DNA of 64,000 nucleotides, taken from Avibacterium volantium. Its GTDB lineage: Bacteria; Pseudomonadota; Gammaproteobacteria; Enterobacterales; Pasteurellaceae. Numbering within the stretch: the stretch's first letter is position 1; every line of letters starts with the position of its first letter. Location of the stretch: assembly GCF_900635775.1 (NCBI RefSeq), contig NZ_LR134167.1, positions 963,001 to 1,027,000 of the forward strand, given 5' to 3'. This document shows positions 1 to 64,000 of the stretch, piece after piece. The position numbers were made by a program, and so were the translations under genes. The notes below the pieces were generated by a model that saw only the letters and a list, made by a program, of their open reading frames with translations, ran no database searches and had not been told where the DNA came from.

Positions 1-419
1 CATTAAGATCTAAAATCAAGATCCAAGATCGCATTTTTTTACTCCAATTACCGCTTAGAAAAAAATCATACTGTATTTTTATCAGGATTTTCACCGCACT
101 TTTATTGTCAAACTGTGAGTTATTCAGCATTTCTGTGGATAAAATTGTGGTTTTATACAGAATAGGTGGGAATTAAATGTTAAGTTTGCCATAAGCATAA
201 TAAGCCAAAAGAATAAAACCATTAAAAATCAAAAAGATAGAGTAATAAAAACGCGTTTTCGCATTGTGAATTAAAAGCTAAAAAAGGACTGATTATTAAT
301 TAATCGAAGATCAAAGTGCGGTGGTTTTCTCTCACATTTTTTACAAAATCTGCCCTAAAACTTGACCTTTACCACCTGTTAAACTTTATACTATGGCAAA
401 TTTTTATTTAGGATCATTT
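1..419. other. AT-rich intergenic region with oriC-like signals
   Basis: No convincing gene is visible here. Three GATC sites lie within the first 30 bases (7, 20 and 27). A perfect DnaA-box complement, TGTGGATAA, lies at 134-142, followed by a weaker TTATACAGA. Two uptake signal sequences are also present, near 92 and 314. Dam sites, a DnaA box and AT-rich DNA together resemble one edge of a gammaproteobacterial oriC. The usual flanking gene gidA/mnmG is not in the window, and a single perfect 9-mer could occur by chance in 64 kb. The region also carries the promoter of the downstream cation exporter. Confidence 0.25.
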
Positions 420-1022
420 ATGCACCATCACCACCACGATCACGGCTCACAAAATCAACGTATTTTAGCTTTCAGTTTTGCCATTATCATCGCTTATATG
501 GTGATCGAATTTCTCGGCGGTTATTATTTCAACAGCCTAACTCTAATGGCGGACGCAGGTCATATGGCAAATGATAGCCTTTCTTTATTACTTGCCTTTG
601 TCGCCCTGTTTTTCAGCCATAAAACACAAAAATATTTTGCTCTACTCAATGCGGTTTCTTTAATTATTGTGGCGATTTGGATTTTATGGGAAGCCATTGA
701 ACGCTGGCAAAATCCTTTACCCATTAATGCCTTACCAATGCTAGGCGTGGCAATAGTGGGGCTGTTGGTCAATATGATTGTGGCGTGGTTAATGCTAAAA
801 AGTGATCACGAAAATCTAAATATTCGTGCCGCCTATTTACACGTTCTGGCTGATTTATTTGGCTCTGTTATCGCGATCATTGCGGGGCTAAGCGCCTGGC
901 TGTGGCAAATTCAGTGGATAGATATTGTCGCCAGCGCTATTTTAAGTATGTTTATTTTGCGCAGTGGGCTGAGCATAATGAAAGCCACAATAGCGGGGCA
1001 GCATTTAGGGCATTCTCATTAA
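420..1022 (+). CDS. Short cation diffusion facilitator (CDF) family zinc-type exporter
   Basis: A 200-residue inner-membrane protein of the CDF family, whose members export Zn2+ or related divalent ions in exchange for protons. The N-terminus is metal-binding, MHHHHHDHG. The family's HxxxD metal-site pairs are both visible: GHMAND in the second membrane segment and HVLAD in the fifth. The C-terminus is again His-rich (GQHLGHSH). Typical CDF proteins have about 300 residues and end in a cytoplasmic domain that this protein lacks. An in-frame ATG exists at 393, but the ATG at 420 has a well-placed AGGA (410-413) and is preferred. The gene is transcribed toward ampD and ends at a shared terminator. 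The family is clear; the ion is inferred. Confidence 0.85.
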   Translation: MHHHHHDHGSQNQRILAFSFAIIIAYMVIEFLGGYYFNSLTLMADAGHMANDSLSLLLAFVALFFSHKTQKYFALLNAVSLIIVAIWILWEAIERWQNPLPINALPMLGVAIVGLLVNMIVAWLMLKSDHENLNIRAAYLHVLADLFGSVIAIIAGLSAWLWQIQWIDIVASAILSMFILRSGLSIMKATIAGQHLGHSH

Positions 1023-1057
1023 GCGAAATGTCAGCAGAATAGAAATTTGATGAAAAC

Positions 1058-1097
1058 AAAGTGCGGTGGAAAAATTCAAAAAATTTCCACCGCACTT
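1058..1097. terminator. Bidirectional terminator made of inverted uptake signals
   Basis: AAGTGCGGTGGAAA (1059-1072) and its exact complement (1084-1097) form a 14-bp stem between the convergent CDF and ampD genes. Paired uptake signals used as terminators are a known Pasteurellaceae arrangement. Confidence 0.75.
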
Positions 1098-1101
1098 GTG
1101 T

Positions 1102-1656
1102 TTATAGGCTGTTTAAATATTTTTCCCAATCAAAATATTGCCCGGGGTCGATTTTTCTGCCGGGGGAAATGTCGCTATGCCCCACAATGCGATCTTTACG
1201 AATTTTGGGATAACGTTGCATTATGCTTTGCGTGAGCGTTGTTAGTGTTGCATATTGCTGCTCTGTGAAGGGCTGATTGTTGCTGCCTTCTAATTCAATG
1301 CCAATCGCGAAGTCATTACATTTTTCACGTCCTTGAAAGCAGGATACGCCCGCGTGCCAAGCACGATCATTGAAGCTGACATATTGCGTAATTTTTCCCT
1401 CACGATTAATCAGGCAATGCGCTGACACGCGGAGATCTTTGATTTCTTCAAAATAAGGGTGCTGGCTTGGATCTAAGCGCCCTTGGAAAAAGGCATCAAT
1501 AAAATTTCCGCCAAATTGTTCGGGGGGAAGACTGATGTAATGAATGACGAGCAACGAAATATCTTGCGGATCGGGACGTAAATCATAGTGGGGCGAGGGG
1601 CAATGTTTTTGTTTTGCCAACCAGCCTGATTGATCAATGGAAAATATCGATTTCAT
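1102..1656 (-). CDS. ampD: 1,6-anhydro-N-acetylmuramyl-L-alanine amidase AmpD
   Basis: A cytoplasmic zinc amidase that removes the stem peptide from anhydromuropeptides during peptidoglycan recycling. The protein has 184 residues when started at the ATG at 1656, matching the 183-residue E. coli protein; an upstream in-frame ATG at 1725 would add 23 unmatched residues. Zinc ligands typical of the family are visible: His39 (LLVIHYISLP), and the His and Asp in GHSDISPGRKIDPG near the C-terminus. CPSPHYDLRPD and VSAHCLINREG are also conserved. It is divergent from pilA, the same neighbourhood as in H. influenzae. It works in the same pathway as the AmpG permease encoded at 40596. Confidence 0.95.
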   Translation of the reverse strand: MKSIFSIDQSGWLAKQKHCPSPHYDLRPDPQDISLLVIHYISLPPEQFGGNFIDAFFQGRLDPSQHPYFEEIKDLRVSAHCLINREGKITQYVSFNDRAWHAGVSCFQGREKCNDFAIGIELEGSNNQPFTEQQYATLTTLTQSIMQRYPKIRKDRIVGHSDISPGRKIDPGQYFDWEKYLNSL

Positions 1657-1798
1657 AGTTTTTTTGCGATCGTGATCGAGAAAAAGTGCGGTGCTTTTTG
1701 GCTTTATTTTTAATTTGCGCCACACTTATTCGCGCGGGTTATTCATTGCTCGTATTCTATCGAAAATTAATGTTAAGAGAAATCAACAAGGACAGCTT

Positions 1799-2232
1799 AT
1801 GAACAGATTTTCTACTCGTTTGAAGAATCAAGAGGGGTTTACGTTAATTGAATTAATGATTGTAATCGCCATTGTGGCTATTTTGGCAACAATCGCCGTG
1901 CCAGCTTATCAAAACTATACGAAAAAAGCGGCAATTTCAGAGCTTATTCAAGCTGCAAGCCCTTATCGCTCTGAAGTGGAACTTTGTGTGTATAACACAA
2001 ATTCAACCAACAAATGTAATGCGGGAACAAATGGCATTCAGAAAAATTAACCAATAAGGGCAAAGTGGGCTCGATTGATGTGCAAAAAGGGAAAATTACC
2101 GTTACAGGCAGAGAGAACTTGGCGGGGATAAGTTATTCTTTAAGCGCAAGTGGTGATGCTGCCAAAGGGGTTACTTGGACGGTGAAATGCGATAAATCTG
2201 CTGAATTATTCCCGGCGGGATTTTGTGGCTGA
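1799..2232 (+). pseudogene. pilA: Type IV major prepilin PilA, frameshifted
   Basis: The first 84 codons encode a type IV prepilin: a short basic leader, the PilD cleavage/methylation site [13 protein letters not shown], a hydrophobic helix, and [14 protein letters not shown] as in H. influenzae PilA. Reading stops at a TAA just after five adenines (2042-2046). Adding one adenine would restore a frame that runs to TGA at 2230-2232 and encodes a normal pilin C-terminus (GVTWTVKC...AELFPAGFCG) of about 144 residues in total, with the terminal disulfide cysteines. The ribosome site AAGGA (1788-1792) precedes the ATG. This is either a real single-base loss, homopolymer phase variation, or a sequencing error. 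Confidence 0.85.
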
Positions 2233-2244
2233 TGGGGATAAATA

Positions 2245-3660
2245 ATGGCGGAATATGCGTTACAGCCGCAAATGACGGTTTGTGCGGTAGATGGAAAATT
2301 TTTTGAAATTCCACCGCACTTATGGCAGCAAAACCAACAGCAAAAAGCCCTGCTAATTCGCTATTTTGCTGTGCCATTGCAAGAAAATGCCCAAACGCTT
2401 TGGTTAGGCATTGATGATTTGAATAACCTTTCTGCTTGCGAAACCTTTTCTTTTTTAACAGGAAAAGTGGTTGAACCTGTGTTGTTGCAAGGGCAAGATT
2501 TGAAATTGCTCTTGCAAAGTCTTGCGCCAAATGTGGCGGAAGAACCTGCTGTACCCGATTTTTATCGCCCCACTGAGCAGATTAAAACGGAAAATGTGCA
2601 AGAAAAAGCCGATGAGCCAGTTATTCAACTCTTAGATCGGCTTTTTGAAAAGGCGTTACAACTGAATGCTTCAGATATTCATTTAGAGCCACAGCGCGAG
2701 CAGTTGCAAATCCGCTTTCGTATTGATGGCGTATTGCAGTGCCAGACGCCATTATCCACGCAAATTAGTCAGCGCTTAATTTCTCGCTTAAAATTGCTCG
2801 CTCGCCTTGATATAAGCGAAACACGTTTGCCACAAGATGGACGTTTTCATTTTAAAACCACCTTTTCTGATGTGTTAGATTTTCGCCTTTCCACCTTGCC
2901 CACCCAGTATGGCGAAAAAGCGGTGTTACGTTTGCAGAAAAACAAGCCTGTCAGCTTAGCGTTTTCACAGTTGGGAATGAACGCAGCGCAGCAAAAGGCT
3001 TTGCAGCAAGCCCTTTCACAGCCTCAAGGCTTGATTTTAGTTACAGGCCCAACAGGAAGCGGAAAAAGTATTACCCTTTACACCGCACTTGAATGGTTGA
3101 ATCAGTCGGAAAAGCATATTCTCACCGCCGAAGATCCCATTGAAATAGAACTGCCGGGCATTATCCAAACGCAAATTAATCCACAAATTGGGCTAGATTT
3201 TAACCGATTGTTACGCACATTTTTACGCCAAGATCCTGACATCATTATGCTTGGCGAAATTCGAGATGCAGAAAGTGCAGCGATTGCTTTGCGTGCTGCA
3301 CAAACAGGGCATCTAGTGCTTTCTACGCTGCATACCAATAATGCTCATTCAGCAATTTCTCGCTTATTGCAGCTCGGTATTCAGCAGCACGAAATTGAAA
3401 GCAGTTTGCTGCTCGTTATCGCCCAGCGTTTAGTGCGCAAAATTTGTACGCATCACACCGAAAATTGCGATTGCTATCAAGGCTATAAAGGGCGTTGCGG
3501 AATTTATCAATTTTTACAACCGCACTTTAATAATGGGGAAATTTCCTATCAAACGGATTATGCTTCCTTACGAGAAAGCGGATTGGAAAAGGTAAAGCAA
3601 GGAATAACCGATCCCGCTGAAGTAGAAAGAGTGCTAGGGAAATTGATGGAGAGCGAATAA
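2245..3660 (+). CDS. pilB: Type IV pilus assembly ATPase PilB
   Basis: A 471-residue GspE/PilB-family hexameric ATPase that powers pilin polymerisation at the inner membrane, needed for type IV pili and DNA uptake in competent Pasteurellaceae. Visible motifs are Walker A GPTGSGKS, the Asp-box segment AEDPIEIELPG, a Walker B region DIIMLGEIRD, and the His-box STLHTNNA. A cysteine-bearing segment, KICTHHTENCDCYQGYKGRC, resembles the family's metal-binding loop. The length matches H. influenzae PilB. The gene begins 12 nt after the pilA stop. The pilC and pilD genes expected next are missing; the following gene is on the opposite strand. Confidence 0.93.
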   Translation: MAEYALQPQMTVCAVDGKFFEIPPHLWQQNQQQKALLIRYFAVPLQENAQTLWLGIDDLNNLSACETFSFLTGKVVEPVLLQGQDLKLLLQSLAPNVAEEPAVPDFYRPTEQIKTENVQEKADEPVIQLLDRLFEKALQLNASDIHLEPQREQLQIRFRIDGVLQCQTPLSTQISQRLISRLKLLARLDISETRLPQDGRFHFKTTFSDVLDFRLSTLPTQYGEKAVLRLQKNKPVSLAFSQLGMNAAQQKALQQALSQPQGLILVTGPTGSGKSITLYTALEWLNQSEKHILTAEDPIEIELPGIIQTQINPQIGLDFNRLLRTFLRQDPDIIMLGEIRDAESAAIALRAAQTGHLVLSTLHTNNAHSAISRLLQLGIQQHEIESSLLLVIAQRLVRKICTHHTENCDCYQGYKGRCGIYQFLQPHFNNGEISYQTDYASLRESGLEKVKQGITDPAEVERVLGKLMESE

Positions 3661-3661
3661 A

Positions 3662-3692
3662 AAGTGGGAGAAAAATAAATTATCTCCCACTT
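3662..3692 (-). terminator. Terminator of the sialidase gene
   Basis: The stem AAGTGGGAGA / TCTCCCACTT is followed, on the minus strand, by TTTATT. It lies just past the sialidase stop, between convergent pilB and the sialidase gene. Confidence 0.7.
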
Positions 3693-3706
3693 CAAAGGTG
3701 AGTTGA

Positions 3707-6700
3707 TTAGAAACGATATTCTAATTTACCCGCAAAGTAAGTTTGTTTTAGTCCATAGTCAGAAAGGGATTTTCTATGGCTAATTTGGGCACTGATGTTT
3801 AGGTTTGGTGTAATATCATAACCTGCGCTGGCAGAGAATAATAAGGCATTTCCTAATTTACCCGTTTTGTATTGCTGAGTTGTTCCATCATTGAGAGTTA
3901 AGACAGGGGTATTTCCTGTATTGTGTTCATACATTGTACGGAATTTCAATGATTTCCACGTAATTTCACCCCCAATTTGTTGAGTGAAAATATATTGTCG
4001 ATCATTATTGATATTCCAACTGAAGGTATGATCCTCAATATTGGCTTTGCTATTTTGATATTGCAACGCAATAATTGGCGTTAAACGGACTTCATTTAGT
4101 AAGAAATGATAGCCTGTTTCTGCACCAATTCCCCAAGAATGGCCTCTCACTTTGGCTAAATCTTGATGTTGTGAAGTGGAAATTTTACCTCGCACATATT
4201 GATAGTTTCCACTGAGATTAACATAGCTTTGTTCGGTTAGTTGATTTTCTAATGTGAACAATACCCCCACAGATTTATATTTTACCGAGCTACTGCCTTC
4301 AATTTCTGTGGTTTTTGGTTCAACCGAGAATTTGCTGAGAGCGAGCCCTAAGTGAAGATGCTGTTTATCGTTGAGATCAAGGCGACCACCAAATAAGGTG
4401 CTATTCGTGGTGGATTTGTAGCCATAGCCATAATCACTAAAGCCAAGGTTGTTATCATAAGTGGCTTTACGATGTTGTTGTAAAACATAGAAATTTTTCG
4501 TTCCTTGCGTAATGTTTTGGGCAAAGGTTTGAGCCTGCATATAACTATGTTCTAACAAGGCTAAATTCGTCACCAAATAGGCTGGAACTTGGCTATTTAA
4601 TGCTGGGCGATAGGTTGAGGCACTTGCGGTTGCACTGGCGGTTGCTACATTGCCTGCTAATGGCGTAACTGTTGCATTACCTGTATTTGGATTGGTAGGT
4701 GCTGCTACCACCACAGCATTATCTACTGGGGAAGTGGTTTCTGTGCTGTTATCCACATTCCCTGTATTTGGATTAGTAGGTGGTGTTACCGCAGCATTAT
4801 CCACTGGAGACGTGGTTTCTGTGCTGTTATCCGTATTTTCTGCATTTGGATTGGTAGGTGGTGTTACCACAGCATTATCTACTGGGGAAGTGGTTTCACT
4901 GCTGTTATCCGTATTTTCTGTATTTGGATTGGTAGGTGGTGTTACCACAGCATTATCCATAGGAGCGGTAGTTTCACCGCTATTGTCAGTATTCCCTTCA
5001 TCTTGGTTTGCTGGAGGGGTTACTGTCGTGTCCGCGGTTGGTGGAATCGGTGCAGCTGTGTCATCAGGTTTAGGGCTTTCCTCTTTTGGTGGTGTTGTTG
5101 GAGCTTTAATAATTGGTGATAACGGTTCGCCATTTTCATTAATTAGCAAGGTTTGCAAGCGGTAATCGTTGAAATTGCTGTTGTTCTCACCAAAACTATT
5201 TTCACTTGCCGTAGTTGCCCCTTTTTCAACGCTAACTAAGGTGTAGCGATTAATATGGCTTTCATCATTATGAACAGCTTTCGCCAAATTGAACGCATCT
5301 ATGCGGCTGGTTTCGCCTTTTACTTGAATGAGTGAAATACCCTCATCAGCATCGTAGCGTTCGTTTTTATTAGTATCGGAATTACCGATCTGGCTATTGA
5401 GTAAGTTTATATTTACCGGAATAGGTTGGGTGGTGGTTAAATCTCCATTAATCAGCACGCGATCCGCACGCCATTCTGTCATATTTTCGGAAACGTTATC
5501 CACATTTAATGTAATATCCGCCCCCTCATTGGTTACATTCCCAAAGGATAGGGTTTTAGGTTGGAAATTGGCATTTCTGGATTTGCTGCCGTTTGCCGTA
5601 TGATTTAAGTGCGGGGCATTATTCGGTGCAATATGGGCATTGGCTTGCCAATAAGTATGTGAATGAACGATCCCATTTCCCGTTAAACTCGCATTTTCTT
5701 TGATATATAATGGCGAATGATTTAATTCCCCTTCTAAAATGGTTACCCCTTGATTTAACAAGGTTTTTCCTTTGTGATTGAATTGTCCGATTAAATATAA
5801 TGTACCCTCTCCATTTTTGCTTAAACTACCTTGCCCTTGCGTATCAGCAAATAAACGGCTTGTTTGGTTGGCACTAATATCCGTATTAATTTGGCTTGTG
5901 TTATCAAGTGCAATGGTATCAAAGCGAGCAATCACGTTATCTTTTATGCTTAATGTGGCATTATTCGCTAAATTTGCATTTTGCGTTAAATGGGAAGTAT
6001 CTGGTGCATAAATTATTTCACCTTGGTTGATGGTAAGCTCGTTTAAGGTTGAATTTGTTTCCAAGGTTAAGTGGTTATTATTAAGTGCGGTTGGTTTATA
6101 GGCAAAATTTAATTTACCTTGATCATCACCAAGCATTTCACCCTTAATTTTTCTTACCCCAGATTGAAAATAGTTAAGCGTGCTAGCTTTGGTGGCATTG
6201 CTATTAATAATATTGCCGTTAATTGTTTCAGCTTGCAGCCCTTTATCCTGGCCATTTTCAATGGTGAAATTATTGCCATTTAAGTCAAACGTCCCTTCAT
6301 TCAAGCTGAGATTTTCGGCTTTAATTTGGTTTTCACCATATAATTTTACTGTGCCTTCAGGGTTTACGATAATATCGGAATAGGCTTGAACTTGACCATC
6401 TTTTTCCTGCTGTTTTAAGCCTAATGTGCCTTCATTAACCACCATTTTGGCAGGGTTTACCCCTTCACCGATTTTAATAATTTCCCCATCACCAATTTTA
6501 TAGAATGTTTCAGCAACGGTGCTATTACGCTCATATTCAAATGGCGTGTTCCGTTTATCACGATGCAAGATATTGTCTTGCCATACAAGCTCTTGAATAT
6601 TTAAGCGAACAAAATCAATTTTTCCTTCCGCACCTTCATAAAGCAAGCCAATATCGCCATTTGGCAATTCAGTTAAGCTGCTATAGGCGTAATTATTTGG

Positions 6701-8638
6701 TGTAATTGTGGTGGTATATTTCCATTCAATAGAACCATCTTCTTGCACTTCACCAAGCCAGACTTTACCATTGCTGCGTCTGTTAGAATGTGGATTAGCA
6801 AAAAGGATATGTTCTTTGCCATTAATACGTTTGGAATATTTAATTACTGAAAGTTGGCAATAAGGTTCTAGTAACACGTCATCTAAAATAACGTCTTTTT
6901 CCCAAGTGTAACCACCGTCATAACTGGTGGAAATATGCACGCGATTATGTGGTGTTACACGAGAAAAGAGTTTTAATTGTCCGTTGTCTAATTCAATCAC
7001 TTGGGATTCGGTAATTTCATAGCCATAAGTGCCGTTAAGCAGACGTGATCCGCCTTGTGCCGCAAATCTGCTATCAATTGGTGATTCACCACGTTCCCAA
7101 GTTTTGCCACCGTCTTTACTAATGATAACCGCTGCTGCTTGTTTATTATTGTTATTGGTGTAGTAAACCGGCATCACTAAAGAGCCGTCTTTAAGCTGAA
7201 TCCCTGTTCCGGGGCCTGTTCCCATAAAACGCATCCAATCGGCTTTCACTTGAGAGTTAATATTGACCGGGTTAGACCAAGTTTCACCGTCATTATCACT
7301 ATAAGTGAGCCATAAATTGCTGGTGATGGTTGATTTAAGTGGGGCACTATCATTATTTGGATTTTTCGTTTGTAAATAAATATTTCCTAAACGTGTATCG
7401 CCTTGATATAAATCACCGAGATCTTTAAATGCCAATTCAGGATTACCATTAATAACAACCCGATAATCTGTTGGTTTATTTTTATCATTATAAACAATGC
7501 CGTTTTCACGAATGGTGTAGCGATTATTATATTCGTCAGTTAATAATTGATAATATTTCCCACCGATATTTTTATAACCCGATCCCTCTGCGTTTGGATT
7601 TTGGATACCAAAGAAACCTTTTGTTTCAGGGAACATATCCACAATCATAAAGACACGCCCATTGCGCTTGTCTTGCACCATAAGGGGATCGATTAAGAAC
7701 GCAGAATTTTGACCGCCATAAGATTGGCTAGCAAGATCAATCACTGTTTGGCTTTTTTGCCAGGTTAAGCCTCCATCAAAACTGCGGCGGATTGCAGTGT
7801 CAATATTTCCCCAGTCAGCAGAATGTTGCCAACGCTTGTCGATAGCGGCAATAACAACGCCGTTTTGCGTGGTGAGTAAGGAAGGAATACGGTAATTTTT
7901 TGCGCCATCTTGATTTGGTTGAAAGAGCGATTCTTTTTCCGTTAGCATTGCTCCTGAAGCTCGATGCTTATCCGCATTCTCGCTTTCGTTTCGGCGATAG
8001 GTTTCCGCTAATTCTTGGTGTAGCGCTTTGATTTTTTCTTCTGACAATACTTGTTCGGTAACCCCCGCAGAATAAATATTTCCACTAAAACGCATTTCAT
8101 TGCCAGAGCTTCTTGGCGTTTTTCCTAAATAAGCAATATTTAAGTTCTCAATATCTTTGAAGAATTTAGAATTATTATGTGTTTGTTTTAATTCGCCATT
8201 CACATAAATTTTAATTTGGTTATTTGTTTTATCAAACGTATAGGTAATGGTTTGATAATCTTTATTTTGATTATTGACATTCGCCGTAAGTGCGGAATTA
8301 TTAATTAAATAGTTGTTATTATTTCTTAATTCTAAGCCAAAGGTATCCGTGCCTTGTTTCCTTAACATATAGAAATTAATATAGTGGTTGGTGTGTCCAC
8401 CTTGGGTTGAAGCACCTAAAAGAGAATAAACATTATCACCACCATTGGTTTTAAAACCAAAAGTTAAAGAACCATTCTCTAAATTAAAAACATCATTTTT
8501 AGTGAAGGTTTCAGTGATATTAAGTGGCTTGAAAAATTCGGTATTTGATTTGAAATCTAAGATTCCTTCGCTACTCGCCATGGCATATTGGCTGATAAGA
8601 CACGAGGAGATTAAAGCTGCCAATGTTGTTTTTTTCAT
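3707..8638 (-). CDS. Autotransporter sialidase (NanB/NanH-like)
   Basis: A 1643-residue outer-membrane autotransporter with a sialidase passenger that would cleave terminal sialic acid from host glycans. Order: signal peptide 1-21 (cut near AMA/SS); a LamG/concanavalin-like domain at about 25-220; a sialidase propeller from about 240 with YRIP (catalytic arginine, near 248) and four Asp boxes (FDGGLTW near 288, NDGETW near 451, DGGKTW near 511, YDGGYTW near 574); a beta-helical stretch at about 700-1130; a Pro/Thr-rich repeat linker at about 1150-1330; and a C-terminal beta-barrel of about 280 residues ending LEYRF. The start has AGGA eight bases upstream. Pasteurella multocida NanB has the same plan but is shorter (about 1070 residues). 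Linkage specificity cannot be read from the sequence. Confidence 0.93.
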   Translation of the reverse strand: MKKTTLAALISSCLISQYAMASSEGILDFKSNTEFFKPLNITETFTKNDVFNLENGSLTFGFKTNGGDNVYSLLGASTQGGHTNHYINFYMLRKQGTDTFGLELRNNNNYLINNSALTANVNNQNKDYQTITYTFDKTNNQIKIYVNGELKQTHNNSKFFKDIENLNIAYLGKTPRSSGNEMRFSGNIYSAGVTEQVLSEEKIKALHQELAETYRRNESENADKHRASGAMLTEKESLFQPNQDGAKNYRIPSLLTTQNGVVIAAIDKRWQHSADWGNIDTAIRRSFDGGLTWQKSQTVIDLASQSYGGQNSAFLIDPLMVQDKRNGRVFMIVDMFPETKGFFGIQNPNAEGSGYKNIGGKYYQLLTDEYNNRYTIRENGIVYNDKNKPTDYRVVINGNPELAFKDLGDLYQGDTRLGNIYLQTKNPNNDSAPLKSTITSNLWLTYSDNDGETWSNPVNINSQVKADWMRFMGTGPGTGIQLKDGSLVMPVYYTNNNNKQAAAVIISKDGGKTWERGESPIDSRFAAQGGSRLLNGTYGYEITESQVIELDNGQLKLFSRVTPHNRVHISTSYDGGYTWEKDVILDDVLLEPYCQLSVIKYSKRINGKEHILFANPHSNRRSNGKVWLGEVQEDGSIEWKYTTTITPNNYAYSSLTELPNGDIGLLYEGAEGKIDFVRLNIQELVWQDNILHRDKRNTPFEYERNSTVAETFYKIGDGEIIKIGEGVNPAKMVVNEGTLGLKQQEKDGQVQAYSDIIVNPEGTVKLYGENQIKAENLSLNEGTFDLNGNNFTIENGQDKGLQAETINGNIINSNATKASTLNYFQSGVRKIKGEMLGDDQGKLNFAYKPTALNNNHLTLETNSTLNELTINQGEIIYAPDTSHLTQNANLANNATLSIKDNVIARFDTIALDNTSQINTDISANQTSRLFADTQGQGSLSKNGEGTLYLIGQFNHKGKTLLNQGVTILEGELNHSPLYIKENASLTGNGIVHSHTYWQANAHIAPNNAPHLNHTANGSKSRNANFQPKTLSFGNVTNEGADITLNVDNVSENMTEWRADRVLINGDLTTTQPIPVNINLLNSQIGNSDTNKNERYDADEGISLIQVKGETSRIDAFNLAKAVHNDESHINRYTLVSVEKGATTASENSFGENNSNFNDYRLQTLLINENGEPLSPIIKAPTTPPKEESPKPDDTAAPIPPTADTTVTPPANQDEGNTDNSGETTAPMDNAVVTPPTNPNTENTDNSSETTSPVDNAVVTPPTNPNAENTDNSTETTSPVDNAAVTPPTNPNTGNVDNSTETTSPVDNAVVVAAPTNPNTGNATVTPLAGNVATASATASASTYRPALNSQVPAYLVTNLALLEHSYMQAQTFAQNITQGTKNFYVLQQHRKATYDNNLGFSDYGYGYKSTTNSTLFGGRLDLNDKQHLHLGLALSKFSVEPKTTEIEGSSSVKYKSVGVLFTLENQLTEQSYVNLSGNYQYVRGKISTSQHQDLAKVRGHSWGIGAETGYHFLLNEVRLTPIIALQYQNSKANIEDHTFSWNINNDRQYIFTQQIGGEITWKSLKFRTMYEHNTGNTPVLTLNDGTTQQYKTGKLGNALLFSASAGYDITPNLNISAQISHRKSLSDYGLKQTYFAGKLEYRF
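4681..4995 (-). repeat. Tandem 78-bp (26-residue) coding repeats in the sialidase linker
   Basis: Units start at 4681, 4762, 4840 and 4918. The spacing is 78 bp for two units and 81 bp for the unit nearest the barrel, which has one extra codon. Each encodes a variant of NTENTDNSSETTSPVDNAVV followed by TPPTNP. Partial units continue on both sides. The repeats form a flexible stalk between passenger and barrel, and unit number could change by recombination or slippage. Confidence 0.9.
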
Positions 8639-8910
8639 AGGGCATCCTTTGTTTGATGTGAAATTAGGAGTATCTCAGCGCTGATGATATTTTTGCTCCA
8701 TAATGGAGTAAATAATGATAATTTCACTTCGTGATGTTCTTCACAGAATCATTCTTATTTTCTATCAAAAATGAGAGATTTCTCGCATTTCTACAAAAAG
8801 AGAATTTCTCAAAGAGCATTAGAGCCTGTATTTAAAACGTGGTAATATGCCCATCAACAATCAAATGATTCTGACAGTAGCAGGAAAAAACAAAATAAAA
8901 GGAACACAAT

Positions 8911-10026
8911 TTGTCCAACCCAATGAGCGAACTAAGCGAAACCTTTACTCTTGAACCGCAAGATAATGCCCGTTTGCAGGCATTGTGCGGAGCATTTGAT
9001 GAAAATATCCAGTTGATTGAAAAAGAATTTTTCTTGGATATTGCACGGCGTAATTTTACCTTTACGCTGAAATCGAAAGATCCCAATTCGAAATCTCATC
9101 ACGCAAAATTATTAAATAAAGTGGCGGCGTTGATCCAAACATTGTATTTGGAAACCGCACCGGTGCGTGGCGTGGTGAAAGAAATTGATTTGTCTGATGT
9201 GCATTTAGCCATTCAGGAAAATCGAATGTTATTACAACAAGATAGCGAACAAGCAGAACAAAATGCGGTGCCAAAAGTGTATCAAACCACAATCAAAACC
9301 AAGCGTGGCTTGATTAAACCGCGTGGGGCAAATCAGATTCAATATTTGCACAATATTTTGCGTTATGACATCAGTTTTGGTATTGGGCCAGCAGGCACGG
9401 GGAAAACCTTTCTTGCCGTGGCTGCTGCGGTGGAAGCCTTAGAACGACAAGAAGTACGCCGTATTTTGCTCACCCGTCCTGCGGTGGAAGCAGGGGAAAA
9501 ATTGGGCTTTTTGCCGGGGGATTTAGGGCAAAAGATTGAGCCTTATTTACGACCGCTCTATGATGCCTTATTTGAAATGCTGGGCTTTGAAAAAGTGCAG
9601 AAATTAATGGAACGCAATGTGATTGAAATCGCCCCGCTGGCTTATATGCGTGGGCGTACGCTGAACGATAGTTTTATTATTTTAGATGAGAGCCAAAACA
9701 CCACCACCGAACAAATGAAAATGTTTTTAACCCGTATTGGGTTTAATTCTAAAGCGGTGATAACGGGCGACATCACGCAAATTGACTTGCCACGCAGCCA
9801 AAAATCAGGTTTACGCCACGCCATTGAAGTGCTAGAAAATGTGCCAGAATTGAGCTTCAATTATTTTGACAGTAAAGACATTGTTCGCCACCCAGTGGTT
9901 GCCAAAGTGGTGCAAGCCTATGATAAATGGGACGAACAGGAAGAAATTCGCCGTAAAGAACGCGCCTTACAGCGTCAGCAAGAACAGGCGAAACAACAAG
10001 CCTTAGAACGAGAAGAAACAGAATGA
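8911..10026 (+). CDS. ybeZ: PhoH-like ATPase YbeZ
   Basis: A 371-residue PhoH-family P-loop ATPase, the usual partner of the RNase YbeY in rRNA processing. Visible motifs are Walker A GPAGTGKT, the Walker B region [11 protein letters not shown], and the conserved [20 protein letters not shown]. The N-terminal region carries the FTL/KH-like segment. The C-terminus is a charged Gln/Glu-rich tail. The chosen start is TTG at 8911 because AAAGGA (8898-8903) is ideally spaced; the next ATG at 8923 is 19 bases from that site. The stop overlaps the ybeY start by four bases (ATGA), indicating translational coupling. Confidence 0.9.
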
Positions 10027-10490
10027 AAGATGTCATCGTTGATTTACAAATCGCAGTAGAAAATAGCGAAAACTTGCCGACAGAACAACAATTTCAACAA
10101 TGGGCAACCGCCGCAGTGCAAGCAGAGAACCGGCAACCTGAGATCACCATTCGCGTGGTGGACGAAGCGGAAAGCCAAAGCTTAAATGCCACTTATCGTG
10201 GTAAGGATTACCCAACCAACGTGCTTTCCTTTCCTTTTGAATGCCCTGAAGAAGTGGAATTGCCGCTACTCGGCGATTTAGTTATTTGCCGCCAAGTGGT
10301 GGAACGAGAAGCGCAAGAACAAGGCAAACCCTTGATGGCACATTGGGCGCATATGGTAGTACACGGCTGTTTGCATTTGCTGGGCTACGACCACATTGAA
10401 GATGATGAAGCAGAAGAAATGGAAAGCCTTGAAACGGAAATAATGCAAGATCTTGGCTTTGCCGATCCTTATTTAGCGGAAAAAGCCTAG
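10023..10490 (+). CDS. ybeY: Endoribonuclease YbeY
   Basis: A 155-residue zinc-dependent single-strand RNase that takes part in 16S rRNA 3' maturation and ribosome quality control. The UPF0054 metal signature [11 protein letters not shown] is complete near residues 119-129 and is followed by the acidic [17 protein letters not shown] and LLGDLVIC are also conserved. It is coupled to ybeZ by a four-base overlap. The length equals the E. coli protein. Confidence 0.95.
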
Positions 10491-10492
10491 CC

Positions 10493-12493
10493 TTGCAGCC
10501 ACGTCAGCTTTGTATCTTAGTTGGGGAAAATGCGTGGTTACAAACTCAACTTTCCCCTTTATTTTCTTACTTAGCTCACTTTGAAAAACAAAGTGCGGTG
10601 CTTTTTTTTGATGAAAATTGCACCGCACTTTTTCCCGATCAAAACATCACGTCAATTCCCTTTAGCAAAGCGAAAAATCAGCTTGGGCGCGAACATTCTC
10701 TGATTATTTACGATGCCAGACAAAGCCTAAATCTTGATGCCCTTGCCATTGCCGCAGGTACATTACAAGCGGGTGGGCAGCTTTATTTATTGTTCAACCA
10801 TTGGCAACATTTAGCCACGCAAATTGATTTGGATAGCCAGCGTTGGAGCGGTGTTCCGCAAGGCATTTGCACTCCGAATTTTGTCCAATTTATGCAGCAA
10901 AAAGTGCGTGAATACGGCTTTCCTATTTATCAGCAACAAAATGGCGATAGCTTTTTGCCAGCACCGCATAACTCAGCCATTGATCCGATAAAGCCCTTTC
11001 ATTCTGCCACGCAGGATCAACAACGTATTTTGCAACAGCTATTAAATGCTCCGAAAGAAATTAATGTGATCACCGCCAAGCGTGGACGGGGAAAATCCGC
11101 CTTGGCAGGATTATTTGCCGCCCATTTAGATAAGGTGATTCTCACCGCGCCAAACAAAAGTGCGGTGCAAATTTTGCAAGATTTTGCTGAGAAAGATCTG
11201 CTTTTTATAGCCCCCGATGATCTCGTTCAACAAGTGCAACAAGATCCCGATAAGTTTAACGATCATTGGCTGATTATTGATGAAGCGGCGATGATCCCAC
11301 TCCCCTTATTAATGCAGCTCACAGAGCATTTTCGGGCGATTTTATGCACCACTACGATACAAAGCTATGAAGGAACAGGGCGCGGTTTCTTGCTTAAATT
11401 TATGCAAAAAAATCACCGCACTTTGCAACATTTTGAACTCAGCACCCCGTTGCGTTGGCGAGCAGATGATCTGATCGAACCTTTTATTTCTGAGTTGCTT
11501 TTATTAGAAGCGGAAAGCCAGTTGGCTCAGCCTGAGTTTCAGCCTAATTTTGTTCCTAATGCGGATTTGCATTTTCATTGGCATCATAGCCACAGCCTTT
11601 TTCAGCAAGGGGAATATGAAGATTTTTACGGATTGCTAACTCTCGCTCATTATAAAACGTCCCCCGTGGATTTACGTCGTTTGCTCGATGGCAAGCATCA
11701 GCAATTTTTACTGGCAAAATTCAATCAGCATTTATTGGGTGCGCTTTGGCTACTGAATGAAGGGGGAATGAAGGACAGCACGTTGATTGAAGGCATAATG
11801 CAAGGTATCCGCCGTCCGAAAGGCAATTTAGTGGCGCAAATATTGTGCCAAGTAAGCCTAAATGAAACGGCGTGCAAGCTGAGTTCAGCACGCATTTCTC
11901 GCATTGCCGTGCAACCTAAATGGCGACATCAAGGGATAGGGCAAGCACTAATGGCTGAAGTGAATGAGCCAAGTCTGCATAACCAAGATCGCGCGCAAGA
12001 TTTTTTATCGGTAAGTTTTGGCTACACGCCTGAGCTTGCTCAATTCTGGCAAAAGTGCGGGTTTAATTTGGTTTATTTAGGTAGCCATAAAGAAGCCAGC
12101 AGCGGTTGTTATAGCGCGATTAGCGTAAAAGGCGTAAGCCGCGCAGGGCAAGAGTTTTGTACAAAATTACTGGCACAATTTGAGCGGGATATGCCTCTAT
12201 CCTTCCACCCTTTAGCCACGCAGCTATGCCCACAAGGGCTGCAAACAAGAGATTTTTCCCTGAATGAACAAGACATCAAAGCGTTACATTATTTTGCTCA
12301 TTATCAACGAAATTTAGCCAGCACGATCCCAGCTATTCGCCGTTTATTATGGGGCAATCAAGGGGAAACATTGCCTTTGTTGTCGGCATATTGTGAACAA
12401 AAAATCTTACCAAGCACGGGCAAAAAGCAATGGGGGCAAGCTTGTCGCGAAGAAGTAAAACGATGGTTGCAAAAGCCAAAAATTCTTTTATGA
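10493..12493 (+). CDS. tmcA: tRNA(Met) cytidine acetyltransferase TmcA
   Basis: A 666-residue enzyme that uses acetyl-CoA and ATP to form N4-acetylcytidine at the wobble base of elongator tRNA-Met (E. coli form 671 residues). Domains in order: N-terminal DUF1726; RecD-like helicase with Walker A AKRGRGKSAL near 195-205 and Walker B HWLIIDEAAMIPLP; GNAT acetyltransferase with SRIAVQPKWRHQGIGQALM; and a C-terminal tRNA-binding region. The start is TTG at 10493, three bases after the ybeY stop, with only a weak AGCGGA upstream. An inverted uptake-signal pair lies inside the reading frame near codon 35-45. Its substrate, elongator tRNA-Met, is encoded at 49617. Confidence 0.93.
   Translation: MQPRQLCILVGENAWLQTQLSPLFSYLAHFEKQSAVLFFDENCTALFPDQNITSIPFSKAKNQLGREHSLIIYDARQSLNLDALAIAAGTLQAGGQLYLLFNHWQHLATQIDLDSQRWSGVPQGICTPNFVQFMQQKVREYGFPIYQQQNGDSFLPAPHNSAIDPIKPFHSATQDQQRILQQLLNAPKEINVITAKRGRGKSALAGLFAAHLDKVILTAPNKSAVQILQDFAEKDLLFIAPDDLVQQVQQDPDKFNDHWLIIDEAAMIPLPLLMQLTEHFRAILCTTTIQSYEGTGRGFLLKFMQKNHRTLQHFELSTPLRWRADDLIEPFISELLLLEAESQLAQPEFQPNFVPNADLHFHWHHSHSLFQQGEYEDFYGLLTLAHYKTSPVDLRRLLDGKHQQFLLAKFNQHLLGALWLLNEGGMKDSTLIEGIMQGIRRPKGNLVAQILCQVSLNETACKLSSARISRIAVQPKWRHQGIGQALMAEVNEPSLHNQDRAQDFLSVSFGYTPELAQFWQKCGFNLVYLGSHKEASSGCYSAISVKGVSRAGQEFCTKLLAQFERDMPLSFHPLATQLCPQGLQTRDFSLNEQDIKALHYFAHYQRNLASTIPAIRRLLWGNQGETLPLLSAYCEQKILPSTGKKQWGQACREEVKRWLQKPKILL
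10590..10631. repeat. Inverted uptake-signal pair inside tmcA
   Basis: AAAGTGCGGTGC (10590-10601) and its exact complement (10620-10631) form a 12-bp hairpin with a T-rich loop. The same arrangement works as a terminator elsewhere in the window, but here it is within coding sequence (encoding SAVLFF...CTALF). Confidence 0.85.
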
Positions 12494-12540
12494 TAAGGAA
12501 TGCATAAGGCAAAGAATAAATCGCAAAATAGGGGGAAATA

Positions 12541-12702
12541 ATGGCAAATCAACAAAAAGGTGTGCTGCGCAGATTATGGGATAAATACAGCGAATTTTGC
12601 AAAGAATTGGGGATCGATCAAGGCGCTTGCCGCAGCTGTGTGCCAGTGGTGAAATTTGATGAAGATCCACCGAAAAAAAGCAGAGCAAGAGAAAGTAGCT
12701 AA
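12541..12702 (+). CDS. Small 53-residue basic protein, conserved-looking, function unknown
   Basis: A short open frame starting MANQQKGVLRRLWDKYSEFC, preceded by a strong ribosome site (AGGGGGA) at good spacing. The product has three cysteines (FCKELG, GACRSC) and a charged Lys/Arg-rich tail. It lies 47 bases after tmcA on the same strand and ends before a good terminator, so it is probably the last gene of that transcript. It resembles the small proteins annotated as DUF5363 in Pasteurellaceae, but that match is from memory and unverified. The strong ribosome site and clean context argue for a real gene. Confidence 0.65.
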   Translation: MANQQKGVLRRLWDKYSEFCKELGIDQGACRSCVPVVKFDEDPPKKSRARESS

Positions 12703-12756
12703 ATCTTAGGATCAGATCGCGATCTTTACATTTCTCATTTTTCAATCATTCCTTAC

Positions 12757-12794
12757 AAAGCCATTTGGCGCATTGCTCAAATGGCTTTCTTTTT
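12757..12794 (+). terminator. Intrinsic terminator after tmcA and the small gene
   Basis: AAAGCCATTTG (12757-12767) pairs with CAAATGGCTTT (12778-12788), followed by CTTTTT. It separates this unit from the dcw promoter. Confidence 0.85.
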
Positions 12795-12838
12795 GGCCGA
12801 AATATACAAATCTTTACATAAGATCCGGATCAAACTGC

Positions 12839-12867
12839 TTGCAACTTAGTCAAACTAATACTAAACT
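12839..12867 (+). promoter_or_regulatory. Predicted sigma-70 promoter of the dcw cluster (Pmra)
   Basis: TTGCAA (12839-12844) and TAAACT (12862-12867) are separated by 17 bases. This places transcription start at about 12874, just ahead of the MraZ-like repeats and 88 bases before mraZ. Confidence 0.6.
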
Positions 12868-12877
12868 TACGAATAAG

Positions 12878-12902
12878 TGGTAAAAAGTGGTGTTTTGTGG
12901 TA
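12878..12902 (+). promoter_or_regulatory. Probable MraZ operator: three TGGT repeats at 10-base spacing
   Basis: TGGTA, TGGTG and TGGTA begin at 12878, 12888 and 12898, a period of exactly one helical turn, immediately downstream of the predicted start site. E. coli MraZ binds three TGGGN direct repeats separated by 5 bases in the same position. The arrangement therefore points to autorepression of the cluster, with the core changed from TGGG to TGGT. Confidence 0.65.
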
Positions 12903-12961
12903 AAAATTGCAAAATTCTGTAAAAAATAACCGCACTTATTTTTAACAAGAGATCTCAAACA

Positions 12962-13420
12962 ATGTTTCGTGGCGCATCATCGGTAAATCTGGATTCAAAG
13001 GGACGGCTTGCCATTCCCACCCGTTACCGTGCCGAGATCCTAGAAAAAAATAATGGGCAGATGGTTTGCACGGTGGATATTCGCCAACCTTGCTTGTTAC
13101 TTTATCCTTTAGATGAATGGGAAATCGTTGAGCAAAAATTATTAAGTTTGTCGAATTTTGATCCTGTGCAACGCAGTTTACAGCGTGTGATGCTCGGTTA
13201 TGCCACGGAATGTGAGCTGGATAGCGTAGGGCGAATTTTAATCAGTGCGCCATTACGCCAGCACGCAAAACTAGAAAAAAGCACAATGTTAGTGGGCCAG
13301 TTAAATAAATTTGAAATTTGGAGCGATGTGGAGTGGCAGGCTCAAATTCAACAAGATATGGCTCTCGGTGCAAGTGGTCAGCTTGCCCAATCTCCTGAAT
13401 TAATCACGTTGTCTTTATAA
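12962..13420 (+). CDS. mraZ: Transcriptional regulator MraZ
   Basis: A 152-residue DNA-binding protein that represses the division and cell wall cluster it heads. Two SpoVT/AbrB-like repeats are visible, each with the DxxGR signature: [10 protein letters not shown] near residue 10 and [10 protein letters not shown] near 85. The length matches E. coli MraZ. It is the first gene of the cluster, and its probable operator lies 60-84 bases upstream. A strong hairpin lies between it and rsmH. Confidence 0.95.
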
Positions 13421-13457
13421 GAGAAGATTAACTTCCACCAAGACAGCGGCACTAGCA

Positions 13458-13500
13458 GAGATAAGCGGTGTACTTAGGTACACCGCATTATCTCATTTTA
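13458..13500 (+). terminator. Long stem-loop between mraZ and rsmH (terminator or attenuator)
   Basis: GAGATAA-GCGGTGTAC (13458-13473) pairs with GTACACCGC-A-TTATCTC (13478-13494) around the loop TTAG, giving about 16 bp with one bulged A. ATTTTA follows. It lies in the middle of a cluster expected to be cotranscribed, so partial termination or RNA processing is more likely than a full stop. Confidence 0.7.
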
Positions 13501-13531
13501 ACATTTAATTTTTATTATTTAATAACGACTT

Positions 13532-14497
13532 ATGAACGCGCAGAACCTTTTTTCTTCACCTGAACATTTCACCGTTTTATTAAATGAAGCGGTGGACGGT
13601 TTGGCGTTGAAAGAAAAAGGCATCTATATTGATGGCACTTTTGGGCGCGGCGGTCATTCTCGTCTGATTTTATCTCGCTTATCCCAAGATGGCAGATTAA
13701 TCGCCATTGATCGTGATCCGCGTGCGATTGCGGCGGCAGCGCAAATTCAAGATCCGCGTTTTCAGATCGAACACAATAGCTTTTCCGCGATCCCTGAGAT
13801 CTGCGAAAAATTAGGTTTAGTCGGTAAAATTGACGGTATTTTGCTCGATCTTGGCGTATCTTCCCCTCAATTAGATGAAGCCGAGCGTGGTTTTAGTTTT
13901 ATGAAAGACGGCCCGCTTGATATGCGAATGGATACCACCCAAGGTTTATCGGTGGCCGAATGGTTGCAACAGGTTTCTGAGCAAGATTTAGCTTGGGTGC
14001 TGAAAACCTTTGGCGAAGAACGTTTTGCTAAGCGCATTGCGCAAGCCATTGTTAATTATAATAAAAATGCACGTCAAAATGGCACAGAACCACTTAATCG
14101 CACCTTGCAATTAGCTGAGCTGATTGCGCAATCGGTTCCTTTTAAAGATAAACATAAGCACCCAGCTACGCGTAGTTTTCAGGCAATTCGTATTTTCATT
14201 AATGCTGAATTGGAAGAGCTAGAACGTGTCTTGCAAGGGGCTTTACAAGTATTAGCGCCACAAGGACGTTTGTCGATCATCAGCTTCCATTCCCTTGAAG
14301 ATCGTATGGTGAAACATTTTATGCGCAAGCAAAGCAAGGGCGAAAGTTTGCCGAAAGGCTTGCCGTTGCGTGAAGATCAAATTCAGCGTAGCCAAACCTT
14401 AAAAACCATTGGCAAGGCGATTATGCCAAGTGAACAAGAGATTGCCCAAAATGCCCGCTCAAGAAGTGCGGTGTTGCGTATTGCGGAGAGAGTATAA
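13532..14497 (+). CDS. rsmH: 16S rRNA (cytosine-1402-N4)-methyltransferase RsmH (MraW)
   Basis: A 321-residue S-adenosylmethionine-dependent methyltransferase that modifies C1402 in the 16S rRNA decoding centre. The SAM-binding segment [15 protein letters not shown] is near residue 33, [20 protein letters not shown] is typical of the family, and [18 protein letters not shown] is near 250. It occupies its usual place after mraZ and is followed two bases later by ftsL. Confidence 0.95.
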
Positions 14498-14499
14498 AA

Positions 14500-14820
14500 A
14501 TGGTTGAAAATTCAGAACGTTATCCATTGCGTAGCATTATTGCTGAAGATCTCTTTGCCTCAAATAAATTAGTGATGGCGTTAATGGTATTGGTGATTGT
14601 GAGTGCATTAAGCACCATTTGGATTACTCACAAAACGCGTGGCTTGATCGCAGAAAAAGGCGAATTAGTGTTACAACACCAAGCCTTGGAAAATGAATTT
14701 TTAAATCTCAAGTTAGAAGAAGCAACCCAAAGCGATAATACCCGTGTTGAGGCGATTGCTACGGGAAAATTACAGATGAAACGTGTTGTGCCAGAACAAG
14801 AAGTTTTATTATTGGAATAA
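14500..14820 (+). CDS. ftsL: Cell division protein FtsL
   Basis: A 106-residue bitopic inner-membrane protein of the FtsQLB divisome subcomplex. A short cytoplasmic N-terminus is followed by one membrane segment (about 24-44: [20 protein letters not shown]) and a periplasmic coiled-coil region rich in Leu/Glu ([19 protein letters not shown]). Sequence conservation in this family is low; size, topology and position between rsmH and ftsI make the assignment. Confidence 0.9.
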
Positions 14821-14842
14821 TTAATAGGCCCTAAGGTGCAAA

Positions 14843-16645
14843 ATGATCAAGAAGAAAAATCACAGAACAAAGCGTAGCACCAGCACAGGCAGTGCAATTA
14901 AACGCAACAAACCTAAAATTTCCTACCATAATAGTTTTTTGAAAGGTCGTTTTTATTGGTCGATAGCTGCTGTTGTACTTGGATTAAGTGCCTTGATTGC
15001 ACGCGCGGCTTATATACAAGTGGTAAATGCCGATCCACTGGCTGATGAGGCGGATAAACGCTCAGTGCGTACTCAGCAAGTGCTTTCTGTGCGTGGTTCA
15101 ATTTTAGATCGTAATGGACAACTTCTTTCTGTCAGCGTACCGATGTATTCTGTGGTGGCTGATGCCAAATTCGTGTTTGAAGAAAATTCTTTGCAAGATA
15201 AAGAACGTTGGCAAGCACTTGCCAAAGCCCTTGGCGTTTCTTATAGCAATTTAATTAAGCGCGTGGAAAAAGATCCTTCTTCTCGCTTTGTATATTTATC
15301 TCGTCAGGTTTCCCCAACCGTTGCTGATTATGTTAAGCAGCTGAAAATCAAAGGTGTAGTGTTAAAAACAGAAGCACGCCGTTTTTATCCAAGAGTGGAA
15401 GAAACCGCCCATTTGATCGGCTACACCAATATTGATGGTGAAGGCATTGAAGGCATTGAGAAAAGTTTTAACTCATTATTAGTGGGTAAATCAGGCTCTC
15501 GCACCTATCGCAAGGATAAATTTGGACACGTTGTGGAAGACATTGCCGATGTTAAAAAATATGACGCACACGATGTTACCTTGAGTATTGATGAAAAATT
15601 GCAATCAATGGTTTACCGCGAAATCAAAAAAGCGGTGGCAGAAAATAAGGCAGAATCAGGAACCGCGGTGTTAGTGGATATTCGCACAGGCGAAGTGCTA
15701 GCAATGGTTAATGCCCCTTCCTACAATCCAAATAACCGCGCTGGTGTAAAAGCTGATTTAATGCGAAACCGTGCTATTACCGATACCTTTGAGCCGGGTT
15801 CAACAGTAAAACCTTTCGTGGTTTTGACCGCACTTCAAAATGGTGTAGTAAAACGCAACGAAGTGATTAACACAGGGCCACTAGTGCTAAATGGACACGA
15901 AGTCAAAGACGTTGCACCAAGAGATCGCCAAACCCTTGATGAAATTTTGGAAAACTCCAGTAACCGCGGGGTGAGCCGCTTGGCCTTGCGTATGCCACCA
16001 AGTGCGTTAATGGAAACCTACCAAAACGCAGGTTTAGGCAAACCAACAGATTTAGGCTTGATTGGTGAACAATCAGGGATCTTAAATGCAAATCGTAAAC
16101 GTTGGGCGGAGATTGAACGTGCCAACGTTGCCTATGGTTATGGTTTGAATGCAACGCCGTTACAAATTGCACGCGCTTATGTTACCTTAGGCAGTTTCGG
16201 GATTTATCGCCCACTTTCTATTACCAAGGTTGATCCACCTGTGATCGGGCAGCGCGTTTTCCCTGAAAAAATCACCCGTGAAGTGGTGAATATGATGGAA
16301 AAAGTGGCAATCAAAAATAAACGCGCAATGGTGGAAGGCTATCGCGTTGGGATCAAAACAGGGACAGCGAAAAAGCTAGAAAAAGGTCGCTATGTGGATA
16401 AATATATTGCTTATACCGCAGGCATTGCGCCAGTCAGTAACCCACGTTATGCCCTGATTGTTTTAATTAATGATCCGAAAGCAGGGCAATATTATGGTGG
16501 GGCGGTTTCTGCACCATTGTTCTCAAATATTATGGGCTATGCGTTACGAATGAATAACGTTCCGCCTGATGCGGTGGAGCAACAAAAAGTCGCTAAACGC
16601 ACCGTTCGTTTAAATACTCAGAAAAAAGATGAAACAACGAACTAA
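14843..16645 (+). CDS. ftsI: Peptidoglycan transpeptidase FtsI (PBP3)
   Basis: A 600-residue septal class B penicillin-binding protein that cross-links peptidoglycan with FtsW. It has a basic N-terminus, one membrane anchor near residues 33-55, a pedestal domain, and a transpeptidase domain. All three catalytic motifs are intact: S320-T-V-K, S372-S-N and K505-T-G-T. The length is close to H. influenzae PBP3 (610). The gene follows ftsL directly. Confidence 0.96.
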
Positions 16646-16665
16646 TTTTTGATCAAGGAAAAATA

Positions 16666-18141
16666 ATGAAAAAACTCACCGCACTTTTGGGGATCGATCA
16701 TTTGCCCCAAGAAGTTGAGCTGACCGAAATGACGTTAGACAGCCGCTCTGCAAAGACTGGCTGTCTTTTCGTTGCTATAAAAGGGCATCAAACGGACGGC
16801 AGAAACTACATTCCGCAAGCTATTGCTAATGGCGCAAGTGCGGTGCTTTTTGAAGCAGATTTTGCGCAGCAACACTTAACCGTCAAAATGGAACAAGGCA
16901 TTCCGCTTATTGCCTATTATGAATTACCGCAACATTTATCGCGTCTTGCAGGGCAATTTTATAATGATCCTTCAGCCCATTTAACCCTCGTTGGCGTAAC
17001 AGGAACAAATGGCAAAACCACGGTGGCTCAGCTTGTGGCGCAATGGGCGAACTTGCTTGGACATAAAAGTGCGGTAATGGGAACCATTGGTAATGGCTTG
17101 CTTGGGCAAATTAAGGAAGCAGCAAATACCACCGGTTCAGCCATTGAAATTCAATCCACCCTTGCGGAATTTGTACAAGCTGGCGCAGATTTTGCCGCCA
17201 TTGAAGTGTCATCGCACGGCTTAGTGCAACATCGTGTTGAAGCACTGCAATTTGCCGTTGCTATTTTTACTAACCTGAGCCGTGATCATCTTGATTATCA
17301 CCACACAATGGAAAATTATGCTGCTGCGAAATACCGTTTATTCAGCGAGTTAAATAGCCAGCATCAGGTGATTAACGCTGATGATCCTGTGGGCGCACAA
17401 TGGTTACAGCAATTACCCAATGCCATTGCGGTGAGCTGTAAAGCGGATTATCAACCAAGCCATAAACAATGGCTCAAAGCAGAGCAAGTGCAATTCCATA
17501 ACCAAGGTGCGATTATTCATTTCACGTCTAGTTGGGGTGAGGGTGAATTGCATAGCCCATTGATTGGCGCATTTAATGTCAGCAATTTATTATTTGCTTT
17601 CGCCAGTCTGCTTGCCTTAGGTTATTCTTTAGACGAACTTTGTCAAAGTGCGGGGCAATTACAAGGTGTTTGTGGGCGAATGGAACGTTTGAATGAGTTA
17701 AATCAAGCCACTGCAATTGTGGATTATGCCCACACGCCAGATGCCTTAGAAAAAGCCTTGCAAGCTGCCCGTTTACATTGTGAAGGCGCGCTTTATTGCG
17801 TGTTTGGTTGCGGTGGTGATCGGGATACAGGGAAGCGTCCGCAAATGGCACGCATTTCAGAGCAATTTGCCGATTTCGTGATTGTTACGGACGACAACCC
17901 ACGCACGGAAGATGCAGAAACTATTATGCAAGACATTCGAGCTGGATTTAGTGATTTAACAAAGGTAGAAATTATTCATCAACGAGATCTTGCCATTCGC
18001 CGCGCATTGAGCATTGCACAACCGCAAGATGTGGTGCTGATTGCCGGCAAAGGCCACGAAGATTATCAAATTATTGGCACAACGAAATTGCCGTTTTCCG
18101 ATCAAGCGACAGTAAAACAATATTTTAGTGAAACAAAATGA
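16666..18141 (+). CDS. murE: UDP-MurNAc-tripeptide ligase MurE (meso-diaminopimelate adding)
   Basis: A 491-residue cytoplasmic Mur ligase that adds meso-diaminopimelate to UDP-MurNAc-L-Ala-D-Glu. The ATP site is [10 protein letters not shown] near residue 109. The DNPR motif ([10 protein letters not shown]) that distinguishes diaminopimelate-adding from lysine-adding enzymes is present. An uptake signal complement overlaps the first codons. The stop overlaps the murF start by four bases. Confidence 0.96.
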
Positions 18142-19520
18142 TTAAACTAACCACCCAACAATTGGCTGATATTCTCAATGGTACGCTTTATGGCGATGGG
18201 CGTATCGCGATTGAAAATATCAGCACGGATACCCGCCAAGCCAATCCGCAAGGGCTATTTTTTGCCTTAAAAGGTGAGCGTTTTGATGGTCATCAATATT
18301 TAGCCAATGCCGTGGAACAAGGCGCATTGGCTGTGATCGTAGATCATCAATGTGAAATAGATGTGCCACAAATTGTCGTGGCGGACACTCGCCTTGCTTT
18401 AGGGCAGCTAGGTAAATGGCTAAAAGCACAAATTAACCCTTTAACAGTGGCGATCACGGGATCATCAGGCAAAACCACGGCGAAAGAAATGACTGCCGCC
18501 ATTTTGCAACAAAGTGCGGGGGATTTTTCCCAAGTTTTATTTACCAACGGTAATTTCAATAATGATATTGGCGTGCCATTAACCTTATTGCGTCTTACGC
18601 CGCAGCATAAATTTGCGGTGATTGAATTGGGTGCCAATCACCTAGGTGAAATTGCGTACACCACGGAATTAGTGCGTCCTAACGTGGCGATGGTGAATAA
18701 TGTGGCTGCAGCGCATTTGGAAGGTTTTGGTAGCCTTGCAGGCGTGGCACAAGCCAAAGGTGAGATTTATCAAGGTCTTGCAGATCAAGGCATTGCGCTC
18801 ATCAATTTAGATTGTAATTATCTGGCGGATTGGCAAAAGAATATTGGTGATCACCAAGTGCGGTCGTTTTCTTTAACAAATTCACAAGCGGATTTTTATG
18901 CCACGGATATTCAGCTCAACGGACAAGGATCGCAATTTACCTTACACAGCCCACAAGGCGAGATTGCTATTCAGTTGCCTTATTTAGGCGAGCATAATAT
19001 CAGCAATGCGTTGGCAGCAGCAGCGTTAGCGATGAATGTGGGCGCAAGCCTTTCTGATGTGCAACAAGGCTTGGCAAAAGGCGCGAAAGTGAAAGGGCGT
19101 TTATTCCCGATTCAGCCTTGCGAAAATTTATTGTTACTCGATGACACTTATAACGCCAATGTGGATTCCTTGCAGTCGGCGATTCAAGTGTTACAAAAAT
19201 ATCCCGCTTTTCGCATTTTAATAGTTGGCGATATGGCAGAATTAGGCGAAAATAGTCAGCTTTGCCATCAGCAAGTGGCGGACGCGGCGAAAGCGGCACA
19301 ATTAGATTTTGTGGCAAGTTTTGGTCAGGAAAGCGCGGTGATTTCAGCCCAAAATGGCGGAACGCATTTTACTGAACAAGCCGCCTTGGCGGATTTTATT
19401 ACTCGCTTAATTAAAGAAAAATTAGCGCAAAATCAATCCGTTGTGGTGTTAGCCAAAGGCTCTCGCCGAATGCAATTAGAAAATGTAATTGAATTATTAA
19501 AGGATAATTTCCAATGTTAG
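18138..19520 (+). CDS. murF: UDP-MurNAc-tripeptide:D-Ala-D-Ala ligase MurF
   Basis: A 460-residue Mur ligase adding D-Ala-D-Ala to complete the UDP-MurNAc pentapeptide. The ATP site [14 protein letters not shown] is near residue 107. [15 protein letters not shown] and [13 protein letters not shown] are MurF hallmarks. It overlaps murE at its start and mraY at its end, indicating tight translational coupling. Confidence 0.96.
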
Positions 19521-20596
19521 TTTGGCTCGCGGAATATCTCCAGCAATATCAAAGTGGCTTTAATGTCATCTCTTATATTACCGTACGTGCGATCTTGGCA
19601 TTATTGACCGCACTGTTAATCTCATTATGGATCGGCCCTAAGGTGATCCGCCGTTTACAAATTCTTAAATTTGGCCAAGAAGTGCGTAATGACGGGCCAG
19701 AAAGCCATTTAAGCAAAAAAGGTACGCCAACTATGGGCGGAATTATGATTTTATTCGCCATTACCGTTAGCACCTTGCTTTGGGCGAATTTAGCCAATCC
19801 CTATGTTTGGTTTAGCTTATTTGTGTTGCTCGGTTATGGCGCAGTAGGCTTTGTGGACGATTACCGCAAAATTACTCGTAAAAACACGGACGGCTTAATT
19901 GCACGCTGGAAATATTTTTGGCTATCGGCCATTGCGCTCGTTGCGGTATTTGGTATGTATGCCGTGGGGAAAGACACCGATGCCACGCGCCTTGTCGTAC
20001 CATTCTTTAAAGAAGTGATGCCGCAGCTTGGCTTGTTCTATATCGTGTTGGCCTATTTTGTGATTGTGGGGACAAGTAACGCGGTGAATTTAACAGACGG
20101 CTTAGACGGCCTTGCCATTATGCCAACTGTCTTTGTGGCAGGGGCATTTGCTTTGATTGCTTGGGCAACAGGTAACATAGAATGGTCAAATTATTTGTAT
20201 ATTCCGCATATTAAATACACTTCTGAACTGGTGGTGTTCTGTACCGCCATTGTCGGTGCGGGATTAGGCTTCCTTTGGTTTAATACTTATCCTGCGCAAG
20301 TGTTTATGGGCGATGTGGGATCGCTCGCACTGGGCGGTGCATTAGGTGTGGTGGCCGTGCTAGTTCGCCAAGAATTTTTATTAGTGATTATGGGCGGTGT
20401 GTTTGTAATGGAAACTCTGTCTGTAATTTTGCAAGTGGGTTCTTACAAACTGCGTAAACAGCGTATTTTCCGTATGGCGCCCATTCACCACCATTTTGAA
20501 TTAAAAGGCTGGCCTGAACCGCGCGTGATTATTCGCTTTTGGATTATTTCCTTAATGCTTGTATTACTTGGCTTGGTTACTTTGAAGTTACGTTAA
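19514..20596 (+). CDS. mraY: Phospho-MurNAc-pentapeptide transferase MraY
   Basis: A 360-residue polytopic inner-membrane enzyme that transfers phospho-MurNAc-pentapeptide to undecaprenyl phosphate, forming lipid I. Catalytic aspartate motifs are visible: [17 protein letters not shown] near 115, [10 protein letters not shown] near 192, and [12 protein letters not shown] near 266. [15 protein letters not shown] near 322 is the family signature. The length equals E. coli MraY. Confidence 0.97.
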
Positions 20597-20614
20597 AAAG
20601 GTTAAGAGCAAACA

Positions 20615-21925
20615 ATGAATCAATATCAAGATAAAAATATCTGTGTGGTGGGCTTGGGCAAAACAGGGTTGTCTTGCGTGGACTATTTGCTTGCACAACA
20701 AGCTAAGGTTCGCGTGATGGATACCCGCCAATCGCCAGCGGGTGTGGAACAATTACCTTCAAATGTGCCAGTGCATACGGGCGGTTTAAACCCACAATGG
20801 TTGCTGGAAAGCGATATGATTGTGATCAGCCCAGGGCTTGCAGTAAAAACACTAGAAATTTACACCGCACTTCAAGCAGGCGTTGAAGTGGTGGGCGATA
20901 TTGAATTGTTCTGCCGTGCCGCTGATAAACCGATTATTGCCATTACAGGCTCAAACGGCAAAAGCACGGTAACCACCTTAGTAGCAGAAATGGCGAAAGC
21001 CGCAGGCTTAAAGGTGGGAATGGGCGGCAATATTGGCATTCCAGCCCTTTCTTTGCTTGAACAAAACCACGATATTTATGTGCTAGAACTGTCGAGCTTT
21101 CAACTGGAAACCACTTACAGCTTAAAAGCCATTGCCGCTACCGTATTAAATGTGAGCGAAGATCATATGAATCGCTATGTGGATTTGGAAGATTATCGCC
21201 AAGCCAAATTAAAAATTTATCATCATTGCCAAACCGCGGTGATTAATGCAGAAGATCCTTTAACCCAACAAGACGGCACGGTACGAGCGAAGCATCAAGT
21301 GAGCTTTGGCGAAACGAATGCGGATTATTGGCTAAAAAGCGAAAACGGTAAGCAATATTTAATGGCTTATGAAGAAATGATTTTACCTTGCGATGAAATA
21401 AAATTGACGGGTCGTCATAATTATATGAATGCTTTGGCGGCCATTGCCCTAGCACAAAGTGCGGGGATAAATTTGCAAGGAATTTGCACCGCACTTCGTG
21501 AATTTACAGGGCTAGATCACCGTTTTCAATTAGCCCATTTTGCCCAAGGCGTGCGTTGGATTAACGATTCCAAAGCCACTAATGTGGGTAGCACCGTGGC
21601 TGCGCTCACCGGCTTACAAGTGTCTGGTAAACTTTATTTGTTACTTGGCGGTGATGGCAAAGGCGCTGATTTTTCTGAACTCGCTGCGTTGATTAATCAA
21701 CCGCATATTGAATGTTATTGTTTTGGACAAGATGGCGAAAAATTGGCGCAACTTTCAGATCAAAGTCATTTGTTTGACACAATGGAACAAGCGATTGAAG
21801 CCTTTCGTCCGCAACTCAAAGCTGGTGATATGGTCTTGCTTTCCCCAGCTTGTGCGAGCCTTGATCAATTCGCCTCATTTGAAAAGCGTGGCGAAGAATT
21901 TACCCGCTTAGCCAAATTAAGTTAG
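20615..21925 (+). CDS. murD: UDP-MurNAc-L-alanine:D-glutamate ligase MurD
   Basis: A 436-residue cytoplasmic Mur ligase adding D-glutamate to UDP-MurNAc-L-Ala. It has an N-terminal Rossmann segment (CVVGLGKTGLS), the ATP site AITGSNGKSTVT near 109, NVSEDHMNRY, and the C-terminal LLLGGDGKGADFSEL. Several uptake signals lie inside the gene (near 20870, 21460 and 21490). Confidence 0.96.
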   Translation: MNQYQDKNICVVGLGKTGLSCVDYLLAQQAKVRVMDTRQSPAGVEQLPSNVPVHTGGLNPQWLLESDMIVISPGLAVKTLEIYTALQAGVEVVGDIELFCRAADKPIIAITGSNGKSTVTTLVAEMAKAAGLKVGMGGNIGIPALSLLEQNHDIYVLELSSFQLETTYSLKAIAATVLNVSEDHMNRYVDLEDYRQAKLKIYHHCQTAVINAEDPLTQQDGTVRAKHQVSFGETNADYWLKSENGKQYLMAYEEMILPCDEIKLTGRHNYMNALAAIALAQSAGINLQGICTALREFTGLDHRFQLAHFAQGVRWINDSKATNVGSTVAALTGLQVSGKLYLLLGGDGKGADFSELAALINQPHIECYCFGQDGEKLAQLSDQSHLFDTMEQAIEAFRPQLKAGDMVLLSPACASLDQFASFEKRGEEFTRLAKLS

Positions 21926-21935
21926 AGAATCATCA

Positions 21936-23114
21936 ATGCAGTTTATTGAAAATTTAAAAGCCCATTCAAGAATTACGCCAAATAATTTGCTCTACGACAG
22001 AGCATTATTATGGCTCTTTGTGAGTTTGCTCGTGATTGGCTTGATCGCAGTATCCTCTGCGTCAATTCCTGTGGGAGCGAGATTATTCAATGACTCTTTC
22101 TATTTTGCAAAACGTGATGCCATCTATGTTGTGCTGTCAATTTTTGCTTGCTATACCGTATTAAATATTCCAACGACTTTCTGGGAAAAGTATTATGGCT
22201 ATATTTTTTGGATTGCAATGATTTTGCTCGTTATGGTGCTTATTCCTGGAATTGGCTCAAGAATTAATGGGGCTAGACGTTGGATTCCAATGATCTTCTT
22301 TAATTTCCAGCCGGCTGAATTTGCTAAGTTGGCACTCACTTGTTTCCTTGCTAGCTATTTTACCCGCCGTTATGACGAAGTGCGTAGTCGCAAACTCAGT
22401 GCATTCAAGCCCTTAGTCGTAATGGGATTATTGGGCGGTTTATTATTATTGCAACCCGATCTAGGAAGTACCGTTGTTTTATTTGTGATTACCTTTGGTT
22501 TACTTTGGATTGTGGGGGCGAATTTCTGGCAGTTCTTTGCCTTGGCTTGTTCTGGCGTCTTGCTTGTATTATGGTTAGCGATTTCATCGGCTTACCGACT
22601 GAAACGTTTAACGGGATTTATGGACCCGTTTAAAGACCCTTATGGCACAGGTTTTCAGCTTTCAAACTCATTAATGGCGTTTGGACGAGGGGAGATTACA
22701 GGCGAAGGACTGGGAAATTCCATTCAAAAATTAGAATATTTACCAGAAGCGCATACTGACTTTGTGATGGCTGTGATTGGTGAAGAATTTGGCTTAATCG
22801 GCATTCTCTTTGTGATCACATTGTTAGCGCTATTAGTGTTTAGAGCAATGAAAATAGGGCGAGAATCATTGCAACTAGAACAGCGTTTCAAAGGATTTTT
22901 AGCTTTCGGCATTAGTTTTTGGATTTTCTTCCAAGGCTTCGTAAATTTAGGAATGGCGTTAGGTTTATTGCCAACCAAAGGGCTGACTTTCCCATTGGTG
23001 AGCTATGGCGGATCAAGTTTGATTATTATGTCTGTCAGTATCGGGATTTTATTACGCATTGATCACGAAAATCGACTAATGCGAAGTGGACACGCACGCT
23101 TGCGTGATGATTAA
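21936..23114 (+). CDS. ftsW: Septal peptidoglycan polymerase FtsW
   Basis: A 392-residue SEDS-family glycosyltransferase with about ten membrane segments, working with FtsI at the septum. SEDS signatures are present: NGARRWIP, FQPAEFAKL, QPDLGSTVVLF (catalytic aspartate), and SNSLMAFGRG...LEYLPEAHTDFV. The C-terminal LVSYGGSSLI is typical of the family. It is 10 bases after murD. Confidence 0.96.
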   Translation: MQFIENLKAHSRITPNNLLYDRALLWLFVSLLVIGLIAVSSASIPVGARLFNDSFYFAKRDAIYVVLSIFACYTVLNIPTTFWEKYYGYIFWIAMILLVMVLIPGIGSRINGARRWIPMIFFNFQPAEFAKLALTCFLASYFTRRYDEVRSRKLSAFKPLVVMGLLGGLLLLQPDLGSTVVLFVITFGLLWIVGANFWQFFALACSGVLLVLWLAISSAYRLKRLTGFMDPFKDPYGTGFQLSNSLMAFGRGEITGEGLGNSIQKLEYLPEAHTDFVMAVIGEEFGLIGILFVITLLALLVFRAMKIGRESLQLEQRFKGFLAFGISFWIFFQGFVNLGMALGLLPTKGLTFPLVSYGGSSLIIMSVSIGILLRIDHENRLMRSGHARLRDD

Positions 23115-23129
23115 GAAAAAGGACACATT

Positions 23130-24188
23130 GTGGCACAACAAAAAAAACGTTTATTGGTGATGGCAGGTGGAACAGGCGGACACGTTTTCCCTGCCATTGC
23201 CGTCGCACAATATTTACAGCAGCAAGGTTGGGAAATTTGCTGGCTTGGCACGCAGGATCGTATGGAAGCACAATTAGTGCCGAAACACGGTATCCCGATT
23301 AAATTTATCCAAATTTCGGGCTTGCGCGGCAAAGGCATAAAAGCGTTGTTTGCTGCACCATTTAAAATTGTACGTGCGATTTTCCAAGCGAAAAAAATTA
23401 TTCAAGAATATCAGCCTAATGCCGTGCTTGGTATGGGCGGTTATGTTTCAGGGCCAGGGGGCGTGGCGGCAAAATTATGCGGTGTACCCATTGTGTTGCA
23501 CGAACAAAATGCCGTGGCAGGGCTAACAAATTCTTGGTTGGCCAAAATTGCAACCCGAGTGTTGCAAGCGTTTCCTAACACCTTTCCAAATACGGAAGTG
23601 GTGGGCAACCCAGTGCGTCAATCCTTGTTTAAAATGCCAAGCCCTGCACTGCGTTTCGCTGAGCGTTCAGGCAAATTAAGAGTGCTTGTGGTGGGTGGCA
23701 GCCAAGGGGCGCACGTGTTAAATCTCACTTTGCCGAAAGTGGTGGAAGCCTTAGGGGATAAATTGATCGTTCGCCATCAAGTGGGGGCAAATATGTCGGA
23801 AAAAATCACCGCACTTTATCCGCAAGGGGCTGATGTACAAGTAACGGATTTTATTGATGATATGGCAGAAGCCTATGGCTGGGCGGATATTGTGATTTGT
23901 CGTTCAGGTGCATTAACGGTGTGTGAACTTGCCGCCGTAGGAACGCCCGCAATTTTCGTGCCATTCCAACATAAAGACAGACAACAATATTTGAATGCGA
24001 AATATTTAGCGGACGTGGGCGCAGCCAAAATTATCGAACAAAAAGATCTCACGCCAGAAGCACTGATCGAGATGTTGAACCAATTTGATCGTAGCCAATT
24101 ATTAACAATGGCGGAAAAAGCCAAGGCAATGGCAACGCCACAATCGGCTCAGCAAGTGGCTGAGGTGATTATGGCAGTAGCAAAATAA
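23130..24188 (+). CDS. murG: UDP-GlcNAc:lipid I transferase MurG
   Basis: A 352-residue peripheral membrane GT28 glycosyltransferase that makes lipid II. It has N-terminal [11 protein letters not shown] (G-loop 1), [11 protein letters not shown] (G-loop 2), [11 protein letters not shown] (G-loop 3), and the UDP-GlcNAc site with [15 protein letters not shown]...[13 protein letters not shown]. The start is GTG at 23130, preceded by AAAAAGGA at good spacing. Confidence 0.96.
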
Positions 24189-24211
24189 GAAGAAAGGCAA
24201 GAGGCAGAGTA

Positions 24212-25642
24212 ATGAAAGAATTTCAAAAACGAGTAAGACAAACCGTACCAGAAATGCGTCGTGTGAAACAAATTCATTTTGTCGGCATTGGTGGTGCGGG
24301 AATGGGCGGTATCGCGGAAGTTTTGTTGAATGAAGGTTACCAAGTAACGGGATCGGATATTGCGGAAAATGCAGTAACGCAACGCTTAAGTGCGTTAGGC
24401 GCAAAAATTTATTTTTCTCATCAAGCAGCCAATGTTGATGGCGCGAGTGTGGTGGTGGTATCCAGCGCCATTAAAGATGATAACGTAGAAGTGGTGGAAG
24501 CGCACAATAACCGTATTCCTGTGATTCAACGCGCGCAAATGTTAGCGGAAATTATGCGTTTCCGTCACGGCATTGCCATTGCGGGGACACACGGTAAAAC
24601 CACCACAACCGCAATGATCTCAATGATTTATGCGCAAGCAGGGCTTGATCCAACGTTCGTAAATGGCGGATTGGTGAAATCAGCTGGCACAAATGCCCAT
24701 TTAGGCGCAAGCCGTTATTTAATCGCTGAAGCGGACGAAAGCGATGCGTCTTTTTTACACTTACAGCCAATGGTTTCGGTGGTAACCAATATTGAGCCTG
24801 ATCATATGGAAACCTATCACGGTGATTTTGAAGAAATGAAACAAACCTATGTGAATTTCTTACATAATTTACCGTTTTATGGCTTAGCGGTAATGTGTGC
24901 AGATGATCCTGTGCTACTTGAGTTGATTCCAAAAGTTGGACGTCAAGTAATCACTTATGGCTTTAGCGAAAATGCCGATTATCGCATTGAAGATTATCAG
25001 CAAACGGGCTTTCAAGGGCATTACACCGTGGTTACCCCACAAGGTGAACGCGTCAATGTATTGCTTAACGTACCGGGTAAACATAATGCGCTAAATGCAA
25101 CCGCAGCTTTCGCCGTGGCAAAAGAAGAAGGCATTGGCAATGAAGCTATTTTAGCCGCCTTAGCAGATTTCCAAGGGGCAGGACGCCGTTTTGATCAGCT
25201 TGGTCAGTTTATTCGTCCAAACGGAAAAGTGATGTTAGTGGACGATTATGGGCATCACCCAACAGAAGTGGGGGTAACCATTGAAGCAGCGAAAAAAGGC
25301 TGGGAAAACAAACGAATTGTGATGATTTTCCAACCGCACCGTTATTCGCGTACCCGTGATTTGTTTGATGATTTCGTGCAAGTGCTATCCCAAGTTGATG
25401 TGCTATTAATGCTTGATGTGTATGCAGCAGGCGAAGCACCAATCGCAGGGGCGGATAGCCGTTCGTTATGCCGTTCTATTCGTAATTTAGGCAAAGTTGA
25501 TCCGATTTTTGTAGCTGAGCAAGAAACGCTTGCGGAAATTTTGGATCAGGTTATTCAAGACGGTGATTTAATTTTGGCGCAAGGCGCTGGCAATGTGAGT
25601 AAACTATCCCGTCAATTAGCCGATAAGTGGACAGAAAATTAA
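24212..25642 (+). CDS. murC: UDP-MurNAc:L-alanine ligase MurC
   Basis: A 476-residue Mur ligase making the first peptide addition to UDP-MurNAc. Visible are the N-terminal [17 protein letters not shown], the ATP site [15 protein letters not shown] near 122, [16 protein letters not shown], and [10 protein letters not shown] near 347. Its last codons overlap possible upstream starts of ddlB but not the start chosen here. Confidence 0.96.
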
Positions 25643-25653
25643 TTGGAAGTAGT

Positions 25654-26580
25654 ATGAAAAAAACATTAAAACAAGAAAAAATTGCCGTGTTACTTGGTGG
25701 AACTTCTGCCGAGCGTGAGGTTTCGCTTAATTCAGGCGAAGCCGTGCTTAATGCGTTAAAAAGCCTTGGCTATGACGCGCACCCGATTGATCCGAAAACC
25801 TTTCCTGTGGCGGAATTAAAACAACAGGGCTTTGATCGTGTATTCAATATTTTGCACGGACGTGGTGGGGAAGACGGCACAATGCAAGGCTTGCTTGAGC
25901 AAATTGGTATTCCTTACACAGGCTGTGGGGTAATGGCATCTGCCTTAACAATGGATAAAATGCGGACTAAAATGTTGTGGAAAGCCTTTGGCTTACCAGT
26001 GGCGAATATGGAAATCGTAACAAAATCAACAGTATCCGAACTAAACCCTGCCGCAGTTGTCGAAAAATTAGGTCTGCCGTTGATGGTAAAACCTTCGTTG
26101 GAGGGGTCAAGTGTGGGGCTAAGAAAAGTCAATCAACTTGATGAATTACAAAGTGCGGTGGAATTTGCCTTAGGTTTTGACGATACCATTTTGATTGAAG
26201 AATGGCTTGCCGGTGATGAATTTACCCTGCCAGTTTTAGACAATGAAGTGTTGCCAGCGATCAAAATCGTGCCTGAAGGTGAGTTTTATGATTATGAAGC
26301 GAAATATGTTTCCGATAATACGCAATATTTTTGTCCAGCAGGTTTAACTGAGGAACGTGAGCAAGAATTGCGTCAATTAGTGAAGCGCGCTTATGATGCG
26401 GTAGGTTGTCGTGGTTGGAGTCGTATTGATGTGATGATGGACGCTGAAGGGCAATTCCGCTTAGTGGAAGTGAACACTAACCCAGGAATGACCAGCCATA
26501 GTTTATTCCCGAAATCAGCGGCAACCGTGGGCTATTCTTTCGAACAGCTTGTAGAGAAAATTTTGGAGCTTAGTGTTTAA
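25654..26580 (+). CDS. ddlB: D-alanine:D-alanine ligase DdlB
   Basis: A 308-residue ATP-grasp enzyme that joins two D-alanines for Mur[18 protein letters not shown] is the N-terminal signature; [28 protein letters not shown] and [15 protein letters not shown] are the ATP-grasp and metal motifs. A GTG at 25627 would add nine residues and overlap murC; the ATG at 25654, after GGAAG, fits the E. coli length of 306. Its stop overlaps the ftsQ start (TAATG). Confidence 0.95.
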
Positions 26581-27350
26581 TGAAGTTATGGCGACATAAA
26601 GCGACACAAAGCATACGCACTGGAGAGCCAAGATCTCGCTTTTTTATGCAGGTCAAGCCATTAATTGTGCTATTATGTCTAGGGTTAATGTTTTATGTTT
26701 ACTCAAATTGGCAAAATTGGCTCGAAAAACTAGATGATCGCCCTATTAGTGCCTTTAATCTCGTAGGAACACCGGCATTCACCACTGATGAAGATGTGCG
26801 TGATATGCTGATAAAAATGGGCGATCTTAAAGGTTTCTTTGGGCAAGATGTGAGTTTAGTGCGTGAGCAAATCCAAAAAATGCCTTGGGTTAAACAAGCC
26901 GTAGTGAGAAAAATCTGGCCTGACCGACTAAACATTTTGGTCAGTGAATATACGCCTGTCGCCGTTTGGAACGATAATGAATTTTTATCTAGCGATGGCG
27001 TGGTATTCAAATTGCCAGTGGATAAATTACAGGATAAAAATTTACCGCACTTAGCAGGGCCGGATTATCAGAGTTTAGTGGTGCTAGATGCGTGGAAAAA
27101 GATTTATCAAGATCTAAAAACAAAAGGACTAACATTAAAATCCGTTGCCATTGATGATCGAGAGGCTTGGCAATTAGAACTTGATAATGGCGTATTATTA
27201 AAATTGGGACGGGGAGAATGGAAAAGCAAACTCGATCGTTTTGCCACCATTTATCCGCAAATTGAAGTTCCAGAAAATAAAAAGTTATCCTATGTCGATC
27301 TCCGCTATAAAGTAGGGGCTGCCGTAGGAATGGTTGATATAAACGAATAA
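26580..27350 (+). CDS. ftsQ: Cell division protein FtsQ
   Basis: A 256-residue bitopic inner-membrane divisome protein. It has a cytoplasmic N-terminus, one membrane segment near residues 24-42 (PLIVLLCLGLMFYVYSNW), then the periplasmic POTRA domain (FNLVGTPAFTTDEDVRDML) and the beta domain (MPWVKQAVVRKIWPDRLNI and onward). It starts inside the ddlB stop codon region, which couples their translation. Confidence 0.95.
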   Translation: MKLWRHKATQSIRTGEPRSRFFMQVKPLIVLLCLGLMFYVYSNWQNWLEKLDDRPISAFNLVGTPAFTTDEDVRDMLIKMGDLKGFFGQDVSLVREQIQKMPWVKQAVVRKIWPDRLNILVSEYTPVAVWNDNEFLSSDGVVFKLPVDKLQDKNLPHLAGPDYQSLVVLDAWKKIYQDLKTKGLTLKSVAIDDREAWQLELDNGVLLKLGRGEWKSKLDRFATIYPQIEVPENKKLSYVDLRYKVGAAVGMVDINE

Positions 27351-27374
27351 TTTTACCTGATAAGAAGTTAGAAA

Positions 27375-28652
27375 ATGGCAAAGATTGTGGAATCAAAAAC
27401 GATTGTTGGATTGGAAGTCGGTACTTCTAAAGTCGTCGCTGTTGTGGGTGAAGTGTTGCCAGACGGCGTAGTGAATATCTTAGGCGTGGGAAGCTGCCCT
27501 TCCAAGGGCATTGATAAAGGTAGCATTACTGACCTAAACGCAGTGGTTACCTCAATTCAACGAGCAATCGAGGCGGCGGAATCTGTGGCAGATTGCCAAA
27601 TTATAAGCGTTACCTTAGCGATTACGGGCGATCACATTCAAAGCTTAAATGAAAGCGGTTTTGTGCCGATTGCTGAAGGCGAAGTTACGCAAGAGGAAAT
27701 TGATTCCGCAATGCACACAGCCAGCTCCGTGAGAATGGGCGAAGGGCTTTCTTTATTGCATATTATTCCGCAAGAATATGCCGTAGATAAACAGGTAAAT
27801 ATTAAAGATCCTCTAGGCTTACAGGGCGTTCGTTTAAAAGCGCAAGCGCATTTGATCGCCTGCCATCAGGATTGGCAAAACAACCTTAAAAAAGCGGTAG
27901 AACGCTGTAAATTAAAAGTAGATAAAATCGTTTATTCGGGCGTGGCATCAGGTTGCTCCGTGCTAACGGAAGATGAAAAAGATCTTGGCGTGTGCTTAAT
28001 TGATTTCGGCGCTGGCACAATGGACATTGTGGTTTACACCAACGGCGCATTGCGTTTTAGTAAAGTAATTCCTTATGCAGGAAATCGTGTTACCGATGAC
28101 ATCGCCTATGCCTGTGAAACCTCAAGAACAGAAGCTGAACGCATTAAAGTTAATTACAGCAGTGCGTGGAATCCGCCATCTTCACACCCAGAAAAACGAA
28201 TTGAAGTGGCAGGCATCGGAGGACGTGCGCCGCGTGTGCTAACAAAAGAACAATTATCAGTTGCGACTTCTGCGCGTTATGAAGAATTATTAGGCTTAGT
28301 TCGCCAAGAATTAAACCAATTACAGTATGAGCTTGAAAGCAAACAAATGAAGTTTGAATTAATCGCAGGTATTGTAATTACCGGTGGTGGCGCACAGATT
28401 GAAGACCTAAAACAATGTGCAACGAAAGTGTTTGGAATGCAAGTGCGTATCGGTAGCCCATTAAATATTACCGGCTTAACCGATTATGTTAATAAACCGC
28501 AATATTCTACCGTTGTGGGGTTATTACAGTATAACCATAATGATGAAGATGAAAGCCCAATTAACGAACAATATGGCTCAGGAGAGAGTTTCTTAGGGGC
28601 ATTCTGGTCAGGATTGAAAAAAGTTGTAAATAAAGTGCGGTCAGAATTTTAA
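27375..28652 (+). CDS. ftsA: Cell division protein FtsA
   Basis: A 425-residue actin-like ATPase that tethers FtsZ filaments to the membrane. [16 protein letters not shown] is the phosphate-1 loop, [19 protein letters not shown] the phosphate-2 loop, and [14 protein letters not shown] the adenosine motif. A C-terminal amphipathic helix ([16 protein letters not shown]) provides the membrane anchor. The last codons are encoded by an uptake signal that is part of a 22-bp repeat found again 700 bp downstream. Confidence 0.96.
28629..28650 (+). repeat. 22-bp direct repeat, copy 1 (end of ftsA)
   Basis: Begins AATAAAGTGCGGTCAGAA and ends TTTT. It includes an uptake signal and the last codons of ftsA. 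An identical 22-mer lies at 29351-29372, so the two copies bracket the ftsZ-like gene. Confidence 0.9.
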
Positions 28653-28680
28653 CCACTTTTATTTAAAATGGGAGAAAAAA

Positions 28681-29283
28681 ATGAATGATACATTATTGAT
28701 CAGCGTGCTTGGTATCGGAACTTATGGTACAAAAGCACTCCATATGATTATGGATAAAATGCAGAAAAATGATCAAGACGATATGTTCATTACCGCACCA
28801 AATAGCAATGAATTTGCGTTTTATGCCATAGATAACGATAAAGACGTGCTTAATTCAAGTAATGCGCAAGATAGCTTGTTGCTCAGTGATGAATTAAATC
28901 AAGAATCTTTGGCGGATCAACAAGTAGAAGAAAAATTATGCCAAATGGTGGGCGATAGCGATTTTGTTATTTTGGTTTCAGCCGTTGGTGGTAATACATC
29001 GTCAATGGTGATTGCAGCGGTTGCAGAGAGACTTAACGCAATGAAAATCCCAATGGCGGCGGTAGTCGTGAAACCGTTTGATTTTGAAGGGCAAAAACGC
29101 ATCAATAATGCAGAGATTGCGATCAGCAAATTGGAAAAATTGGTTACAACCCTTAAAGTGTTAAATAATAACGAAGTGATCGCAAAAACTGATAATCAAC
29201 CTTCAAAACAACTGTTTGCCCAAGCAGATAGTGAATTGGTTGAGTTTGTATTAAGTTTTAGTGAAAAACATTTTATTGCTTAA
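28681..29283 (+). CDS. Divergent FtsZ N-terminal-domain paralogue between ftsA and ftsZ
   Basis: An intact 200-codon gene with its own ribosome site (GGGAG, about 6 bases upstream). It aligns with the first half of the adjacent FtsZ: LLISVLGIGTYGTKAL (residues 5-20) against the T1 loop; MIMDKMQKND...FAFYAIDNDKDVL (23-57) against the same region, including the extra segment seen in this FtsZ; SAVGGNTSSM (100-109) against GGGTGTG; and VVVKPFDFEGQKR (128-140) against [13 protein letters not shown]. The T3 glycine loop is absent, the T4 loop keeps only two glycines, and the protein ends before the NxDxxD T7 loop needed for GTP hydrolysis. GTPase activity is therefore unlikely. It could cap or titrate FtsZ or bind FtsA, or be a decaying duplicate; the open frame and good ribosome site favour a function. 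Confidence 0.85.
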   Translation: MNDTLLISVLGIGTYGTKALHMIMDKMQKNDQDDMFITAPNSNEFAFYAIDNDKDVLNSSNAQDSLLLSDELNQESLADQQVEEKLCQMVGDSDFVILVSAVGGNTSSMVIAAVAERLNAMKIPMAAVVVKPFDFEGQKRINNAEIAISKLEKLVTTLKVLNNNEVIAKTDNQPSKQLFAQADSELVEFVLSFSEKHFIA

Positions 29284-29350
29284 AAATAAAAGTGCGGTGG
29301 AAAATTTACGATTTTTTCGACTTCTTTTATTATTTTTGGGAATTTTTAGC

Positions 29351-29372
29351 AATAAAGTGCGGTCAGAATTTT
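29351..29372 (+). repeat. 22-bp direct repeat, copy 2 (upstream of ftsZ)
   Basis: Identical to 28629-28650. It lies in the 174-base gap between the ftsZ-like gene and ftsZ, which also holds a second uptake signal near 29290. Part of the identity follows from the extended uptake consensus (core plus AT-rich flank), but not the whole 22 bases. Confidence 0.9.
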
Positions 29373-29457
29373 GAGAATTTTTATTTTTCATCTACAATAA
29401 GAGCAATTTAAGTTTTAATTTTGTGCCAGCAAATCTTGGCATTAACGGAGAATAACT

Positions 29458-30765
29458 ATGTTTGAACCAGTGGATTATGATCTTGGTGATATGAACGGCG
29501 CACTGATTAAAGTCGTTGGTGTTGGCGGTGGTGGCGGTAACGCCGTAAACCATATGGTTGCTAATATGATTAAAAATGATATTGGCGGCACATTAGTGGG
29601 GACTGATGAATTAGCCTTCCCAACAACAAATGACGAACACGATAGAATTATTTTCTATGCCGTAAACACAGATGCGCAAGCATTGCGTAAAAGCAATGTG
29701 CAACAAACTGTTCAAATCGGTGGTTCAACAACCAAAGGACTTGGTGCGGGCGCGAACCCAAATGTGGGGCGTAAAGCCGCAGAAGATGATCAAGATGCTA
29801 TTCGTGCAATGCTTGAAGGGGCTGATATGGTGTTTATCGCCGCAGGTATGGGCGGTGGTACAGGAACTGGTGCAGCACCAATCGTTGCACAAATTGCAAA
29901 AGAATTAGGTATTTTGACTGTTGCCGTAGTAACCAAGCCTTTCTCATTTGAAGGTAGAAAGCGTATGCAATTCGCTGAAATGGGAATTAAAGAGCTTTCT
30001 AAACATGTTGATTCTTTGATCATCATTCCAAATGAGAAGTTATTAAAAGTATTAGGTAAAAACATCAGCTTAGTGAATGCTTTTGCTGCTGCAAATGATA
30101 TTCTCCGTAATGCAGTAACAGGTATTTCCGATATGATTACTTCTCCGGGTCTAATCAACGTGGACTTTGCAGACGTTCGTACCGTAATGTCTGAAATGGG
30201 GCGTGCAATGATGGGATCGGGCGTTGTTCAAGGTGAAGCTGGTGATGGACGAGCAGAGAAAGCGGCACAAGAAGCGGTTGCTAGCCCATTATTGGAAGAT
30301 GTGGATTTAGCTGGCGCAAGAGGGGTGCTTGTTAATGTTACCGCAGGTTTTGATCTAACTTTAGACGAATTTACCGTGGTGGGCGATACAATCAAAGCCT
30401 TTGCTTCAGAAGAAGCTACTGTTGTAGTGGGAACAACCTTAGTGCCAGATATGACAGACGAATTGCGCGTAACGATTGTTGCAACGGGTATTGGTGATAT
30501 TGATGAGCCAGATATTCAAATTGCACCGCGTACCGCACCATTAGGTCAGCCGATGCAAAAAGCAAATCCAGAACCATTTGGGCAACAGCAGGCAACAGGT
30601 TATCAGCCACATAATCCACAACAAGGACAAATGCCAAATCGCCCTGCGGATTTAACGAATAGAAATATTTTAGATACGCCAATTACTGATCGCTTAAATT
30701 CTCTTAAAAGAGAAGACGGTTTAGTTAACGCGAACAGTTTTATGCGTAAACCAGAAGATAAATAA
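29458..30765 (+). CDS. ftsZ: Cell division GTPase FtsZ
   Basis: The 435-residue tubulin-like GTPase that forms the Z ring. All motifs are present: [11 protein letters not shown] (20-30), the T3 loop [12 protein letters not shown] (94-105), GGGTGTG (132-138), and the catalytic T7 loop NVDFADV (234-240). Relative to E. coli it carries an insertion of roughly 24 residues at about 38-64, which H. influenzae FtsZ also has. The C-terminal linker is Gln/Pro-rich. The end, [10 protein letters not shown], deviates from the DIPxFLR-type peptide that binds FtsA and ZipA in E. coli. It has its own ribosome site (GGAG) upstream. Confidence 0.97.
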
Positions 30766-30807
30766 AGGAATAAATCTTATTGTTATACAATGGATTTAGA
30801 AAACATT

Positions 30808-31725
30808 ATGATTAAACAAAGAACCTTAAAACAGAGTATTAAAGTAACAGGTGTAGGGCTACATAGTGGCAACAAAGTAACCCTAACCTTACGCCCAGCA
30901 ATGGCAAATACTGGAGTGATTTACTGCCGTACGGATTTAAACCCACCGGTAACGTTCCCTGCCAACGCAAATGCCGTGCGTGATACAATGCTTTGTACTT
31001 GTTTGATAAATGAAGAAGGCATTCGTATTTCGACTGTAGAGCATTTGAATGCTGCGCTTGCAGGCTTAGGCATTGATAATGTGATTATTGAAGTGGACGC
31101 GCCAGAAATTCCAATTATGGACGGCAGTGCAAGCCCATTCATTTATCTTTTATTAGATGCAGGCATTGAAGAACAAAATGCAGCGAAAAAATTTATTCGC
31201 GTGAAAAAGCCAATTCGTGTGGAAGACGGTGATAAATGGGCAGAATTTAAACCTTACAATGGTTTCCGTTTAGATTTCACCATTGATTTCAATCACCCTG
31301 CCATTGGTAAAGATGTGCGTAATTATGTAATGGATTTCTCCGCGCAAGCGTTCGTGCAACAAATTAGCCGTGCAAGAACCTTTGGCTTTATGAAAGATAT
31401 TGAATATTTACAATCACAAGGTTTAGCGTTAGGTGGTAGCCTAGATAACGCTATTGTGCTTGATGATTATCGCATCTTAAATGAAGATGGTCTTCGTTTT
31501 AAAGATGAGCTAGTACGCCACAAAATGCTTGATGCTATTGGTGATTTATATATGTGTGGTTATAACATCATCGGTGATTTCAAAGCCTATAAATCAGGGC
31601 ACGGCTTAAATAACAAATTATTAAGAGCCTTGCTTGAAGATCAAGAGGCGTGGGAGTTTGTTACCTTTGAAGATAAACAGCAAGTGCCACAAGGTTATCT
31701 CGCGCCAAATCAAGTATTTATCTAA
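30808..31725 (+). CDS. lpxC: UDP-3-O-acyl-N-acetylglucosamine deacetylase LpxC
   Basis: A 305-residue zinc deacetylase committing UDP-GlcNAc to lipid A synthesis. It starts [20 protein letters not shown], like E. coli LpxC, so the ATG at 30808 is preferred over an in-frame ATG at 30790. Zinc and catalytic motifs are visible: [12 protein letters not shown] (His), [19 protein letters not shown] (His and Asp), and GHGLNNKLL. It is the last gene of the cluster, followed by a strong terminator. Confidence 0.96.
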
Positions 31726-31737
31726 ATCGTAAAATGA

Positions 31738-31771
31738 ATAAAGCCATATTAAAAAATATGGCTTTATTTTT
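31738..31771 (+). terminator. Terminator of the dcw cluster
   Basis: ATAAAGCCATATT (31738-31750) pairs perfectly with AATATGGCTTTAT (31755-31767) around AAAA and is followed by TTTT. It lies 13 bases after the lpxC stop. Confidence 0.9.
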
Positions 31772-31785
31772 CACCGCACTTTATT

Positions 31786-32706
31786 TTATTCACTTTTTTC
31801 CATTTCTATCCGTTTCACAATATTTTGCAAAATCGTTTTTAATTTTTCAAAAACAAATAATACTCGCTCACTCACCACGCTTTGATAAGGACGATATAAA
31901 TAAAGCTGCCATTTTTGTTTTTCCACCTCTGGAAACAGTTCTACCAATTTGCCTTGATCAATATAAGGCTGGCATAAAATATCAACCAGCTGCGAGCAAG
32001 TTCGCCCCACCAAAGCGGATTGCAATTCGCTATACATATCAGAAGCCAAAAATTTCGGGTGAGTTGGAATAAAATGCTGTTGAGTATTAATTTGCCAGTG
32101 CCAAATGCGTTTTAGTTTCGGGTTAATCAAGCCACTGAGTGGGTAGTTTAACGCCAGATCTTGCAGGCTTTCAGGCGTGCCTAAGCGTTGCAATAATTTC
32201 GGTGCGGCAACAATTTTTTCTTGCAAGGTGAAGATGTGGTGTGCAATCCAATCTTGCTCAGGCTCAAGACAGACACGCAGCCCAATATCAATTTGATCAT
32301 CAATGGTTTTCAGCTTATCTAGAGAAACACGCCAATCAATGACCAAATTAGGATAGGGTTCAAGTGCGGTCAATAATTCATACAAAACCTGATCATTATA
32401 GGGCATTGGCGGCAGGGTAATTCGCACAATGCCTTGCATTGCTTTATCATTAATTTTTTGCGAAGAAAACAACCGCTCGCTATCGGCCAATAGCTGTTGT
32501 GCTTGGGGCAGAAATTGCTCGCCAAATTCCGTGAGTTTAATGCTACGCGTATTGCGTTGAAATAAGCGTTCGCCCAGCAGATTTTCTAGCTCGGCAATCA
32601 TTCGGGTGACCACCTGCGGCGACACCGCAAGGCGTTGTGCAGTTTCGCGAAAGTTTAAAGTTTCACTTGCCACACTAAAATAACGCAAGGCATCAAGTTT
32701 ATTCAT
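31786..32706 (-). CDS. LysR-family transcriptional regulator
   Basis: A 306-residue regulator with an N-terminal winged helix-turn-helix (about 2-60: LDALRYFSVASETLNFRETA, SPQVVTRMIAELENLLG, LFQRNTRS) and a C-terminal periplasmic-binding-like effector domain. The ATG at 32706 has AAGGAAT seven bases upstream; a start at 32754 would add 16 residues. It is divergent from hchA with a 140-base gap, the typical layout for a LysR regulator controlling its neighbour, so hchA is a likely target. The effector is unknown. Confidence 0.9.
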   Translation of the reverse strand: MNKLDALRYFSVASETLNFRETAQRLAVSPQVVTRMIAELENLLGERLFQRNTRSIKLTEFGEQFLPQAQQLLADSERLFSSQKINDKAMQGIVRITLPPMPYNDQVLYELLTALEPYPNLVIDWRVSLDKLKTIDDQIDIGLRVCLEPEQDWIAHHIFTLQEKIVAAPKLLQRLGTPESLQDLALNYPLSGLINPKLKRIWHWQINTQQHFIPTHPKFLASDMYSELQSALVGRTCSQLVDILCQPYIDQGKLVELFPEVEKQKWQLYLYRPYQSVVSERVLFVFEKLKTILQNIVKRIEMEKSE

Positions 32707-32846
32707 ATTATTCCTTTTTTGCGAATAGTCTATTCCGATTTTATCCCTTTTCAACTTAATTATCTAGGGCTAGAATGCACGCCAGAAAAAACGCTAAAAC
32801 GGTTTTTCATAGTGAACTTTATAAGATAAAAACTTTGGAGAGTAAA

Positions 32847-33713
32847 ATGACAGATTTAAGTAAAAACCCAGTGGCGGATCGCGCTGAACACAATGCGTTC
32901 TTCCCATCAGAATATTCTTTAACACAATATACCAGCAAAAAAACAGACTTTGACGGTTTCAAATTCGATAAACCTTATACTGGCGGTAAACACAAAGTAT
33001 TAATGATCGGTACAGATGAGCGTTATATCGAAATGCAAAACGGTAAATTATTCTCAACAGGTAACCACCCCGTTGAAATGTTATTACCTATGTTGCATAT
33101 GCACCACGCTGGTTTTGAAATTGATGTGGCAACCTTATCAGGTAACCCAGTTAAATTAGAAATTTGGGCAATGCCAGAAGAAGATAAAGCGGTAATGGAT
33201 TTATATAACCAATACTTGCCAAAATTAGTGAATCCGAAAAAATTAGAAGATATTTTACCTGAAGTGTTAGCGGAAGATTCACCTTATATCGCCGTATTTA
33301 TCCCAGGTGGTCACGGCGTATTAGCTGGCGTGCCACACAGCAAAGATGTGAAAAAAGTGTTAGATTGGGCATTAAATAAAGATAAACACGTGATCACTTT
33401 ATGCCACGGCCCAGCGTCTTTATTAGCGGCTGGCGTAGGTGAAAAAGCGGAAGATTTCCCATTCAAAGGCTATGAGCTTTGCGTATTCCCAGATTCATTA
33501 GATGAAGGCGCAAACCAAGCAATCGGCTATATGCCAGGTAAATTACAATGGTTAGTGGGTGGAAATCTTGCTAAATTAGGCGTGAAAATTATGAACGAAG
33601 GCATCACAGGTCAAGTTCACAAAGATCGCAAATTGCTTACTGGCGACAGCCCATTAGCATCAAATAATTTAGGGATTTTAGCTGCTGATGAATTATTGAA
33701 AGCAGTGAAATAA
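32847..33713 (+). CDS. hchA: HchA: protein/nucleotide deglycase, glyoxalase III, Hsp31
   Basis: A 288-residue DJ-1/PfpI-superfamily protein that removes glycation adducts and converts methylglyoxal to lactate. The sequence [19 protein letters not shown] and the glyoxalase III core [13 protein letters not shown] ... [15 protein letters not shown] with the catalytic Cys-His closely parallel E. coli HchA (283 residues), as does [19 protein letters not shown] precedes the ATG at 32847; an upstream in-frame ATG at 32775 lacks this support. It is probably controlled by the divergent LysR gene. Confidence 0.94.
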
Positions 33714-33717
33714 TTTT

Positions 33718-33986
33718 GGGGTCTGTTGATCATTCATTGTATATTTGAGCTGGTAGCTATTTTTTGTGAGAACAAGGCGAACGCGGTGAAGTTTAGTTAT
33801 TCTAAACGAACCGCGTTCAACGCAGTAATCGCGAAAAATAGCCCCAGCCCTACGGGTTAAGTTTAAAATTAGCGCACTCTTTGTTGCCGTTCTCACCAAG
33901 AGAACCACTCTTGGTTTCGAACAGCGCCGCGATTGCACTAATTTTAAACGATAACTCAAATGTACAATGAATGGTCAACAGACCCC
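33718..33986. repeat. 269-bp structured element with 32-bp inverted ends (MITE-like or cloverleaf RNA)
   Basis: The outer 32 bases (33718-33749) pair with 33955-33986 at 30 of 32 positions. Inside are two arms. Arm A: 33749-33765 pairs with 33834-33848 and encloses a 9-bp hairpin (GAACGCGGT 33779-33787 with 33810-33818), which has a further TTTAG/CTAAA stem. Arm B: GTTTAAAATTAG (33861-33872) pairs perfectly with 33938-33949 and encloses ACCAAGAG/CTCTTGGT (33895-33915). There is no open frame of note. It starts four bases after the hchA stop and ends just before that gene's terminator. The nested symmetry suggests a non-autonomous mobile element or a folded RNA; which one is undetermined. Confidence 0.8.
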
Positions 33987-33987
33987 C

Positions 33988-34029
33988 AAGAGCGGTGTAA
34001 AATTGAGAAAATTTTCACCGCTCTTTTTT
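33988..34029 (+). terminator. Terminator after hchA and the structured element
   Basis: AAGAGCGGTG and CACCGCTCTT, with additional AAAATT pairing, flank a short loop and are followed by TTTTTA. Confidence 0.85.
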
Positions 34030-34061
34030 ATCTAATAAAATCAATGAAATAAGGAACAATA

Positions 34062-34811
34062 ATGAGCAATAATATTCAAGGCAAAGTGGTGTTAATCACG
34101 GGGGCGTCAAGTGGATTAGGTGAAGAAACCGCGCGCCATTTAGCATCATTAGGAGCTAAAGTGGTACTAGGTGCAAGACGTTTAGAACGTTTGCAAGCCC
34201 TTGCTGAGCAAATTCAGCAACAAGGTGGCGAAGCCGTTGTGGTGCAAATGGACGTGTCAAAACGTGAAGACGTAGAAAAACTGGCACAAGCTGCGTTACA
34301 ACAATTTGGTCGCATTGATGTGTTAATCAACAACGCAGGCATTATGCCGGGTGCAGTGATGAGTGCGTTAAAAGTAGATGAATGGGATCGAATGATTGAT
34401 GTGAATATCAAAGGCGTGCTATACGGCATTGCGGCAGTGTTGCCAATAATGCTTGCACAAAATTCAGGGCATATCATCAACCTTTCTTCTGTGGCTGGTT
34501 TGAAAGTGTCATCAGGCGGCGGCACGGTATATAGCGCTACAAAATTTGCCGTGAAAGCCATTAGCGAAGGGTTGCGTGCTGAAATGGCAGGACATAATAT
34601 CCGCGTAACCACCCTGTACCCAGGGGGGATTGAAAGCGAATTAAAATTCAGCAGCAGCGATCCAGAATCTCGCGAACGCGTGCAAAAATTCTATGCTGCC
34701 CACGAAATTCCAGCCAGCTCTATTGCCCGTGCTATTGCTTATGCGGTGGAACAGCCAGACAATGTTGCCGTGAACGAAATCACCGTTCGTCCAACGGTGC
34801 AAGAGTTTTAA
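34062..34811 (+). CDS. Short-chain dehydrogenase/reductase
   Basis: A 249-residue classical SDR oxidoreductase. The cofactor motif TGASSGLG is near residue 14, NNAG near 90, the catalytic Ser in NLSSVAG near 140, and YSATK near 156. An Arg-rich ARRLE after the second strand suggests NADP(H) preference. It resembles YdfG/NADP-dependent serine-type dehydrogenases, but the substrate cannot be read. It begins a set of three redox genes on the same strand. Confidence 0.9.
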   Translation: MSNNIQGKVVLITGASSGLGEETARHLASLGAKVVLGARRLERLQALAEQIQQQGGEAVVVQMDVSKREDVEKLAQAALQQFGRIDVLINNAGIMPGAVMSALKVDEWDRMIDVNIKGVLYGIAAVLPIMLAQNSGHIINLSSVAGLKVSSGGGTVYSATKFAVKAISEGLRAEMAGHNIRVTTLYPGGIESELKFSSSDPESRERVQKFYAAHEIPASSIARAIAYAVEQPDNVAVNEITVRPTVQEF

Positions 34812-34833
34812 TTTACCCCCATTTTTATCGCAG

Positions 34834-34857
34834 AATGCCGTTTTTTAACGGCATTTT
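34834..34857 (+). terminator. Intrinsic terminator after the SDR gene
   Basis: AATGCCGTT and AACGGCATT flank a TTTT loop and are followed by TTC. The short T-run suggests partial read-through into the next gene. Confidence 0.7.
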
Positions 34858-34871
34858 CATTGGAGAAAATA

Positions 34872-35501
34872 ATGAAAACAGCATTAATTGTGGGCGCAAC
34901 AGGCGTGGTGGGTAAGGCCTTAGTGGAATTATTATGCGAAGATCCGCGCTATCAACAGATTATTCTTTGGGTTCGCCGAGCGGTAACCTTTTCTCACCCC
35001 AAAATTCTTGTTCAACAAATTGATTTTGATCAGCTTGAAAATATAACAATGCCTACTGTGGACGAAGTCTTTTGCGCCCTTGGCACTACCTTGAAAAAAG
35101 CGGGTAGCAAAGCACAGTTTCTGAAAGTGGACGTGCAATATCCCATCGCCTTGGCAACCTTAGCCAAACAAGCGAATGTACCTTGCTTTGTTTTTGTATC
35201 AGCGATTGGCGCCAATGTTCAGTCAAACTTGTTTTATTACCAAGCCAAAGGAAAAGCAGAACAGGCACTCACAGCATTACAACTAAATTGCTTGCAAATT
35301 GCACGGCCTTCATTAATTCTAGGCGAACGTGCTGATTTTCGCTTAGGAGAAAAGATCGCCGCGTGGCTGTTTAAGTTTTTACCAGACAGTGTGTTTGCGG
35401 ATTATCGCCCAATGACAGGGCAGCAAATTGCAGAAAAATTAATTGAACAAGCGCAAGATCATCAGGAAAAAGTAAAAATCTATTATCCAAGTAAAATGTA
35501 A
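34872..35501 (+). CDS. NAD(P)-binding atypical SDR protein (HTATIP2/YbjT-like)
   Basis: A 209-residue Rossmann-fold protein with GATGVVG near residue 8 and FVFVSAIGANVQSNLFYYQ followed by AKGKAE, matching the YxxxK position of atypical SDR proteins. It resembles oxidoreductases of the HTATIP2 type; the substrate is unknown. GGAG (34862-34865) supports the ATG at 34872 over an ATG at 34860. It is 10 bases upstream of the quinone oxidoreductase gene, so the two are probably cotranscribed. Confidence 0.8.
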   Translation: MKTALIVGATGVVGKALVELLCEDPRYQQIILWVRRAVTFSHPKILVQQIDFDQLENITMPTVDEVFCALGTTLKKAGSKAQFLKVDVQYPIALATLAKQANVPCFVFVSAIGANVQSNLFYYQAKGKAEQALTALQLNCLQIARPSLILGERADFRLGEKIAAWLFKFLPDSVFADYRPMTGQQIAEKLIEQAQDHQEKVKIYYPSKM

Positions 35502-35511
35502 GGAAAATAAA

Positions 35512-36519
35512 ATGCCACAAACAACACCACATACAATGGAACAAATTAATATGCGAGAAGCGGGCGCGCCCGATGTGTTATTTATAGAACAAGCCACCGT
35601 TCCCACACCGCAAGCAGGTGAACTGCTGGTTAAAGTGGCTTATGCAGGGGGAAATCGCCCTGATATTATGCAACGCCAAGGGGTGTATCCAATGCCCAAA
35701 GGTGTTACGCCCATTATGGGCTTGGAGCTTTCAGGCACAGTAGTTGCGGTGGGTGAAGGTGTGAGTGAATTTCAGCTAGGCGATAAAGTTTGCGCCTTAA
35801 CAGACGGTGGTGCTTATGCCGAATATTGTCTTGTGCCAGCCAGCCAAGCATTACCAATTCCTAAAAATTATTCGTTGCTAGAAGCCGCCGCGCTGCCCGA
35901 AACCCTTTTCACTGTGTGGGTAAATTTGTTTATGCAACAACAGGTTAAAGCAGGGGAAAGTCTATTAGTTCACGGCGGAACAAGTGGCATTGGGCTAACT
36001 GCGCTTGCCATCGCACAAAGCCTAGGCATTAAAACCTACGCCACCGTAGGCAATGCAGAAAAATGTGCCGTTGTTGAACAATATGGTGCGGTTGCGATTA
36101 ATTATAAAACGCAAGATTTCGCCGAAGTTATTCAAAGTGCGGGCGGAATTGACGCGATTTTAGATGTGGTCGGCGCGAGTTATTTCCAACGAAATTTAGC
36201 TTGCTTAAAGCAAAATGGCAGATTGTTTTTAATCGGCTTTATGGGCGGTGCAGTGGCACAAGATGTGGATTTATTGCAAATCGCCTTAAAACTCCTCCAT
36301 ATCACCGGCTCAACAATGCGTAGTCGCACTAAAGCTGAAAAAGCGGAAATTGCCCAATCGCTAAAACAAAATGTGTGGGGCAAATTAGAAAGTGAGCAAA
36401 TCGCGAAGACCATTATTCATCAAGTCTTTGATTTTAAAAATGTGCAACAAGCACACCAAGAAATGGATAAAGGCACGCACATTGGCAAGGTGATGTTGGC
36501 GTTTGGTAAGGGGGAATAG
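35512..36519 (+). CDS. NADPH:quinone oxidoreductase-like MDR family protein
   Basis: A 335-residue medium-chain reductase of the zinc-free quinone oxidoreductase (PIG3/QorA-like) group. The GroES-like N-terminal half has PIMGLELSGTVVAVGEGV and LGDKVCAL. The Rossmann half has LVHGGTSGIGLTALAIAQ near residue 150, and DAILDVVGASYFQRNL is typical. No structural zinc cysteine cluster is visible. The substrate is inferred only by family. It overlaps functionally with the two preceding redox genes. Confidence 0.87.
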   Translation: MPQTTPHTMEQINMREAGAPDVLFIEQATVPTPQAGELLVKVAYAGGNRPDIMQRQGVYPMPKGVTPIMGLELSGTVVAVGEGVSEFQLGDKVCALTDGGAYAEYCLVPASQALPIPKNYSLLEAAALPETLFTVWVNLFMQQQVKAGESLLVHGGTSGIGLTALAIAQSLGIKTYATVGNAEKCAVVEQYGAVAINYKTQDFAEVIQSAGGIDAILDVVGASYFQRNLACLKQNGRLFLIGFMGGAVAQDVDLLQIALKLLHITGSTMRSRTKAEKAEIAQSLKQNVWGKLESEQIAKTIIHQVFDFKNVQQAHQEMDKGTHIGKVMLAFGKGE

Positions 36520-36569
36520 GAGGATGGATTTTTAGACCATTGAGATTTCTTTGTAATTAGCCAAACAAT

Positions 36570-36626
36570 AAAGTGCGGTGATTTTTCAATGAATTTTAAA
36601 AATTCAAAAAATTCTCACAGCACTTT
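36570..36626 (+). terminator. Imperfect uptake-signal hairpin after the quinone oxidoreductase gene
   Basis: AAAGTGCGGTGA pairs with TCACAGCACTTT with one mismatch, so one half is a decayed uptake signal. The following T-run is poor, so termination strength is uncertain. Confidence 0.4.
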
Positions 36627-36741
36627 AAAATTCACCTTAACTACATTCTCAATTCAAATCACTGAAAGAAATACACATTCATTTGATCTCAAATAAAATC
36701 TTGTTTATCCTACCTCAATCCCCTATAACTGAGATAACAAA

Positions 36742-37905
36742 ATGGCACTGGATTTAGCAGAAATTAGACAACAAATCACCCAAATTGACCGCAGTTTATT
36801 AAAACTGCTTTCGGAGCGTCATCGTTTGGCTTATGACGTGGTGCGTAGCAAGGAAATCACGCAGAAAGCCTTGCGTGATGTGGAGCGTGAGCAACAATTA
36901 TTACAAGAATTGATTCAATTTTCTGAAAATGAAAATTATCAGCTTGATCCACAATATATCACGCAAATTTTCCAGAAAATTATTGAAGATTCTGTGCTGA
37001 CTCAGCAAGCCTATTTGCAAAAGAAACTCAATGAACAGCGTGAGCAAAATAGCCATATTGCTTTCTTAGGTAAACGCGGATCTTATTCTCATCTTGCGGC
37101 ACGCAGTTATGCAACCCGTTATCAAAAACCGTTTATTGAACTAAGTTGCAGCTCTTTCGAGCAAGTATTTGAAAAAGTGCAAAATGGCGAGGCGGATTAC
37201 GGCATTTTGCCGCTGGAAAACACGACTTCAGGTTCAATAAATGAAGTCTATGATTTGTTACAGCATACGGATTTATCGCTTATTGGTGAATTGGCATACC
37301 CGATCAAACATTGCGTACTCGCAACGGAACACGGCGAGTTAAGCCAAATTGACACCCTATACAGCCATCCGCAAGTGATCCAGCAATGCAGCCAGTTTAT
37401 TCGCAGTCTTGATCGTGTACATATTGAATATTGCGAAAGCAGCTCGCACGCAATGCAGTTAGTGGCAAGTCTGAACAAGCCAAATATTGCGGCATTGGGG
37501 AATGAAGATGGCGGTCATCTTTATGGTTTACGCGTGCTGAAAAGCAATATTGCCAATCAAGAGAATAACATCACACGTTTTATTGTGATTGCCAAAGAGC
37601 CAGTGGTAGTATCACCGCAAATTCACACTAAAACCCTGTTATTGATGACGACAAATAAACGCCAAGCCGGCTCACTGGTGGACGCGTTATTGGTGTTCAA
37701 AAAGCATAATATTAATATGACGAAACTAGAATCCCGCCCGATTTATGGTCAGCCGTGGGACGAAATGTTTTACCTTGAAATTGATGCCAATATCAATAAC
37801 CCAGAAGTGCAACAAGCGTTAGAAGAATTGCAAGAACACAGCAACTACCTAAAAATTCTCGGCTGCTATCCGAGTGAGATTGTAAAGCCTGTGGAAGTAA
37901 ATTAA
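36742..37905 (+). CDS. pheA: Bifunctional chorismate mutase/prephenate dehydratase PheA
   Basis: A 387-residue P-protein for phenylalanine synthesis. The chorismate mutase helices occupy about 1-95 ([29 protein letters not shown]). The prephenate dehydratase domain spans about 104-285 ([43 protein letters not shown] with the catalytic TRF). The C-terminal ACT domain has the phenylalanine-sensing ESRP motif ([10 protein letters not shown]). No leader peptide attenuator is obvious in the 220 bases upstream. Confidence 0.96.
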
Positions 37906-37942
37906 GCAGGTAAAATCTAAAAATACAAGGCATAATAGACAA

Positions 37943-37988
37943 AAGTGCGGTGAAAAATTCACAAAATTTCCACCGCACTTATTTTTTG
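37943..37988. terminator. Bidirectional uptake-signal terminator between pheA and the purine permease
   Basis: AAGTGCGGTG-AAA and TTTCCACCGCACTT form a stem with one bulge, followed by ATTTTTT. It separates convergent genes. Confidence 0.75.
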
Positions 37989-37996
37989 ATAAGAAA

Positions 37997-39310
37997 TTAA
38001 ATGTTCCAGCCACCTAAGTAGAATGCTAATAATGCGACTGCGATTAACACTGTGCCGATATTGAGTTTTTTCACTTCACCGCTGATGATTCGCCCAATCA
38101 CAAGAGTAGCAAAACCAAGCATAATACCAGTTACGATATTTGCAGTAAGAACGATGAATACCGCACAAACTAAGCCACTCATTGCACCGATGAAATCAGA
38201 AAAATCTAATTTGTTTACGTTGCTAAGCATTAATAAACCCACATACATTAACGCAGGTGCGGTGGCATAGCTAGGCACAAGGCTCGCAAGTGGTTGGAAA
38301 AAGAGCATTAATAGGAATAGCACCCCCACGACAATGGCTGTAATCCCTGTTTTTCCGCCAGCGGCTGTACCTGCGGCAGATTCAATATATACCGCAGCTG
38401 GTGCTGTACCAAATAAGCCGGAGAATAAGCTACTTACTGAGTCAGAAGTTAAGGCTTTGCCGCCATTGATAATTTGGCCGTCTTTATCCAATAAATTGGC
38501 TTGCCCTGCTACAGCACGGATTGTCCCTGTGGCATCAAATACCGCTGTCATTACTAAGGCGAACACCACGGGCAGGATTGCTGGTTGTAATGCACCCATT
38601 AAATCCAGTTCAAGGAACAATGATTGTTCACCAAAAGTTGGCATTTTGAATAATTCACCGCTGAATTTCACATTAGGATCAACCGCCAAACCAATAAGAG
38701 TAATTGCGATGATCACCCACAAAATACCACCTTTGATTTGCAATCTTTCTAAGCCGATGATTGCCGCTAAGCCAGCAAGAGAAATCAATACAGGGAATGT
38801 GGTGAAATCACCAAGTTTCACAGGTAAACCTGCTTGGTTTCCTACCACAATGCCCACGCCATTGGCTGCGATTAATAATAAAAATAAACCAATCCCAATG
38901 CCTGCACCCTGTGCAATGCTGGCTGGCAAGTTGCGTAAAATCCACGCACGAATGCCTGTTGCGGAAATTAAGGTGAACACGATCCCCATAAAGAATACCG
39001 CGCCTAGTGCGACAGGAACGCTCACCCCTTGCCCTAATACAAGGCTAAATGCGGTAAACGCGGTTAATGAAATAGCGCAACCAATGGCCATTGGCGCATT
39101 TGCCCATAAGCCGATAAGAATAGAACCTAAGCCTGATACCAAACAGGTGGCGATAAACACGCTTTCAGGGGGAAAGCCTGCGGCACTCAGCATATTTGGC
39201 ACTACAATCACGGAGTACACCATTGCCAAGAAGGTGGTTAAACCTGCGATAATTTCTTGGCGTACCGTTGAGCCACGCTTAGTGATCTCAAAAAGTTTTT
39301 CTGCGAACAT
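37997..39310 (-). CDS. Purine permease, AzgA-like (NCS2/COG2252 family)
   Basis: A 437-residue inner-membrane transporter with about 12-14 segments, belonging to the AzgA-type adenine/guanine/hypoxanthine:proton symporters. The N-terminus [18 protein letters not shown] and [22 protein letters not shown] are the hallmark motifs. A good PurR-like operator lies about 75 bases upstream, which agrees with a purine substrate. The exact base transported is not readable. Confidence 0.9.
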
Positions 39311-39385
39311 AAATTTCCTTTCGTTAATAAAGTTAAAATAAAATCTTGTTGAAAAAATGGCGCTATTTTACAGAAAAGAAAAGAA

Positions 39386-39401
39386 TAGTAAACGTTTGCT
39401 T
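39386..39401. promoter_or_regulatory. PurR-like operator upstream of the purine permease
   Basis: TAGTAAACGTTTGCTT matches the palindromic PurR consensus (ANGCAAACGTTTGCNT) at 12 of 14 fixed positions, with the central AAACGTTTGC intact. It lies between the divergent permease and galE genes. Confidence 0.55.
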
Positions 39402-39433
39402 AATAGAAAGTGCGGTGATTTTTGCGGAAATTT

Positions 39434-39462
39434 TTGGGCTTGTTTTATAAATCGTTTATAAT
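39434..39462 (+). promoter_or_regulatory. Predicted galE promoter
   Basis: TTGGGC (39434-39439), a 17-base spacer, and a perfect TATAAT (39457-39462), 51 bases before the galE start. Confidence 0.6.
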
Positions 39463-39512
39463 AGTGCGCAATAATCGTAATAATTAAGGCAAATAATCTA
39501 AGCGAGGAAAAA

Positions 39513-40529
39513 ATGGCTATCTTAGTAACTGGCGGCGCAGGCTACATTGGCTCTCATACCGTTGTGGAATTATTAAATACTGGCAAAGACGTGGTGGTGC
39601 TGGACAATTTATCCAACTCTTCCGCCAAATCATTACAACGTGTAGAAGAAATCACGGGCAAAGCGGTGAAATTCTACCAAGGCGATGTGTTAGATCGTGC
39701 AATGTTGCAGAAAATCTTTGTAGAAAACCAAATTGATTCTGTAATTCATTTTGCCGGTTTGAAAGCCGTGGGCGAAAGCGTGCGTAAACCAATCGAATAT
39801 TATATGAACAATGTAACGGGTTCATTAGTGTTAGTTGATGAAATGCGCAAGGCTGGCGTGTGGAATTTAGTGTTTAGCTCATCGGCAACAGTCTATGGCG
39901 ATCCTGAAATTGTGCCAATCACCGAACAATGCAAAGTGGGTGGCACAACCAATCCTTACGGCACATCGAAATTAATGGTGGAACAGATTTTAACGGATGT
40001 TGCCAAAGCAGAAGATAAATTTAGCTTTACGATTTTACGCTATTTCAACCCAGTGGGCGCGCACCACAGCGGCTTGATCGGCGAAGATCCTGCTGGCATT
40101 CCAAATAATCTATTGCCTTATATTAGCCAAGTGGCTATCGGCAAATTACCGCAACTTTCTGTCTTTGGAAGTGATTATGACACCCACGATGGCACGGGCG
40201 TGCGTGATTATATCCACGTTGTAGATTTGGCGATTGGGCATTTAAAAGCCTTAGATCGTCATCAAAACGATGCAGGATTGCACATTTATAACCTTGGCAC
40301 TGGCACAGGTTATTCCGTGTTGGATATGGTGAAAGCCTTTGAGCAAGCCAACGATATTCAAATTCCGTATCAATTAGTGGCGCGCCGTCCGGGGGATATT
40401 GCAACGTGCTATTCCGATCCTTCTCTTGCCGCCAAAGAATTAGGCTGGAAAGCGGAACGTGGCTTAACGGAAATGATGCAAGACACTTGGAATTGGCAGA
40501 AAAAGAACCCACAAGGGTATCGTGATTAA
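39513..40529 (+). CDS. galE: UDP-glucose 4-epimerase GalE
   Basis: A 338-residue NAD-dependent extended SDR interconverting UDP-glucose and UDP-galactose, which supplies galactose for lipooligosaccharide. [10 protein letters not shown] is at residues 6-15. The catalytic Ser in [11 protein letters not shown] and the YxxxK motif in [11 protein letters not shown] are intact. RYFNPVGAH and [11 protein letters not shown] are family signatures. Confidence 0.96.
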
Positions 40530-40595
40530 TCGTTCATCTCATTGTGCTGTAAGGAAACTTGCAGCACAATTTGTTTGAAAAACACACCGCACTTT

Positions 40596-41870
40596 ATGGC
40601 TATGACCACACAATCGAATTTATTTTCACAAATTTTCAGCCGTAATATGCTGATCTGCGTATTCACGGGATTTAGCTCGGGCTTACCCCTTTATGTTTTG
40701 GTTTCTTTGTTACCTATTTGGTTACGCGCAGAAAACGTTGATCTCAAAACCTTGGGCTATTTCACCCTAATAATGCTCCCTTTTTCGTGGAAGTTTGTCT
40801 GGGCGCCCTTGCTTGATCGCTTTGTGCCGCCTTTTTTAGGTCGCCGCCGTGGCTGGATGCTCATTTCACAGATTTTACTATTAATCAGTTTAGCATTATT
40901 TGGCTTTTTAGATCCAAGCAAACAATTTGGACTCAGTTTGATTGCAGCTTTAGGTGTGCTTTGCGCCTTCTTCTCTGCCACACAAGATATTGTGCTAGAT
41001 GCCTATCGGCGAGAAATTTTAACCGACAATGAATTAGGTTTAGGCAACTCCATTCACGTTAATGCTTACCGCATTGCTGGCCTTGTTCCCGGTTCGCTTT
41101 CGTTGATTTTGGCAGATCATTTCCCTTGGCAAACGGTGTTTATCATTACCGCAATGTTTATGTTGCCGGGGATTTTAATGTGTCTATTTTTAAGCACCGA
41201 ACCTAATATTGCGCTAAAAAAACACCGCACTTTAGAAGAAAGTGTCATTGAACCTTTCCGCGAATTTTTTCAACGCAAAGGCGTTTGGTCAGCCTTAGGT
41301 ATCCTAGCGTTTATTTTTCTATATAAATTAGGCGATAGTATGGCAACGGCGCTGATTTCCCCTTTCTATTTAGATATGGGATTTAGCAAAACCCAGATCG
41401 GTTTGGTGGTGAAAAATGCCTCTTTATGGCCAATGGTGGTCGCCAGTATTCTAGGTGGAATTTTAATGCTGAAAGTGGGCATTAACCGCGCCTTATGGTT
41501 ATTTGGATTTGTGCAAATTATCACCATTCTTGGCTTTGCTTGGCTCGCCCAACAAGGGCCTTTTGAAACCGTAGATAGCCGCGCCTTATGGTCGCTTAGT
41601 CTTGTGGTGGCCGCGGAATATATCGGTATCGGTTTAGGCACAGCCGCCTTTGTTGCTTTTATGGCACGGGAAACCAATCCCCTTTACACTGCCACACAGC
41701 TTGCCTTATTTACCAGCCTTGCCGCATTACCAAGAGCTACGCTCAACACCCAAGCTGGCACGTTGATCGATTGGCTGGGCTACTATGATTATTTCTGGCT
41801 TTGCTTCTGGCTGGCTATTCCCGGAATGTTGTGCTTGGTTAAAGTTGCACCATGGAATAAGGTGGAATAG
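40596..41870 (+). CDS. ampG: Muropeptide permease AmpG
   Basis: A 424-residue major facilitator importing GlcNAc-anhydroMurNAc peptides for recycling. GFSSGLPLYVL, ENVDLKTLGYFTL, KFVWAPLLDRFVPPFLGRRR and CAFFSATQDIVLDAYRRE parallel E. coli AmpG; the C-terminal extension of the E. coli protein is missing. The reading frame opens at 40542, but the ATG at 40596 gives the expected N-terminus; an uptake-signal complement abuts it and no clear ribosome site is seen. It supplies the substrate of AmpD (1102-1656). Confidence 0.9.
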   Translation: MAMTTQSNLFSQIFSRNMLICVFTGFSSGLPLYVLVSLLPIWLRAENVDLKTLGYFTLIMLPFSWKFVWAPLLDRFVPPFLGRRRGWMLISQILLLISLALFGFLDPSKQFGLSLIAALGVLCAFFSATQDIVLDAYRREILTDNELGLGNSIHVNAYRIAGLVPGSLSLILADHFPWQTVFIITAMFMLPGILMCLFLSTEPNIALKKHRTLEESVIEPFREFFQRKGVWSALGILAFIFLYKLGDSMATALISPFYLDMGFSKTQIGLVVKNASLWPMVVASILGGILMLKVGINRALWLFGFVQIITILGFAWLAQQGPFETVDSRALWSLSLVVAAEYIGIGLGTAAFVAFMARETNPLYTATQLALFTSLAALPRATLNTQAGTLIDWLGYYDYFWLCFWLAIPGMLCLVKVAPWNKVE

Positions 41871-41903
41871 GTGTTTATTGATGGAGAAATTTAGGAGAAA
41901 GCA

Positions 41904-42890
41904 ATGCAATTTTTGAAAAAGCTTAGTTTTTTATTAGCCAAATTCACCGCACTTTTTATCATTGTGCTGGCGCTAATCACCTTTTATAAACCTGAATTAT
42001 TCACTTGGGTAAAAGGCGATACGCAAGTGTTCATCATCAGCATTATTATGCTTTCAATGGGAATGACCTTGGGTAAAAAAGATTACCAAGTGTTAGCGCA
42101 ACGCCCACTGGATATTCTTATTGGTACGATTGTGCAATATACCGTAATGCCTTTTGTGGCGATTGCTATTGCAAAAAGTTTTGATCTTTCCCCAGCGCTC
42201 ACCCTTGGTTTAGTTTTAGTTGGCTCTTGCCCTGGTGGTGTGGCGTCTAACATTATGACGTTCCTATGCAAAGGCGATGTGGCATTTTCAGTGGGAATGA
42301 CCACCGTATCAACCTTGCTCGCGCCAGTAATGACACCATTATTGTTAAACTATTTGGTTGGTCAAAGCGTGGAAATGAACGGCTGGGCAATGTTTAAATT
42401 TATGCTTTTAGTGACCGTGTTGCCTGTGGCAGTGGGATCAATTTTAAACATCAGCTTACACCGCAAACAATGGTTCCAAGACATCAAAGCGTTAATGCCG
42501 GGCGTGGCAGTGATTAACTTCGCCTTTATTGTGGGCGGTGTGGTCGCCATTTATGGGGATTACTTCTTACAATCAGGCTTAATGATTTTACTTTGTATCG
42601 TGGTACATAACCTTATCGGCTACGCTCTTGGCTATTCTTCAGGCAAATTGTTTGGAATGAGCTTAGCGAAAAAGAAAACCATTTCTTTGGAAGTGGGCGT
42701 GCAAAACGCAGGTTTAGCCACTGGATTAAGTATGAAGTTCTTCCCAACTATTCCTGAATCAGCGGTAGTTTGTGCGGTGGCGTGCGTGTGGCATTCTGTA
42801 GCTGGGACGGTTTATGCCAATTTCTTATTATGGGTGGATAAATACCGCAAATCTCCTTCGCAAAAGGAACTTGCGGAAGAGATTTCGTGA
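41904..42890 (+). CDS. Bile acid:sodium symporter family (BASS) transporter
   Basis: A 328-residue inner-membrane protein with about ten segments. LGLVLVGSCPGGVASNIMTFL and LEVGVQNAGLATGL are the two crossover motifs of the BASS fold that bind sodium. Bacterial members carry organic anions such as pantothenate or ketopantoate (PanS/YocS group), but the substrate here is not determined. It follows ampG by 33 bases. Confidence 0.88.
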   Translation: MQFLKKLSFLLAKFTALFIIVLALITFYKPELFTWVKGDTQVFIISIIMLSMGMTLGKKDYQVLAQRPLDILIGTIVQYTVMPFVAIAIAKSFDLSPALTLGLVLVGSCPGGVASNIMTFLCKGDVAFSVGMTTVSTLLAPVMTPLLLNYLVGQSVEMNGWAMFKFMLLVTVLPVAVGSILNISLHRKQWFQDIKALMPGVAVINFAFIVGGVVAIYGDYFLQSGLMILLCIVVHNLIGYALGYSSGKLFGMSLAKKKTISLEVGVQNAGLATGLSMKFFPTIPESAVVCAVACVWHSVAGTVYANFLLWVDKYRKSPSQKELAEEIS

Positions 42891-42982
42891 GAGCAAGGAA
42901 AATAAAGTGCGGTACTTTTTTATGAATTTTTGCAAATTAGTTAATTTTGATTTTCATCGCCCTTGAGTTTTCGACTTATTAA

Positions 42983-43666
<684 letters not shown>

Positions 43667-43684
43667 TTTCCACCGCACTTTATC

Positions 43685-43712
43685 AATCCCCTTGATTTCA
43701 AGGGGATTTTTT
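43685..43712 (+). terminator. Intrinsic terminator after adk
   Basis: AATCCCCTTGA and TCAAGGGGATT form a tight hairpin followed by TTTT. It probably also serves the convergent ligase gene. Confidence 0.85.
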
Positions 43713-43721
43713 ATGCGCTAT

Positions 43722-44540
43722 TTATTCCTTCTTCCGCCAATAAGTGGCAAATCTTGGCAGCCCTTTTTGTGTCAAACCACGGTATTTGTAGGTAATGATT
43801 GAACCGATTGGTGGTGGATTTTCTCTATCCGTTAATTTAAACCCTGAACCGATACGAAATTCGCCACGCTGATTTTTACAAGTAATCGCGCCGAGTTTAT
43901 CGGCAAATAGCCCCTTGCCTTTATGGTGTGCAATCACTTCACATTCTTCATCAAGTGCGGTCTTTAATTTCAAAATTTGCTGACTGCGTTTGTTTTCATA
44001 AGGCACGTTAGGGTTACGCAGCACCAAACCCTCCCCTTGTTTTTGTTCTACTTCACGCAAGAAATCTTGCACTTGGGCATAATGTTCAATTGGAATTTGC
44101 TTAATAATTTCAATATGTTGGCTTGGGTGCTGGGCTAAATAATTTTCCAACACCGCTAAACGTTCAAATAAATTGCCTTTGGCATTAGGCACATCAAACA
44201 CATAGAGCTTTAATTTTTCCCAGCCTTTATCTTTTTGTGAACGCACAATAGAAGAAATTTGCTCAAACGCATTGCGTTGGCTAAACAGTTCACCATCAAT
44301 GGCAAAAGGCGGAAAATCTTTAATGAAATAAGAGGGCGGCGTGAGAATTTTATTCTGTCTTGTAAACAGCTGTTTGCCGTCCCAATATCCCCTGATGCCG
44401 TCTAACTTTTCGCTCATCACCCAACCTTGCACATTTTGATTGTGGTAAGTGCCAAGTAACATTAAATCTGGCGGATTGGCCTTAGCCAATATTGAATATA
44501 GTGAGAATAAAATGAGCAGGATAGGCTGAATATAAGGCAT
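43722..44540 (-). CDS. Exported ATP-dependent DNA ligase (LigE/HI1182-like)
   Basis: A 272-residue minimal ATP-dependent DNA ligase with an N-terminal signal peptide (about 1-20, ending LAKA). The adenylation motif EKLDGIRGYW carries the nucleotidyl lysine; FAIDGELF, LYVFDV, EGLVLRNP and LKLKTALDEE are ligase motifs III to V. A short OB-fold domain follows. This matches the well-studied H. influenzae ligase and the periplasmic Lig E group in naturally competent bacteria. A role on DNA during uptake is an inference from family and genome context. Confidence 0.92.
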   Translation of the reverse strand: MPYIQPILLILFSLYSILAKANPPDLMLLGTYHNQNVQGWVMSEKLDGIRGYWDGKQLFTRQNKILTPPSYFIKDFPPFAIDGELFSQRNAFEQISSIVRSQKDKGWEKLKLYVFDVPNAKGNLFERLAVLENYLAQHPSQHIEIIKQIPIEHYAQVQDFLREVEQKQGEGLVLRNPNVPYENKRSQQILKLKTALDEECEVIAHHKGKGLFADKLGAITCKNQRGEFRIGSGFKLTDRENPPPIGSIITYKYRGLTQKGLPRFATYWRKKE

Positions 44541-44759
44541 AATTTTCTCCCCGATTTTTCTGCGCGATAAAAATTTGATTGGGATATTAAGCGACTTTTT
44601 GACGCTTGTGGAAAATGCAATTTGGTTTTGCGATCTCGATCGTAAAAATTATTATGGTTTTAAAAGTGCGGTGGTTTTTTGGGGATTTTTTTAGAATATG
44701 TGTGAATTTTTTGTTAAAATCACGGCTTTCTATCTAAATATAACTAAAAGAGAGTGATT

Positions 44760-45908
44760 ATGAGCAAACTATTTCCTAATGCACAACTTCGTGATAAAGC
44801 GCCCTATCGTTTTGATATTGTAGGCAGTTTTTTACGCCCTGAAAGTTTAAAACAGGCACGCCAACAATGTAGCTGTGGGGATATTTCTTGTGCGGATCTC
44901 ACCCAAGTGGAAGACAAAGAAATTGCCAATTTAGTGGCGCACCAAAAAGCAGTGGGCTTGCCTGCGGTAACCGATGGTGAGTTTCGCCGTACCTTTTGGC
45001 ATTTAGATTTCTTAAGTGCGTTAGATGGCGTGAAAGAAGTAGAAGCAGAAAAATTTTCTGTTCAATTTAAGCATCATAATGTTCGTCCTAAAACCTTGAA
45101 AATCGTTGATAAAATCGGTTTCTCGGATACTCACCCATTCCTTGAACATTACCGTTCTTTACAGCAAATTGCTGGCGATTATCCTATTAAATTCACCATT
45201 CCGTCACCTTCAATGTTACATTTAATTTGTACGGTGCGTGAAACGGATTATCAGCCAATTGAGCGTTATAAAAACAACAATCAGCAATTACTAGATGATA
45301 TTGCGGACGCTTATATTAGTGCGATGCAAAAATTCTATGCCCTAGGTTGTCGTAACCTGCAATTAGATGACACAAGCTGGGGCGAATTATGCTCAGAGGA
45401 AAAACGTCAGGCTTATCAAGAACGTGGCTTCGATTTAGAGCAACTCGCGAAAGATTATGTGTATATGGTGAACCGTATTATTGCCGCGAAACCTGCGGAT
45501 ATGACCATTACAATGCACATTTGCCGTGGTAACTTCCGCTCAACTTGGTTCTCATCGGGCGGCTATGAACCTGTGGCAGAAACCCTATTTGGGCACTGTA
45601 ATGTTGATGGCTTCTTCCTTGAGTACGATAGCGATCGTTCGGGCGATTTCAAACCATTGCGCTTTATTAAAGATCAGCAAGTGGTGCTAGGTTTGGTTAC
45701 TTCAAAAGACGGCAATCTTGAAGATAAAAACGAAATCATCAAACGTATTCAAGAGGCCGCACAATATGTGGACATCAACCAGCTTTGTTTAAGCCCGCAA
45801 TGTGGCTTTGCTTCAACGGAAGAAGGCAATATCCTGACAGAAGAGCAACAATGGAACAAACTGAATTTTATTCGTGAAATTGTTGAGGAAGTTTGGGGTA
45901 AGGCGTAA
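44760..45908 (+). CDS. MetE C-terminal-like cobalamin-independent methyltransferase
   Basis: A 382-residue protein matching only the C-terminal catalytic barrel of MetE (which has about 750 residues), like the YxjG/YxjH proteins. RFDIVGSFLRP and LPAVTDGEFRRTFWHLDFL are the opening signature. The zinc-site elements MHICRGN (His, Cys) and LSPQCGF (Cys) are present. It may methylate homocysteine, but the methyl donor for such short forms is not certain. The ATG at 44760 is preferred over an in-frame GTG at 44754. Confidence 0.88.
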   Translation: MSKLFPNAQLRDKAPYRFDIVGSFLRPESLKQARQQCSCGDISCADLTQVEDKEIANLVAHQKAVGLPAVTDGEFRRTFWHLDFLSALDGVKEVEAEKFSVQFKHHNVRPKTLKIVDKIGFSDTHPFLEHYRSLQQIAGDYPIKFTIPSPSMLHLICTVRETDYQPIERYKNNNQQLLDDIADAYISAMQKFYALGCRNLQLDDTSWGELCSEEKRQAYQERGFDLEQLAKDYVYMVNRIIAAKPADMTITMHICRGNFRSTWFSSGGYEPVAETLFGHCNVDGFFLEYDSDRSGDFKPLRFIKDQQVVLGLVTSKDGNLEDKNEIIKRIQEAAQYVDINQLCLSPQCGFASTEEGNILTEEQQWNKLNFIREIVEEVWGKA

Positions 45909-45938
45909 TTTTTAACCTTTCATTCCTGATGATAGAAG

Positions 45939-45970
45939 AATACCGCTTTTTTATAGAGCGGTATTATTTT
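45939..45970 (+). terminator. Intrinsic terminator after the MetE-like gene
   Basis: ATACCGCT and AGAGCGGTAT form a stem followed by TATTTTT. Confidence 0.85.
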
Positions 45971-45986
45971 TGCAAATTTTTCTCTT

Positions 45987-46002
45987 TGTGATTTAGATCA
46001 CG
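45987..46002. promoter_or_regulatory. CRP binding site upstream of nagB
   Basis: TGTGATTTAGATCACG has both CRP half-sites at the correct six-base spacing. A TATAAT lies at 46053-46058, which would put the site centre near -70, a class I position. An inverted TTTGAAGT/ACTTCAAA pair (46034-46041 and 46076-46083) brackets that -10 element and could bind a repressor such as NagC. Confidence 0.7.
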
Positions 46003-46117
46003 ATTTTCTCTTTTCGTTAAAATTCTATTTCTCTTTGAAGTTAATCTTATTTTATAATGAAAATTATGAAATGATACTTCAAAATAATGAAATTGAGATA
46101 GCAAACAGGAGAGAGCT

Positions 46118-46921
46118 ATGCGTTTAATTCCTTTAAAAACCGCCGAGCAAGTCAGCAAATGGGCTGCACGTCATATTGTTGATCGTATTAATGAATTTAA
46201 ACCAACGGAAGAACGCCCTTTTGTGCTGGGATTGCCCACAGGCGGCACGCCGTTACAAACCTATAAAGAATTGATCAAACTTTATCAAGCAGGGGAAGTG
46301 AGCTTTAAAAACGTGGTGACCTTTAATATGGACGAATATGTTGGGCTGCCAAAAGATCACCCAGAAAGTTACCGCTCTTTTATGTATAAGAATTTTTTCG
46401 ATCACGTTGATATTCAAGAAAAAAATATTAACTTATTAGACGGCAATGCGCCTGATCTTGATGCTGAATGTCGCCGTTATGAAGAAAAAATGCAATCTTA
46501 CGGCAAGGTCAATTTATTTATGGGCGGCGTTGGCGTGGACGGCCATATCGCCTTTAACGAACCAGCGTCATCGCTGGCTTCTCGCACCAGAATTAAAACT
46601 CTGACGGAAGATACTCTTATCGCTAACTCACGTTTCTTTGATAATGACGTGAATAAAGTGCCAAAATATGCCTTAACCATTGGGGTCGCCACGTTGCTTG
46701 ATGCTGCAGAAGTGATGCTTTTAGTCACGGGGCATAATAAAGCCCTTGCTTTGCAAGCAGGAGTGGAGGGCAGTGTGAACCATTTTTGGACGATCAGTGC
46801 GTTACAGCTACACCGCCACGCAATCTTTGTTTGTGATGAACCTGCAACGCAGGAATTAAAAGTGAAAACCGTGAAATATTTCACTGAGTTAGAAGCCAAA
46901 GCCATTCATAGTGTGTTATAG
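46118..46921 (+). CDS. nagB: Glucosamine-6-phosphate deaminase NagB
   Basis: A 267-residue enzyme converting glucosamine-6-phosphate to fructose-6-phosphate and ammonia, the last step linking amino sugars and sialic acid to glycolysis. [29 protein letters not shown] (catalytic Asp) and [17 protein letters not shown] are family signatures. It is the first gene of nagBA, under the CRP site, and is preceded by AGGAGAG. Confidence 0.96.
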
Positions 46922-46944
46922 CGAATAAAAAAGAAGGTGAAAAA

Positions 46945-48090
46945 ATGCGTTATGCGTTAGTTAATGGCGTGATTTATACCGCCCAAGCCGTGCTTTATGG
47001 ACACGCGGTGATTGTGGAAGACGAGAAAATCCTTTCTATCGTGCCACAAGAAAATCTGCCTGAAGGAATGCAACAAATTGATTTAAAAGGGAATAATCTT
47101 ACAGCGGGATTTATTGATCTGCAATTAAACGGCTGTGGTGGCGTGATGTTTAACGGCGATACGTCCGTGAAAACCCTTGAAATTATGCAGCAAACCAATT
47201 TGCGTTCTGGCACAACAAGTTATCTGCCAACCTTTATCACGGCAGATGATGAGGGCATTAAGCAAGCCGTTTCGGTAATGGGGGAATATCTTAAAAAGCA
47301 TAAAAATCAAGCCCTTGGTTTGCATTTGGAAGGCCCTTATTTAAGTGTCGAAAAGAAAGGCGTGCATCAGGCAGAATATATTCGTGCCATAAGCCCTGAA
47401 ATGAAAGATTTTCTATGCCAAAATGCAGCGGTGATCACCAAAATCACCCTTGCCCCTGAAAATCCAACGGCAAAATATATTGGTGATTTTGTACAAAGCG
47501 GCATTGTGGTTTCTATCGGGCATTCCAACACCACTTATGATGTAGCTAAACAAGCTATTGCCAAGGGAGCAACGTTCGCCACCCACTTGCACAACGCGAT
47601 GTCGCCAATTAGCTCAGGACGTGAAATGGGTGTTGTCGGCGCGGTGTTAGACAGCGATATTTACACAGGCATTATCGTTGATGGCTTGCACGTTGAATTT
47701 GGTAATATCAAAATTGATAAAAAAGTGAAAGGCGATAAATTGTGCATTGTTACAGATGCCACAGCCGCCGCAGGGGCGGATATTGAATCTTTCGACTTTG
47801 TCGGCAAAACTGTGTATGTGCGTGATGGTAAATGCTATGACGCCAACGGCACGCTCGGCGGTTCTGCAATCACAATGATTGAATCGGTAGAAAATGCGGT
47901 GAAACAAGTGGGTATTCCACTTGATGAAACCCTAAGAATGTGCAACTACTACCCAGCCAAAGCCATTGGTGTAGATGATCATTTAGGTGATATTGCAGAA
48001 GGAAAAATCGCCAATTTGACTGTGTTTAACAATGATTTTGATGTGCTAGGCAGCGCAGTCAATGGGCAGTGGACGTGGTATAAAAACTAG
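46945..48090 (+). CDS. nagA: N-acetylglucosamine-6-phosphate deacetylase NagA
   Basis: A 381-residue amidohydrolase removing acetate from GlcNAc-6-phosphate. FIDLQLNGCGG, LHLEGPYLS (metal Glu), SIGHSNTTYDVA, ATHLHNAM (metal His), GLHVEFGNIKI and IVTDATAAAGA (catalytic Asp) are all present. It follows nagB by 23 bases in one operon. Confidence 0.96.
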   Translation: MRYALVNGVIYTAQAVLYGHAVIVEDEKILSIVPQENLPEGMQQIDLKGNNLTAGFIDLQLNGCGGVMFNGDTSVKTLEIMQQTNLRSGTTSYLPTFITADDEGIKQAVSVMGEYLKKHKNQALGLHLEGPYLSVEKKGVHQAEYIRAISPEMKDFLCQNAAVITKITLAPENPTAKYIGDFVQSGIVVSIGHSNTTYDVAKQAIAKGATFATHLHNAMSPISSGREMGVVGAVLDSDIYTGIIVDGLHVEFGNIKIDKKVKGDKLCIVTDATAAAGADIESFDFVGKTVYVRDGKCYDANGTLGGSAITMIESVENAVKQVGIPLDETLRMCNYYPAKAIGVDDHLGDIAEGKIANLTVFNNDFDVLGSAVNGQWTWYKN

Positions 48091-48132
48091 CCCAAAAATC
48101 ACCGCACTTTGAGTGCTATTTAAATACGAAAT

Positions 48133-48157
48133 AAAGGCAGCTTCGGCTGCCTTTTTG
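48133..48157 (+). terminator. Terminator of nagBA
   Basis: AAAGGCAGC and GCTGCCTTT surround a stable TTCG tetraloop and are followed by TTG. An uptake signal complement lies just upstream near 48100. Confidence 0.85.
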
Positions 48158-48247
48158 TTTAGACATTTTCTAGTCTAGGCATTTTGCCCAATTCATTTTA
48201 AAATACAGCATTATTCGTTTTATGTTTTTTTATGTGTGGGAAAAAGA

Positions 48248-49471
48248 ATGCGGGATAACCATCAAATCGCGAATGTTGATTTTGTTAAGCAGATGAATAG
48301 TGCAGTGGTTTATAAATTAATTGACCATCAAGGGCCGATTTCTCGTATTCAAATTTCTGAACTAAGCCAGCTCGCACCGGCGAGTGTGACCAAAATCACG
48401 CGTAACTTGTTAGGGCGTGGTCTGATTAAAGAAGTGGAGCAGCAACAATCCACCGGCGGGCGGCGCGCCACGTCTATTATTGCAGAGCATAAAGCCTTTC
48501 GCACCATTCTCATTCATTTAGGGCGTAAGCAGGTAACCTTTGCCATTATGGATCTTTCTGCGAAACTCTTGAAAAGAGAAATTGTGGATTTGCCAGAGCA
48601 TCAAAGTGCGGTGCAAATTGAGCAATTTTTAATAACCCACTTTGCGCAGTTTATCGAACAACATCAGCGTAAAAGTGCGGAATTTATTGCCATTGGTATT
48701 ACTGTGCCGGGCTTTGTGGATGTGAAAACCAATCGCATTCAATATTTACCGCATTTATCCCTTGATGAACCTTGGGCGCTGGCAAATCACCTTGCAGAAC
48801 ACTTCCAATTAATGACCTTTATTGGCCACGATGTGCGAAGTTTAGCCTTAGCGGAGCATTATTTTGGTGTTACCAAAGATTGCTATGATTCCTTATTATT
48901 GCGTATTCATCGTGGCGTTGGCGCAGGCATTGTGATTAATCACGAAGTCTTTCTCGGCTACAAAAATAATGTGGGGGAAATTGGGCATATTCAGGTGGAT
49001 CCTTTGGGTAAACGTTGCTTATGCGGAAATGTAGGGTGTTTGGAAACCGTGGTGAGCAATGCCGCAATTGAAGAAAAAATGCAACGTTTGCTGGAAGATG
49101 GTTATCAAAGCAAGTGGATTTCTTTGGAAAGCCACGATATTGAAGCAATTTGCAAAGCGGTAAATAAGCAAGATGCGGTAGCGGTGGATTTGATCGAACA
49201 CGTTGGCGTGCAGATTGGACGCGTATTGGCGATGAGTGTCAATATGTTTAATCCTGAAAAAATTGTTATTTCAGGGGAGATTACGCAAGCGCAAAGCGTG
49301 CTGTTTGCTGCTATTCGCCGAACCTTAGACAACTTGGCTTTACCCGCGTTTGTGAAAAGCACGCCACTGGTGGCATCTGAATTAAAAAATGAAGATGTGA
49401 TTGGCGCATTTGCATTGATTAAACAAGCCTTATTAGATGGCAGATTGCTACAACATTTATTAGCCGAGTAA
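48248..49471 (+). CDS. nagC: ROK-family repressor NagC
   Basis: A 407-residue repressor of amino-sugar genes with GlcNAc-6-phosphate as the expected inducer. The N-terminal helix-turn-helix (QMNSAVVYKLIDHQGPISRI, LAPASVTKITRNLLGRGLIKE) follows E. coli NagC far more closely than Mlc. The ROK signature and zinc cluster GKRCLCGNVGCLETV (HxCxCxxxxC type) are intact, as is VGEIGHIQVDPLG. GGGA six bases upstream favours the ATG at 48248 over a GTG at 48236. It follows nagBA but after a terminator, so it has its own transcript. Confidence 0.92.
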   Translation: MRDNHQIANVDFVKQMNSAVVYKLIDHQGPISRIQISELSQLAPASVTKITRNLLGRGLIKEVEQQQSTGGRRATSIIAEHKAFRTILIHLGRKQVTFAIMDLSAKLLKREIVDLPEHQSAVQIEQFLITHFAQFIEQHQRKSAEFIAIGITVPGFVDVKTNRIQYLPHLSLDEPWALANHLAEHFQLMTFIGHDVRSLALAEHYFGVTKDCYDSLLLRIHRGVGAGIVINHEVFLGYKNNVGEIGHIQVDPLGKRCLCGNVGCLETVVSNAAIEEKMQRLLEDGYQSKWISLESHDIEAICKAVNKQDAVAVDLIEHVGVQIGRVLAMSVNMFNPEKIVISGEITQAQSVLFAAIRRTLDNLALPAFVKSTPLVASELKNEDVIGAFALIKQALLDGRLLQHLLAE

Positions 49472-49549
49472 AGTGCGGTTGCTTTTACGCCGATTTGTAT
49501 AATCTCTATGCGAATGAGAAAGAATTTAGAAAAAAGCATAAAAAAAGAG

Positions 49550-49578
49550 TTGACGAAGGGGAGTCAGATCAGCATAAT
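49550..49578 (+). promoter_or_regulatory. Promoter of the tRNA operon
   Basis: TTGACG (49550-49555), 17 bases, CATAAT (49573-49578), followed by a GC-rich discriminator (GCCCCGC), as usual for stringently controlled stable RNA promoters. Confidence 0.75.
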
Positions 49579-49616
49579 TAGCCCCGCAAAGCCGATGAGG
49601 TGAATGCAAAATGTTT

Positions 49617-49693
49617 GGCTATGTAGCTCAGTTGGTTAGAGCACAACACTCATAATGTTGGGGTCACAGGTTCGAATCCCGTCATAGCCACCA
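49617..49693 (+). tRNA. tRNA-Met (elongator, anticodon CAT)
   Basis: 77 bases including encoded CCA. The acceptor stem GGCTATG/CATAGCC, the anticodon arm with CTCATAA, and GGTTCGAATCC in the T arm are all present. It differs from E. coli elongator tRNA-Met at only a few positions; its wobble cytidine is the target of TmcA. The anticodon alone could also indicate tRNA-Ile2, but the body matches Met. Confidence 0.95.
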
Positions 49694-49697
49694 TATT

Positions 49698-49782
49698 GCG
49701 GGACTGGCGAAATTGGTAGACGCACCAGATTTAGGTTCTGGCGCCGCGAGGTGTGTGGGTTCAAGTCCCTCGTCCCGCACCA
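49698..49782 (+). tRNA. tRNA-Leu (anticodon TAG)
   Basis: 85 bases including CCA, with the acceptor stem GCGGGAC/GTCCCGC, anticodon loop TTTAGGT, and the long class II variable arm (GCGCCGCGAGGTGTG region). It follows tRNA-Met by four bases. Confidence 0.95.
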
Positions 49783-49809
49783 TTCATTAGCTTGCAGTTC
49801 TTTAGTAGG

Positions 49810-49884
49810 TGGGGTATCGCCAAGCGGTAAGGCACCGGGTTTTGATCTCGGCATCCCTAGGTTCGAATCCTAGTACCCCAGCCA
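49810..49884 (+). tRNA. tRNA-Gln (anticodon TTG), copy 1
   Basis: 75 bases including CCA, with acceptor stem TGGGGTA/TACCCCA and anticodon loop TTTTGAT. It is nearly identical to copy 2 at 49929, differing by C/T in the CATCCC/CATTCC stretch. Confidence 0.95.
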
Positions 49885-49928
49885 TACTATCTAACATTTC
49901 AATCTTCTTTTCTTAAAGAATTTCCTAT

Positions 49929-50003
49929 TGGGGTATCGCCAAGCGGTAAGGCACCGGGTTTTGATCTCGGCATTCCTAGGTTCGAATCCTAGTACCCCAG
50001 CCA
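49929..50003 (+). tRNA. tRNA-Gln (anticodon TTG), copy 2
   Basis: 75 bases including CCA. It is a tandem duplicate of the preceding tRNA with one substitution. The 44-base spacer between the two copies is unrelated to the other spacers. Confidence 0.95.
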
Positions 50004-50144
50004 TTCACTTATCATCTATTTTTACATTGCCCGAATCTGTTATTTTTTTAGCAAAGAGCATTATAAATATAATAAAAAACTAATGCACTTATGTTTTTTC
50101 TTGTTATATCTATTATAATCTTTCCTTTTTTACAAGGAATTATT

Positions 50145-51404
50145 ATGCAATCAGATAAATCAAACAATGGTTGGAAATCAAGGTTTCAGGCTTTAGGCCC
50201 AGGTATTTTAATGGCATCAGCAGCTGTTGGCGGCTCTCATATTATTGCTTCAACGCAAGCAGGAGCGATTTATGGCTGGCAACTTGCAATTATTATTATT
50301 TTAGCAAATCTTTTTAAATATCCATTTTTTCGTTTTGGCGTGCAATATACATTGGATTCAGGCAATACCTTGCTTGAGGGCTATCGCCAAAAAGGGAAAA
50401 TTTACCTTTGGATTTTCTTCCTATTAAATATTTTTTCTACCGTGATCAATGTTGCCGCGATCTCATTATTATGTGCGGTGATATTAACTTTTGTTCTGCC
50501 ATTCCCTATACCGGTTTCAACATTGAGTTTTATCGTTATTGTGGTAACAACGGGTATCTTATTATTAGGTAAATATCGTTTTTTAGATAGTTTAGCTAAG
50601 TTGATAATGATTTCACTTACTGTGACTACGTTAGCTGCTGTGCTCTCTGCATTAATGAAAAATGGTGTGCAGGGCGTAGCAGCAGAACATTATATTTCAC
50701 CTTCTCCTTGGAATTTAAGTGCGTTAGCATTTATTGTTGCCTTAATGGGATGGATGCCTGCACCAATTGAGATTTCTGCAATCAATTCAATGTGGGTTGT
50801 GGCAAAACGTCGTATTTCTAAAGTTTCCTATGAAGATGGTATTTTTGATTTCAATATCGGCTACATTGGCACGGCTATTCTGGCTTTAATTTTTTTAGCG
50901 TTAGGTGCTTTAGTACAATTTGGATCGGGTGAAGCGGTTCAAATGGTAGGGGGAAAATATATTGCTCAGTTGATTAATATGTATGCCTCAACTATTGGAG
51001 AATGGGCAAGAGAGCTCATCGCTTTCATTGCATTTATGTGCATTTTTGGTACGACGATTTCTGTAGTTGATGGCTATTCGCGTACCAATGTAGAAACGCT
51101 ACGTTTATTAATGGGGAAAAAACAGAGTAGCCCGAGAACGTTAAATACAGCAATTATCCTTGCGGCACTGTCAGGCCTGACAATTATTTTTTACTTTAAT
51201 AACGCTGTTGGACCAATGCTTAAATTTGCAATGATAGGTTCTTTTGTTTCAACCCCTGTATTTGCGTGGTTGAACCTATCGTTGGTGATGAAAGGTGAAC
51301 ATCGTGTAAGAGGTTTCCTATTATGGTTATCTTTAGTCGGATTGGTTTACCTTGCTGGTTTCACATTGTTGTTTATTGCTTCACATTTTGGTTGGATAAA
51401 CTAA
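50145..51404 (+). CDS. Nramp-family transporter lacking the DPGN metal motif
   Basis: A 419-residue inner-membrane protein with about eleven segments and the overall Nramp pattern, opening with LGPGILMASAAVGGSHIIAS. In proton-coupled Mn/Fe Nramp proteins this first segment carries DPGN; here it reads VGGSH. The segment 6 equivalent reads GWMPAPIEISA, keeping WMP but not the canonical metal-binding MPH. This puts it in a divergent branch whose ion may differ (Mg-type or unknown). AAGGA supports the ATG at 50145; an upstream in-frame start at 50091 adds a hydrophobic extension. It may be read with the tRNA operon, since no clear terminator intervenes. Confidence 0.82.
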   Translation: MQSDKSNNGWKSRFQALGPGILMASAAVGGSHIIASTQAGAIYGWQLAIIIILANLFKYPFFRFGVQYTLDSGNTLLEGYRQKGKIYLWIFFLLNIFSTVINVAAISLLCAVILTFVLPFPIPVSTLSFIVIVVTTGILLLGKYRFLDSLAKLIMISLTVTTLAAVLSALMKNGVQGVAAEHYISPSPWNLSALAFIVALMGWMPAPIEISAINSMWVVAKRRISKVSYEDGIFDFNIGYIGTAILALIFLALGALVQFGSGEAVQMVGGKYIAQLINMYASTIGEWARELIAFIAFMCIFGTTISVVDGYSRTNVETLRLLMGKKQSSPRTLNTAIILAALSGLTIIFYFNNAVGPMLKFAMIGSFVSTPVFAWLNLSLVMKGEHRVRGFLLWLSLVGLVYLAGFTLLFIASHFGWIN

Positions 51405-51412
51405 AAATTTTG

Positions 51413-51451
51413 ATAAAAAAAGCCGCACTTTAAAAGTGCGGTCTTTTTTTT
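51413..51451. terminator. Bidirectional uptake-signal terminator
   Basis: CCGCACTTT and AAAGTGCGG, with A- and T-tracts on both sides, lie between the Nramp gene and the convergent prlC remnant. It probably ended the ancestral prlC transcript. Confidence 0.85.
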
Positions 51452-51460
51452 CGCAGAATT

Positions 51461-52483
51461 TTATGCAATGCCTTTGTGTCTTAACAAAGCATCTAATTGC
51501 GGTTCTCTGCCGCGGAAGCGTTTGAACAACGTCATTGGCTCTTCTGAACCGCCACGGGTAAGGATTTCGTCTAAGAACGATTGCCCTGTTACGGGATTGA
51601 AAATGCCTTCCTCTTCAAAACGTGAGAATGCATCTGCCGATAGCACTTCTGCCCATAAATAGCTGTAATAGCCTGCCGCGTAGCCACCCGCGAAGATGTG
51701 GCTGAAGCTGTGCGGATTTCTTGCCCAATCCACACCTTTGATGACGGCAACGTCATCTTTTACCTGTTTTAAGGTGTCTAAAATTTGATTTGGTTGGCTC
51801 GCATCAAAATAATGGTGCAAACGGAAATCAAATAGCCCAAATTCAAGCTGACGTAACACGAACATTGCCGCTTGGAAGTTTTTCGCTTTGAGCAACTGTT
51901 GCAATTTTTCTTTTGGTAGCGGTTCGCCCGTTTCATAATGCCCTGAAATAAAGGCAAGTGCGTCTTCTTCCCAACACCAATTTTCGAGGAACTGGCTTGG
52001 CAGCTCCACCGCGTCCCAAGGCACGCCATTAATGCCAGCCACATCTGCGACATCAATTTGCGTGAGCATATGATGAATGCCGTGTCCAAATTCGTGGAAT
52101 AAGGTGGTGACTTCATCGTGAGTGAAGAGCGCAGGTTTATCACCCACTGGCGCGTTAAAGTTACAAGTGAGATAAGCCACTGGCTGTTGAATTGTGCCAT
52201 CTGCTTTACGGCGGCGACCAACACAATCGTCCATCCACGCACCGCCACGTTTGTTTTCACTGGCGTATAAGTCTAAATAAAAACTACCGCGCACTTGATC
52301 TTGGCTATCAATCAAATCAAAGAAACGCACATCTTTATGCCAAGTATCCACATCAAAACGCTCCACGGCACGAATATTAAATAGACGCTTAATTAACTCA
52401 AATAAGCCTGAAAGTACCCGATCTTCTGGGAAATAAGGGCGAAGTTCTTCATCATTAATGGCGTATAAATGTTGTTTTTGTTT
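51461..52483 (-). pseudogene. prlC: prlC remnant (C-terminal half of oligopeptidase A)
   Basis: This stretch encodes residues from about 339 to the end of oligopeptidase A, including the HEFGH zinc motif, and is nearly identical to the intact prlC at 60318-62360. The N-terminal half is replaced at 52484 by the end of an insertion sequence. The last few codons differ from the intact copy (ending HKGIA rather than HKGISTQ). It lacks its start region and cannot make a normal enzyme; an internal ATG could give a 301-residue fragment, but no ribosome site supports that. Confidence 0.93.
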
Positions 52484-53196
52484 GGGGCTGTAGTAGATTA
52501 GCCCTAAATTTCACACCATTTTCGCAATATTTTTAACTGCTCTTTTGGTGTCCCAAAGTTAAACCGAAATTCACATTCCTTCAAGAATAAAGGAAAGTTT
52601 TTTCGGCTAATTCCATTATATTTTCGCAGTATCCGCTTCGCCTGATTCCAAAAATTTTCAATGCCATTAATATGATTTTGTTTCACCGCAAATAGCTCGG
52701 AATGATTGATTCGTTCGTGGTGAAATTCACTCACATCAAGAGCATCATAACTGCGATAAGTGTCCGTATAAACCCAGCTATCAGGCTTTATTTTTCTTTT
52801 AATAACAGGGAGTAATGTTTCACTCTTGGTGTTTTCAACCACAACAGTAAATACCTTTCCTTGTCGTTTTAGTAACCCAAAAACAGCAACTTTTCCAGCC
52901 GCTCCTCGTCCTCGTTTTCCCTTTCGATGACCACCAAAATAGCTTTCGTCTAGTTCAATTTCCCCCTCAAAAATCTCGTTAACTTCAAGGGATAAATGAT
53001 AGCCAATCACAAGCCTGATTTTATGGTAGAACAAAGCGGCTGTATTCGGTTGAATATCTAGCAAATTTGCTGCCGTTCTTGCAGTAACTTCTGCGACAAA
53101 AAACTCAAGCAGTTTTTTCTGTATAGATTTCTTTAATTTACAATATGTTATCTTCATTTTTGTAGTATAGCATTGTTGCTAATCTACTACAGCCCC
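52484..53196 (-). mobile_element. IS1016-like insertion sequence (IS1595 family), element A
   Basis: A 713-bp element with perfect 18-bp terminal inverted repeats, GGGGCTGTAGTAGATTAG at 52484-52501 and its complement at 53179-53196, enclosing one intact transposase gene. The expected short target duplication is absent: the left flank is inside prlC, while the right flank is the sequence that normally lies just upstream of prlC. This means the element is attached to a deletion of the prlC 5' half. Confidence 0.92.
52504..53157 (-). CDS. IS1595-family transposase (element A)
   Basis: A 217-residue transposase. A short N-terminal helix-turn-helix region (VTARTAANLLDIQPNTAALF) precedes the catalytic ISXO2-like domain with ELDESYFGGHRKGKRGRG, VYTDTYRSYDALDV and HINGIENFWNQAKR. 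The gene is uninterrupted and fills the space between the terminal repeats, so the element may be active. It is clearly related to, but divergent from, the transposase remnant of element B. Confidence 0.92.
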   Translation of the reverse strand: MKITYCKLKKSIQKKLLEFFVAEVTARTAANLLDIQPNTAALFYHKIRLVIGYHLSLEVNEIFEGEIELDESYFGGHRKGKRGRGAAGKVAVFGLLKRQGKVFTVVVENTKSETLLPVIKRKIKPDSWVYTDTYRSYDALDVSEFHHERINHSELFAVKQNHINGIENFWNQAKRILRKYNGISRKNFPLFLKECEFRFNFGTPKEQLKILRKWCEI

Positions 53197-53265
53197 TAAA
53201 AGAAAGTATTAAGCTAACAAATAAGGGAAGATTTTATAATATCAAGGTTGAGAAATCTAAAAAAA
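53197..53265 (+). repeat. 69-bp duplicate of the prlC upstream region
   Basis: Identical over all 69 bases to 62377-62445, the sequence just upstream of intact prlC. It is trapped between elements A and B, showing that the duplication originally included prlC plus its upstream region. Confidence 0.95.
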
Positions 53266-53982
53266 GGGCTGTCCTAGATAACAACTAAAAAATCTATTTA
53301 GGTTAGAATGAACCAATGAGAAAAAGTCGTCTAAGTCAGCACAAATAAAATAAACTCATTGAGCTATTTGTTGCAGGTGTTACTGCAAGGACAGCAGCAG
53401 AGTTAGTCAATGTAAACAAAACGACTGCCGCATATTACTTTCATCGTTTACGCCAACTCATCTATCAAAACAGCCTTCACTTAGAGATGTTTGAAGGTGA
53501 AATTGAAGCCGATGAAAGTTATTTTGGCGGTGCTCGCAAAGGCAAACGTGGTCGTGGTGCGGCAGGGAAAATTGCGGTATTCGGGCTTCTCAAGCGCAAT
53601 GGCAAGGTTTATACCGTTGCGGTTCCAAATACGCAATCTGCCACCTTGTTACCCATTATTCGGGAGCAGGTAAAGCCTGATAGTATTGTGTACACCGATA
53701 ATTATCGTAGTTATGACGTGCTTGATGTGAGTGAATTTAGTCATTTTCGTATCAATCACAGCACACATTTTGGTGAAAATCATAACCACATTAACGGAAT
53801 TGAGAATTTTTGGAGCCAAGCAAAACGCCATTTACGCAAATTTAATGGTATCCCAAAAGCGCATTTTGAGCTTTATTTAAAGGAATGTGAATGGCGTTTT
53901 AATTACAGCAACATAAAAAGTCAAATTTCTATTTTAAAACAATTGGTTAAAGGGAGTTTAGTCTAGTTATCTAGGACAGCCC
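53266..53982 (+). mobile_element. IS1016-like insertion sequence, element B
   Basis: A 717-bp element with 17-bp terminal inverted repeats, GGGCTGTCCTAGATAAC at 53266-53282 and its complement at 53966-53982. No target duplication is visible, so the flanks have been rearranged since insertion. It contains one transposase gene broken by a stop codon. The sequence resembles H. influenzae IS1016. Confidence 0.9.
53316..53966 (+). pseudogene. IS1016-type transposase with an early nonsense codon
   Basis: The frame reads MRKSRLSQHK, then TAA at 53346-53348, then NKLIELFVAGVTARTAAELV and on through EADESYFGGARKGKRGRG, YTDNYRSYDV and HINGIENFWSQAKR to a normal end. In related transposases glutamine stands at the stop position, so a single CAA-to-TAA change explains it. 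Translation from the internal Met at 53487 would give 159 residues lacking the DNA-binding part. Confidence 0.9.
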
Positions 53983-54293
53983 CTTTTTTATTATACCTTT
54001 TCTAGGTAAATCTCTCGTTTCCTTTTTTTAGCTAAAGTTTCAGTTTTTACTTCTATTCGGATTTTTATATTTAATTTATCCCATTATTGTCATAACGTGA
54101 TAAATATCAGGTAATTCCTTGTTAGCCTAAAATGTAGGAAAAAACAACCGAACTTTTATACTTTTACATTGAATATAAATTTTACTTATTTAGGAGAGCA
54201 TAGGCCTAAATTTCTAGCTCAAATGCTCTCCTTTGGGATTTTTAGTATCTTAGTTAACGCTAAGACTCATAGAAACTATGAGGAGAATTCACA
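53983..54293. other. AT-rich spacer between element B and the Slam gene
   Basis: No gene is seen in these 311 bases. A hairpin GGAGAGCAT/ATGCTCTCC (54193-54201 with 54223-54231) may end the iron operon, though its T-run is weak in the minus direction. No similarity to the sequence that follows the 69-bp repeat at its other copy (62446 onward) is visible. Confidence 0.6.
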
Positions 54294-55712
54294 TTAAAAT
54301 ATTTTTTGTATTTCAAATGTGATGCTATGTTTGTGATAAGGAATATTTAAGCTGTTACTGTTTACACGTTGATAGTTATAACCTAATGTTGGCATTATCC
54401 CCATAAATTGAATATGGGGGGACCAGATTGATGCTGAAAATTGTGTTTCGCGATCCTGCCGTTTGGCGTTACCACTTAATCCCCAGTAGAATGGCGCTTG
54501 GTGGTTTTTCTGTTCGCGAGCAAGGCGTAAACGAGCGCCAATATTTTGGTTTTGATAGCCTATATTGATATTGGCCCGATATTTTATATATCGATCTTGT
54601 GGATAATCGGTGGCATATTTTTTACCTATCTCAGCAGAGATGCCAGCATACCATTTTGAGTTAATTGTCCAAGTGCCACTCAACGATAGATTTTGTGTGT
54701 AGTTTGTGAGATGTTTATATTGTTTCTGCCGATACCGTTCAGTTGCATAATTAAATGCAATTTTACTGCGAAAATTGTTCGTCCATTGATATTGCCAGCT
54801 GGTTGTTATACCAAAATGATTAGTGTAAGGCTTTTCGGCAAAAATGCGTAGTCCTGTATAAGGCTCTAGTGTAAATTGATGATGATAATTGGCATAGCCG
54901 AAAGGCATCGTTATTCGCCCATAAAAATCATTGTATTGGTGATAAGTGCGGTATATTTTGCCGATAAAATCAGTTTGCCATTGAGTATAAAAACCATTTG
55001 GCATAAAAAAAGTTTTTTGATTGCCAAATTGATAGCTTAACCCTTTATCTGCAAGGGGCTTTTCGAATGAAAATGAGCCAACTTTTGCTTTATCTGGTGC
55101 ATTATTAATATTCTTATCATTGAGAAATTCGATTCTAAGATAGTATTTCCATTCTTTACGAGATTGGAGATATTGATCTATTTTCTCTAGTTGAAGACGG
55201 AATGGTAGAGAGGGTGTTGATAGATGCTGCTGAACAAGTTTTGAGGCCAGCCAGATTTGTTGATCTAGCAGTAGGCTGTCAATATGATGAAAAATGGCTT
55301 TTTCTGAATTAGGCTGGAGTTTTTCTACTTTTGTAAATTGGTTTATGGCTAAGGGATATTGCTGTGTTGATTTTGCTATTAACCCTTTTGCATAAGCGAT
55401 GATAATTGGGCTTGGGTTAGCACTTGTTTCATAGATAGGAAGAATTTTTGTCAGTAGTGGAATATGTTCTTGCTGAACTGCAATGTTTATTACTCTTTGT
55501 AGTAATTCAGGCGCATAACGCAATTGCTCTGCCTTAATTTTACGGGGTTCTGAAGAGGATTTTGGGGTATCTTGCCAATAAGAGGAAGAATGATGAATAT
55601 TGATAGCCTCGTAATTTAATTCAGGGGCTTCTTTTATAGTTATATCTTGTGGTAAAGCCCATACTTGACTCGATAGAGTAAGGGGAATAATTAGGAATAT
55701 TATTTTTTTCAT
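54294..55712 (-). CDS. Surface lipoprotein assembly modulator (Slam, DUF560)
   Basis: A 472-residue outer-membrane protein with a signal peptide (about 1-19, ending VWA), a TPR-like periplasmic part (about 60-165, e.g. YAKGLIAKSTQQYPLAINQF) and a C-terminal DUF560 beta-barrel of about 280 residues ending in phenylalanine (ITFEIQKIF). Slam proteins move lipoproteins such as TbpB and HpuA across the outer membrane. It is the third gene of an operon with a TonB receptor and a TbpB-like lipoprotein, exactly the expected partners. Confidence 0.88.
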   Translation of the reverse strand: MKKIIFLIIPLTLSSQVWALPQDITIKEAPELNYEAINIHHSSSYWQDTPKSSSEPRKIKAEQLRYAPELLQRVINIAVQQEHIPLLTKILPIYETSANPSPIIIAYAKGLIAKSTQQYPLAINQFTKVEKLQPNSEKAIFHHIDSLLLDQQIWLASKLVQQHLSTPSLPFRLQLEKIDQYLQSRKEWKYYLRIEFLNDKNINNAPDKAKVGSFSFEKPLADKGLSYQFGNQKTFFMPNGFYTQWQTDFIGKIYRTYHQYNDFYGRITMPFGYANYHHQFTLEPYTGLRIFAEKPYTNHFGITTSWQYQWTNNFRSKIAFNYATERYRQKQYKHLTNYTQNLSLSGTWTINSKWYAGISAEIGKKYATDYPQDRYIKYRANINIGYQNQNIGARLRLAREQKNHQAPFYWGLSGNAKRQDRETQFSASIWSPHIQFMGIMPTLGYNYQRVNSNSLNIPYHKHSITFEIQKIF

Positions 55713-55768
55713 TGCTCATTACTCAATAAAATGCAGTATGCCTATGACATACTGCATTTAATCATTTA

Positions 55769-58321
55769 TTAGAATTTAATTTCTAGTCCTGCAAAAAAGT
55801 TACGTCCAGGGGCGGCTACGACAGAGTAGTTTGGGGTATCTAAATTAGTTTCTAAACTGCCATTCCATACTGTTTGTCGAGCAGACTCCCAAGTCACATA
55901 GCGATAATTAAATAAATTGTAGATACCAGCTCGGAATGTCATATATTTATTAAATTGATAATGTCCTGTGAGATCCGCAATAATCCAAGATTTTGTTTTA
56001 ATATGAGAACGGCTTTCTTCTATCACGCCTAACGGTGAGCTATCTTGAGCCACAAGCTCCCCACTATCTTTTCCTTTCGAATAGGTTGTAACGAAGCTGA
56101 GTCCCCATTTTTCTTCTGGTGAGAGGTAGGATAGTCCATATACCAATCGTAGCGGTTGAAGAGAATCAAGGGAGTATGCTCTTCCTTCATATTTTTCAGG
56201 CATTTTAGCTGGCCCGCCAATTTGCTGTGTTTTACTGATTTTAGCAAATAGATTAAGCCCTTCAGGGAAACGCGCCCATAAACTATAGAGATCTAAATTC
56301 GCACTAATATCATAGCCACGCACTTTGATATCTTGCGTATTGTAATAGAATAAATCGCCTCTCCCTTGTCCCTTAGGTTGTTTTAAAGAAGCGAGTGCAA
56401 TCATATTTTTATAAGTTGCCCAGAAATAGCTACTTTTTAGACGTAATGCTTTGTATTCAAATTCAGCGCCTATTTCTTGGTTGCGAGAGTACTCTTTATC
56501 TAATTTTCCTTGGACTGAATGACCGTTAGCATTAAGCGTTGGCCCTAATTGTTCGTAAACAGAAGGCACTCTAAATCCACTACTATTGCGATAAGTGAAG
56601 GCTAATGGTTCGATAATTTGGTATTTGACACCAAAATCCCAAGAGAGGTTTTGATATTTACTTTGCTTGAATTGAATAGAACGTTGTTGCTCCTCAAGGG
56701 TTGGGTTACCTTTAAATTGATAGTGATCATAACGTAATGCACTAGAGATAAACCATTTTTCCCCTAGTGTGATGGAATCGCTGATACCAATAAAATAATG
56801 GCGACTTTTTATTGGGGTAATTGGGTGAAAATCACTATGCTGATTACTATCAAGTTCAATAGGCCCTGAGGCGACACGCTTATAAATGATATCGCTAAAG
56901 CGATCATAATCATAAAAATGATGTTTACTAAATATAGATCCGAGAACAACGCGGGTATCATGTCCTGCTTCTCCCCATTCCCAGAGCTTATTTAAATTGA
57001 GATCTAAACGATAGTCTGTTTGTTTGCTATTAACGATATGATGCCAAGATTTTTGCCCATCTTCAGTTGCCCAGCAATTCGCATCGACTGAAGGCCACTT
57101 AGCACAATTTAGACGTTTCACTTCTGATTGCATAATCAGATCACGCTTATCAAAACGAACCACCGCAGAGTTCAGCCAAGAGGCTTCATCTTTTGCATCA
57201 AAGTGGTACTCTAATCCAATTCTATTATTTTGATGTGTATCAAAATAAAATTGTGAAGGGGTATATTGAATCCGTTTTGTTGATATTTCATCATAGAAAG
57301 GGGATTCAGAGTAGAGTACGCCATTAATCAGATGCTTCTCTCGACCATTATAATAGTTTGGGCGCTGCATTTCGCGCATTTTATATTGTTGTTTAGTCCG
57401 ATTTATTACGATACCTAAGTAATGTTGTGGGGTAAAATGCCAGCCAAATTTACTGAGTAATGAATCACTTTCATAATCGAGTGGATTCGGGATACGGCGA
57501 CGTACTCCACTAACTTCTTCCATACTCACCCAACGTCCTTTTTTATTCATAATAGGATCGACAGGATCGGCGTAATTAGCAATGAAAAGGCTTCCTTTAT
57601 AAAGATCTTTATGAGCTTGAACTTCATGACCATTACGATGAGAATATTGCACAAATCCATCGAATTTCCCAGCTCGGAAAGCGAGTCCACCACTGTATAA
57701 TTTACGCTTATCTTTAGAGGTATAGTCGGCTTTAAAACGGCCACCTATGGATTGATCGGGCTGTAAAAAATCATCAACATTTTTTGTTTCCATTGATACC
57801 GCACCGCCTAATGCGCCACTACCCGATTCTGCAGATGATGCCCCTTTTCGCAGATCAAGAAGTCGAAGATCTTCATATTCAACATCATTTTTTGAAGAGG
57901 CTGATAACATTGAAAATGTACCGCTCGCATCATGTCTTTTTAAGGTTGATGAAGCACCTAATCCATCTAGATCAATGGCTACGCGATCTTGGTCAACACC
58001 GCGTATAGAGAATCCCCGCGTTGTTCCTCGTCCTCCTGCTTCGGTAATGGAGATGCCGGGATCGTAGCGGGTGATATCGCGAATGTTTTCTATTTGCTCA
58101 TTTTGTATTTGAGCCTGATTCTTGCGTACCTCTCCTAAGCCTGAAACGTTTTGTTTCTGTTTTTCAAATTTTTCTTTAACATAAATTGTCTCTAGTGTTG
58201 TGGAATCAGGCTCTTCTAAAACATTTTGTTGATTATTAGCTTGAGCATAAAGTGCGGTACAAAAAAGACAAAAAACGAGATTTATTCTGTTTATTAGAAA
58301 AATAGTGTTATTTGCTGACAT
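55769..58321 (-). CDS. TonB-dependent receptor, TbpA/LbpA/HpuB family
   Basis: An 850-residue outer-membrane receptor for iron or heme from a host protein. It has a signal peptide, the TonB box-like ETIYV near residue 44, a plug domain with RDITRYDPGISITEAGGRG, GFSIRGVDQDRVAIDLDGL and GSGALGGAVSMETK, and a 22-strand barrel ending in GLEIKF. This pattern fits the transferrin/lactoferrin/hemoglobin receptor family; it is shorter than typical TbpA (about 900 or more). The ATG at 58321 is preferred because AAGGAA is only two bases from the ATG at 58327. The ligand is not determined. Confidence 0.9.
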   Translation of the reverse strand: MSANNTIFLINRINLVFCLFCTALYAQANNQQNVLEEPDSTTLETIYVKEKFEKQKQNVSGLGEVRKNQAQIQNEQIENIRDITRYDPGISITEAGGRGTTRGFSIRGVDQDRVAIDLDGLGASSTLKRHDASGTFSMLSASSKNDVEYEDLRLLDLRKGASSAESGSGALGGAVSMETKNVDDFLQPDQSIGGRFKADYTSKDKRKLYSGGLAFRAGKFDGFVQYSHRNGHEVQAHKDLYKGSLFIANYADPVDPIMNKKGRWVSMEEVSGVRRRIPNPLDYESDSLLSKFGWHFTPQHYLGIVINRTKQQYKMREMQRPNYYNGREKHLINGVLYSESPFYDEISTKRIQYTPSQFYFDTHQNNRIGLEYHFDAKDEASWLNSAVVRFDKRDLIMQSEVKRLNCAKWPSVDANCWATEDGQKSWHHIVNSKQTDYRLDLNLNKLWEWGEAGHDTRVVLGSIFSKHHFYDYDRFSDIIYKRVASGPIELDSNQHSDFHPITPIKSRHYFIGISDSITLGEKWFISSALRYDHYQFKGNPTLEEQQRSIQFKQSKYQNLSWDFGVKYQIIEPLAFTYRNSSGFRVPSVYEQLGPTLNANGHSVQGKLDKEYSRNQEIGAEFEYKALRLKSSYFWATYKNMIALASLKQPKGQGRGDLFYYNTQDIKVRGYDISANLDLYSLWARFPEGLNLFAKISKTQQIGGPAKMPEKYEGRAYSLDSLQPLRLVYGLSYLSPEEKWGLSFVTTYSKGKDSGELVAQDSSPLGVIEESRSHIKTKSWIIADLTGHYQFNKYMTFRAGIYNLFNYRYVTWESARQTVWNGSLETNLDTPNYSVVAAPGRNFFAGLEIKF

Positions 58322-58333
58322 TGTCATTTCCTT

Positions 58334-60130
58334 TTATTGTTGAATTTGTTTCCCACCAAAAACGGCACCGAAAGTTTTGTCTTCTTTGATTACAGTTCCC
58401 CCAATTTCATTGGCGTTTGTACCGTAAAAATGACCAACGACATTTGCTTCACCAGTAATAACAGAACCAGATCCCGTAGTATTACCATCGTGTACGGCGA
58501 GATTTGCTTTTCCAGTAAAGCCATTGTCTGTTATAGCGAGGTTTTCAAATTTTACGGCTGGCATTTCGCCATTATTTTTCAATTCGCCCGATACTTGGTG
58601 AGTAGCAAAATTTGCTGTAAATTCAGCATCTTGATAACGTCTTGATACATTAGCAGCTTGACCTTTACCAAATCCATACCAATGCCCGAGGTATTTTACT
58701 TCACCAGTTGAAGGAATTTCAGAAATAGGCGTAACATAGCCTTGTACAAATAGATTACCTCTCTTATCAGTTTGATTATCTACTTGTTTTATTTCGTGGT
58801 TTTCAACGCCAAAACGTAAAAAGCTAAAATTTCCGCAGCATATATTGTCTGTTTTAGTGGTATCTAAATTAACCAAAATGCCATCAATTTGAAGCGTATT
58901 AATATCGCCAGAAAAATTTTGTGATTGTGGTTTATTTTCAGCAAAGGTGCTTCTATCTCCTTCATTGGTGAAAGGCAAGGTTTGAGCATTTAGACGCTTA
59001 CCGTCAGTTTCAACCCCCTCTTCTGAATTTTGCTTGGCCGCAAAAACGCCAGCGAAATGATTGTCTTCCGACCATACTCGTCCAGCTAATTGTTTTGCCT
59101 TTTTACCTGCAAAGGAGCCTAATACTTTTGCGTTTTCTGGTAATGGGGGATTGCTATTTCCTTCATTCGCAAAGAGGGTGGTCTGACTATTTTTTGTAGC
59201 ATTACCACGGAAACCATTTTCTGTAATTGTTGCATTAATATCATAAACAATTCGTTTATTATTTTCATCAATGGCATCAAGTTGTCCGCTTACTGTTTTA
59301 CTTGAAAAGTCAACAGTAAAAACAGCTTTGTTTTGTTTTGATGTTCCTCCAGCTTGCCGGCCAGGTTCGTGGTATGAACCACTACCACTACTTTTTTCTG
59401 GGGTATAGGTTGCATATTCCCAAACACCGTTATAAGTTACTTTTCCTTTCACCGGCATATCCATTGTTTTTTCGCGAATGGCATAAAAAATATTGTTATA
59501 GCTTTGCCCTTTAGGAAGAACGGTTTTGGGATCTTGTTCAATTAATTCAATAAAACCGACTTTTGCATCACCATACTCTGTAATTTTGAGATAAATGTAA
59601 TTAACACGATCTTCTGTAGAATAAAAAACCAAGGTTGTGCCTTTCTCTTTGTCCTCTATAGGAAAGACTTGTGAAATATCTTTCACCGCTCTTTTCCATA
59701 CTTTTTTGCCATTTTCATCAATAACTTGAATAGACTCTGAATGGGCTTGATGATCTTGAGTGAGAGGATAATCCCCTTTAAATAATAGAACATCATAATC
59801 TGCTGGATTAAGGTTAGTGCGTGTATCGCTAATGATGCGTTTTTGGGTTTTTACATATTCATAATCACTATTCATTACAAAAACATCTCCGCCTCCGCCA
59901 GCTCCCCAAGGGGTTGTGGCTACCCAAGCCATTTCACTTAGATCCTCTGGTGCAGGAGATTCTAGTTTTTTGCCGTTATTTTCATTGACATAACTAGGTT
60001 TAGCAGGCTGATTATCAGTAATAACATTAGGTGGGTTAGCATTCTCCACTTCAAATCCACCGCCGCCAGAAGCACAGCTTATGCAGAATAATGAACTGAG
60101 CGTGCATAGAATAGTTTTCTTCATTTCCAT
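58334..60130 (-). CDS. TbpB-like surface lipoprotein
   Basis: A 598-residue lipoprotein. The signal peptide ends at the lipobox CISC, with lipidated Cys19 followed by ASGGGG and a Pro/Asn-rich anchor. Two similar lobes are visible, each with a handle region and a small beta-barrel (FTVDFSSKTVSGQLDA near 280; FTANFATHQVSGELKN near 520), and the barrels end FAGVFAAKQ and FGAVFGGKQ, as in TbpB. It is the first gene of the operon, 12 bases ahead of the receptor start and under Fur-like control. The ligand could be transferrin or a hemoglobin complex; the sequence does not say. Confidence 0.85.
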   Translation of the reverse strand: MEMKKTILCTLSSLFCISCASGGGGFEVENANPPNVITDNQPAKPSYVNENNGKKLESPAPEDLSEMAWVATTPWGAGGGGDVFVMNSDYEYVKTQKRIISDTRTNLNPADYDVLLFKGDYPLTQDHQAHSESIQVIDENGKKVWKRAVKDISQVFPIEDKEKGTTLVFYSTEDRVNYIYLKITEYGDAKVGFIELIEQDPKTVLPKGQSYNNIFYAIREKTMDMPVKGKVTYNGVWEYATYTPEKSSGSGSYHEPGRQAGGTSKQNKAVFTVDFSSKTVSGQLDAIDENNKRIVYDINATITENGFRGNATKNSQTTLFANEGNSNPPLPENAKVLGSFAGKKAKQLAGRVWSEDNHFAGVFAAKQNSEEGVETDGKRLNAQTLPFTNEGDRSTFAENKPQSQNFSGDINTLQIDGILVNLDTTKTDNICCGNFSFLRFGVENHEIKQVDNQTDKRGNLFVQGYVTPISEIPSTGEVKYLGHWYGFGKGQAANVSRRYQDAEFTANFATHQVSGELKNNGEMPAVKFENLAITDNGFTGKANLAVHDGNTTGSGSVITGEANVVGHFYGTNANEIGGTVIKEDKTFGAVFGGKQIQQ

Positions 60131-60146
60131 AAAACATCTCCTTATT

Positions 60147-60192
60147 AGTAATAATTCTCATTAATATTATTATAAATAAGAATTATTATCAA
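60147..60192 (-). promoter_or_regulatory. Iron-operon promoter with two Fur-like boxes
   Basis: On the minus strand TTGATA (60192-60187), 17 bases, then TAATAT (60169-60164) form a promoter. Two 19-base stretches (60147-60165 and 60172-60190) each match the Fur consensus at 13 of 19 positions, covering the -35/spacer and the region after -10. AAGGAG follows before the lipoprotein start. Confidence 0.6.
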
Positions 60193-60317
60193 AAAATATT
60201 TTAAGAATGAGGAAGATTCTATGAAATGCTATTTCAATAATGCTTAGTGGTGATATTTATAGATATGATGAATGAGGTGCATAGATCTTAGCTATGCACC
60301 CTGAGGAGAAGTGAATG

Positions 60318-62360
60318 CTATTGAGTTGAAATTCCCTTATGTTTTAACAAGGCATCTAATTGCGGTTCTCTGCCGCGGAAGCGTTTGAACAACGTCATTG
60401 GCTCTTCTGAACCGCCACGGGTAAGGATTTCGTCTAAGAACGATTGCCCTGTTACGGGATTGAAAATGCCTTCCTCTTCAAAACGTGAGAATGCATCTGC
60501 CGATAGCACTTCCGCCCATAAATAGCTGTAATAGCCTGCCGCGTAGCCACCCGCGAAGATGTGGCTGAAGCTGTGCGGATTTCTGGCCCAATCCACACCT
60601 TTAATCACTGCCACATCTTCTTTCACTTGTTTTAAGGTGTCCAAAATTTGATTTGGCTGGTTCCCATCAAAATAATGGTGCAAACGGAAATCAAATAGCC
60701 CAAATTCAAGCTGACGTAACACGAACATTGCTGCTTGGAAGTTTTTCGCTTTAAGCAACTGTTGCAATTTTTCTTTTGGTAGCGGTTCGCCAGTTTCATA
60801 ATGCCCTGAAATAAAGGCAAGTGCGTCTTCTTCCCAACACCAGTTTTCTAAGAATTGGCTTGGTAATTCTACCGCGTCCCAAGGCACGCCATTAATGCCA
60901 GCCACATCTGCGACATCAATTTGCGTGAGCATATGGTGAATGCCGTGTCCAAATTCGTGGAATAAGGTGGTGACTTCATCGTGCGTAAAGAGTGCCGGTT
61001 TATCGCCCACTGGTGCGTTAAAGTTACAAGTGAGATAAGCCACTGGCTGTTGAATTGTGCCATCGGCTTTACGACGGCGACCAACACAGTCGTCCATCCA
61101 CGCACCGCCACGTTTATTTTCACGGGCGTATAAGTCTAAATAAAAACTACCGCGCACTTGATCTTGGCTATCAATCAAATCAAAGAAACGCACATCTTTA
61201 TGCCAAGTATCCACATCAAAACGTTCTACGGCGCGCATATTAAATAGGCGCTTGATTAGCTCAAATAAGCCTGAAAGTACGCGATCTTCTGGGAAATAAG
61301 GGCGAAGTTCTTCATCATTAATGGCGTATAAATGTTGTTTTTGTTTTTCGCTATAAAATGCAATATCCCAAGGCTCAAGTGCGGTAATATTAAAGTGCGT
61401 TTTACAAAACGCTTCTAATTCCGCTAATTCTTGTTGTCCTTGTGCTTTGGAACGGCTTGCCAAATTATCGAGGAAATCCAACACTTGTTGCGGATTTTCA
61501 GCCATTTTAGTGGCAAGGGAAAGCTCGGTGTAATGCTCAAAATCAAGCAATTTTGCCAATTCAACGCGCAAGGTTAAGATCTCTTGCATTATGGCGGAAT
61601 TATCCCATTTCCCAGCATTCGGGCCTTGTTCTGAAGCACGAGTCACAAAAGCGCGGTACATTTCTTCACGCAATTGGCGATTTTCACAATAGGTCATCAC
61701 TGGCAAATAGCTTGGAAACTCAAGAGTGAAGCGATAACCTTCTAGCCCTTTGCTTTCTGCGGATTGTTTTGCCGCTTGCAAAGCACTTTCTGGCAAGCCT
61801 GCTAATTCATTTTTATCCGTGATCACCTTATCCCAGCCCATTGTGGCATCTAGCACATTATTGCTAAATTGTGAGCTTAATTCGGATAAACGAGCAACAA
61901 TTTCGCCATAGCGTTTTTGTTTTTCTGGTGGAAGCGAAATGCCAGACAATTTGAAATCGCGCAACGCATTATCAATGGCCTTTTTCTGCGCCACGCTGTA
62001 GGTTTCATATTCTGGGCTATTTTTCAGCTGTAAATAGGCTTGGTATAAGCCTTCGTGCTGCCCTAACCAAGTGCTATATTCAGAAAGCAATGGCAAGCAA
62101 ACTTGATAGGCTTCACGCAATTCAGGGCTATTTTTCACCGCATTTAAGTGGCTCACAGGCGACCACGCTTTGCTTAAGCGATCGCCACTTTCGGTAAGTG
62201 GTTCAATAAAATTCTGCCAAGTTAAGTGCGGTTGTTTTAAAACCTGTTCTACAGTATCTCGATTTTCTTGAATTAATTGACTAATTGCAGGTTGAATATG
62301 TTCTGGTTTAATTTGCGAAAACTGCGGTAAGAGAGTTTCGCTTAACAATGGATTTGACAT
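60318..62360 (-). CDS. prlC: Oligopeptidase A PrlC
   Basis: A 680-residue cytoplasmic M3 zinc metallopeptidase that degrades short peptides and cleaved signal peptides. The zinc motif HEFGH is at residues 468-472. The length equals the E. coli protein. Neighbouring genes for YbaN and an OppA-like lipoprotein agree with the H. influenzae order. Its C-terminal half is duplicated as a remnant at 51461-52483, and the iron operon lies between the copies. Confidence 0.96.
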   Translation of the reverse strand: MSNPLLSETLLPQFSQIKPEHIQPAISQLIQENRDTVEQVLKQPHLTWQNFIEPLTESGDRLSKAWSPVSHLNAVKNSPELREAYQVCLPLLSEYSTWLGQHEGLYQAYLQLKNSPEYETYSVAQKKAIDNALRDFKLSGISLPPEKQKRYGEIVARLSELSSQFSNNVLDATMGWDKVITDKNELAGLPESALQAAKQSAESKGLEGYRFTLEFPSYLPVMTYCENRQLREEMYRAFVTRASEQGPNAGKWDNSAIMQEILTLRVELAKLLDFEHYTELSLATKMAENPQQVLDFLDNLASRSKAQGQQELAELEAFCKTHFNITALEPWDIAFYSEKQKQHLYAINDEELRPYFPEDRVLSGLFELIKRLFNMRAVERFDVDTWHKDVRFFDLIDSQDQVRGSFYLDLYARENKRGGAWMDDCVGRRRKADGTIQQPVAYLTCNFNAPVGDKPALFTHDEVTTLFHEFGHGIHHMLTQIDVADVAGINGVPWDAVELPSQFLENWCWEEDALAFISGHYETGEPLPKEKLQQLLKAKNFQAAMFVLRQLEFGLFDFRLHHYFDGNQPNQILDTLKQVKEDVAVIKGVDWARNPHSFSHIFAGGYAAGYYSYLWAEVLSADAFSRFEEEGIFNPVTGQSFLDEILTRGGSEEPMTLFKRFRGREPQLDALLKHKGISTQ

Positions 62361-62376
62361 AAAAGCTCCTTGCTTT

Positions 62377-62445
62377 TAAAAGAAAGTATTAAGCTAACAA
62401 ATAAGGGAAGATTTTATAATATCAAGGTTGAGAAATCTAAAAAAA
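62377..62445 (+). repeat. 69-bp repeat, copy 2 (prlC-ybaN spacer)
   Basis: Identical to 53197-53265. Here the sequence is in its natural place between divergent prlC and the YbaN-like gene. Confidence 0.95.
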
Positions 62446-62483
62446 TATGGATAATTGAGAATAATTTTTATTTGGAAAGAAAA

Positions 62484-62846
62484 ATGAAAGCAATTTACAT
62501 CATTTTAGGATTTATTTCACTGGCACTTGGCATTATTGGCGCATTTTTGCCCCTGCTGCCGACCACGCCTTTTTTGTTGCTCACCGTGTTTTGCTTTGCG
62601 CAAGGTTCTGAACGTTTGCATAACTGGATCATTCAAACGGAGCTGTACAAAAAACATCTGCAATCTTTTAGCGAACAACGGGCTTTAACCTTAAAAACCA
62701 AAATCCGTATTCTTATTTTATCCACCACAATGCTGGCCATCGGCTTTTATTTCACGCCGACAATGTTTGGCAAAGCGGCGATTTTGCTTGGCTTGCTGAT
62801 TCATTATTGGGTGTTCTTCTTTTGGATTAAAACCCTGAAAGAATAA
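62484..62846 (+). CDS. YbaN-like DUF454 inner-membrane protein
   Basis: A 120-residue protein of the DUF454 family with three to four membrane segments. LGIIGAFLPLLPTTPFLLL is the family signature, followed by the FCFAQGSERLHNW segment. The ATG at 62484 has GGAAAG five bases upstream; the longer frame from 62370 would add 38 residues with no family match. The function is unknown. Confidence 0.87.
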   Translation: MKAIYIILGFISLALGIIGAFLPLLPTTPFLLLTVFCFAQGSERLHNWIIQTELYKKHLQSFSEQRALTLKTKIRILILSTTMLAIGFYFTPTMFGKAAILLGLLIHYWVFFFWIKTLKE

Positions 62847-62868
62847 TGCGCGCGAACGGAAAGAATAA

Positions 62869-62897
62869 TTGGTAATCAAGGGGCGTTTTTGTATAAT
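62869..62897 (+). promoter_or_regulatory. Predicted promoter of the OppA-like gene
   Basis: TTGGTA (62869-62874), 17 bases, perfect TATAAT (62892-62897), 40 bases before the start codon. Confidence 0.65.
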
Positions 62898-62937
62898 GCC
62901 CCTATTTTTACATCAGCCTTTAAGCCAATGTCATCAT

Positions 62938-64000
62938 TTAAACTTCTTCCTATTTTGCCAAGTGCGGTGCTTTTTTGCGCAGTTTTTTTCTTAACCAGTT
63001 GCGATCAGCCAAAACAGGTTGCGATCCCTAATTCCGCACCAACACAAACGCCCACCACTGAGCCTGAAGTGCGTATTCCCCACTTAGTACGTGGCGTTTA
63101 TGGGGATTTAGTGATTTCTCCAGAAAAACTGCAAAACGATGAACAAGCGAATTTTTTGCGTGATACTTTAGAAGGCTTGGTAATTTACGATCCGCACGGT
63201 AACGTGATCCCAGCCGTCGCGCAGAGCTGGCAAACGAAAGATAACAAAGTTTGGACATTCACTTTGCGCGAATCGGCAAAATGGTCTAACGGCTTGCCGG
63301 TTACCGCAGAGGATTTTGTGCAAAGCTGGCAAAAACTGATTGCATCACAAAGCCAATTAAAACGTTATTTGGTCTATATGGGGCTACGTAATGCTGAGGC
63401 AATTCTCCAAGGTGAAAGCCCCCCTTCTCAATTAGGTGTAACGGCACTTTCAGCACATCAGTTAGAGATCCAACTTGAAAAGCCGACCCCTTATTTGCCT
63501 GTGATGCTTGCTCACCCCGCACTGTTACCTCAATACCTTGCTCCTCATCAAGGCTTTGTTAGCAACGGCGCTTATTATGTGAAAGATCAGCAAGGTGATG
63601 AAATTCATCTAGCGCAAAATCCTTACTATTGGCAAGCTGAGAAAGTCGCCTTTTCCTTGGTTGATTATAAAAAACTCACACCAAACCAAGACTTAACGGG
63701 CATTGATATTGTTGCCAATCCCAAACAAAGCAATGTGCAACTCACCTATTCGCCAAAACTTTGTACTTATTACTACGAATTTAATTTTAACGATCCAAGG
63801 CTAGCCAAAAGTGCGGTGCGAAAATCTCTAGTTTTTCTCGCTTCTGCACGAAATTTAGTGCGTGGCGAACAGCAGGCACGTCTTGCTAGCAATCATTTTC
63901 TGCCCCAATCAATGCAAGGCGAACCTGAAAATGCGTGGTCGCCAGTGTTAGTGGAACAGCTTTTACAGCAAAATGGTATCACTGAAAAATCCCCACTGGT
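62938..64000 (+). CDS. Peptide ABC transporter substrate-binding lipoprotein, OppA-like (partial)
   Basis: The first 354 codons of a periplasmic SBP_bac_5 family lipoprotein; the gene runs off the window. A signal sequence with the lipobox LTSC gives lipidated Cys25. LEGLVIYDPHGNVIPAVAQS, WTFTLRESAKWSNGLPVTAEDFVQSW and PYLPVMLAHPALLP match oligopeptide-binding proteins. H. influenzae has a similar lipoprotein gene next to prlC (HI0213/HI0214, from memory), so peptide uptake and breakdown appear linked. The N-terminal region lacks a strong ribosome site. Confidence 0.88.

Follow-up and report, generated by a model that had tools for sequence, protein, structure and literature searches.

The interval between ftsA and ftsZ

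The window analysed here, a stretch of 64,000 nucleotides from Avibacterium volantium, carries an FtsZ-like gene between ftsA and ftsZ, as the original prediction had proposed. The following features were located.

27375..28652, + strand: ftsA, the presumed source of the mRNA for the gene between
28629..28650, + strand: copy 1 of a direct repeat, the 22 bases AATAAAGTGCGGTCAGAATTTT, at the 3' end of ftsA; 22/22 identical to copy 2
28670..28674, + strand: likely ribosome-binding site GGGAG, assigned by sequence, six bases upstream of the ATG
28681..29283, + strand: FtsZ N-terminal-domain paralogue (the paralogue), 200 aa, ATG start, assigned by profile, sequence and structure comparison
29351..29374, + strand: ftsA relic (ancestral 3' end) encoding NKVRSEF and the stop TGA; bases 1-22 form repeat copy 2
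29371..29398, + strand: likely ftsZ promoter TTGAGA-16-TACAAT; the -35 element overlaps the relic stop codon
29458..30765, + strand: canonical ftsZ (TIGR00065, 448.8 bits, above the cut-off)

The reading frame is intact over 200 codons and has a likely ribosome-binding site of its own, and all motifs quoted in the prediction occur in the protein. A profile search, which had been proposed as a check, yielded the anticipated FtsZ-family match: the Pfam Tubulin profile PF00091 scores 68.1 bits (cut-off 33, E=1.6e-18). The TIGR00065 ftsZ profile, with an equivalog cut-off of 295.2, gives a far lower 76.5 bits; hence the paralogue is FtsZ-like, but not FtsZ. No match to PF12327 was found with the Pfam profiles, and identity to the FtsZ of the window is 28% over 166 columns. 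The fold predicted for the paralogue alone and its structural alignment to Staphylococcus aureus FtsZ both agree with an FtsZ fold. The profile score above the gathering score and the FtsZ N-terminal fold place the protein in the Tubulin/FtsZ GTPase-domain superfamily, while besides the TIGR00065 score the missing T7 aspartates and C-terminal domain and the absence of a GGGTGTG T4 loop set it apart from FtsZ proper.

Residues were compared over three paralogue lineages (G000, G005, G001). Relative to canonical FtsZ (TIGR00065; PF00091 plus PF12327), the N-terminal Rossmann domain is present, as are T5 (KPFxFEGxK), the T6 Asn and the H7 Phe in all three lineages. The extra segment between H1 and S2, typical of a subgroup of Pasteurellaceae FtsZ and expected to be conserved, is present in a shortened form. 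In contrast, T1 is altered from GGGGGN to G[TS]YG[TA]K (GTYGTK in the window) and T4 from GGGTGTG to GGNTSSM in two lineages, including the window form, and GGQTAST in the third. T3 and T4 had both been described as degraded, which holds for T4, whereas T3 is deleted in all three lineages. The C-terminal domain and the tail are absent. In the sequence alignment the chain stops at the start of T7, and in the structural alignment its last residue lies opposite S. aureus FtsZ residue 216; as the two alignments differ, the exact end relative to T7 is uncertain. Only residues 195-200 follow H7, and the last residues, SEKHFIA, contain no Asp, in line with the predicted loss of T7. With these parts needed for hydrolysis lost, the paralogue would be GTPase-dead by sequence, as had been anticipated.

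PMC8936486 names D46, Q48, R143, N208, D210 and D213 as key for FtsZ association or hydrolysis. The window paralogue keeps D46 and R143, has Asp in place of Q48 and has lost the key residues on the T7 side; the A. avium type keeps Q48 and has Ser in place of R143. Over the three lineages 116 of the 200 residues are invariant, 43 of them being the FtsZ residue. Paralogue-specific runs include MIMDKMQKN (3/9 as in FtsZ), QDSLLLSD (1/8) and residues 189-198, FVLSFSEKHF. Nine of these last ten residues are invariant and V190 alone is shared with FtsZ; F189 and L191 stand where FtsZ has Ala and Thr.

Distribution, selection and origin

In a collection of 5.8 billion proteins, 14 match the paralogue at E<=0.001, and all seven with a named organism are from Avibacterium. 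A profile search of 140 Pasteurellaceae genomes found it in five of seven Avibacterium genomes (G000, G001, G002, G003, G005) with at least 167 bits per piece; the match that ranks next, at 93.8 bits, is an FtsZ-sized frame. The distance from ftsA to ftsZ leads to the same carriers: among 47 genomes covering 40 of 43 Pasteurellaceae genera, it measures 797-808 bases in these five and 30-283 bases in the other 42, so that only the carriers have room for the gene. Relatives that are 69-76% identical to the paralogue share its length of 200 aa. Identity of ftsA is 88-99.8% in the six other Avibacterium genomes. By tblastn, 50,697 phage and 72,556 plasmid records contained no match, and carriage by phages or plasmids was rejected on this result. 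Among the literature found on FtsZ paralogues in Pasteurellaceae, FtsZ in Avibacterium, truncated FtsZ paralogues, FtsZ-like proteins in phage defence and FtsZm, no title or abstract dealt with this gene.

Frame disruption in relatives, named beforehand as a sign of decay, was partly encountered: in three of the seven Avibacterium genomes the gene is frameshifted, decayed or absent. In G003 the paralogue carries a one-base frameshift. A 112-aa fragment entry (P0014) occurs on three contigs, of which the longest measures 2.38 Mb; an error confined to a single assembly may therefore not explain the frameshift. Another A. gallinarum entry (P0005) is intact. In G006 the 200-base ftsA-ftsZ spacer shows a collinear alignment with the 3' portion of the G001 paralogue at a score of 56, which none of 300 shuffles reached (largest 53; reverse complement 30); against G000 and G005 the observed scores were reached by 3/300 and 9/300 shuffles. 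Judged by this alignment, the spacer is a relic of the paralogue. The ftsA-ftsZ region of G004 shows no trace of it.

Selection was estimated by NG86 (own code) in five genome pairs with neighbouring genes as controls, and chance retention of the frame was also considered. The ftsQ and murC genes of G002 end early in the assembly, and their G002 values were not used as controls. For the paralogue dN/dS is 0.18-0.21 at dS 0.1-0.8 and 0.13-0.17 at higher dS; for ftsA it is 0.02-0.05 in the same five pairs, making the paralogue 2.5 to 10 times higher. Three pairs give 0.01-0.04 for ftsZ, measured over its first 320 aligned codons; the other two, both involving G001 with its divergent ftsZ allele, give 0.16-0.18. 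The paralogue is therefore constrained, although less than ftsA, and the check for neutral decay instead returned purifying selection, with dN/dS well below 1 even in the closest pair. Taken with the sequence comparison, it is a real, selected FtsZ paralogue.

Between G001 and G006, dS of ftsZ is 0.046 compared with 0.97 for ftsA and 0.56 for lpxC. A near-identical ftsZ allele thus occurs with the paralogue (G001) and with only its relic (G006), which indicates that FtsZ works without it. The ftsZ genes of G001 and G006 (L049, L048) are only 65% identical to the window FtsZ, and recombination seems to carry ftsZ between Avibacterium genomes. In window positions 24212-31725, compared with G001 and G004, dS exceeds 1 for ftsQ, ftsA and ftsZ and is about 0.2 for lpxC; murC and ddl, unlike the three division genes, show about 0.3 between G001 and the window. 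By such dS contrasts, the division-cluster region is a mosaic with respect to G001 and G004.

The sequence downstream of the paralogue points to the origin of the gene. The relic peptide NKVRSEF is identical to the end of FtsA. In G064, G085 and G040 ftsA terminates in exactly these 24 bases, and in G004 in a version that differs at one position; the ftsZ leader follows directly in all four. The repeat contains AAGTGCGGT, which we take to be the uptake signal. Among 51 such signals in the window the repeat pair is the sole perfect one, the best of the other 49 sharing 17/22 bases, and this uniqueness led us to reject the repeat as a mere uptake signal. The likely promoter is the best-scoring promoter-like site of 27300-29520 (10/12), in a scan that gave six sites compared with 5.2 in shuffles and is not significant alone. 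The same stretch precedes ftsZ in conserved form in the Avibacterium genomes and in many relatives. No second promoter of this kind stands in front of the paralogue, as the repeat copy at the end of the present ftsA lacks it.

The layout of relic, repeat and promoter fits the footprint expected of a tandem duplication reaching from the ftsA tail into ftsZ and cut after H7. In an Avibacterium ancestor, the end of ftsA and the 5' portion of ftsZ would have been duplicated in place. Of the second FtsZ copy, nothing but the N-terminal (nucleotide-binding) domain and helix H7 would have remained. Both the phosphate-binding loops and the catalytic T7 loop would have been lost, as would the C-terminal domain and the tail that binds partners, and new conserved residues would have been gained. 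As a possible alternative to tandem duplication, transformation may have brought in a copy that was inserted at the uptake signal. The ftsA tree gives G004 no firm position, and the gain could precede or follow its split.

An origin within the Pasteurellaceae, as originally suggested, was upheld by phylogeny. Even without the extension columns, a tree separates five paralogues and 25 extension-bearing FtsZ from 22 FtsZ without the extension (branch support 98/93). This tree left out the other FtsZ-like proteins of the family, and the paralogue sits on a long branch; as the program warns of long branches, its exact sister within the extension-bearing FtsZ is not assignable.

FtsZ-like proteins at other loci

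The 140 genomes contain at least the following FtsZ-like genes outside the division cluster, where some double matches may be split FtsZ matches.

L043 6600-11953 (G066): 179-aa FtsZ-like, HEPN-like and WYL genes, near PDC-S30
L114 2190-6530 (G021): 179-aa FtsZ-like, HEPN-like and WYL genes, near LeoA-like GTPases
L044 4406-6194 (G049): 196-aa FtsZ-like gene directly beside PDDEXK_4/PDC-S26
L045 4410-6551 (G115): 296-aa FtsZ-like gene directly beside PDDEXK_4/PDC-S26
L113 6143-7027 (G086): 294-aa FtsZ-like gene, Tubulin match just below the cut-off
L115 5446-7142, L116 4953-6613, L046 4761-6325: tandem divergent FtsZ-like genes, paired in G013 and G011 and interrupted in G007

The proteins fall into two sizes, 179-196 aa (L043, L044, L114) and 262-296 aa (L045, L113, L115, L116). 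Between G066 and G021 the FtsZ-like proteins are 44%, the HEPN-like proteins 60% and the WYL regulators 71% identical (the last in pieces in G021). The FtsZ-like gene directly follows the HEPN-like gene in G021; one gene lies between them in G066. One of the two HEPN-like proteins matches PADLOC DzbB at 2.7e-4. The PDDEXK_4 nuclease-like neighbour is the PADLOC phage-defence candidate PDC-S26; this family has 25 matches in 22 of the 140 genomes, and neighbours were read for those in G049 and G115. L043 has five homologues at E<=0.001. For L044 one homologue is the protein itself, and the rest among the at least 120 matches listed are at most 46% identical, many being named FtsZ.

In L115 one tandem gene matches the N-terminal and the other the C-terminal FtsZ domain; by these matches, the pair might be two halves of one FtsZ. 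A PP2C-like gene lies next to the pair in L115 and L116, and all three tandem loci adjoin what is presumably a selD-like gene. The L113 gene is flanked by genes we take to be purL-like (1298 aa) and hemB-like.

Like the paralogue, the L043 and L044 proteins end near the end of H7, and the same holds for L114, as its match to L043 indicates. L043 and L045 are without T3, and FtsZ is encoded separately. They differ in lacking the H1-S2 extension (three aligned), in their loci and, in four genomes, in lying beside or near candidate effectors. A tree joins some of them to the paralogue, but with branch lengths of some 5 to 10 changes per column this grouping is not usable as evidence of common ancestry.

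Among described systems, the magnetotactic FtsZm is likewise a second, shortened FtsZ, but sits in the magnetosome island and keeps its GTPase core. FtsZl1 and FtsZl2 coexist with FtsZ as the paralogue does; according to PMC2875224, these families have diverged deeply and carry extra regions, a coiled coil in FtsZl1, which lies in vWA operons, and a C-terminal region of about 300 aa in FtsZl2. The paralogue, in contrast, is a genus-restricted FtsZ derivative of 200 aa in the division cluster, with its few residues after H7 and ftsA and ftsZ as neighbours.

Possible roles of the paralogue

Taking the gene, its predicted fold and truncation, its distribution, the selection on it and the duplication footprint as established, we infer its expression, FtsZ binding and filament capping. 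The reading we favour, with a probability of roughly 40%, is that this half-subunit, derived by duplication and expressed from the ftsQA transcript, docks on FtsZ at its growing face and acts as a filament cap. In the growing filament, as PMC8936486 argues, an incoming subunit joins the T7-exposing end via its N-terminal face; SulA, MciZ and MinC are described in PMC11938149 as blocking that C-terminal face, the same target as proposed here. A protein consisting of the N-terminal half only would have the native shape for this site, yet could not be extended: docked by its N-terminal face, it would offer no T7 face to the next subunit and no GTP hydrolysis. MciZ, SulA and MinC are not known to derive from FtsZ, whereas the paralogue would be a piece of FtsZ itself. 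It would be made at a presumably low level: ftsZ has retained a likely promoter, whereas the paralogue would depend on the ftsA transcript, and the low abundance expected from this would be appropriate for a capper. A role as an FtsA-binding modulator, also suggested originally, was dropped: FtsZ binds FtsA through its C-terminal tail, which the paralogue lacks, and no FtsA-specific feature was found.

Capping is plausible on these sequence features, but the contact loops are the most damaged parts of the protein. With T3 deleted, T1 and T4 degraded, and Q48 (window type) or R143 (A. avium type) replaced, a GTP-mediated contact by the native face is doubtful. The disrupted or missing gene in G003, G006 and G004, FtsZ function without it and the weaker constraint than on ftsA also count against capping. 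The damaged native face would be accommodated if the paralogue instead used its H7 end, which is probably exposed as the C-terminal domain is gone, to bind FtsZ, another division protein or itself; it may then stabilise, nucleate or cross-link filaments and not cap them. The conserved, hydrophobic run at residues 189-198, with F189 and L191 replacing Ala and Thr, agrees with such a surface. The partner in this reading is hypothetical and the exposure of the H7 end is predicted from the truncation; we regard the reading as unlikely, though the likeliest rival of capping. The frameshift in G003, the relic in G006 and the absence in G004, with a dN/dS above that of ftsA, could also reflect a decaying duplicate with no function. 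A pseudogene as the main reading was rejected on dN/dS with neighbour-gene controls and on chance frame retention, and the retained length at 69-76% identity and the residues conserved in their own right leave decay improbable.

The loci with candidate effectors raise the question of an immune bait: the paralogue would mimic FtsZ and capture phage inhibitors of FtsZ, either as a free decoy or as the sensor for an effector encoded elsewhere. Short FtsZ-like proteins lie beside or near such effectors in four other Pasteurellaceae genomes, and three of the five carriers (G002, G003, G005) have a PDDEXK_4 gene elsewhere, although G000 and G001 have none. A precedent is given in PMC13423816, where CapRel-Ebc senses the complex of T7 Gp0.4 with FtsZ, but Gp0.4 is modelled there on the FtsZ C-terminal region and synergy loop, which the paralogue lacks. 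Moreover, the paralogue has no adjoining effector and matched no PADLOC phage-defence family at E up to 0.1; the FtsZ-like genes of G086 and of G007, G011 and G013 have no obvious defence gene alongside, and the HEPN label is weak (Pfam E 0.0047, under the cut-off, for one protein and none for the other). We consider this bait reading of the paralogue unlikely.

Returning to capping as the preferred reading, the paralogue may be a built-in brake on FtsZ filaments. With an FtsZ half-subunit kept by selection beside FtsZ, nature offers a test of whether a single polymerisation face can regulate treadmilling on its own. For the family, we put forward, with considerable reserve, that Pasteurellaceae might repeatedly make small GTPase-dead FtsZ mimics, a filament modulator in Avibacterium and elsewhere the sensors by which defence modules with a nuclease or HEPN protein would register an attack on FtsZ. 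That FtsZ-like genes lie close to candidate effectors in four other genomes suggests a further use of FtsZ mimicry, possibly in phage defence. This agrees with the recent report of a defence protein reading a complex of FtsZ with a phage protein (PMC13423816).
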